From: a virus
Reading direction: 5' to 3' (one strand)
Virus record (IMG/VR): IMGVR_UViG_3300045282_000126
Coordinates: 1-28,086 of that record
DNA: 28,086 bases
The stretch's first letter is position 1; every line of letters begins with the position of its first letter. Of the stretch, positions 1 through 28,086 are shown in pieces. The notes below the pieces were generated by a model. The model did not search any database. It saw only the letters and a program-made list of their open reading frames with translations, and was not told the origin of the DNA. The translations under genes and the position numbers were made by a program.

Positions 1-651
1 CACCCTGATGACGTCACCGATCTGTGGATGGGCCATAGAGCGAGTCAGAGTGTATGCCGTTGTTAAATTTAACGTGTTCCAATTGGCCGACGCTGTGATT
101 GTTGGAGTTCCGGATGTTCCTGTTATCGTTACGCCGCCAACCGTGAAGGCTTCTGAGATCGCCCCATACTGGTTGATGCTGGCGTCTGTCTCCCTGTACA
201 CCGCCTCCCCACTGCTCATGAGAACGTATAGGTTCGTCGGGATCTCCGTCATTAGCCGGTTGGCAAACACGAAGGAGAAATCGGCTGCGCCGGTGAAGTC
301 CCCGCCAGAAGTACCGGTTACGCCGAGTCGAATTGTTTTCTTGGCGGAACTGATCTCCTCTGGGTTCCCAATAGAGGCCAGAGTAGTGCCATCACCAATA
401 GGAATGAGATTAGTAGTTGGCTTACCGAAAAATCCCGTGCTTCCCTGCTGGAGCCGGTTCGGAACCATCTCCTTGCCATAGAGTTTCCCGAAGGCCATCA
501 CCGGATACATCCGGCGAGGGTCTTGAGCTATGTCGAAACGTTTCTGATCTGGGCTTATCGCCCCGTAGAGAGGATTTGCCTTACCAGCTGCCACCGTAAT
601 ACCCCAAGCTGGACCATGAATCGTTCCTACTTTCGGTGGCCCCGTCTGCAT
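1..651 (-). CDS. Putative phage structural protein (3' end outside window)
   Basis: The reverse strand is open from an ATG at 651-649 to the window edge, giving at least 217 residues with no stop. I do not recognise a family. The visible part is rich in Gly, Thr, Ser and Ala with beta-type segments, and the last 60 residues contain many Thr/Ile pairs, as in virion proteins. It overlaps the end of the adaptor gene by about 70 nt in the +1 frame. GTG at 594-592 is an alternative start that would remove most of this overlap; neither start has a strong ribosome-binding site. Its place directly after the head-tail adaptor suggests a tail or connector component (inference). Confidence 0.7.
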   Translation of the reverse strand, partial: MQTGPPKVGTIHGPAWGITVAAGKANPLYGAISPDQKRFDIAQDPRRMYPVMAFGKLYGKEMVPNRLQQGSTGFFGKPTTNLIPIGDGTTLASIGNPEEISSAKKTIRLGVTGTSGGDFTGAADFSFVFANRLMTEIPTNLYVLMSSGEAVYRETDASINQYGAISEAFTVGGVTITGTSGTPTITASANWNTLNLTTAYTLTRSMAHPQIGDVIRV

Positions 652-1654
652 TGAACTGACCCGCGGCCTGAAGCTGCCCGCTCCTTGCGCGATCCGCGTC
701 CCATTCCTTTAAGAGTTGGATCTGCTCCTGGAATCTCTGATTCCAACTAATCACCTTTTGGTCATTCTGGTAATATTCCGCGATCTCTCTATACATCCCG
801 AACTGAATGAGTTTCGGCCAGAAGCGGATCATCCAGTTTGTTGAGTGAAAGAATGCCTGGGCCGTAGTCACGGCGGTTGGTGCCGCCAGTGCCATTGTGA
901 CAGTGGTGGGGGATGGCATGTCAGTCCAGCTGGCAATATGCGTGTCTTTCACTGACGCGCTCTGAGATTCCCCGGCATTCCTGATACTAACGGTTGGGCT
1001 TTGGCCAGTTCCGGCGGTTGGGACTAGATTTTTCTTAAGGAACTCTATTGATGGCACCGTCAATGTTGCAGATGCGGCAGTAGTGGTGCCAGTGGTCTCT
1101 ACGATGTAGGGAGTGTTGAAGAACCCACCAACGTTAATGTTATATATGGCATCCGGAGTTGGATATAGATAGACCGTGTATGGAAACATGACCGGGCTAT
1201 TCTGCGTAGCCTGAGAACCCGTGCCGGTTAGGAGGCGCTGGATTGCCGGTCCATACTCGATTGCATAATAGAGCGGTTTACCATTGGAGGTCGCAGCTCC
1301 AGTAGACCCCTCTTGGAACATGCGCTGGAGGTCCTCTCTATTGCGCCTAAACATCCTCTGGATCTTAAGGTTCTCATCGAGCCAGTACATCCTCTTGACG
1401 CGGTCAATCTCATAACCGCTCACACCAAGAGTGCCAGTTGGAACGTGTAGAAGAAACGTGGAAACACCAGCCGCTGTCACAAAGGTAAGCTCTGAATAGG
1501 ACAGAGACCACCGAGACTCCCTGTCTACTTCTGCTATTGTTTCGTTGGCGAACCCAACGAGAGAGGACCGAAGAACATCGTCGCGGCTGGACCCGCCAAC
1601 TGCGGCGGGAACCGTGGCCTCAACGAGTTTTAGAATGTCGCAGTAGTCCCTCAA
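581..1654 (-). CDS. Head-tail adaptor (connector) protein, P22 gp4 / T7 gp11-like
   Basis: A 357-residue protein that probably forms the ring joining portal to tail. The N-terminal third is helical (DDVLRSSLVGFANETI) and is followed by a region ending in a hydrophobic strand, YTVYLYPTPDAIYNINVGGF. The C-terminal part has the WMIRFWPKLIQFGMYREIAEYY helix pattern. This order is typical of phage adaptor proteins: N-terminal helices, a strand carrying a P-x-P motif, then a C-terminal helical pair. The start is TTG, chosen for AAGGAG five bases upstream. That Shine-Dalgarno lies in the loop of a perfect hairpin directly after the stop of the preceding gene. Position after capsid genes fits the role. 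The family call comes from pattern memory, not a search. Confidence 0.75.
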   Translation of the reverse strand: MRDYCDILKLVEATVPAAVGGSSRDDVLRSSLVGFANETIAEVDRESRWSLSYSELTFVTAAGVSTFLLHVPTGTLGVSGYEIDRVKRMYWLDENLKIQRMFRRNREDLQRMFQEGSTGAATSNGKPLYYAIEYGPAIQRLLTGTGSQATQNSPVMFPYTVYLYPTPDAIYNINVGGFFNTPYIVETTGTTTAASATLTVPSIEFLKKNLVPTAGTGQSPTVSIRNAGESQSASVKDTHIASWTDMPSPTTVTMALAAPTAVTTAQAFFHSTNWMIRFWPKLIQFGMYREIAEYYQNDQKVISWNQRFQEQIQLLKEWDADRARSGQLQAAGQFNADGATESRNDSWSSLGYYGGSW

Positions 1655-1673
1655 GCCCGCTCCTTAGCGGGCT
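1654..1673 (-). promoter_or_regulatory. Hairpin holding the adaptor gene Shine-Dalgarno in its loop
   Basis: In the leftward transcript AGCCCGCT and AGCGGGCT form a perfect 8-bp stem with a four-base AAGG loop. The loop and the first stem bases together make the AAGGAG ribosome-binding site of the adaptor gene, and the stem ends at its TTG start. The stop of the upstream zinc-finger gene is just before the stem. Seen directly: the perfect inverted repeat. Inferred: translation of the adaptor may be damped or coupled to upstream translation. Confidence 0.6.
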
Positions 1674-1674
1674 C

Positions 1675-2265
1675 TTAGACCCGCTTACATTTACCGAAAC
1701 GCTGATGGGCCCCTAGGCCCCTTTTATCCTTAAACGTCCGCCCGCAACAGGAGAAAACTTCCTGAGCCGCCGGAGCAGCAACAGGAACCGCATCCTCCTT
1801 AATTTGCTCAAGAACAGACGCCGGATGCTCATTGAAAGTATGTTTAGCAAAATCTTCGTAAGACTCGGCCCTATATGTCTTGCAAATCTTGCAAAGAGCA
1901 GGATCACGAACAACCGCACTCGCAATGAACGAATCGTATGCCTGAGAGATCGCCAGATAAGACGCATCGGAAACAGTGCCGAAGATATCCTTAAGGGTCG
2001 TCTCAACGCCATTGCTTTTGTAGATGCGGGCGTTCTGAATGTAGAAGTACATCCCATGTCGGTCTGTTCCGATCCTGATGTACGGGAGAGAAAGATTAAC
2101 GTCTCCTACAATTCGATCCTGCGGGGCTTGTTCAATATCCCCACGATTCCAAGTCAGTTTAGTTTTTCCGCGCTGATCGATCCGATGCCCGAGCGTCCTC
2201 TTGATGACCTCTTCGGGCGTAGTACGCTGAACCCACTGGGCTCCTCCCGGAAGCGGCTGATTCAT
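1675..2265 (-). CDS. Virion-module protein with C2H2-type zinc fingers
   Basis: A 196-residue protein of unknown function between the decoration-like gene and the adaptor. Residues 1-115 have no recognised family. Residues 125-147 hold C125-x2-C128-x13-H142-x4-H147, close to the classical C2H2 spacing. Residues 173-193 hold a second finger-like unit, CCGRTF then H187 and C193, in which the first cysteine pair is adjacent rather than spaced by two. A Pro/Ala linker (about 155-168) separates them. ATG at 2265 follows AAGGAC. The gene lies 6 bp after the decoration-like gene and clearly belongs to the capsid operon. It could be a head-closure or DNA-end-binding protein; this is inference. Confidence 0.8.
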   Translation of the reverse strand: MNQPLPGGAQWVQRTTPEEVIKRTLGHRIDQRGKTKLTWNRGDIEQAPQDRIVGDVNLSLPYIRIGTDRHGMYFYIQNARIYKSNGVETTLKDIFGTVSDASYLAISQAYDSFIASAVVRDPALCKICKTYRAESYEDFAKHTFNEHPASVLEQIKEDAVPVAAPAAQEVFSCCGRTFKDKRGLGAHQRFGKCKRV

Positions 2266-2271
2266 AGGTCC

Positions 2272-2742
2272 TTAGAGTGTAGTAACAGCCGTGGAGATTC
2301 CCTGCACGGTAATTTCAGTGTAATGAATTGCACACATCGCCGCACCAGCAGAAGCAGATACGGAGTTCTTAACACTCCAAGTATCGCCAGCCGCATCAGT
2401 GCCGGGTGGATATGTCGCAAATGCCAAATACTCTGAAAACGGGGCGGTTCTTACAGCAGATGCCGTAGTGAGCGCCAAGGTGATCGGAGTACCGTTCTTA
2501 ACCAGCTGGAACACCGGAGGAGTTACCGTGGTCGTGGTTGTCGTATAGAGCTGAATGCCGAGTACACGCCAAACCTCTCCAGTACAAAGCCAGTCTGACA
2601 ACTTCTGTGCCTGAATAAACGCAACCGAGTTGCCATTCGGGGACTGCGCACCGGCAAACGTCGGAGTGCCGGTTAGGGTGAGGGGAGCGCCGGAAACCAG
2701 AATTGCTCGGGTCTGGCCAACGCGAGTGAGCATCAAAGACAT
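2272..2742 (-). CDS. Putative capsid decoration/head-spike protein
   Basis: A 156-residue protein immediately downstream of the major capsid gene. It is rich in Thr, Ala, Val and Ser with alternating hydrophobic strands and a run of six Thr near residue 70, suggesting an all-beta surface protein. No cysteine clusters or membrane spans are seen. ATG at 2742 follows AGGAG with an 8-base spacer. Genes in this place, next to the capsid gene, commonly encode decoration or stabilisation proteins, so that is the most likely role. I cannot name a family from sequence. Confidence 0.7.
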   Translation of the reverse strand: MSLMLTRVGQTRAILVSGAPLTLTGTPTFAGAQSPNGNSVAFIQAQKLSDWLCTGEVWRVLGIQLYTTTTTTVTPPVFQLVKNGTPITLALTTASAVRTAPFSEYLAFATYPPGTDAAGDTWSVKNSVSASAGAAMCAIHYTEITVQGISTAVTTL

Positions 2743-2761
2743 TTGTATATTCTCCTAATTC

Positions 2762-3703
2762 CTACTGGGAGTTGGCAAAGACTTGGTGCTCTTCGCCGCC
2801 GTCTGTCGAATAGTTCCACACCTGATCGAATCCAAGAATCGCGTAGTTAGCCTCTCCACGATCACGTCCGAAGCCTGACGGGACCTTGTAACGGATATGG
2901 GGAGCAACAGCGATACCCTCGACAACATTGTCTGCGCCGAAGTATACCGCCTGGGCAAAACCAACTGAGTTGGTTCCGGCGGGAGAAGACAGAGCGTTGT
3001 TCTCCTCAACGAACTTGACGCCCGCGAACTCTCCAATTTCGTGGTCAACGAGTTTCTCCGTTCCCTGATAGAAGTGGGACGAAAGCCAGTCCGAACTCTC
3101 CTTGAGGGAGCGAGTGTGATCAGGATGCGCGATACAGAAATACCGGCCCCCGGCCAGAGGCGGCACGGCATTGATACGGAGGTAGTCCGTAATGTCCTTG
3201 ACGTGGGAGGTCGTCATGGGCGATCCGGCAACAGCCGCCGGGGTACCGGTCGTGGAGAAGGAACCAGTAGAAGCCGTGATCGGAGTATAGATAACTTCCC
3301 CGGCGGAATAAGCTGCGAAGGCGACCTTGTCGAGACCCTCCAGCTGATCCTGCCGCAGCACTAGGGCGACCGCCTGACCGATGGGGAACTGCGAGAACAC
3401 CTCAAGCTTCTCCGTCCACTCTACCGCGTTGGCATATTCGGTGGCGATAATCTGACCCTGAACGAACGGGAAGCTCGTCACGGGAATGTCATCAAGTTCA
3501 CCAATACCGCTTGTAGAAAGTGGATTTACGACACGTCCGATCTTATCGAAAAGAATTCGATCCGACCGGTGACGGCCATAGGACGTGAGTCCAAGCGCCA
3601 TCTGTTCAAAATAGATAGTCTTCGTTGCGCGCTGACGAAGTTCACTATCCAACGAGGCAGTGGCTGAATAACCACCGAGCGCATTGGAACCCCACACTTG
3701 CAT
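2762..3703 (-). CDS. Major capsid protein, N4-gp56-like family
   Basis: A 313-residue protein that should form the icosahedral shell with an HK97-type fold. Its features fit the N4-gp56 family. The N-terminal region has R-x-R-ATKTIYFEQ. A central stretch GELDDIPVTSFPFVQGQIIATEYANAVEW corresponds to the E-loop/strand region. It is followed by a helix with LRQDQLEGLDKVAF (the LD motif), GGRYFCIAHPDHTRSLKES, and a glycine-rich GEFAGVKFVEENNAL near residue 230. Length is normal for the family. ATG at 3703 follows AAGGAG, which lies in a small hairpin. It sits just after the scaffold-like gene, as in many tailed phages. Confidence 0.88.
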   Translation of the reverse strand: MQVWGSNALGGYSATASLDSELRQRATKTIYFEQMALGLTSYGRHRSDRILFDKIGRVVNPLSTSGIGELDDIPVTSFPFVQGQIIATEYANAVEWTEKLEVFSQFPIGQAVALVLRQDQLEGLDKVAFAAYSAGEVIYTPITASTGSFSTTGTPAAVAGSPMTTSHVKDITDYLRINAVPPLAGGRYFCIAHPDHTRSLKESSDWLSSHFYQGTEKLVDHEIGEFAGVKFVEENNALSSPAGTNSVGFAQAVYFGADNVVEGIAVAPHIRYKVPSGFGRDRGEANYAILGFDQVWNYSTDGGEEHQVFANSQ

Positions 3704-3708
3704 TTGCG

Positions 3709-3725
3709 ATAACTCCTTAAGTTAT
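3709..3725 (-). promoter_or_regulatory. Small hairpin presenting the capsid gene Shine-Dalgarno
   Basis: In the leftward transcript AUAACU and AGUUAU pair (6 bp) around a UAAGG loop. The AAGGAG ribosome-binding site of the capsid gene lies in the loop and first stem bases. The arrangement parallels the stronger hairpin before the adaptor gene. The stem is AT-rich and weak, so a regulatory effect is uncertain. Confidence 0.4.
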
Positions 3726-3747
3726 TGTCCTATAGAAAAATATAACA

Positions 3748-4566
3748 CTAAGATTCCGTATCCGGAGAATCAATAGTGGCTCTTACTGCATCAATATTGC
3801 TCAATGCCCCACGTTTAAACAGCGGGCCGTTTTTTGCAAGTAGGTAGTCTTTATTCAGCCCATCGATGGCTGCACCGTCATTGGAGTCATACATTTCTTT
3901 AACAGAACCCTTTTTAAGGCCATACTTTTTCTCCAGCATGGACTGTTGGGTAATTATCTCAATGCCACCGGGAAGCTGTGATAGATCGGCCCTATTGGCA
4001 CCCTCCAAACGCGGCGGCATTGGGGCATTGCCAGGGGTACGCTTAAACACCTCGTCATACACCTGCATTGCCTTAGTGGCCATTTGGGCGGGAGAAAGCT
4101 GCACTCCTGCGGAATCGGCATCCATCTTAACCTTCGTCAGGGCAGCACCAAAACTTGAACTATTCTTCGGATCTGTAAGTTCCGGCCTCTGGGCTACCAC
4201 CATATCAATGGCATTCTGATTAGCCATGGCCTGACGCTCAAACGCCATGCGCTGTTCCATTCTGGCCTCAAGATCTGCGGTCTCCACGCGGGCCCGCTGG
4301 CTAATGGCATTACCAAGAGCCCGCTTCTTTTCCTCTGGGCTCATCACGATGTCCTCTTGACTATATTTGTCTAGAGGATCAACCGCCGGGGTTGGCTGGG
4401 GCCTGTTCATCCCTGCGGCAAGATACGCGGCGCGTTCGGCAGCGAGAGCCCGGATATTGGCCTCCCTAATGCCAGCGGCCAGTTGCTCGTTAGTCGGGCC
4501 TGCCGGAGCGGGCGTAGGCTCTACGGGCTTCTCTGGCTCAGGCGTCGGTTTCGGGTCTTCGGGCAT
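3748..4566 (-). CDS. Putative capsid scaffolding protein
   Basis: A 272-residue acidic, largely helical protein directly upstream of the major capsid gene. It opens with a Pro/Glu/Lys-rich disordered segment (KPTPEPEKPVEPTPAPAG, residues 6-23), followed by Ala/Glu/Arg-rich helices (residues 25-130) with coiled-coil character, and ends in a basic and polar C-terminal part. This composition and position are typical of scaffolding proteins, which line the procapsid interior and leave or are cleaved before DNA entry. No protease motif is seen. ATG at 4566 follows AAGGAG. The first 29 nt overlap the preceding small gene. The call is by composition and synteny only. Confidence 0.7.
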   Translation of the reverse strand: MPEDPKPTPEPEKPVEPTPAPAGPTNEQLAAGIREANIRALAAERAAYLAAGMNRPQPTPAVDPLDKYSQEDIVMSPEEKKRALGNAISQRARVETADLEARMEQRMAFERQAMANQNAIDMVVAQRPELTDPKNSSSFGAALTKVKMDADSAGVQLSPAQMATKAMQVYDEVFKRTPGNAPMPPRLEGANRADLSQLPGGIEIITQQSMLEKKYGLKKGSVKEMYDSNDGAAIDGLNKDYLLAKNGPLFKRGALSNIDAVRATIDSPDTES

Positions 4567-4747
4567 TCCATTGCTCCTTACGGCGTTTAATTTCTTGCTC
4601 TTCCTTATCGATCAGGAATTGAACATCATCTTTCACGGCCTTCCAAAACCTAAAGGCTCCAGCGGCCCCCATTGCATCATCGGATGAATGGGCTGACGCC
4701 ACAATAGTGGCGATGGTTTCGTCAGCTTGTTCGAAGAGTTGTTCCAC
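4538..4747 (-). CDS. Small acidic helical protein of unknown function
   Basis: A 69-residue protein starting at GTG 4747. It is predicted to be mostly helical, with an Ala/Ser patch in the middle and a basic stretch near the end (EIKRRKEQW). No known family. It overlaps the start of the scaffold-like gene by 29 nt, implying translational coupling, and so may assist head assembly. No strong ribosome-binding site is visible upstream of the GTG, which lowers confidence in the exact start. Confidence 0.6.
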   Translation of the reverse strand: MEQLFEQADETIATIVASAHSSDDAMGAAGAFRFWKAVKDDVQFLIDKEEQEIKRRKEQWNARRPETDA

Positions 4748-4773
4748 CCACTGTGGGGTGTCGGCGGGGAATC

Positions 4774-5010
4774 TTATTTGGAGTTTTTCTTCATGCGTGG
4801 AGGTCTATTCTCCAGCGGATCAGATCCTGAAGATGAGATCTTAAAATTTGGTCTACGTACTTCCGCATAGCTTAAGTTTGCAAACTTGCTAGGCGGATCT
4901 ACTACGACATAACCACATTCAGCCCAGTTGCCTGGGTCCTCGTAGTCCTTAATGAACCCCCACTGAATGTTCCCGTGGGAATCGTTTGGCTTGTAGCCAT
5001 CTTCTGGCAT
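4774..5010 (-). CDS. Hypothetical protein in head-gene operon
   Basis: A 78-residue polar protein beginning MPEDGYKPND, with aromatic residues in the middle (WGFIKDYEDPGNW) and a basic C-terminus. No membrane span, cysteine cluster or known motif. The ATG at 5010 lies immediately after the stop of the upstream 82-residue gene, with AAAG as a weak ribosome-binding site. It is transcribed with the portal and capsid genes and may be a minor head component. Function unknown. Confidence 0.6.
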   Translation of the reverse strand: MPEDGYKPNDSHGNIQWGFIKDYEDPGNWAECGYVVVDPPSKFANLSYAEVRRPNFKISSSGSDPLENRPPRMKKNSK

Positions 5011-5012
5011 TA

Positions 5013-5261
5013 TTACTTTCCAGTCTCGGCAGAAATCTTTTCGGGCTGATCCTTATACGCACCGATAGAAGTACCCTGCTGGGCAGAGATACTCATATTC
5101 TTCGTAATTCCGACGTCACTATTCGACTGCGCTGGCATCTGCGAGGGAAACGGAATCTGAACATAGCCGAGCATGCCGACCTCATTCGGACCGGAATTCT
5201 CATCCATGCTCACGCCCTTGCTGGGCGCTGCACTATCACCGAGGGCTTTGACTAACGACAT
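5013..5261 (-). CDS. Hypothetical protein in head-gene operon
   Basis: An 82-residue protein starting MSLVKALGDS, low in hydrophobic segments and rich in Ser, Pro, Gly and Gln, probably flexible. No family recognised. The start is well supported: AGGAG lies eight bases upstream of the ATG, next to a short AT-rich inverted repeat (CTAATTATTAG). It lies between the portal-distal gene and the scaffold-like gene, so a minor virion or assembly role is possible. Confidence 0.65.
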   Translation of the reverse strand: MSLVKALGDSAAPSKGVSMDENSGPNEVGMLGYVQIPFPSQMPAQSNSDVGITKNMSISAQQGTSIGAYKDQPEKISAETGK

Positions 5262-5289
5262 TACAAATCTCCTAATAATTAGTGTACAA

Positions 5290-5865
5290 CTACTTCACGT
5301 CTTCGGGGGACTCATCTTCGTCCAGATGGACTTGAGGCGCTTTGGGAGCGAGGAGAGCCCAGTTCGCTCCAATATCGTCTTTGGTGAGGCCAGTAGGGGG
5401 GCGGGTGTCGAGTGTGAACATTGCCCCGAGCAGGGGCACTGTGCCGCCGTAACCATGCGTCCTGAAGATAAGCGGTGGAGATGTTGCTCGGGCACCGAGT
5501 TCGATGACGTGTCGTCTGAGTTCTTGGGCGAGCCAGAGGTAGTGATTATGGGCATTTGGTTCGCTTCCTATTCCTGTTGCACGATAGACCTTTGGTCCCG
5601 ACGGGATAGGTAAATCTGTCCTAATTGGAACCATTTTAGAGTTTTCCGGATCAAAGACCCTAGTATCAATGGATTGATCGATTACGAGGTCGTTGGGTAT
5701 ATATCTCCCGAAACTGGCAGTCTCGATAGGATCAACCAGCTGGAGGGCTTTCTTAAAGTTTAGGAGTTGGGAGCCGCTTGGTTGACTATGTGGTACACCA
5801 ACCTCATATCGGCCAGTTGGCGGCCTGTCCAACCCTAATTTACTGAGGATTTCCTGCTGGTCCAC
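5290..5865 (-). CDS. Hypothetical protein following portal
   Basis: A 191-residue protein if it starts at GTG 5865, which is preceded by AGGA with a 5-base spacer inside the end of the portal gene. The frame is open back to an ATG at 5973, but that extension is Arg/Pro-rich and mirrors the Gln/Ala-rich portal tail, so I consider it spurious. The protein contains NFKKALQLVDPIETASFGRY near its first third and an acidic C-terminus (DEDESPEDVK). No family recognised. Overlap with the portal gene is 26 nt in the +1 frame. Likely a minor structural or assembly protein. Confidence 0.7.
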   Translation of the reverse strand: MDQQEILSKLGLDRPPTGRYEVGVPHSQPSGSQLLNFKKALQLVDPIETASFGRYIPNDLVIDQSIDTRVFDPENSKMVPIRTDLPIPSGPKVYRATGIGSEPNAHNHYLWLAQELRRHVIELGARATSPPLIFRTHGYGGTVPLLGAMFTLDTRPPTGLTKDDIGANWALLAPKAPQVHLDEDESPEDVK

Positions 5866-7861
5866 TGGGTTCCTGTTCGGCCTGTTTCTGGCCTGTTTCC
5901 GGATTGGCCTGCCCCTCGGCGGTATTACCCGCCTCGGCCTTATTGGCAGCCGCCTGATTATTCTTATTTGCACCAGCTGGCATCAGGCCCATTTGCTGCA
6001 TCATCATCTGAAGCTGTGCCATCTGGGCGGCCTGCACGAGAGCCTCACCAAGAGGCAACACGATATCGCGGGGGAAGTCGTAGTCCTTCACCCATTCCCG
6101 CATCAACTCTACCTTGTCGATAATCATCCCCATTGTGGGGTCTACCGAAAGGCTCTGGATGAAGCCCGTGATGCGGTTGAGTCGGTCCTGACGAGTGATC
6201 GAAAGGCTAACGCCGTTGACCCGGAACTCGGCATCTAGAAACATGGCAGCCCATCTGGAGTCCGGATCCATGGCCTGAAGGCTCATCAGGATACCAAGGG
6301 ATTCCTCGGAGTCTCCGAACATGCGCACCAGCGAGGTGTCCTGATACTGGTCCTCAAACTGCACCGTGAGAAGGTAAACCATCTTAATGAGCGGAGATAG
6401 CGCATTCTCCTCGATATGCTGCGCCACGTCATTGAAGATCTGTTGGGTGGCCCCAGCGCGAATTTCAACCTCTGTGCGCGTCTTTCTGTTTGTCGAAGTC
6501 TGTGTTCCGGTGGCAAATTCATTTACTCCTGTTGCAGTGTCATATATCTGATTCAGGATCTGAAACAGCTCTACGTCGCTTTGTTCGACGCCCTTGCTCA
6601 TTTCTACGATCTCTACTGGAGGGCGTTCTGGATCCTTCCCAACCCATACCTTTCCCGGGGCGAACTTTATAACGTCGCCTTCGAAGTCCTGGGCTGGGTT
6701 CTTCAGAGCATTCTGATACACGATAGTCTGAGGAACAGCCAATGCCGCCTTGTCCATCATTAGATTGAATATCTTGTTGATGCCGTCCTGAACGAGCGTC
6801 ACCGAACGAATCAGACCCCAGCCGTATAGTTGGTGCGGGGCCAGCCCCGGTGTAATGACAATGAATGGGGCCATTCCATGTTTGAACGGGTTTTTTTGCG
6901 GGGCCCTTATGATGCGGGTTTTTCCCTTTCCTACGAATGTGCATACAACGTTCTTATAGAGCACGACTCCATTCTTCGGATCGTAGATGTCTCCCCAGTA
7001 TTCATAAACGTCAACCGCCTGATCGGCTGCAAGATGCGGCGTGTCGCGACGGATTAGAGATGCCTGGCTTTCTCTCTCTTGATCACTCATCCCGGGAGTA
7101 ATTTCCTTAACCACTTCGGGATCGTAAACCGGCGGAACCTCCATTCCGGTTGTGGGATCGATTGAAGGTTGGGCCATCGCCCAAAGATCCGAAAGAGTTC
7201 GTTTCGTTCTTTGAATAACGAATCTATTTCTTCCGGTGTGATCGATCCAGAAGTCTGTCGGTAAGATCGGATCAATACGAAGCCCTCTCCGTATACGTAA
7301 ACTCTCCTGAGGTGCTCCGCTCTGTAGCTCTGAAACAATTTCCGCAATGGCTTCAAAAGTCACCTTCATTACGCCAAAGCCGCAAATCATTGCGTCCTTG
7401 ATGGACGTTCTTACGCTCTCTCTGATACCCCTCTTCCAGAACTGCCACTTGACGATCTTCTTGGCCACTTCTACAAGCGCGTCATCCTGCTTGGTATACG
7501 GATAGATATCAAAGAAGTCGTCGTTGGACCACAGGGCGGCTACCGTACGGGCCGTGGAGATATCAACCGCGGTGCGGGCCTTCGGAACATTCATCCTGCT
7601 CTGCCACGCCATTTTGTCCCTGTCGTCCAGCAACCCGTTGTACTGGTTGTAGTCACGCAGGATCTCTGCCGTAAACCGCTTCTTATATACGTCAGCGTCC
7701 GTCAGGATCGTGGAGAGGATGTTTGCAAGCTGATCCGTTAGAACCGGCGTTCCGGGGTAGTCGAACTTGGCGTCGATTCCCGCAACCTGCGTAGCTGGCT
7801 CGCCAATAATGGAGGTGTCGCGGGCCTCCATCTCCTCCTGTTTAGCTGGCTGATTCGCCAC
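5840..7861 (-). CDS. Portal protein (podovirus type)
   Basis: A 673-residue protein that forms the dodecameric DNA entry ring at one capsid vertex. Length fits podovirus-type portals. An N-terminal polar segment is followed by DYNQYNGLLDDRDKMAW and RMNVPKARTAVDISTARTVAALW (portal clip/wing helices). Next come WKRGIRESVRTSIKDAMICGFGVMKV, the typical G-x-G-V-x-K strand, then VYEYWGDIYDP and the PHQLYGWGLIRSVTLVQDGINKIFNLMMD helix. The C-terminal 70 residues are Gln/Ala/Met-rich and end in a disordered tail. GTG at 7861 follows AGGA with a 5-base spacer. It lies downstream of the large terminase, the standard order. Confidence 0.88.
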   Translation of the reverse strand: MANQPAKQEEMEARDTSIIGEPATQVAGIDAKFDYPGTPVLTDQLANILSTILTDADVYKKRFTAEILRDYNQYNGLLDDRDKMAWQSRMNVPKARTAVDISTARTVAALWSNDDFFDIYPYTKQDDALVEVAKKIVKWQFWKRGIRESVRTSIKDAMICGFGVMKVTFEAIAEIVSELQSGAPQESLRIRRGLRIDPILPTDFWIDHTGRNRFVIQRTKRTLSDLWAMAQPSIDPTTGMEVPPVYDPEVVKEITPGMSDQERESQASLIRRDTPHLAADQAVDVYEYWGDIYDPKNGVVLYKNVVCTFVGKGKTRIIRAPQKNPFKHGMAPFIVITPGLAPHQLYGWGLIRSVTLVQDGINKIFNLMMDKAALAVPQTIVYQNALKNPAQDFEGDVIKFAPGKVWVGKDPERPPVEIVEMSKGVEQSDVELFQILNQIYDTATGVNEFATGTQTSTNRKTRTEVEIRAGATQQIFNDVAQHIEENALSPLIKMVYLLTVQFEDQYQDTSLVRMFGDSEESLGILMSLQAMDPDSRWAAMFLDAEFRVNGVSLSITRQDRLNRITGFIQSLSVDPTMGMIIDKVELMREWVKDYDFPRDIVLPLGEALVQAAQMAQLQMMMQQMGLMPAGANKNNQAAANKAEAGNTAEGQANPETGQKQAEQEPSGPAGNPQ

Positions 7862-8108
7862 TGAATTCCTGTTCTCTTTCTACTTTGGTTTTCTTAACGA
7901 TCTTATAGACGCCGGTGGCCAACTCTGTGAGGATCCTCCATTGGGGGAATACGCATTCGACCGAAATTCCAAATGAGGTTTGTCCGTCGCATCCGCAGGA
8001 GAATTGGACGACTCCGGAAGTTTTACTAGATGGATGGGAGAAGAACTCCCTGAACGTCGCGCCCCTGGACGGAAGGCCGCACTTATAACACGGATAAGTC
8101 TGTGCCAT
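7842..8108 (-). CDS. Small Cys-rich (zinc-ribbon-like) protein
   Basis: An 88-residue protein between large terminase and portal. Cysteines form C7-x2-C10 (YPCYKCG) and a later CGC pair (FSCGCDG), suggesting a single zinc-binding ribbon. The C-terminus is basic then polar. ATG 8108 is chosen because it starts just before the first Cys pair and avoids deep overlap with the terminase gene. A TTG at 8213 with a GAGGA upstream would add 35 residues, but it overlaps the terminase end. The stop overlaps the portal start by 20 nt. Function unknown. Confidence 0.7.
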   Translation of the reverse strand: MAQTYPCYKCGLPSRGATFREFFSHPSSKTSGVVQFSCGCDGQTSFGISVECVFPQWRILTELATGVYKIVKKTKVEREQEFSGESAS

Positions 8109-8157
8109 ACGCTTGTCGGCTTCCGCAACAAAACAGCTCGCATCACTCTTAAATGGT

Positions 8158-9531
8158 TTAGAAGGAACCGATGGAAAGGGACTTGGACCAACTTGGAGAT
8201 ATGGTAGGGGCAAAACTTTCCTCTACTATACATTGTGCCACGTATCTTGTGGCATCGGCGATGTCATCGTAACCGTTGCCCTTCTCGGGCCGCTCTTCCG
8301 TCTTGTCGGTTCTGTAGTAATATGCACCACCAAGAGCCTCCCTAAGACGAGTACAACTAACATCTACGGAGAACCGTGGCGAACCATTCTTGGTGTTGCG
8401 GGTCATCAACCCGCGCATTACTTCTAGTCCATCAGATACTCGTGCTCGTCTAGTTTCGATGGAAGTCCCAAAATAGTTCTCAACGAAGTCAATGTCAGTC
8501 TGTCCGGAGGTGTTGGCGTTATCTCCGGCAATGTCTCCGAAGTCTCTGTACTGAGATGGGTGGCGGCTTGGGAACTCTCTCTCTTGGAGAGCATTGACCA
8601 TTGCACAGAGTTCGTCTCTGGATGCACCTGTGGGGCACAGTACTCGAAATACCAATACACGACCGGATCTGTCGTACTGAGCCCATACGACGGCGGGGCG
8701 GTTATAACCAAAATCCCAGCCCCGCAGCATCGGGAGCGTGCGGTCTTCATGGATGACGGCGTCGTGGATATCGGGACGGTAACACTCATATACTGGCCTC
8801 CCCTCAATATCAAATCCAAATTCCCCCTCGATCAGCATCTTGATCCAGGGAGTGTTATCTCTATGCGCCCGCATCTGGTTCTCGTAATAGCCGGGGGCAT
8901 TATGCGGATTATCCAATGTTTTGAACTGGAGCCACGTCCAGTCAGGACTCGTTACTCCTCGTCTTTTCTCTGGCGTGTCATCGGCGTTCCAAGCCCGCTT
9001 AACGTACTCCTCGTAGATCCAATGCTGCGTCTTAACCCCTCTGGCATCGAAAAGGCCCGTGTAGTACGGAACTCCCGCCACGATCCCGAGTGGGTCACGA
9101 AGCCTCTGAGTAAGCGCATCGAAGACTTTGAAATCGACTTCTTGCGCCTCTTGGATGTAGAAAGAAACCAGCTGCGTCGAACCAAAACGGTCCCACTCGT
9201 CAGCAGGACAAACGACAAGCTTATGCCCATTATCGAATTCGAACATCTTCCGAGAAGCCACCCAGCGAGCCACGCCAACAAGCATCCGCTGATAGTCTTC
9301 AAGTACGCTGAGTCCCGCCTTCGTAACCGCTTGGCGGGTGGCAACACTAAGCCCCCCGGGCGTTTTGAGACAGATCAGTACCTGCTCCTGCTCGCACGCC
9401 GTTGACTTCCCCCCAGAAAGTCCACCAATTGCCCCCTTGATTACAACGGTGGATGGGGATAGATTGCGTATACTGTGAAAGACTTTCTGTCTCTCCGATG
9501 GGTTGTACGTACGATAGATCGGGGATTCCAC
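8158..9531 (-). CDS. terL: Terminase large subunit
   Basis: A 457-residue packaging motor with ATPase and nuclease domains. Walker A is GGLSGGKS (G36 to S43). The Walker B region is FYIQEAQEV, with E128 as the likely catalytic glutamate and Q127 where Asp is usual. Related podovirus terminases also vary here. The nuclease (RNase H-like) acidic residues are visible at D273 in GWDFGYNRP, D333/D337 in GDIAGD and D422/D423/D426 in YDDIADATRY. GTG at 9531 follows AAGGA with a 5-base spacer and overlaps the stop of the small-terminase gene by one base. It translocates DNA into the prohead through the portal. Confidence 0.92.
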   Translation of the reverse strand: MESPIYRTYNPSERQKVFHSIRNLSPSTVVIKGAIGGLSGGKSTACEQEQVLICLKTPGGLSVATRQAVTKAGLSVLEDYQRMLVGVARWVASRKMFEFDNGHKLVVCPADEWDRFGSTQLVSFYIQEAQEVDFKVFDALTQRLRDPLGIVAGVPYYTGLFDARGVKTQHWIYEEYVKRAWNADDTPEKRRGVTSPDWTWLQFKTLDNPHNAPGYYENQMRAHRDNTPWIKMLIEGEFGFDIEGRPVYECYRPDIHDAVIHEDRTLPMLRGWDFGYNRPAVVWAQYDRSGRVLVFRVLCPTGASRDELCAMVNALQEREFPSRHPSQYRDFGDIAGDNANTSGQTDIDFVENYFGTSIETRRARVSDGLEVMRGLMTRNTKNGSPRFSVDVSCTRLREALGGAYYYRTDKTEERPEKGNGYDDIADATRYVAQCIVEESFAPTISPSWSKSLSIGSF

Positions 9532-10037
9532 TATTTTCCTTTGTTATCTCTTTTCGGCAGACTGGGCACATCCACGGATACAGGGTCCGCAGTGAACCCA
9601 ACACTGCGCTCCTCCCCGGACTTGATACTTCCTCCACCACGAAAGTTCGCCCCACGGATAGGCTCCTGAGGGGCTGGATGAATTTCTCTGATCTTTTTTG
9701 GTAACGCGATCTGCGTACCCTCCCACTCAACTGTTGGTACCTCCTTGCCCTCCACTATTGCCGCTCGGTCCATTGGGATTGCGTTTAAGATCTGTACTTG
9801 GACCTTGGTCTTTTCCAGCATCCTTCCACGATCTGAGAACTCGTCCAAGATCCGATTCGATGCGCGGAGCCGTACGTCCTCCTTTTCTGCCCGAAGGGCG
9901 AGGTTCACTATCCCCTCCGTCACCTGATCCAGAGCGTTCCAGAACCTCTTCTGGATCTTCTTCTGGGCCTTCTTTAGGTCGGGTTCCTCGTCTCGCGTTA
10001 GAAGGTCCACGCTGTATGTAATCTCTCCATCCGGCAA
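9531..10037 (-). CDS. Putative terminase small subunit
   Basis: A 168-residue protein immediately upstream of the large terminase and coupled to it by a one-base overlap. Residues 20-75 form Ala/Leu/Arg-rich helices (TEGIVNLALRAEKEDVRLRASNRIL), a pattern common in small-terminase-like phage proteins. The C-terminal half is Pro/Gly-rich and probably flexible. The start is TTG 10037 with AAAGGAGG ten bases upstream. The 5' 311 nt overlap the end of the HTH gene in the +1 frame. It would recognise the phage DNA and regulate the large subunit; assignment is by position and helix pattern. Confidence 0.6.
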   Translation of the reverse strand: MPDGEITYSVDLLTRDEEPDLKKAQKKIQKRFWNALDQVTEGIVNLALRAEKEDVRLRASNRILDEFSDRGRMLEKTKVQVQILNAIPMDRAAIVEGKEVPTVEWEGTQIALPKKIREIHPAPQEPIRGANFRGGGSIKSGEERSVGFTADPVSVDVPSLPKRDNKGK

Positions 10038-10398
10038 GTTCTAATAGCCTCCTTTTAAATTTTAACCCGGATGGCAGCCTGCACCGCGTTAGGGCCTTCA
10101 CTACGTCAGATGAGAAAACCTTGTACGATCCACGCAAGCTTCCAACACGATACACTGGCACATCCATCGAAAGAATGAAGGCCACGGGCATAGTGTTCTT
10201 TCCAGTCCCGAACAGCGTCTTCAAGTCTTTCAAGTTGATTAATCGGTCGGAGCGGAGCTTCTGATAGAGTTCCGCCTCCTCCTCCGAGAGGGAGACTGGC
10301 TTGGCAGTATCCAGCAATGCCTGTGCCTCCGACAGTGTGTCTATGTTGCTCTTCTGCCGGGTTGCTTGGGATCTCTTCCTCTGGTAAAATGCTCTCAT
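9727..10398 (-). CDS. Winged-HTH (excisionase/Nu1-like) protein
   Basis: The open frame encodes 223 residues. Residues 48-108 read as an excisionase- or Nu1-like DNA-binding unit: LINLKDLKTLFGTGKNTM as helix-turn-helix, then VPVYRVGSLRGSYKVFSSDVVKAL as wing plus helix. After about residue 120 the sequence becomes Gly/Pro/Arg/Glu-rich and runs antiphase to the small-terminase gene, so this tail may be a read-through rather than a selected domain. In lambda the DNA-binding part of the small terminase (Nu1) has a similar fold. This protein may therefore provide the DNA-recognition half of a split small terminase (inference). The start codon shares CATG with a divergent plus-strand gene. Confidence 0.65.
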   Translation of the reverse strand: MRAFYQRKRSQATRQKSNIDTLSEAQALLDTAKPVSLSEEEAELYQKLRSDRLINLKDLKTLFGTGKNTMPVAFILSMDVPVYRVGSLRGSYKVFSSDVVKALTRCRLPSGLKFKRRLLELAGWRDYIQRGPSNARRGTRPKEGPEEDPEEVLERSGSGDGGDSEPRPSGRKGGRTAPRIESDLGRVLRSWKDAGKDQGPSTDLKRNPNGPSGNSGGQGGTNS

Positions 10399-10672
10399 GG
10401 TGATCGATGACGCCTCCTCCTTCTATTTGGCTATAAAAAGTAACCCCCTTTACACATTCGAAATGGGCGATGAGCAGATCATAGAGACTATCGAGAAAAT
10501 TTCTCGGGAGACGCTCGCAGCTGCTGATCGTGACTTGAGACGCGGGCTCTCCCGTGATCGTTACATCTATTTTCAGGCGATGATGGATGGCATGAGACTC
10601 CAGCATAAGATGTGGCTCCAGCACTTGAGAACTATGGCCCATAAACAGGGGGTGGAGATTGGGAATTCTTGA
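10397..10672 (+). CDS. Small helical protein inside the leftward block
   Basis: A 91-residue plus-strand protein with strongly amphipathic helices (DEQIIETIEKISRETLAAADRDLRRGL) and a second segment rich in Met, His and Gln. No family recognised. ATG 10397 overlaps head-to-head the ATG of the divergent HTH gene; ATG 10463 is an alternative that would leave room for a promoter. Neither has a clear ribosome-binding site. It lies opposite to all neighbours and pairs with the next plus-strand gene. The overlapping minus frame at 10106-10642 looks less protein-like. Confidence 0.55.
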   Translation: MVIDDASSFYLAIKSNPLYTFEMGDEQIIETIEKISRETLAAADRDLRRGLSRDRYIYFQAMMDGMRLQHKMWLQHLRTMAHKQGVEIGNS

Positions 10673-11039
10673 GCATCCGATCGGTCAATATAAACTTCCC
10701 CATAAACTAGGAAAGAGGAATGTCGATGGGACTTACTCCGTCACGCATCCCCCGTACTGCGAGTGCCAGATGATCCATACAGTCGGCCATGCTCGCTGGA
10801 TCTCTTATAACCAAATTGAAGGGATCATTCATTGCGACCACTGTAAGGTCGAGGCGTCCGTGCCTTGTCCTGCCGTCAAGGATAAAGTCGAACGTAAAAC
10901 CGTATGGATGGATGCTAATGGAATTGCGGATGATCTCTGGAAGTTTCAGATTAAACACGAAAACTGCCCTCCTCCTTCTTCAGAAGCCGGATCCGGTCCA
11001 GAAGGAGAGGATCAATGTTCCCACTTCCTTCTACGATGA
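10659..11039 (+). CDS. Small Cys/His zinc-binding protein
   Basis: A 126-residue protein starting at TTG 10659 after a GGTGGAG box. It has CEC at residues 34-36 and CDHC further on, plus a third Cys-Pro and several His residues, consistent with a small zinc-binding domain. WMDANGIADDLWKFQIKHENC follows. The last 25 residues are Pro/Ser/Gly-rich and lie antisense to the tail of the convergent leftward gene (89-nt overlap). Function unknown. The gene pair 10397-11039 is an isolated rightward island in the packaging operon. Confidence 0.65.
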   Translation: MGILEHPIGQYKLPHKLGKRNVDGTYSVTHPPYCECQMIHTVGHARWISYNQIEGIIHCDHCKVEASVPCPAVKDKVERKTVWMDANGIADDLWKFQIKHENCPPPSSEAGSGPEGEDQCSHFLLR

Positions 11040-11433
11040 TCTTCTCACAGATTCTTTTAATTGTCTTCATCCTTACGTATTCTGGTGTGATTCCCGCGCA
11101 AGCACTCCAGAACGCCCTTAATTTCAGTCCTGCTGGCCTATAAGACACGAGGAACGTCAGAGCCGAATAACGGGCTGCCTTGAAAGGGCTGCTCACGAGC
11201 ATCGCGTCTAACAGCGCTTGCCCGATCACCCGCCTCGCTAAGTGCCTTACCCATTCCTCTGGATGCCCCGTGCTCGGGTAATTGCTCTCCGGGAGGAATG
11301 CTGTCCACCCACCAGTCAAATCCAAAACTTCCCGGGAGTAACTCTCTAAGACGCGGCACGCCTTCTTTTTGAGTCTTTTGGAAGGCGCATTTGGGGCGGC
11401 AGAAGGGGAGGTCTTCAAAGACGATGATTCCAT
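10951..11433 (-). CDS. Conserved-looking phage protein of unknown function
   Basis: A 160-residue protein if started at ATG 11433; the frame is open to TTG 11472. The best part is HPEEWVRHLARRVIGQALLDAML, then AFWSACAGITPEYVRMKTIKRI. A C-x2-AGI-x-PE-x-VR motif preceded by Ala-rich helices recurs in small phage proteins of unknown role. The N-terminal 50 residues overlap the zinc-ribbon gene in another frame and may not be translated as shown. A start nearer 11330 is possible. The 3' end overlaps the convergent plus-strand gene by 89 nt. Confidence 0.65.
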   Translation of the reverse strand: MESSSLKTSPSAAPNAPSKRLKKKACRVLESYSREVLDLTGGWTAFLPESNYPSTGHPEEWVRHLARRVIGQALLDAMLVSSPFKAARYSALTFLVSYRPAGLKLRAFWSACAGITPEYVRMKTIKRICEKIIVEGSGNIDPLLLDRIRLLKKEEGSFRV

Positions 11434-11530
11434 GATAAATGGGCCTAAGACAATTAGAACACGGGAGATCAAATTTTACTAGCCCCCGGATAAGGCCCAT
11501 GAGCGCTTCGCGCCGCTTCTTACGGCGCAT
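11138..11530 (-). CDS. Small zinc-ribbon protein with long overlapping tail
   Basis: A 130-residue frame whose first 56 residues look real: a basic start (MRRKKRRE) and then CSNC and CRPKC about 20 residues apart, a four-cysteine zinc ribbon. ATG 11530 follows GGAGG with a 9-base spacer and overlaps the preceding stop by 11 nt. After residue about 56 the frame runs over the next gene in the +1 relationship for roughly 200-300 nt and loses obvious character. Either both frames are used, or the ribbon and the downstream domain were once one protein (see findings). Function unknown. Confidence 0.55.
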   Translation of the reverse strand: MRRKKRREALMGLIRGLVKFDLPCSNCLRPIYHGIIVFEDLPFCRPKCAFQKTQKEGVPRLRELLPGSFGFDWWVDSIPPGEQLPEHGASRGMGKALSEAGDRASAVRRDAREQPFQGSPLFGSDVPRVL

Positions 11531-11690
11531 TAGGAATTACCTCCATTTTCTCTATGTGCCATTTGGTCTCCTGGGAATAGAGCTTGTCCCTGAAAATTCC
11601 AAAGATCCAATCAGGATCATATCCGTAGTCGTCCCAGTCCTTATCGTCAATCTCGATGTCCTGAGTCACCGTTACACGCACAGTCGTCAT
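11520..11690 (-). CDS. Small acidic protein (56 aa)
   Basis: A 56-residue acidic protein that opens MTTVRVTVTQDIEIDD and continues with Asp/Trp/Tyr-rich sequence (DWDDYGYDPDW). ATG 11690 has AAGGAGG upstream with a 5-base spacer, one of the best ribosome-binding sites in this block. No known family. It overlaps both neighbours by short stretches, so the four genes from 12116 to 11138 are translationally linked. The acidic, aromatic composition is common in phage inhibitors that mimic nucleic acid, but nothing specific supports that role here. Confidence 0.8.
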   Translation of the reverse strand: MTTVRVTVTQDIEIDDKDWDDYGYDPDWIFGIFRDKLYSQETKWHIEKMEVIPNAP

Positions 11691-11835
11691 CTTTTTCCTC
11701 CTTGTGCATTATAGGATTACCCTCTTGCGTAAAGTAGAGATATCCGTCTGGGTGAGTACATTCCTCTATGGTCTTACAATTCTTTTTGATGTAGTTCAGA
11801 ATAGAGGCAAATTCGTCAGGGCTCATGCCCTCCAT
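11647..11835 (-). CDS. Small Cys-containing protein (62 aa)
   Basis: A 62-residue protein, MEGMSPDEFASILNYIKKNC, with C20, C26 and a terminal CAC cluster among Asp/Lys residues. It may bind a metal through these cysteines. ATG 11835 follows an AGAGAG tract; ATG 11826 is an alternative start. It overlaps the upstream gene by 13 nt and the following gene by 44 nt (+1 phase). Function unknown. Confidence 0.65.
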   Translation of the reverse strand: MEGMSPDEFASILNYIKKNCKTIEECTHPDGYLYFTQEGNPIMHKEEKDDDCACNGDSGHRD

Positions 11836-12116
11836 GAATTCTCTCTCTTTTCTTTCTTCTCTGCCAATCTGCGCTGGGCCATTTCCATCAACTTCTCGTG
11901 CCGCTTGCTCTCTAATCGTTCCAATGCATCACCATAAGAGTTATCCATGACGCGGCTACGTTCATCGTGAGACAACATGTGAGGACAGCGAACCGCGATA
12001 AGCCTGCCCTGTTCATCATTATAGCGATGCCAAGGACCGCTAACCAAGATATGCTGATCACGACAAGAACCCTCAGAATCCACCGGAATAAGCGCATATT
12101 TCACATACTCCCACAT
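11823..12116 (-). CDS. First gene of the leftward block, unknown function
   Basis: A 97-residue protein. The N-terminal half has short strands (YVKYALIPVDSEG, LIAVRCPHML) and the C-terminal half is a charged helix (ALERLESKRHEKLMEMAQRRLAEKKEKRE) with coiled-coil character. ATG 12116 lacks a good ribosome-binding site. GTG at 12104, preceded by GGGAG, is a possible alternative. It is the promoter-proximal gene of the leftward operon next to the long non-coding region. No family recognised. Confidence 0.7.
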   Translation of the reverse strand: MWEYVKYALIPVDSEGSCRDQHILVSGPWHRYNDEQGRLIAVRCPHMLSHDERSRVMDNSYGDALERLESKRHEKLMEMAQRRLAEKKEKRENSWRA

Positions 12117-12189
12117 TGGTAGAACGTCATTGGATTTGAACTTCGAAATGGGATTGGGAATGACACACCGCCCTTTCTATGTTAGAATC

Positions 12190-12218
12190 AGTATAGCTCC
12201 TCTTTGAGGATTTATCCA
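12190..12218 (-). promoter_or_regulatory. Possible sigma70-like promoter for the leftward block
   Basis: On the minus strand TGGATA (12218-12213) and TATACT (12195-12190) are separated by 17 bp, matching four and five positions of the -35 and -10 consensus. The first leftward ATG is 74 bp downstream. The element is only a consensus match and could be chance; part of it overlaps a DnaA-box-like TTATCCATA. Confidence 0.3.
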
Positions 12219-12457
12219 TAGGAACCGGAGTCGGGAAAGCGATATTCCCTGCACCTCAGATAAAAAGAGCGAAATGCGCCGTAAACCGGGGAGAGAGCGC
12301 AGGCCGTGCCCGTACCGGCTCCGGGGGCAGAAGGCATCGGGGGAGGATCTGATACCCAACCTAGACGGCAGATTCCCTAATTCCCGTAAGAGGGGGTTAG
12401 GGGGGAGTGTATCTAACGGTTCCCTCCTTCCGGCAGTCATGGTAAATCAATCGCATT

Positions 12458-12466
12458 TGTGGATAA
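12458..12466 (-). promoter_or_regulatory. DnaA box match (TTATCCACA)
   Basis: The minus strand reads TTATCCACA, an exact match to the bacterial DnaA-box consensus. It lies 17 bp from an AT-rich palindromic tract that could serve as an unwinding element. Near matches TTATCCATA (12212-12220, +) and TTATCCGCA (12946-12954, +) flank it in the same non-coding region. Confidence 0.5.
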
Positions 12467-12482
12467 GATTGAGCGTAGCGAA

Positions 12483-12525
12483 GAATAATTGAATTCAATT
12501 AATTGGATCTAATTGAATGGAATTT
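12483..12525. other. AT-rich palindromic tract (possible unwinding element)
   Basis: A 43-bp tract made almost only of A and T with few G/C. It contains the perfect 12-bp palindrome ATTGAATTCAAT and repeats of AATTGGA/AATTGAA. It directly follows the exact DnaA box at 12458, the arrangement seen in DnaA-dependent origins. Purely compositional evidence. Confidence 0.4.
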
Positions 12526-12649
12526 ACACAAGGAAAACTTTTCTGGGTCCTCGGTATATTCTGGGTAGTTTCGCAATTTCCATGCCAACTGGGCATGGTC
12601 CCCTATACCCCCATATCTTGTGTCTAATATCTGACACTCTACCATTAGT

Positions 12650-12658
12650 TGTGTATAA
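12650..12658 (-). promoter_or_regulatory. Second DnaA box match (TTATACACA)
   Basis: The minus strand reads TTATACACA, which fits the TTATNCACA consensus exactly. It is in the same orientation as the box at 12458, about 190 bp away. Two exact matches within 200 bp of non-coding DNA are more than expected by chance for a 9-mer, but one could still be accidental. Confidence 0.4.
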
Positions 12659-12764
12659 GAGATGTATGCAAGACTCATGCCTTCATATCATACCAGCGGT
12701 AGTGGTTAATAGGTTCGGCCTATACTACTAATAGGGTGGGCGGGGATATGCAAGCGCGGTGCCA

Positions 12765-12776
12765 TCTCAATTGAGA
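12765..12776. repeat. Perfect 12-bp palindrome (possible operator)
   Basis: TCTCAATTGAGA is a perfect inverted repeat. It is followed within 60 bp by related short units: CAATGATCC, CCAATTGG, GGAATCCAATTCC, GAATCCAAG and TAGAATC. The clustering of AATT/GAATC units could mark binding sites for a dimeric regulator or an initiator. No cognate protein can be assigned. Confidence 0.35.
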
Positions 12777-12856
12777 CTGAATCTCAATGATCCAATTGGT
12801 TGACAGGAATCCAATTCCTTGAATCCAAGTCTTTAGAATCAATGACTTAGAGAATC

Positions 12857-12933
12857 CCGATTATTCAATAATTCGGATGACCTTTGGTCATACTCCACGC
12901 TCGGAGCGTGTAACCCCCTTGTTTTCAACGGGG
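12857..12933. repeat. Array of four adjacent hairpins
   Basis: Four stem-loops lie almost head to tail. CCGATTATT pairs imperfectly with AATAATTCGG (12857-12876). ATGACC-TTT-GGTCAT spans 12877-12891, CACGCT-CGG-AGCGTG spans 12896-12910, and CCCC-c-TTG-TTTT-CAA-c-GGGG spans 12914-12933. None is followed by a T-run, so a terminator is unlikely. Such arrays occur in single-strand initiation sites, packaging signals and structured leaders. Confidence 0.5.
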
Positions 12934-13044
12934 CATGTAAACTTCTTATCCGCAATCTTGGCAGGTATGATGCATTAGCTGAGACTGGCCCCTCTTGCAG
13001 GTGGCCCGGCGAGAGCCTTGAAAATTTATTGTGTAGATTCTAAA

Positions 13045-13087
13045 CACCCTTTCGGGGGTGCTCCATCTTTTTGGATACGATCCAAAA
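13045..13087. terminator. Paired terminator-like stems
   Basis: CACCC-TTTCGG-GGGTG (13045-13060) is followed eight bases later by a T-run, and then by TTTTGGAT-ACG-ATCCAAAA (13069-13087), a perfect 8-bp stem with A/T-rich ends on both strands. The second stem could terminate in either direction. Together they would insulate the rightward genes from transcription arising in the control region. Confidence 0.45.
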
Positions 13088-13130
13088 TAATGGATCTACC
13101 AGACGGCAAATTCAAATAATTGGAACCTGC

Positions 13131-13142
13131 CGTTTAAACAAG
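13131..13142 (+). repeat. 12-bp repeated element CGTTTAAACAAG, copy 1
   Basis: CGTTTAAACAAG occurs here, 44 bp before the first rightward gene, and again at 14145-14156, 31 bp before the next rightward gene group. Both copies are preceded by CTGCC and an AT-rich ATTCAA stretch. The shared position suggests a phage promoter or regulator site. Confidence 0.45.
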
Positions 13143-13168
13143 CGGTTAGGCTCTTGAAGCCTACCGCT
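13141..13168 (+). promoter_or_regulatory. Leader hairpin before the first rightward gene
   Basis: AGCGGT and ACCGCT, then AGGCT and AGCCT, pair to give an 11-bp stem with one bulged T and a CTTGA loop. It starts inside the repeated 12-bp element and ends five bases before the AAAGGA ribosome-binding site of the 13186 gene. It has no T-run, so it fits a 5' mRNA-stabilising or regulatory leader better than a terminator. Confidence 0.5.
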
Positions 13169-13185
13169 GCCGAAAGGATACGAAA

Positions 13186-13941
13186 ATGACCATTATCAAT
13201 TCTCCTGCCGTGACGCTCTTTATCCGCTTTCTGGACAAAATTGCAGAAGTGGTCAACGGGGATGCGAACGAATCCCCCGCTCTCAAGTTCGAGGGATCGC
13301 TCATTCCCAAACGCGGATCTGCTCAGGTCGACGGCGTAGGGCGCGTCTCAAAAGCTCCAGAGTCCGATACTTGGATTGTGACGGGACAGGGTGCGAATGA
13401 CGCGGCCCTGCTCGATGGGATTCTAGACGCGGGTGCCAAGTTCATCCGGCTTGCGGATGACATTCTCGCTGGAGGCGACGGCGTTAAGGGTGGAAAGGTC
13501 AAAGAAGAAATTCGCTCTCAGGCCCGTATTGTTCTCACGGACGTGCTGGCGTATGAGGGGCTTTCCGAGGACGATTACTTGGAACTGCTTCACGCTTTCA
13601 TTATGGCGCAGGGAGCGCCACGCGGCTTGACGCAAGTTCCCGTGCTGCTAGATCCTTCCCGCCCAGTCCATGTCGAAGTCCGGGTGCTGCTCACAAATCC
13701 CGAAAACGTCTCAAACTTCATGACGGAATTCCCGAAAGCGGAGGCTATGCCAATCGACAAGCCCCCAATGCCTTTCGAACAGTTCTATCGGGAATGGCAA
13801 GTCGAACAGATCAAGGTCGAGGAAAAGAAGCAGGAACTCAGAGCGGAAAAGGATGAAGAGAAGAGACAGAAGAATATCCGAAAGTACACTGCTATGCTGG
13901 ACAGCCTCAAGGCAAAGGGATCAAAGGTTGTGAATCAGTAA
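13186..13941 (+). CDS. First rightward gene, unknown function
   Basis: A 251-residue protein beginning MTIINSPAVTLFIRFLDKIAEV. Residues 30-180 are mixed alpha/beta with no family I recognise. Residues 195-245 are a charged Glu/Lys/Arg helix (VEQIKVEEKKQELRAEKDEEKRQKNIRKY) with coiled-coil character. ATG 13186 follows AAAGGA with a 7-base spacer. The gene stands alone between the hairpin-rich control region and a folded RNA/terminator candidate, so it forms its own transcription unit. This isolation, and the elaborate leader, suggest a highly expressed early protein, but no role can be given. Confidence 0.85.
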   Translation: MTIINSPAVTLFIRFLDKIAEVVNGDANESPALKFEGSLIPKRGSAQVDGVGRVSKAPESDTWIVTGQGANDAALLDGILDAGAKFIRLADDILAGGDGVKGGKVKEEIRSQARIVLTDVLAYEGLSEDDYLELLHAFIMAQGAPRGLTQVPVLLDPSRPVHVEVRVLLTNPENVSNFMTEFPKAEAMPIDKPPMPFEQFYREWQVEQIKVEEKKQELRAEKDEEKRQKNIRKYTAMLDSLKAKGSKVVNQ

Positions 13942-13946
13942 GAATC

Positions 13947-14079
13947 GAACACAATCCCCGGAAGGGTGTTCAGAGTTTATGCAACGAACCGATTGAAAAA
14001 GAGACAGTTTAGGCCCCATTTGTGCAAGAAGCCTACAGATATAGGCGACGTGGGGAACACCGAAGCTGTCTCTTTTTTT
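13947..14079 (+). ncRNA. Folded RNA element with terminator end
   Basis: Downstream of the 251-residue gene a perfect 12-bp stem, AAAAAGAGACAG (13996-14007) with CTGTCTCTTTTT (14066-14077), closes a 58-nt domain and ends in seven T residues. Inside, CCCCAT pairs with GTGGGG (14014-14019 with 14050-14055), and GCCTA with TAGGC (14031-14035 with 14042-14046), one nested in the other. Upstream GAACAC/GTGTTC forms another stem (13947-13971). GGTGTTC (13965-13971) can alternatively pair with GAACACC (14055-14061). It may be a stand-alone small RNA, an attenuator, or simply an elaborate intrinsic terminator. Confidence 0.55.
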
Positions 14080-14144
14080 ATCAGTTCTTGCCTTATTTCT
14101 GAACAGTTCAAAAAAATGATGCGATTCAATTTTCTGCCACTTAG

Positions 14145-14156
14145 CGTTTAAACAAG
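14145..14156 (+). repeat. 12-bp repeated element CGTTTAAACAAG, copy 2
   Basis: Exact second copy of the element at 13131-13142, here 31 bp before the GTG of the next rightward gene. The position after a terminator and before a gene series supports a promoter or transcription-start role. Confidence 0.45.
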
Positions 14157-14186
14157 AGTTGCGGAAAAGATAAGGATGGCGGCCCA

Positions 14187-14441
14187 GTGTCAGGTCGTTA
14201 TGAATTGTCGGAAGAAGAACGGCGTAAATGGCTGAGGTCTCGACCTCCTTCGCCTAATTCCCACCTAGGAGCGCTTTGTCGCGCTTGCTCTAAGAATCCC
14301 TGTGGCAAACACAGAAGACCGGGACGCTATCTTAGAGCCTCCACTAAACAATCCCCTACGGCAATAGAAAATCAGATTCAGCATGAGAAATTTCGTGCAG
14401 GAATTGGCCTGCCAGAAGGATGTGAGCCATGGCTGGGATGA
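14187..14441 (+). CDS. Small zinc-binding protein
   Basis: An 84-residue protein starting at GTG 14187, ten bases after AAGGA. Residues 5-20 are a charged helix (ELSEEERRKWLRSR). Residues 31-41 read CRACSKNPCGKH, a compact Cys/His cluster likely to bind zinc. The remainder is basic then polar. No family recognised. The next gene starts within its last codons. A 20-residue frame from ATG 14176 in another phase is too short to be preferred. Confidence 0.65.
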   Translation: MSGRYELSEEERRKWLRSRPPSPNSHLGALCRACSKNPCGKHRRPGRYLRASTKQSPTAIENQIQHEKFRAGIGLPEGCEPWLG

Positions 14442-14626
14442 CATTCGAAGAGTGGTTAAAGACTCAGGAGGTCCATGCTCCTCTTTATGAAGAGGTCGAA
14501 TGGGCAAGATCTGCATGGGAAGCCAAGGAGAAGGATTGTGCAGCCCATGGCTGCATGATGTGCCAAGAGCTTAGTAAACCTCGCGGAGAGATGATTAAGG
14601 GGAAGGAGGTGAATTCTAATGCCTGA
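14429..14626 (+). CDS. Small protein with Cys pair (65 aa)
   Basis: A 65-residue protein, MAGMTFEEWLKTQEVHAP, mostly helical, with CAAHGCMMC in the middle that could bind a metal. ATG 14429 follows AAGGA with a 9-base spacer; ATG 14438 is an alternative. It overlaps the upstream gene by 13 nt and the following gene by 8 nt, forming a chain of small coupled genes. Function unknown. Confidence 0.7.
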   Translation: MAGMTFEEWLKTQEVHAPLYEEVEWARSAWEAKEKDCAAHGCMMCQELSKPRGEMIKGKEVNSNA

Positions 14627-14780
14627 ATCAGTTCCTGTCATTCTTTTCTGTAAAGGATGCGGAAGGGAAACGATCAATCAGGATGCCGTCTGCAATGATT
14701 GTGAGCCCGAATATGACCAGACTAGGCCCATTGGGCCCGAAGATGATGAGCCCGAAGAAGACGAGGACGAAGACTTCTAA
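14619..14780 (+). CDS. Zinc-ribbon miniprotein with acidic tail (53 aa)
   Basis: A 53-residue protein. Residues 11-28 contain C-x2-C and C-x2-C knuckles (FCKGCGRE and VCNDCEPE), a rubredoxin-like zinc ribbon. The last 20 residues are almost all Asp/Glu with Pro (EDDEPEEDEDEDF). ATG 14619 follows AAGGAGG with an 8-base spacer, an excellent ribosome-binding site. Acidic tails joined to a ribbon suggest a protein that touches nucleic-acid-binding machinery such as RNA polymerase, but this is inference. Confidence 0.8.
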   Translation: MPESVPVILFCKGCGRETINQDAVCNDCEPEYDQTRPIGPEDDEPEEDEDEDF

Positions 14781-14790
14781 AGGAGGGCAC

Positions 14791-15030
14791 ATGAGGACCG
14801 AAGATATTCTCTATCAACCCCCGGAGAGGGTTCTGGATATCGTCGATGAAATGGCAGAAATCAGGCAGCTAGAAAAACAGCGCTGCTTATTTCTTGATGA
14901 TGATTCTGCCGTAAAGGAGAAGAATAAGAAGGCCCATTCCTTATTCTATTCCATAGGCGTAGTTGCAACAAGCACTCTTCTTTGGATTGGGCTCTTGTTG
15001 CTTCTAACGGTGTTCGTTTTTAGTAAATAA
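14791..15030 (+). CDS. Single-span membrane protein (79 aa)
   Basis: A 79-residue protein with a cytoplasmic-type charged N-terminus (MRTEDILYQPPERVLDIVDEMAEIRQLEKQR is predicted helical) and a C-terminal hydrophobic segment, about residues 51-77, ending FVFSK. This is a C-tail-anchored topology. ATG 14791 follows AAAGGAGG with a 5-base spacer. The frame is open upstream to 14683, but that part lies over the preceding zinc-ribbon gene. Role unknown; such proteins in phage early regions sometimes act in exclusion or membrane takeover. Confidence 0.8.
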   Translation: MRTEDILYQPPERVLDIVDEMAEIRQLEKQRCLFLDDDSAVKEKNKKAHSLFYSIGVVATSTLLWIGLLLLLTVFVFSK

Positions 15031-15118
15031 TCCAAGGTCATTCTTAGCGTTCCGCTCCGGCTCCGCTTTGGGCTTCGCTCCGCTTCACGCTTCTAGCGGA
15101 AGCTAACGTGAATTTGGA
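15031..15118. repeat. Large imperfect inverted repeat with CGCT-rich loop
   Basis: TCCAA, TTC, TTAGC and TTCCGCT on the left arm (15031-15056) pair with AGCGGAA, GCTAA, GAA and TTGGA on the right arm (15095-15118). The core TTAGC-g-TTCCGCT / AGCGGAA-GCTAA is 12 paired bases with one bulge. The loop is made of repeated TCCGCT/TTCGCT-like units. No T-run follows. It separates the membrane-protein gene from the next gene, and may be a processing site, a terminator without T-run, or a small mobile repeat. Confidence 0.5.
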
Positions 15119-15159
15119 CGTTTTATTCCCGAATATTCTGTGTAAAAGGAGATTATTTA

Positions 15160-15558
15160 ATGGAACAAAAGAAAAAGTTTAGGGTGTTACTAAAAGAGGA
15201 CGCATCGAATCTACTTGCCAAGGGAATGATGGATGCTGGCATTGCGGATGGTCAGGTGAATAAGGCAGATCATTCTCTTACCACTCAAGGGTCATTGTCA
15301 GCAGATGAGACTGCGGATATCTTCCTGTCAGTGTTAGGGAGAGTTAAGGAAAAAATTACTGGACTAATCGTGGTCGTTATATCAGAGATGGATGACGAAA
15401 ACAGGATTTACGCGTGCAGCGAGATTCACGTGCAACCGGCAGGGTTAGAGCCACTGGCACAGGCTCTTGTAACATCCGTTGTTCCAGCACTTGAGAAGAG
15501 CAGTCAGGATTTCAAAGACGTAGCGAAGGGAATGTTTAATAAGGAGCTGTTCAAATGA
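15160..15558 (+). CDS. Hypothetical protein (132 aa)
   Basis: A 132-residue protein starting MEQKKKFRVLLKED. It contains a strand-helix pattern, LIVVVISEMDDENRIYACSEIHV, and a C-terminal helix with VPALEKSSQDFKDVAKGMF. No family recognised. ATG 15160 follows AAAGGAG with an 8-base spacer. It begins a new tightly packed series after the inverted repeat, and its stop overlaps the next start (ATGA). Confidence 0.8.
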   Translation: MEQKKKFRVLLKEDASNLLAKGMMDAGIADGQVNKADHSLTTQGSLSADETADIFLSVLGRVKEKITGLIVVVISEMDDENRIYACSEIHVQPAGLEPLAQALVTSVVPALEKSSQDFKDVAKGMFNKELFK

Positions 15559-15737
15559 GAAGGGATGAGCTATCAATAACTTGCATCCAGTGTCAGCGTC
15601 AGGAGAAACCGTGCTGCCCGGAGCATCAGGCCATTGTTGCGGCTATTAGGTTGGAATGCCTTGCGGATAGGGTCAGAAGGGCCTCAGGAACGAAGTGGAA
15701 GGCCCTAGAGGGCCTTGGGAGGGCTATCAATGTCTGA
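15555..15737 (+). CDS. Cys-rich small protein (60 aa)
   Basis: A 60-residue protein coupled to the preceding gene through ATGA. Residues 10-24 contain CIQCQRQEKPCCPEH, four cysteines and a histidine likely to bind one zinc ion. The remainder is a basic helix (IRLECLADRVRRASGTKWKALEGL). No family recognised; its size and layout match the other zinc miniproteins of this phage. Confidence 0.7.
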   Translation: MRRDELSITCIQCQRQEKPCCPEHQAIVAAIRLECLADRVRRASGTKWKALEGLGRAINV

Positions 15738-15996
15738 CGTAATCATGCTGGCAAGGCTTAAGGCTGCCGTTGGGGCAATTAGTAGAATGGATCCTGCTTC
15801 TGCCCCAGAAGATGTTACGCAACTTATTGATGCGGCAACCAAATTGTTGAGTGGGATAACATTCAACGATGATCTCTGCGTTGGATTCTATATTGGAATG
15901 GCCTGGGCCCTAGATGGATGCCCGGGGCTTGCGGAGCCTGTTAGAAGCATCGCAATGAAAAGCGATTATGACGGGGATATAGGGGAAGTTCAATGA
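15730..15996 (+). CDS. Small helical protein (88 aa)
   Basis: An 88-residue protein starting MSDVIMLARLKAAVGAISRM, with two amphipathic helices followed by FYIGMAWALDGCPGLAEPVRSIAM. ATG 15730 is chosen because GGGAGG lies eight bases upstream; an upstream TTG at 15715 would lack a good site. It overlaps the stop of the previous gene and is coupled to the following one by ATGA. Function unknown. Confidence 0.75.
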   Translation: MSDVIMLARLKAAVGAISRMDPASAPEDVTQLIDAATKLLSGITFNDDLCVGFYIGMAWALDGCPGLAEPVRSIAMKSDYDGDIGEVQ

Positions 15997-16136
15997 AACG
16001 CGCCCTCACAATCGCCGCGCTGTTTCTACTGAGACCCGTCCTGAGAATCACCGTCTGGGCGCTTGGGTGGCTCTACGCGCTGGCGCTGTTGTTCTTCTGG
16101 TTTGAGGATTATCTTGACCGACCGGAGGCCCCATGA
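15993..16136 (+). CDS. Single-span membrane miniprotein (47 aa)
   Basis: A 47-residue protein starting ATGA at 15993. Residues 5-37 are largely hydrophobic (LTIAALFLLRPVLRITVW, then a second hydrophobic run up to FFWF), followed by an acidic tail (EDYLDRPEAP). It is either one long span or a two-helix hairpin. GC content rises sharply here, the start of a GC-rich patch that runs to 17355. Role unknown. Confidence 0.7.
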   Translation: MKRALTIAALFLLRPVLRITVWALGWLYALALLFFWFEDYLDRPEAP

Positions 16137-16807
16137 AAACCCTCTCCCAAGCCTTGCGTGCATTGTCAGGGTCGGGGCTGTGGTTCGGCGATGCGGCGGA
16201 TGCGGCGGAGGAGTTGGAGCGTCGGGTTGAAGACGGTATTGCTGCCTTCATTAAATCCAACAACATCCTAGTAGATCGCGTGGCGGCGCTGGAGGAGTGT
16301 TGGCCGAAGACGCGGCTTGAGAACCTTGAGGCCATCGTGAAAGAGCTAAACAACCAGATCCTTGTGCTGGAGAACCGGCCGCAGAAGCAGCCAGCCGCGA
16401 GCGAGATGGACTTGGGCGATCCGTTCAATCGCGGACTTTGTAACGGCGACCCAGCCAAGCCGCAGACCGCGCCGCCGAAGTTCTCGCATGTCCTGGGAGA
16501 AGAGGAGTTGGATATGGCTGCTGTCGCGTCGCCGAAGGAGGCGAGACGGTGGGAAGCGGTGCAAGAAATCCACATGCGTGACGGGCGCTTCCATCGTTTC
16601 GGGTGGGACGTGCCGACGCTGATTGAGGAGACCCCCGCCGTGCAGGCCGCGCTGGAACTGGCCGAACGCTTCAAGGGCGGGATGGAGGAGCGGCAGCACG
16701 AAGGCTCTGATCAGCGGTGGTACGCCTGCTATCGGCGAGATGGCTGCGCTTTTTCACGGCACGGCATCGCCCTCATCGCGCCGGAGAAGGGGGAGTGGGG
16801 GAAGTGA
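16133..16807 (+). CDS. Hypothetical protein in GC-rich patch (224 aa)
   Basis: A 224-residue protein coupled to the previous gene by ATGA. Residues 20-85 are helical with coiled-coil character (AEELERRVEDGIAAFIKS, LENLEAIVKELNNQILVLEN). A Pro-rich linker follows, then a C-terminal region with WEAVQEIHMRDGRFHRFGWDVP and RWYACYRRDGCAF. Codon use is dominated by GCG, GCC, CTG and GTG, unlike genes on either side. No family recognised. The transition to the next gene is GTGA. Confidence 0.8.
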   Translation: MKTLSQALRALSGSGLWFGDAADAAEELERRVEDGIAAFIKSNNILVDRVAALEECWPKTRLENLEAIVKELNNQILVLENRPQKQPAASEMDLGDPFNRGLCNGDPAKPQTAPPKFSHVLGEEELDMAAVASPKEARRWEAVQEIHMRDGRFHRFGWDVPTLIEETPAVQAALELAERFKGGMEERQHEGSDQRWYACYRRDGCAFSRHGIALIAPEKGEWGK

Positions 16808-17355
16808 AAAAGGTTATTTACGGATGGCAGGGCGAACCCATTGGAACCATCCACGGCCCGGATGTGACGCCCGAAGGCTCCGCGCCGAAGCGGTGGACGG
16901 TCCGCGTCTGCGAAGACCATCAGGTGCAGGACTGCGCGCTGTGCGGCGTGTTCGATGTTCTCCCCGTCGTCCCCGCGTCCGCGCTACGAGAGGCAGAGTT
17001 GTTGCTTCGAGAAACGAAGGACGAGTACCGCGAATACCAACAAGCAGCGCAGCAGAAGCTCGCGGAGGCGGAGAAAGAGATCACGCTACTTCGATCCGAC
17101 CTTTCTGGCCGTAGCGCCGGATCATGCTGCGACTGCGTGCCGGGCCTCAAGCAGAAGCTCGCGGAGGCGGAGGCGAAGCTGGCGAACCTGACGCGGCTGG
17201 TGCGAATGGTCAAAGAGAACGCCCTCTTCGACTGGCAGGAGCGGGCGGAACGGTATAGGAAGGCGCTGGAGGAGATTGTCGAACAGGATGGCTACCACGA
17301 GAGCCACTGCAACTGCTTGGGCGATGTAGCCCGCGCGGCGCTGGGGAGAGAATGA
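16804..17355 (+). CDS. Coiled-coil protein, Ea22-like architecture (183 aa)
   Basis: A 183-residue protein starting GTG 16804 (GTGA coupling, GGGGGAA upstream). Residues 1-55 include CEDHQVQDCALC. Two coiled-coil blocks share the units QQKLAEAEKEITLL and KQKLAEAEAKLANL, encoded by an exact 23-bp repeat 99 bp apart. The C-terminus, YRKALEEIVEQDGYHESHCNCLGDVARAAL, resembles the tail of many phage Ead/Ea22-type proteins. High GC and codon use match the previous gene, not the rest of the window, suggesting joint acquisition. Function unknown. Confidence 0.75.
   Translation: MKKVIYGWQGEPIGTIHGPDVTPEGSAPKRWTVRVCEDHQVQDCALCGVFDVLPVVPASALREAELLLRETKDEYREYQQAAQQKLAEAEKEITLLRSDLSGRSAGSCCDCVPGLKQKLAEAEAKLANLTRLVRMVKENALFDWQERAERYRKALEEIVEQDGYHESHCNCLGDVARAALGRE
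17051..17172 (+). repeat. Exact 23-bp direct repeat inside the coiled-coil gene
   Basis: The 23 bp beginning AGCAGAAGCTCGCGG occur at 17051-17073 and 17150-17172, 99 bp (33 codons) apart and in frame. They encode the repeated coiled-coil heptads. The identity at third codon positions points to a recent internal duplication or gene conversion rather than old divergence. Confidence 0.7.
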
Positions 17356-17537
17356 GCAAGATAAGAAACTGGTGCAGAATCCATCGGAAATGGCATTCAC
17401 AGAATAGTGATGCCAAATGCAGAAAGGATCATCCAGATGAACGCAGCATTCAGAGAGACCGGACTATGCAGTTGCGCGGAATGCGCAGGAAAGGAGACGC
17501 TAAGGACATTAATTGGAGCACTAAGAACGGAGGTTAA
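17352..17537 (+). CDS. Small Cys/His protein (61 aa)
   Basis: A 61-residue frame coupled by ATGA to the coiled-coil gene. The first 30 residues look genuine: WCRIHRKWHSQNSDAKCRKDH has Cys, His, His, Cys and His in finger-like spacing. The second half overlaps the next gene in the +1 frame and is basic and featureless. GC content returns to the window average here. Function unknown; it may be shorter in effect than its open frame. Confidence 0.5.
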   Translation: MSKIRNWCRIHRKWHSQNSDAKCRKDHPDERSIQRDRTMQLRGMRRKGDAKDINWSTKNGG

Positions 17538-17640
17538 AGAGTTAAAGGAGAAGCTTTATGGAAGAAAGAGAGCGAATTGTCCACAGGAAAATGAGCCTGG
17601 AAGAGGACCTCACGAACTTCACAGTGGCAGAGATCTGTGA
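17437..17640 (+). CDS. Small protein with CSCAEC motif (67 aa)
   Basis: A 67-residue frame from ATG 17437, preceded by AAAGGA. Residues 10-15 are CSCAEC, and a helix follows (LRTLIGALRTEVKELKEKLYG). The last 25 residues overlap the start of the next gene in +1 phase. An upstream in-frame ATG pair at 17407/17410 would extend it by nine or ten residues over the previous gene. Probably another small metal-binding protein. Confidence 0.5.
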   Translation: MNAAFRETGLCSCAECAGKETLRTLIGALRTEVKELKEKLYGRKRANCPQENEPGRGPHELHSGRDL

Positions 17641-17950
17641 TAGCGCGGCGTCCATTAGCGGAATATATGCAACGTTGATAAAGAACGTTGTCCATGTATC
17701 GAAGCCATGCAACAAGGACTGTCAGCCAGCACGGGCGGCAATGTTGCTATTGACCGAGATCGAAACTTTCTATGGGAAAATCGTCTTAGAATTGGGGCGC
17801 AGAAACTCAGTCAACGAACTTAGGGCAATCGTGGAATCCTGGGACAAGATAAAAGAACTTTGCAGATATAGGGGAGAGAACGATAACGTGATGGAGAGGT
17901 TCAAGAAAGGAGTAGAGCTACCAGAGAAGAAGAAAGAATCATGGAACTAA
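17558..17950 (+). CDS. Helical protein upstream of AAA+ ATPase (130 aa)
   Basis: A 130-residue, mostly helical protein. Cys residues occur as KPCNKDCQPAR near residue 52. ATG 17558 follows AAAGGAG with a 7-base spacer. The end overlaps the ATPase start by 10 nt, so the two products are probably made in step. It could be a partner or adaptor for the ATPase, but only neighbourhood supports that. Confidence 0.8.
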   Translation: MEERERIVHRKMSLEEDLTNFTVAEICDSAASISGIYATLIKNVVHVSKPCNKDCQPARAAMLLLTEIETFYGKIVLELGRRNSVNELRAIVESWDKIKELCRYRGENDNVMERFKKGVELPEKKKESWN

Positions 17951-19404
17951 AAGAAACGCTGAATGATCGTTTCCAACGATTGGTGGCAGAACAGGTTGAA
18001 AGGAAGGGCATGACAAAGAACAAGAGGCTTAAGGTTACTCAGGAAACCGGGTGCATCACGGTCCCCACAACTTCCATCAAGGAGGCCATAGAGACCCTCC
18101 AGTATGAGCTGGCCTATCAGGAGGAGCCAGTAAATATCAGAGAGACAATCGTTGGTTGCTTCTGGGATGGTGCCCATGCATTTGGCAGGGCCATGGAGAA
18201 ACAATTCGGATGGGTGCATGGAGTGAGCGACTGGGGCAATCCTCCTCAGGAAAAGAGCATTGCTACTGGTGTTGGGACGACCACGCTCGTGCCATGGGGG
18301 AAGTTCAAGGTGCCCGGGATCGAAGGTGGCGTGATCTCTACGGCGTTTGAGAGAGACGCTCAGGGCAGATTCCTATTCTGTATTGCGGCCACGGTTAAAA
18401 GGAAAGATGAAGAGAAGATTCGAAATCTGGCAATTGCTACGAGAGAATATCTGAAAACCGGATCCCTCTATAAGGGCAAGGCAATCAAGATCAAGTTTCG
18501 GGACAGTGATGGTGAATATCTCCCAATGCCAGAACCAGTATTCCTGGATGTAAGTTCTGCCAACATCGAGGGATTGATCTTTTCCGATGAGGTGTGGAGT
18601 GCAATTGAGACGTCCATCTTCACCCCAATCCGATATACGGAAGCCTGCCGACAGAACAACGTACCGTTAAAACGGGGAGTGCTACTGGAGGGTGTATACG
18701 GCACAGGAAAAACCCTCGCCCTGTTCGCCGCCGCGAAAGTCGCTCAGGACAATGGGTGGACCTCCGTTTACTGTGAGGACATAACGGAGTTAGAGGATTG
18801 CATTCGTTTTGGTATGACATATGGACCATCCGTGGTCCAGTGTGAAGACATTGATCGTGTAATGAGCGGCAATCGCAACATGGGGATGGACGACATTCTA
18901 AATATCGTTGATGGCGTTGAGAGCAAGAACAACGATCTGATGGTGTTGCTAACCACCAATAACGTTGGTGCGATTAATAAGGCCATGGTTCGCCCCGGAA
19001 GATTGGATGACGTGATCGAGGTAAAACCACCGGATGCGAGCGCGGTTGAGAGGCTGATCCGGTATTATGCTGGACCAGCGCTCGATGCTGAGACTAGCCT
19101 TGTAGAGATCGGCAATGTGCTGAATGGTAGAATCCCCGCAGTCATCAGGGAGTGTGTCGAGAGGGCAAAGCTTTCCCAGATCAAGCTCTCCAAGGGAGAG
19201 GTGCAAGAGGGCGGCTTGAAGATCACCGTAGAGGCATTGCTTGATGCGGCCAATACGATGGGCCACCAGTTGGCCCTACTCGATGCCACAAAGGAAGAAA
19301 TCGGTGTATATGAGGGCCTTGGCCGTCTCATTGGCGCACTCACCGGCGGCCCACGTTACGACACGACCGTATCGAAATTGCTCCAAATCGAAAAGTCGGC
19401 CTAA
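17941..19404 (+). CDS. Classical AAA+ ATPase
   Basis: A 487-residue protein with an N-terminal domain of about 220 residues, for which I recognise no family, and a classical (Cdc48/FtsH/Bcs1-like) AAA+ module. Walker A is GVYGTGKT (251-258), lacking the usual first proline pair. Walker B is CEDID (301-305). Sensor 1 is LLTTNN, and the second-region-of-homology arginine motif is RPGRLD (351-356). A C-terminal helical lid follows, with RIPAVIRECVERA. Such enzymes remodel or unfold proteins or complexes as hexamers. In this phage it lies ahead of the recombination genes. Phage copies of classical AAA ATPases exist but their substrates are mostly unknown. Confidence 0.88.
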   Translation: MELKETLNDRFQRLVAEQVERKGMTKNKRLKVTQETGCITVPTTSIKEAIETLQYELAYQEEPVNIRETIVGCFWDGAHAFGRAMEKQFGWVHGVSDWGNPPQEKSIATGVGTTTLVPWGKFKVPGIEGGVISTAFERDAQGRFLFCIAATVKRKDEEKIRNLAIATREYLKTGSLYKGKAIKIKFRDSDGEYLPMPEPVFLDVSSANIEGLIFSDEVWSAIETSIFTPIRYTEACRQNNVPLKRGVLLEGVYGTGKTLALFAAAKVAQDNGWTSVYCEDITELEDCIRFGMTYGPSVVQCEDIDRVMSGNRNMGMDDILNIVDGVESKNNDLMVLLTTNNVGAINKAMVRPGRLDDVIEVKPPDASAVERLIRYYAGPALDAETSLVEIGNVLNGRIPAVIRECVERAKLSQIKLSKGEVQEGGLKITVEALLDAANTMGHQLALLDATKEEIGVYEGLGRLIGALTGGPRYDTTVSKLLQIEKSA

Positions 19405-19432
19405 TTTCGGGCCGCATATATAGGGAGGCTTC

Positions 19433-19825
19433 ATGGTAACTTCCACGGCGAAGGAGTGGTCTATTGATCTGAGAGAGGAGGATTTTGTTAATCTATTCCG
19501 TCTTCTTCAGGATCAGAACGCCACACAGCGCGTCGAGATCGACGTATTAAAGACAGAATTGGAAATGAAGGAGAACAAGATCGCAACGCTTTTGGGGAAG
19601 GTAAATACGAACCATGCCCGTCCTCTCCGTACTCGCCGTACCATCTCGGTGGCTGGCCGCAGAGGATTCCAGTTCTCGGGCTACATGAAGAATGCCCCAG
19701 AGGATGTTAAGAAGAAGGCGAGGGATCTAAGAGATAGCAACGGCTACGAGGCCGCCGTCAGATATCTCCAGGCTGCGTGGACACGGAAGAATGGCATCGT
19801 CCACGATCGGGTTGGGACCACCTAA
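19433..19825 (+). CDS. Coiled-coil/basic protein (130 aa)
   Basis: A 130-residue protein. Residues 15-55 form a coiled coil (LFRLLQDQNATQRVEIDVLKTELEMKENKIATLL). The middle is Arg/Thr-rich (RPLRTRRTISVAGRRGF), and the C-terminal region has APEDVKKKARDLRDSNGYEAAVRYLQ. ATG 19433 follows AGGGAGG. It closes the ATPase transcription unit, with a strong terminator 30 bp downstream. The basic middle could bind nucleic acid. No family recognised. Confidence 0.8.
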   Translation: MVTSTAKEWSIDLREEDFVNLFRLLQDQNATQRVEIDVLKTELEMKENKIATLLGKVNTNHARPLRTRRTISVAGRRGFQFSGYMKNAPEDVKKKARDLRDSNGYEAAVRYLQAAWTRKNGIVHDRVGTT

Positions 19826-19853
19826 CTAGGCTCCAATTGATGATTCGTTTTAT

Positions 19854-19899
19854 GGGGCCCGTGGTGCTTATCCTTTCGGCCTCGGGCCCCAGTCTTTTT
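19854..19899 (+). terminator. Intrinsic terminator after the ATPase unit
   Basis: GGGGCCCG (19854-19861) pairs with CGGGCCCC (19883-19890), a perfect 8-bp GC stem with a 21-nt loop, and five T residues follow at 19895-19899. It lies between the coiled-coil gene and the recombination genes. Confidence 0.75.
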
Positions 19900-19900
19900 C

Positions 19901-19909
19901 TGCTAGAAT
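19901..19909 (+). promoter_or_regulatory. Extended -10 promoter candidate for the recombination genes
   Basis: TGCTAGAAT matches the extended -10 form TGnTAnAAT and starts one base after the terminator T-run. No -35 element is recognisable 17 bp upstream, which is usual for extended -10 promoters. It would restart transcription for the ERF/exonuclease series. Confidence 0.4.
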
Positions 19910-19917
19910 ACTGGGCC

Positions 19918-20229
19918 ATGAAAAGGAATGGGATCGAGTGGGAGTTTGTTAGGCGAGCCGGTTCAACGGTCGTTATGCAACATCGGTGCCAAAGGTGGGA
20001 ACCGGTTTACGAGCCAGAGAAAGGAATTGTTATTAAAACTCGGAGTATTGTGATAGAAAAGAGTTTCAAAAAGGAGGATTATGACAGAGGCAACGAAAAC
20101 GGAACCATGGGATGCGGAAACAGCGGACGCGGAGTTGAGCGACATGATGGGCTACAAGGCCAAGGAGCTTCCAAGGGCTCTTGTGGCAGCCCAGAAGGAG
20201 TTCAAGACAGTAAAAAAGGACTCGGTTAA
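19918..20229 (+). CDS. Small basic protein overlapping ERF gene (103 aa)
   Basis: The frame from ATG 19918 encodes 103 residues. The first 55 (MKRNGIEWEFVRRAGSTVV to KSFKKED) look protein-like with strand patterns. The rest overlaps the ERF gene by 149 nt in +1 phase and becomes Gly/Ser-rich. The ATG lies only 9 bp after the promoter candidate, so leaderless or near-leaderless translation is possible. No family recognised. Confidence 0.5.
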   Translation: MKRNGIEWEFVRRAGSTVVMQHRCQRWEPVYEPEKGIVIKTRSIVIEKSFKKEDYDRGNENGTMGCGNSGRGVERHDGLQGQGASKGSCGSPEGVQDSKKGLG

Positions 20230-20800
20230 TCCATTCTATGAATCGAAGTATCTATCCCTTGCGGGTCTCATCGAGGCCGTTCTTCCTATTGCCAATAGTC
20301 ATGGGATCGCGGTACTTCAGGATATTGGATGGAGGGAGGGAGGCGTTACAGTTACTACCGTACTCATTCATGAATCCGGGGAGACGATCCAGTTCGGACC
20401 GATGTATATCCCGTCTAAAGATGATCCACAGTCTTATGGCAAGGCCGCATCTTATGGGAGACGGTATCATCTGAGCGGCGTGTTCTGCATTGTGTCAGAG
20501 GATGACGACGCCGAAGGGGCAATGGATCGGACAACTCCCAAGGTCAGCAAGCCCGCTTCCAAGGAGCCGCAAACCATTACAACTACGGTACTTAACATCA
20601 CTGCAAAGACCGGCAAGTTCCCCTACATTATCGGCACTACCGATGGGGAATATCGCACCTACGATGATCGGGTGGCGGCTCAGGCTGAGATTGCCAGAGA
20701 GACGAAGGCCGGGTTCATGTTCCAATGGACCGATAGTAAATGGGGGCGACAGATCGTAGTTGATCCAAAGATATTTGGAGAAAAGACAAATGAGCAGTGA
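20081..20800 (+). CDS. erf: ERF-family single-strand DNA annealing protein
   Basis: A 239-residue protein of the ERF superfamily, which anneals complementary single strands in phage recombination and genome circularisation. Two diagnostic blocks are seen: NPFYESKYLSLAGLIEAV (residues 50-67), and DDPQSYGKAASYGRRYHLSG (114-133) followed by an acidic SEDDDAEGA. The C-terminal 80 residues hold a beta-rich part ending in VDPKIF. ATG 20081 follows AAAAAGGAGG. The exonuclease that would supply single strands is three genes downstream. Confidence 0.9.
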   Translation: MTEATKTEPWDAETADAELSDMMGYKAKELPRALVAAQKEFKTVKKDSVNPFYESKYLSLAGLIEAVLPIANSHGIAVLQDIGWREGGVTVTTVLIHESGETIQFGPMYIPSKDDPQSYGKAASYGRRYHLSGVFCIVSEDDDAEGAMDRTTPKVSKPASKEPQTITTTVLNITAKTGKFPYIIGTTDGEYRTYDDRVAAQAEIARETKAGFMFQWTDSKWGRQIVVDPKIFGEKTNEQ

Positions 20801-21248
20801 GAGCGAAGAGGTTTGGGGATGGGAATCGTATTACCTTGACTCTAATACCATTAAGGACGCAAAAAGGGCCATAAAGAGGGCTCCTGCCAAGTTGCGTAAG
20901 CAGGGGATCAAGACTCTCATTGACGCAATGGCACTCCTAAAAAAGGGATGGGTAAAAGGATTTCTTCATATGGCACGATCGTCACAGGAAGACGTTAATA
21001 GGGGACTCGCCACCGGTGCCGGGGAACTTGTAGATTCCGAAGTTATCGAACGTGAGCCAACGCACTTCTGTGCCGTTGGGGCAACCAACGAGGCCGATGG
21101 TCCCGGAGAAGACATTGCCCTGGCGGCCCTAGATATTGTGGCTGGCGATGAATATAACTATGAGATTATTGAACTAAACGACGACAAAGGAACCAAACTA
21201 CCAAAAGTGTTGGGAGCATTTAAACGAGCTATTAAACTTCTTTCCTAG
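20790..21248 (+). CDS. DUF6197-like protein
   Basis: A 152-residue protein with the pattern I associate with DUF6197-type phage and bacterial proteins. A helix is followed by LLKKGWVKGFLHMA, then HFCAVGATNEA, and finally IIELNDDKGTKLPKVLGAFKRAI. The ND pair near the end and the Cys-x-x-Gly-Ala centre are the key features. The function of that family is unknown. ATG 20790 overlaps the ERF stop region and follows TTTGGAG. It is part of the recombination cassette. The domain name is from memory and needs a profile search. Confidence 0.7.
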   Translation: MSSESEEVWGWESYYLDSNTIKDAKRAIKRAPAKLRKQGIKTLIDAMALLKKGWVKGFLHMARSSQEDVNRGLATGAGELVDSEVIEREPTHFCAVGATNEADGPGEDIALAALDIVAGDEYNYEIIELNDDKGTKLPKVLGAFKRAIKLLS

Positions 21249-21256
21249 GAGGCGGA

Positions 21257-21586
21257 TTGAAAACATTCGGTGGCGAAGAATACATGACTATTGCCGAGGC
21301 AGCAAACCTGCTGCATATATCGGAGTGGACTATACGTGGGTGGGTTGCCACTGAGAAGATTTCGTATACAAGGGAGCGCGGTCGGGTGTATATTCTAGCC
21401 AGCATCATTAGATGGTTGCTGGAAGGAGTGCCACCTGAACGAGATAAGGTACCAAGAGGAAGGCCATCGTTACTTCATCGGAGAGACGGAACTCCCAAGC
21501 CTGGGGAAGTGGCTGAAGGACCACGGGATAGCGGTGGGATTGCCACCATTCCTGACCCAGACGTACAAGGGGAGACGGATCCTTGA
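21257..21586 (+). CDS. MerR/excisionase-type helix-turn-helix protein
   Basis: The open frame is 109 residues. Residues 10-60 are a clear winged HTH: MTIAEAANLLHISEWTIRGWVATEKI, then RERGRVYILASIIRWLLEG. It probably binds DNA. Residues 65-109 are low-complexity and run over the start of the exonuclease gene in another frame, so they may be incidental. The start is TTG 21257 with AGGAGG four bases upstream; ATG 21284 is an alternative. It may regulate the recombination genes or guide a nuclease. Confidence 0.75.
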   Translation: MKTFGGEEYMTIAEAANLLHISEWTIRGWVATEKISYTRERGRVYILASIIRWLLEGVPPERDKVPRGRPSLLHRRDGTPKPGEVAEGPRDSGGIATIPDPDVQGETDP

Positions 21587-22064
21587 GCACAAGACGGATA
21601 TAGGCAAGTCGGTTCACTTAGCAATAAGTATGCTTGTCGAGGGAGTCTTGGACCGGGACTCCCTCGGGGAGGATATATACAACTATGTCACAGCGGCAGA
21701 AAAGTATATTGATGATTACAGAGAAGTCCCGATCAGCGTTGAAGAAACTTACGGAAGTATCGATCTCGGATACTGCTGCCGTCCGGACTTTGTTGGACAA
21801 GAATCCCTCGTGGAATGGAAGACCTCTTATCGAATCAGTCCTGCTGTTGAGATCCAACTCGCTGGCCAAGATAAAGCTGTTGGACGAACTAGTGTTCGCC
21901 GTGTTGTGCAACTGTGCCCAGACGGACAATACAACGTTACGGAATTTGACCCCGAAACTGGAGACAGAATATTTGGGTATATTTGGGGGATCGAACAATG
22001 GAAGAGAGAGTTTGGATCAAAGACGATCCGAAGTCGGAGTACAACGGGCAGACGAGCCAAGTAG
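21435..22064 (+). CDS. PD-(D/E)XK exonuclease with apparent CTG start
   Basis: A RecB/Cas4-like nuclease of 209 residues. The N-terminus reads NEIRYQEEGHRYFIGETELPSLGKWL, the usual opening of this phage family. Then come H61 in GKSVHLA, D118 in RPDFVG, E127-x-K129 in VEWKTSY and Q141 in VEIQLAGQ, which together make the active site. No ATG, GTG or TTG precedes this opening in frame after the TAG at 21396. CTG 21435 lies six bases after AAGGAG, so it is the likely start. GTG 21534 would delete the conserved opening. It should resect DNA for the ERF protein. Confidence 0.8.
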   Translation: MNEIRYQEEGHRYFIGETELPSLGKWLKDHGIAVGLPPFLTQTYKGRRILEHKTDIGKSVHLAISMLVEGVLDRDSLGEDIYNYVTAAEKYIDDYREVPISVEETYGSIDLGYCCRPDFVGQESLVEWKTSYRISPAVEIQLAGQDKAVGRTSVRRVVQLCPDGQYNVTEFDPETGDRIFGYIWGIEQWKREFGSKTIRSRSTTGRRAK

Positions 22065-22240
22065 AGAAACCGCCGTCAATGGAGTGGACGACAACGGGAC
22101 TGGAGCAGAAGTGTCTGGGGTGCATTGCTGCGGCGGCAGCTGCGGATGTGGACGGGATGCGAACGGTTGTTAACTACGTGGCGATGGGGGTGTTGCACAA
22201 CCATTCCTACGTGCACGAAACCATGAAGACGGGAGTATAG
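21998..22240 (+). CDS. Small protein of unknown function (80 aa)
   Basis: An 80-residue protein starting MEERVWIKDDPKSEYNG. A CLGCIAAAAAADVDG segment in the middle combines a Cys pair with an Ala run. ATG 21998 lies within the end of the exonuclease gene (67-nt overlap) and follows GGGGG. No family recognised. The Ala-rich helix is not long enough for a membrane span. Confidence 0.65.
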   Translation: MEERVWIKDDPKSEYNGQTSQVEKPPSMEWTTTGLEQKCLGCIAAAAAADVDGMRTVVNYVAMGVLHNHSYVHETMKTGV

Positions 22241-22244
22241 ATAG

Positions 22245-22517
22245 ATGGTCGATAGGTCTTACTGGATCCTCAAAGAAGAGGAATACGAGAAGCTACTGGA
22301 TGAATACGTGAAGGGGCTTCGGGAAGATCTGTTAGCTCAGTGGAAAAAGGGGGCCAATAAGAGAGGAAATCTGGATCTGTTCTCTGATGAACGCATCTTT
22401 GGATCAATTCCTCGCGGAAGCGAGGCTTACATGGAGGTAGTAGATGTTCAGAACTATGCTGGGATCATTGGGCCTGAGCAGACAAGAAGGAAAGACGCAA
22501 TCCTCAAAAAAGGATAA
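22245..22517 (+). CDS. Hypothetical protein (90 aa)
   Basis: A 90-residue protein starting MVDRSYWILKEEEYEKLLDEY, charged and helical in its first half, with GSIPRGSEAYMEVVDV in the second. ATG 22245 follows GGGAG. It starts four bases after the previous stop and ends four bases before the next start. No family recognised. Confidence 0.75.
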   Translation: MVDRSYWILKEEEYEKLLDEYVKGLREDLLAQWKKGANKRGNLDLFSDERIFGSIPRGSEAYMEVVDVQNYAGIIGPEQTRRKDAILKKG

Positions 22518-22521
22518 GGGC

Positions 22522-23109
22522 ATGACCGTTTCTGAGGCCATGAGAGAGGGATCTAAGAATACTAAACAATCCTTCGGTATATTGGTGGATGCGGGTGGTG
22601 GGTACGCGTGCGCGCTTGGGGCGATTGCCATTGGGGCCAAGATCAAGGATCCCAATTATTATGAAATCAATAAAGCGTTTCCGGTTCTTGATAAGTCATT
22701 TGGGTCAGTATGTGGATGCTCGTTTTTAACAAGCTCAGATCGTTTGCTCTATAAGCAAATCTTCCACATGAACGATACCCATGGATGGTCCAGAGAGACA
22801 ATTGCTAACATAGTAGATGCGGTGGTTAATGGAGAAAAGCCAAACCTGCCCAAGGTAAAATTTAGTTCATCTCCGTATCAGTTGCAGACGAGCAAGATAC
22901 AACTGTCGCAACAGCAATTTAAGTTTGGTTTTGATGCTTCATATATTAATTATTATAATAATATTCAGAATCTAGTGAATGTGGCATATACACATATTCC
23001 GTATCCACAACTTTCAGAACCGAAAAAGGAAGAACCAAAGGAAGACTCGATCAATGAAGAATTCAATAAGGTTGCCAACGACGCCATGTTTGTTCTGTCA
23101 GAGTCATGA
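22522..23109 (+). CDS. Conserved phage protein of unknown function (195 aa)
   Basis: A 195-residue protein. Residues 1-100 match a recurrent phage layout of unknown function: MTVSEAMREGSKNTKQSFG, then CALGAIAIGAKI, CGCSF and HMNDTHGWSRETIANIV. The C-terminal half is unrelated, polar and Asn/Gln/Tyr-rich, and contains a 25-bp run of A/T only (22941-22965). It ends in a Lys/Glu segment. ATG 22522 follows AAGGA; an upstream ATG 22444 with GGAGG would add 26 residues inside the previous gene. The CALGA centre echoes the DUF6197-like protein at 20790. Confidence 0.75.
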   Translation: MTVSEAMREGSKNTKQSFGILVDAGGGYACALGAIAIGAKIKDPNYYEINKAFPVLDKSFGSVCGCSFLTSSDRLLYKQIFHMNDTHGWSRETIANIVDAVVNGEKPNLPKVKFSSSPYQLQTSKIQLSQQQFKFGFDASYINYYNNIQNLVNVAYTHIPYPQLSEPKKEEPKEDSINEEFNKVANDAMFVLSES

Positions 23110-23246
23110 GTGCCGACAACGGGATGCTGTGGTTTCTAGGAGGGGCGTTAATAGTTACTATAGCATGGATAGTTAAACTGAAATGGCTTAAGGATAATAA
23201 GGAGTGTAAATGCCACGTGTGCAGGACAAGACAAGCGGGATTATAG
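23106..23246 (+). CDS. Single-span membrane miniprotein with Cys tail (46 aa)
   Basis: A 46-residue protein coupled by ATGA to the previous gene. Residues 7-24 are hydrophobic (MLWFLGGALIVTIAWIV), a membrane span with the C-terminus inside by the positive-inside rule. The tail has CKCHVC, a possible zinc-binding knuckle. It overlaps the start of the next membrane gene by 37 nt. Role unknown. Confidence 0.65.
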   Translation: MSADNGMLWFLGGALIVTIAWIVKLKWLKDNKECKCHVCRTRQAGL

Positions 23247-23716
23247 AAGAGCTGGCTCATCGTGTTGAATATGCTGACGAGAAGATTAATACTGCCGGGG
23301 ACGAGATTAGAGATCTGAAGAGGGCGGTAGAAAGGAATGAGAATTGGCTAGTGTTCGCCTGTATTTCGGTTTTTGTTCCGTTTCTTGTTGGATTAGTCGT
23401 GTGGTTCGGTCCCTATTCTACTAATCAGGAGGCAATGGCTGCGGCGGTGAGGAGTACAGCGGAAGGATCCAATTCCAACATCATCGCGCATTGGGAAGTT
23501 TATAACAATCTCGATACTAAGATTAACTCGTTGGATAGCAGGGTGCGTAAGTTAGAGCCAACCCCAAAGCCCACGCCGGTACCAACCCCGAACCCATGTG
23601 CCAGCGTGCCCAGATGTATTCATGGCATCAGCACCACTGATGGTCCTTATTATTCTGATCCGTGGGGACATAGCTTCAGATATAGTGGCAATTGCAACTG
23701 CTGGTATGTCCGGTGA
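23210..23716 (+). CDS. Membrane protein with coiled coils, PT-linker and Cys-rich end
   Basis: A 168-residue protein with a modular layout. It has an N-terminal coiled coil (residues 10-45), a membrane span at about 47-70 (FACISVFVPFLVGLVVWFG) and a second coiled coil (NNLDTKINSLDSRVRKLE). A Pro-Thr linker follows (PTPKPTPVPTPNP), then a 38-residue Cys-rich end with four cysteines (CASVPRC and CNC). The linker and cysteines indicate that the C-terminal part is exported and disulfide-bonded. ATG 23210 follows AAGGAG. It resembles periplasm-spanning or surface-display proteins; a spanin-like or exclusion role is possible but unproven. Confidence 0.8.
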   Translation: MPRVQDKTSGIIEELAHRVEYADEKINTAGDEIRDLKRAVERNENWLVFACISVFVPFLVGLVVWFGPYSTNQEAMAAAVRSTAEGSNSNIIAHWEVYNNLDTKINSLDSRVRKLEPTPKPTPVPTPNPCASVPRCIHGISTTDGPYYSDPWGHSFRYSGNCNCWYVR

Positions 23717-24270
23717 AGTCGGAACTAGAGGCCCTCTTCGGTAGGCACATTGCTGATGAGGGCCTAATCACTCCTCATGAGCATTACAAATTCCATCCCG
23801 GCAGGGACTGGGAATATGACTTTGCGTGGCCATCCCACATGGTTGCGGTGGAGATAGAGGGGGGAACATGGGCAGGAGGACGCCACACCCGGGGGGTAGG
23901 ATTCGAAAACGATTGCCGGAAGTACGCGGCAGGAAACTGGCACGGGTGGATGATTCTAAGGTTCACGAGCAAGATGGTAAAAAGCGGAGAGGCAATAAAA
24001 ACTCTAAGACGTGTGCTCCAAAGAGGAGCGGTTCCGTTGGCAGAACTTGCAGAAAGGTACAACTGCCACCCCCGCCCGATGATGGAACGTGCCATCTCTG
24101 CGGGTCAGACCTCGACAGCGCGTGGGCAAACGTCAAGTACCACGACATCTGTAAAAACAGGATCCCGGCAAACGACAGGGCGCAAGTTGCAGCGGAACGT
24201 TACGCGGCGCGGAAAGCCAAATCGTCCTCGTCGTCCTCGTCGGCGTCGGAAGGCAAGTCCTCGGGGTTAG
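23713..24270 (+). CDS. PD-(D/E)XK-type endonuclease (VSR/DUF559-like)
   Basis: The first 105 residues form a small restriction-like nuclease. D36 lies in YDFAWP, E47/E49 in VAVEIEGG, and the downstream W, GRH, D and K residues (RHTRGVGFENDCRKY) and WMILRFTSKMV follow the pattern of phage Vsr/DUF559-like enzymes. GTG 23713 overlaps the previous stop (GTGA). After residue about 125 the frame becomes Thr/Arg-rich and lies over the next gene, so the real domain ends near 24090. It may act on branched DNA or on host DNA. Confidence 0.75.
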   Translation: MKSELEALFGRHIADEGLITPHEHYKFHPGRDWEYDFAWPSHMVAVEIEGGTWAGGRHTRGVGFENDCRKYAAGNWHGWMILRFTSKMVKSGEAIKTLRRVLQRGAVPLAELAERYNCHPRPMMERAISAGQTSTARGQTSSTTTSVKTGSRQTTGRKLQRNVTRRGKPNRPRRPRRRRKASPRG

Positions 24271-24380
24271 GGAAGGACCAATCCTCTCCAAAGGGACCCA
24301 TCGCAGATACCCCCTATCAATTATCAAGCCGGGATTGGATGCCCTGGAATCCCGGTTGGCTAAAGGGGAACCCTAAATGA
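23868..24380 (+). CDS. Zinc-binding protein overlapping the nuclease gene (170 aa)
   Basis: The convincing part is residues 70-120: PPPPDDGTCHLCGSDLD, then YHDICKNRI, a four-ligand Cys/His site. A Ser-rich linker and a Trp-containing end follow (DWMPWNPGW). Upstream, the frame runs 403 nt antiphase to the nuclease gene from ATG 23868 (AGGGGGG nearby), and is Arg/Gly/Lys-rich. A shorter form from GTG 23946 is possible. It may be a DNA-binding partner of the nuclease. Confidence 0.6.
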   Translation: MGRRTPHPGGRIRKRLPEVRGRKLARVDDSKVHEQDGKKRRGNKNSKTCAPKRSGSVGRTCRKVQLPPPPDDGTCHLCGSDLDSAWANVKYHDICKNRIPANDRAQVAAERYAARKAKSSSSSSSASEGKSSGLGKDQSSPKGPIADTPYQLSSRDWMPWNPGWLKGNPK

Positions 24381-24580
24381 CTGAGCTTATTGGTGTTATC
24401 AGATCATTGGTCATAGTTATTCTAATCCTGTGTCTAATCATAGCTGGCCTTGTTATGGGATTGGTAATCGGAAGGGCTCAGAACGCCACAGGATTGAAAT
24501 TTGGGGGTACTGTAGACTACCCGACGGATTACTACCAGGAGTATAGGCCGAAGCCAACGCCCGTTGGGAAAGAGTTCTAA
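24377..24580 (+). CDS. Single-span membrane protein (67 aa)
   Basis: A 67-residue protein coupled by ATGA. Residues 6-33 are strongly hydrophobic (GVIRSLVIVILILCLIIAGL and onward), a membrane anchor. The C-terminal 30 residues are Tyr/Pro-rich (YPTDYYQEYRPKPTP) and would lie in the periplasm or cytoplasm depending on orientation. No lipobox is seen. Role unknown. Confidence 0.75.
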   Translation: MTELIGVIRSLVIVILILCLIIAGLVMGLVIGRAQNATGLKFGGTVDYPTDYYQEYRPKPTPVGKEF

Positions 24581-24765
24581 TGGCTACGTGGGTTGATTAC
24601 CCGGATTATTCGCAATTCGTAGTTCATGGAAGGGATGATTTCCACATGGAGAGCCAGAGGCATCAATGTGACCTCTGCTCAAAAGGAGGATCGAATGGAA
24701 CCGTGTCAGGTGAAGGGGTTAGTGAAGGCGGTGACGGCTGGAGCGAAGTGGTTGGACAAGACTAA
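24580..24765 (+). CDS. Small protein with CDLC motif (61 aa)
   Basis: A 61-residue frame from ATG 24580, one base overlapping the previous stop (TAATG). The first 36 residues look real, ending HQCDLCSKG, a half zinc knuckle. The rest overlaps the next gene by 71 nt in +1 phase and is Gly/Ser/Val-rich. It repeats the pattern of short zinc proteins running out over their downstream neighbour. Confidence 0.5.
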   Translation: MATWVDYPDYSQFVVHGRDDFHMESQRHQCDLCSKGGSNGTVSGEGVSEGGDGWSEVVGQD

Positions 24766-25090
24766 ACCGGGGTGGGAAAAAGAGATTGGGCTTGCCGTGC
24801 CCACGATGCAGGATCCAAACTCCTGCGTGCTTGGACGCGTGTTTAAGAAGGAGGCGACGGAATCACGGAGCGGTTTTTGGTGGGCCGTCGATAAGTATAG
24901 CGAAGTGCTTGAGCCCGCGGACTGGCTTGATGAAAACGTGTCTGGTGAAAAATTCGGGTTCAATATCGATGCAGATGATGATGATGAGCGATGGAACCTT
25001 CTGGCCCATCTCTGGCAGAATCAGGTGCTCAGAAGGATGGTTGAGCCAGTAAAGAAGGTGGTTAAGAAGGCCACGCGGAGGAAGAAGTGA
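24695..25090 (+). CDS. Conserved phage protein of unknown function (131 aa)
   Basis: A 131-residue protein with the layout AKWLDKTKPGWEKEIGL, NSCVLGRVF, FGFNIDADDDDERWNLLAHLW and a basic C-terminus. I recall this WLD-PGW-CVLG-GF-W order from many phage genomes, where it is annotated only as hypothetical. ATG 24695 follows AAAAGGAGG with a 5-base spacer. Coupled to the next gene by GTGA. The basic tail (KKVVKKATRRKK) could contact nucleic acid. Confidence 0.8.
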   Translation: MEPCQVKGLVKAVTAGAKWLDKTKPGWEKEIGLAVPTMQDPNSCVLGRVFKKEATESRSGFWWAVDKYSEVLEPADWLDENVSGEKFGFNIDADDDDERWNLLAHLWQNQVLRRMVEPVKKVVKKATRRKK

Positions 25091-25623
25091 AGAAGAAAGA
25101 TGCAGACGCGGTCGAACATTCGCACACGTCGGATCTCCTTGTAACAACACTGATGTGGACTCCAGATGGCAAACTACTGCTGACGAATAGTCTAAAGGAA
25201 GGGAGTCAGGTGTTTGACGACTATCCGGCGGCTCAGGACGCATTCGTTGAAAACATCATGGCTATTGATAAGTCAACGGCCACCACACCAATCCCATATA
25301 ATCATTACGACTATATCAGACTGTCGGTCAATCTTTATAAGGATGGGTGGGACGCAAAGAACGAGACCGATCGCGATGGAGTAGTGGAGTTCCTAACGAA
25401 ATCGGCAATGGCAATTCAGTTTGTAAAGATTGGAACTAGCGCCTACGTCCTGCACAATGCGGAAATATTCAAATTCATTTCTTCTCTGGATGGGATTGAA
25501 AGTCTAGTATACGACCTGTTTTTTGCTGTTCCTCAGAAGAAGCCTCCTTCTGCGATGCCGAAGTTCCAGGATCCGGAGGTGGAGAAGATGCTAGCTGCAA
25601 TGCTTGGATCGAAGGAAGACTAG
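25087..25623 (+). CDS. Hypothetical protein, last rightward gene (178 aa)
   Basis: A 178-residue protein starting GTG 25087 (GTGA). It has mixed strands and helices (DLLVTTLMWTPDGKLLLTNS, then GVVEFLTKSAMAIQFVKIG) and a C-terminal segment PEVEKMLAAMLGSKED typical of proteins that end in a short exposed helix. No family recognised. It is the end of the rightward block. Its last 149 nt overlap tail to tail with a leftward gene, and no terminator is visible between them. Confidence 0.8.
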   Translation: MKKKDADAVEHSHTSDLLVTTLMWTPDGKLLLTNSLKEGSQVFDDYPAAQDAFVENIMAIDKSTATTPIPYNHYDYIRLSVNLYKDGWDAKNETDRDGVVEFLTKSAMAIQFVKIGTSAYVLHNAEIFKFISSLDGIESLVYDLFFAVPQKKPPSAMPKFQDPEVEKMLAAMLGSKED

Positions 25624-25771
25624 TCCCCAGAAATTCCATAACGACCTTCTCGGCGGCGTCGGAGCCCTTGTTGATAGCCTTCAAGAGTTCTAGCGCCGCC
25701 TTGGTCGTTACTACAGATGCAGTAAGGAGATCCAGTAATGCCTGATTTTGCTCACGACTCACTTCCATCAA
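25475..25771 (-). CDS. Small helical protein, last leftward gene of the lysis block (98 aa)
   Basis: A 98-residue protein coupled by an ATGA overlap to the exonuclease gene upstream. Residues 1-52 are helical (QNQALLDLLTASVVTTKAALELLKAI, AAEKVVMEFLG). The remainder is Ser/Pro/Gln-rich and antisense to the end of the convergent rightward gene. Because the N-terminal half lies largely outside that overlap, I accept the gene, but the tail is doubtful. Confidence 0.55.
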   Translation of the reverse strand: MMEVSREQNQALLDLLTASVVTTKAALELLKAINKGSDAAEKVVMEFLGTSLPSIQALQLASSPPPDPGTSASQKEASSEEQQKTGRILDFQSHPEKK

Positions 25772-26466
25772 CTCCTCCAGCTCCCAAGACTGTCCAGCTG
25801 TCTTATATACGGACTCATTTTATCCGCGATTTCGGTCAGAACCTTGACATCAAGGATGCAATGATTAACTACCTCGTCCAACGCCTCGATATCGCCATCG
25901 AACATAGCTTTAACCCAAACGCGGGGTGCAAGCTTTGTCTTCACATCCCCGGTCCCAAGGACGTTAGAGATGCTATCGAGTGAATTGCTATGAAACCTAA
26001 ACACCTTACGGGCGAGCAGAACGGGGTCGAAAATCTTTTTCGGGTGGACGGGGTTCAACCCGTGGATGAGGGCGCGGGTCCGAAGAAATGGAAGATCGAA
26101 ATAAGTGGCGTTATGTCCGATGACAATGTCACACTTCTCCAGATCGAGAAGGATGGCCTCTACGAGGCCCTTATCAGAACTTCTCCGTCCGGAATCCCAG
26201 TCATCGTATTGGTCAGCCCTACGGATGAGCGTCTCGTCGGGACTAAAAAGCATCGTAACGCCACAGAGGACTCTGCCAAAAGACGCATCAAGTCCAGTCG
26301 TCTCAATGTCGATGACGCCCACGCGGATCGGGGAGGAGAGTAGATCCCTCTTCTCACCCTTCTCGGGCTTTATGGTGAAATTGTTTCTGGGATCGTCAAA
26401 GGGCCGGAAGGGGTGAGGACATTTTGTATGACGCTCGCTACACTCTGGGCAGCTTGGCTTTCTCAT
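25768..26466 (-). CDS. DEDD-type 3'-5' exonuclease with Cys-rich N-terminus
   Basis: A 232-residue RNase H-fold exonuclease. Exo I is D53-x-E55 in VGVIDIETTGLD. Exo II is D124 in IGHNATYFDLPFL. Exo III is H202-x3-D206 in NHCILDVKVL, where the histidine occupies the spacing normally held by tyrosine in DEDDy enzymes (DEDDh has HxxxxD). Residues 6-18 (CPECSERHTKCPH) are a small Cys/His cluster before the domain. It resembles YprB/DnaQ-like exonucleases. It might trim RNA or DNA ends. Its place beside lysis genes rather than replication genes is unusual. Confidence 0.85.
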   Translation of the reverse strand: MRKPSCPECSERHTKCPHPFRPFDDPRNNFTIKPEKGEKRDLLSSPIRVGVIDIETTGLDASFGRVLCGVTMLFSPDETLIRRADQYDDWDSGRRSSDKGLVEAILLDLEKCDIVIGHNATYFDLPFLRTRALIHGLNPVHPKKIFDPVLLARKVFRFHSNSLDSISNVLGTGDVKTKLAPRVWVKAMFDGDIEALDEVVNHCILDVKVLTEIADKMSPYIRQLDSLGSWRS

Positions 26467-26792
26467 GAATGAGGATTATATCTCTCAAGAAATGCAACAG
26501 CAAGTCCAATGAGAGCTATAAACCATGGCAATATCTGTGCCACGAGGCTCCTACGCCCCTTGAGTTCTGCTAAGGTTTCGCTAACCTGTTTCTGCCAGAG
26601 AGCCGTTTCTGCCACGTAGCCAGCGAACTTATCCTCGGAGATATAGGTGGCTTGGTCCTGCACCTGCTTCTCGTGGGCATGATTCAATTCCCCAAGCCTT
26701 CGTTCATATTCCCTGGCCTGAAGGGTGATGTTCTCCTTCATCCCATTCACCCTCACCTCTAGGGCTACGATCTTGTCGTGGTCGGAATCCAT
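26463..26792 (-). CDS. Coiled-coil membrane protein of the lysis block
   Basis: A 109-residue protein. Residues 5-75 form a long charged coiled coil (KIVALEVRVNGMKENITLQAREYERRLGELNHAHEKQ). A C-terminal membrane span follows at about 85-103 (AQILPWFIALIGLAVAFLE). This architecture is frequent next to phage holins, and such proteins are sometimes annotated as holin-like. It could be an inner-membrane spanin partner or a holin accessory protein. ATG 26792 overlaps the previous stop by one base. Confidence 0.75.
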   Translation of the reverse strand: MDSDHDKIVALEVRVNGMKENITLQAREYERRLGELNHAHEKQVQDQATYISEDKFAGYVAETALWQKQVSETLAELKGRRSLVAQILPWFIALIGLAVAFLERYNPHS

Positions 26793-27046
26793 CAGGCGGT
26801 TTGGTCGTCAGAGGTCACTCTTCGTTCTGCCACCCCGAGACGGCGTTCTACCAGAGCCCTCTTTAGCTCTTTAACCATTGCCTCTTCGGGTTTTATTGCC
26901 TGGGGCGGAGGAGTGGGCGGCGGGGCTTCTTTGAGGGCCGCAATGATTAGATCTAGTTTAACCTGATCTATTGGCGACCTTTTGTTCATGTCGATTATCC
27001 GCAGGACAAGCTCTAGAAGCTTACCGGCAAGCGCTATCCAGTCCAA
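26792..27046 (-). CDS. Small helical protein with Pro hinge (84 aa)
   Basis: An 84-residue protein starting TTG 27046, preceded by AAAGGAGG with a 6-base spacer. The N-terminal helix (WIALAGKLLELVLRII) is amphipathic, a Pro run (PPPTPPPQ) forms a hinge, and the C-terminus is a charged helix (KELKRALVERRLGVAERR). It overlaps the lipoprotein gene by 26 nt. Role unknown, likely part of the lysis block. Confidence 0.7.
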   Translation of the reverse strand: MDWIALAGKLLELVLRIIDMNKRSPIDQVKLDLIIAALKEAPPPTPPPQAIKPEEAMVKELKRALVERRLGVAERRVTSDDQTA

Positions 27047-27332
27047 GCTGGGCCTCCTTTAGGGCCTGGAGGGCCTCAGGAGGCAACTTTCCCACCTTCT
27101 GGGTGGTGTTGAGGATCTCCGTAAGCTTCTTAAACTTTACCAATTCCTCATAGCAGCGAAGACAATAGCCGGGGGCAGTAGTAGGACGAGCACACGCCTC
27201 CTCGTACTTCCACTCATCAAAGGTATATTTGGCAGCAGCGTCGGCCACCAGATCCTTGTTAGTGGTGCACGAACAAAGAGAAGCCGCCATTACGGCGGCT
27301 ACAATTAGGGGTTTGACGAAATTACGGCGCAT
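27021..27332 (-). CDS. Lipoprotein, possible outer-membrane spanin
   Basis: A 103-residue protein with a lipoprotein signal peptide: MRRNFVKPLIVAAVMAASLCSC, with lipobox L19-C20-S21-C22 and C22 as the likely lipidated residue. The mature part has a Cys pair (YCLRC) and helices (LVKFKKLTEILNTTQKV). Placement directly after a holin suggests an o-spanin (Rz1-like) role in outer-membrane disruption, although it is larger than Rz1. If correct, the host is diderm. It overlaps the holin gene by 11 nt. Confidence 0.7.
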   Translation of the reverse strand: MRRNFVKPLIVAAVMAASLCSCTTNKDLVADAAAKYTFDEWKYEEACARPTTAPGYCLRCYEELVKFKKLTEILNTTQKVGKLPPEALQALKEAQLGLDSACR

Positions 27333-27549
27333 CCGGAGGTTTACCTACCAAATCCCTGTCTGATGGAGACGTGAAATAGGCCGCTAGTCCGGAAAGCACC
27401 GTGGTAAAGGCAGCGGCCACTTCCGCTGGCATGGGGCTTTTGACGAATACGGTCGCATTCAGAACCCAGACGATGATGGTTGCACTTGAGCCAGCAATTG
27501 CACCGGCTATGACCTTTCTAGTCGGTGACGGTGAACTCTGGTCAGGCAT
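27322..27549 (-). CDS. Holin
   Basis: A 75-residue protein with two membrane spans, AGAIAGSSATIIVWVLNATVF (14-34) and AEVAAAFTTVLSGLAAYFT (42-60), joined by a short loop containing a Pro-Met-Pro. The opening SPTRKVIAGAIAG matches a common phage holin type. It should form holes in the inner membrane at the end of infection. It is coupled by TAATG to the upstream small gene and followed by the lipoprotein. Confidence 0.85.
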   Translation of the reverse strand: MPDQSSPSPTRKVIAGAIAGSSATIIVWVLNATVFVKSPMPAEVAAAFTTVLSGLAAYFTSPSDRDLVGKPPDAP

Positions 27550-27752
27550 TAGTCTCTGATGTCTTCTGCAACCTTATCAATGAACGGCAGAAGGTCGCTA
27601 CCAATAAGATCCACAACGGCCTTAAAGTCCGCAGCCTTACGGGGGCGTTCGGGCGTCACCGGAGGAAGTGCAGTAACCGCAACAAGAATCTTCGATCCTA
27701 GACCCAACGCAGCCAACGCGTCATCAATCTTTTCGGCATTATCCAAAGGCAT
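27549..27752 (-). CDS. Small protein preceding holin (67 aa)
   Basis: A 67-residue protein starting MPLDNAEKIDDALAALG. It has a weakly hydrophobic middle (GSKILVAVTALPPV) and a C-terminal amphipathic helix (FKAVVDLIGSDLLPFIDKVAEDI). ATG 27752 follows TAGGAG. No family recognised. It could regulate the holin, but only position supports that. Confidence 0.7.
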   Translation of the reverse strand: MPLDNAEKIDDALAALGLGSKILVAVTALPPVTPERPRKAADFKAVVDLIGSDLLPFIDKVAEDIRD

Positions 27753-27780
27753 TGTTATTTACTCCTAGACACATTGTACC

Positions 27781-28086
27781 TTATGGTGGTAGACATGGAA
27801 CGTCGTTGAACATTCCGGCACACTTTGGAGGCACGTAAGATGTACCATGCACTGCTCTTAGTATGAAGATCGCAATCTGTGCCCTCGTAACCGGATTGTT
27901 CGGACAATAGAGCGGAGGATTAGTAGAGCACCCGGCACTAAATCCCTCTCTCGCGAATTGCTCAATCCAGTCAGCATCAATTCCACCAGATGGAATAGGA
28001 GTTGGGGCTGGCGTTGGCACGGGGGTTGGAGTTGGGGTCAAACAATGCCACTTATTAACCCATGCTATGCGGACCGGATAGGGAAT
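27781..28086 (-). CDS. SLH-like C-terminus of a larger surface/tail protein (5' end outside window)
   Basis: The reverse frame is open from the window edge to TAA at 27781, giving 101 residues of a longer protein. After a Pro-Thr linker (TPTPTPVPTPAPTPIP) comes ADWIEQFAREGFSAGCSTN, YCPNNPVTRAQIAIFILRAV and a final CAGMFNDVPC. This is the S-layer-homology-like repeat with paired cysteines that I know from surface proteins of Acidobacteriota and related bacteria. In a phage it is most likely the end of a tail-fibre or receptor-binding protein, possibly acquired from a host. Confidence 0.7.
   Translation of the reverse strand: MPYPVRIAWVNKWHCLTPTPTPVPTPAPTPIPSGGIDADWIEQFAREGFSAGCSTNPPLYCPNNPVTRAQIAIFILRAVHGTSYVPPKCAGMFNDVPCLPP

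Follow-up and report, generated by a model that had tools for sequence, protein, structure and literature searches.

The Exonuclease Locus

The window (the whole stretch of 28,086 nucleotides that was analyzed, corresponding to positions 1 to 28,086 of the IMG/VR virus record IMGVR_UViG_3300045282_000126) carries on its plus strand a predicted exonuclease gene, a HTH gene that overlaps its beginning and, upstream of both, a gene for an Erf-type protein. The features of the locus are the following:

20081 to 20800, plus strand: gene of an Erf-type single-strand annealing protein that probably partners the exonuclease (tblastn match to phage Erf proteins)
21257 to 21586, plus strand: HTH (excisionase/MerR-like) gene with a TTG start (Pfam HTH_17, E 2.3e-7, residues 9-54)
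21396 to 21398, plus strand: TAG stop that opens the nuclease frame, read from the sequence
21423 to 21428, plus strand: Shine-Dalgarno sequence (SD) AAGGAG, within the HTH gene
21435 to 21437, plus strand: proposed start codon CTG
21435 to 22064, plus strand: predicted exonuclease gene, 209 aa, PD-(D/E)XK (RecB-like) family (PHROG 298 and a six-homologue profile)
21444 to 21524, plus strand: conserved N-terminal segment IRYQEEGHRYFIGETELPSLGKWLKDH (Y-x-x-x-x-H-x-Y ... LPS), located by alignment at rank 1
21534 to 21536, plus strand: GTG, first canonical in-frame start and expected choice of a gene finder, which would cut off the conserved N-terminus

The nuclease frame (plus strand, position mod 3 = 0) is open from TAG 21396 to 22064. 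Following that stop it reads PASLDGCWKECHLNEIRYQEEGHRYFIGETELPSLGKWLKDHGIA and then GTG 21534, its earliest ATG, GTG or TTG codon; the first-pass annotation had pointed out this absence of ordinary starts, and its positions for the TAG, the GTG, CTG 21435 and AAGGAG all proved right. CTG 21435 is the sole in-frame NUG codon ahead of the conserved N-terminal stretch, the further in-frame near-cognates being ATA 21444 and ATC 21477. Among 49 ORFs checked, no other stays open for as long before reaching a canonical start as that of the nuclease (45 codons, against 31 for the next). By our own arithmetic (3 of 61 codons) a start-free run of this length is expected about 10% of the time by chance, and the case therefore rests on homology, the SD and the change of coding frame. 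Taken alone, the lack of a start codon over 45 codons is not rare; its combination with homology upstream of the GTG is beyond chance.

Elsewhere in the window, an AAA-type ATPase gene (17941-19404, plus strand) shows a strong match to PHROG 10440 (unknown function, 448 bits) and about 44% identity to Erwinia and Pseudomonas phage proteins that carry an FtsH-like annotation, and a gene at 23692-24270 (plus strand) strongly matches PHROG 503 (unknown function, 112 bits).

The Nuclease and Its Relatives

The assignment to a nuclease family made at first pass is borne out by a match to the PHROG 298 (exonuclease) profile (E 2.2e-10 over residues 16-194) and by a weak match of a profile of nine relatives, compared with solved structures, to the RecB-like mitochondrial exonuclease MGME1 (E about 0.004). 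Searches of NCBIfam and Pfam with the nuclease gave no match, and its AlphaFold model has a mean pLDDT of 39, too low to be of use. The active-site motifs are present, namely GKSVH (GxxVH) at 21603, EWK ((D/E)xK) at 21813-21821 and the D, placed either at 21762 (residue 122 when numbered from 21399) or eight residues further; GxxVH, D and (D/E)xK are invariant columns of the alignment. With PHROG 298 exonucleases such as gp68 of Pseudomonas phage Itty13 and that of PinkBerry-associated phage LS06-2018-MD08 the protein shares the N-terminal hairpin motif, LPS, GxxVH, D and (D/E)xK. It differs from these examples in carrying about 9 extra residues, inserted behind the N-terminal segment, and in its proposed CTG start, whereas theirs are ATG or GTG. 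Relatives taken singly share only about 20-27% identity with it, and no close relatives were found in viral, genome, phage and plasmid sets queried with five proteins (nuclease, HTH, Erf, terminase and ATPase) and with an exact DNA pattern.

Conservation Upstream of the Canonical Start

The 27-residue segment at 21444 ranks first among the 24,093 six-frame windows compared with five homologues (z 7.1), with an ungapped score of 37.2 against these relatives versus 13.0 for the runner-up window, and none of 20,000 shuffles reached its score. The segment escaped a short N-terminal HMM made from twelve relatives, some of them distant and without the H-x-Y motif; the five closer members were picked after that failure and the first rank is to be read accordingly, though the margin is large. 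With a profile of six homologues, the stop-to-stop frame scores 43.4 bits (E 3.7e-15) and the protein taken from the GTG 29.4 bits (E 7.2e-11), the sequence upstream of GTG 21534 thus contributing 14 bits, and the alignment begins at N14, the codon directly after CTG 21435. The view that the stretch following the CTG is the N-terminus of the nuclease family, LPS included, is in this way confirmed.

Annotated starts were compared in 18 aligned relatives, one of which is an unannotated IMG/VR copy of Itty13. None begins at the equivalent of GTG 21534; they begin near or upstream of the position of 21435, the outcome anticipated at first pass. The conserved His is preceded by 8 residues in a nuclease from a P. 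psychrotolerans plasmid (ATG start) and by 10 in Itty13 (GTG start) and likewise in its IMG/VR copy (98% identical), while other H-x-Y relatives have 15, 21-22 and, in one distant member, 39. Counted from CTG 21435, the protein of the window has 10 residues ahead of this His. Comparison with homologues thus supports a start of the nuclease upstream of GTG 21534, for which CTG 21435 would be the sole plausible initiator.

Codon usage changes over the same region. The nuclease frame scores as non-coding before CTG 21435 (-5.6 over 21399-21434) and as coding after it (+5.5 over 21435-21534), whereas the HTH frame scores +10.2 up to 21422 and -4.3 over 21435-21534, the coding preference passing from one frame to the other near 21420-21440. 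The HTH_17 domain ends near 21418, and about the last 50 codons of the HTH gene lie over the nuclease in a different frame. In this overlap tail the codon score is -0.4 for the HTH frame versus +9.9 for the nuclease frame, which suggests that only the latter is under coding constraint over 21437-21586. The overlap (plus strand) is long, placing the last 50 codons of the HTH gene inside that of the nuclease.

The Initiation Signal

The AAGGAG motif at 21423-21428 lies six nucleotides before CTG 21435, the spacing given at first pass, and its predicted duplex with the anti-SD (-7.6 kcal/mol) resembles those of other genes of the contig in both strength and spacing. For GTG 21534, in turn, the SD is weak (-4.7 kcal/mol) and its spacing is 12. 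An equally strong SD at usable spacing is found at 21 of the 906 CTG codons in the window (both strands), and the nuclease ORF is the only one among the 49 with an in-frame CTG so served ahead of its first canonical start. CTG 21435 is predicted to be paired in the local RNA fold; folding around this codon was no stronger than in shuffled sequences (z -0.68), nothing beyond chance being detected.

The first-pass annotation had also considered coupling to the HTH gene, in which the SD lies. Coupling by termination and reinitiation is unlikely since the HTH stop (21584-21586) lies 146 nt past the CTG codon; ribosomes translating the HTH gene might nevertheless open the mRNA around the CTG site. 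A mini-ORF extends from ATG 21412 to TGA 21438 (plus strand; ATG GTT GCT GGA AGG AGT GCC ACC TGA) and overlaps the CTG as CTGA, resembling a four-base start/stop overlap. As a source of reinitiation it was set aside, with no evident SD and no sign of coding.

On the minus strand, the gene at 9727-10398 has an AGGAGG (duplex -11.0) that stands 13 nt before its ATG and 7 nt before ATC 10404, a codon in the same frame; this represents either an unusual SD spacing or another non-canonical start.

Probable Translation from CTG and Its Alternatives

Four things were established computationally: the reading frame, the N-terminal homology, the SD with its spacing and the lack of a canonical start. The explanation that best accounts for them is that the exonuclease gene is, in all likelihood, translated from CTG 21435. 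Recruitment would be through the AAGGAG at 21423-21428, the initiator fMet-tRNA would start at the CTG, and initiation there would yield a PD-(D/E)XK exonuclease of 209 residues at a level expected to be lower than from a canonical start.

Four other explanations were weighed. The C of the CTG could be an error made in sequencing or assembly, or else a minority variant, in which case the phage population would have ATG, GTG or TTG at 21435. The contig is a single virus record and probably a fragment, which leaves some room for this; by our own reasoning, though, base errors are rare in the consensus of an assembled contig and one would have to strike exactly this base, and the frames are otherwise intact through the region, making an error or variant quite unlikely.

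A similarly poor case can be made for a fusion protein produced by ribosomes that shift +1 from the HTH gene before 21444. Ribosomes would indeed be present, as the HTH frame stays open through the region to 21584, but no slippery site was found ahead of the conserved segment in the HTH/nuclease overlap: no HTH-frame codon over 21386-21443 allows its tRNA to re-pair at two positions after a +1 step, and the earliest that does, AAG 21446, is already within the segment. An HTH domain in front of the nuclease occurs in no homologue examined, and the SD at 21423 would be left unexplained. Frameshifting is accordingly considered very unlikely.

Initiation at GTG 21534, with the upstream homology as a relic, is more improbable again. 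The catalytic residues all lie downstream of this codon, the protein started there still matches the family, and a Criblamydia relative does without the H-x-Y hairpin. Against this, the segment upstream of 21534 is well conserved, the SD of the GTG is weak and poorly spaced and no homologue starts there, the Criblamydia protein itself retaining the LPxxxxVT part. Least probable of all is a start at another near-cognate codon such as ATA 21444, an in-frame codon at the margin of the conserved segment but 15 nt away from the SD, beyond the usual spacing, and at a position before which homologues carry at least one residue.

A Probable Recombination Pair

Besides a gene with a weak match to PHROG 762, the nuclease has as its neighbor the Erf-type gene (20081-20800), whose product is up to 48% identical to phage Erf proteins (tblastn). 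The same nuclease family adjoins an Erf-type annealing protein in several phages, among them PinkBerry-associated phage LS06-2018-MD08 and Bacteroides phage B124-14. In the P. psychrotolerans plasmid its member lies beside Bet, and phages D3 and YNAF have an annotated exonuclease after Erf. Judging from these families, the nuclease of the window most likely supplies the exonuclease to a phage annealing-recombination pair, in which it would resect double-strand ends and Erf would anneal the single strands. That the CTG within an excisionase-like HTH gene is a selected brake, keeping the nuclease low relative to Erf and gated by HTH translation or by host IF3 levels during infection, is a rather doubtful extension of the CTG-start reading.

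CTG Starts in Other Genes and Implications

Annotated genes very rarely start at CTG (20 of about 85,000; PMC11983097). The nearest parallel is the FIB rep gene of F-like plasmids, which encodes a replication protein and starts at a CTG with a good SD ahead of it, although annotation wrongly placed the start at a GTG 14 codons further downstream; the CTG was demonstrated by N-terminal analysis and by mutation of CTG to CTC (PMC11983097). Both genes thus have a good SD in front of the CTG and, further along in the same frame, a GTG picked by annotation in its place; in the window this GTG lies 33 codons downstream, and the CTG is supported by comparison, whereas that of FIB rep is proven. Among phages, CTG starts have been predicted by annotation for four ORFs of Midgardsormr38 (PMC7317114) and for ORF10 of phiB124-14 (PMC3338817). 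The output from CTG is roughly tenfold below that from TTG according to Hecht et al., as cited in PMC11983097, and raised IF3 inhibits translation from non-canonical starts in E. coli (PMC2268962). By analogy with the latter effect, a dependence of nuclease expression on initiation factors, as suggested at first pass, would be reasonable.

The nuclease of the window is a well-supported example, on an ordinary scale, of a rare start known in other genes, and it overturns nothing known. Standard gene finders take only ATG, GTG and TTG, with the consequence that such genes are called 33 codons short or are missed; a case backed by homology and a good SD shows a way to find further CTG starts in phage metagenomes. 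Should the balance between exonuclease and annealing protein be set by the weak start, phage recombination would have in it a simple means of control.
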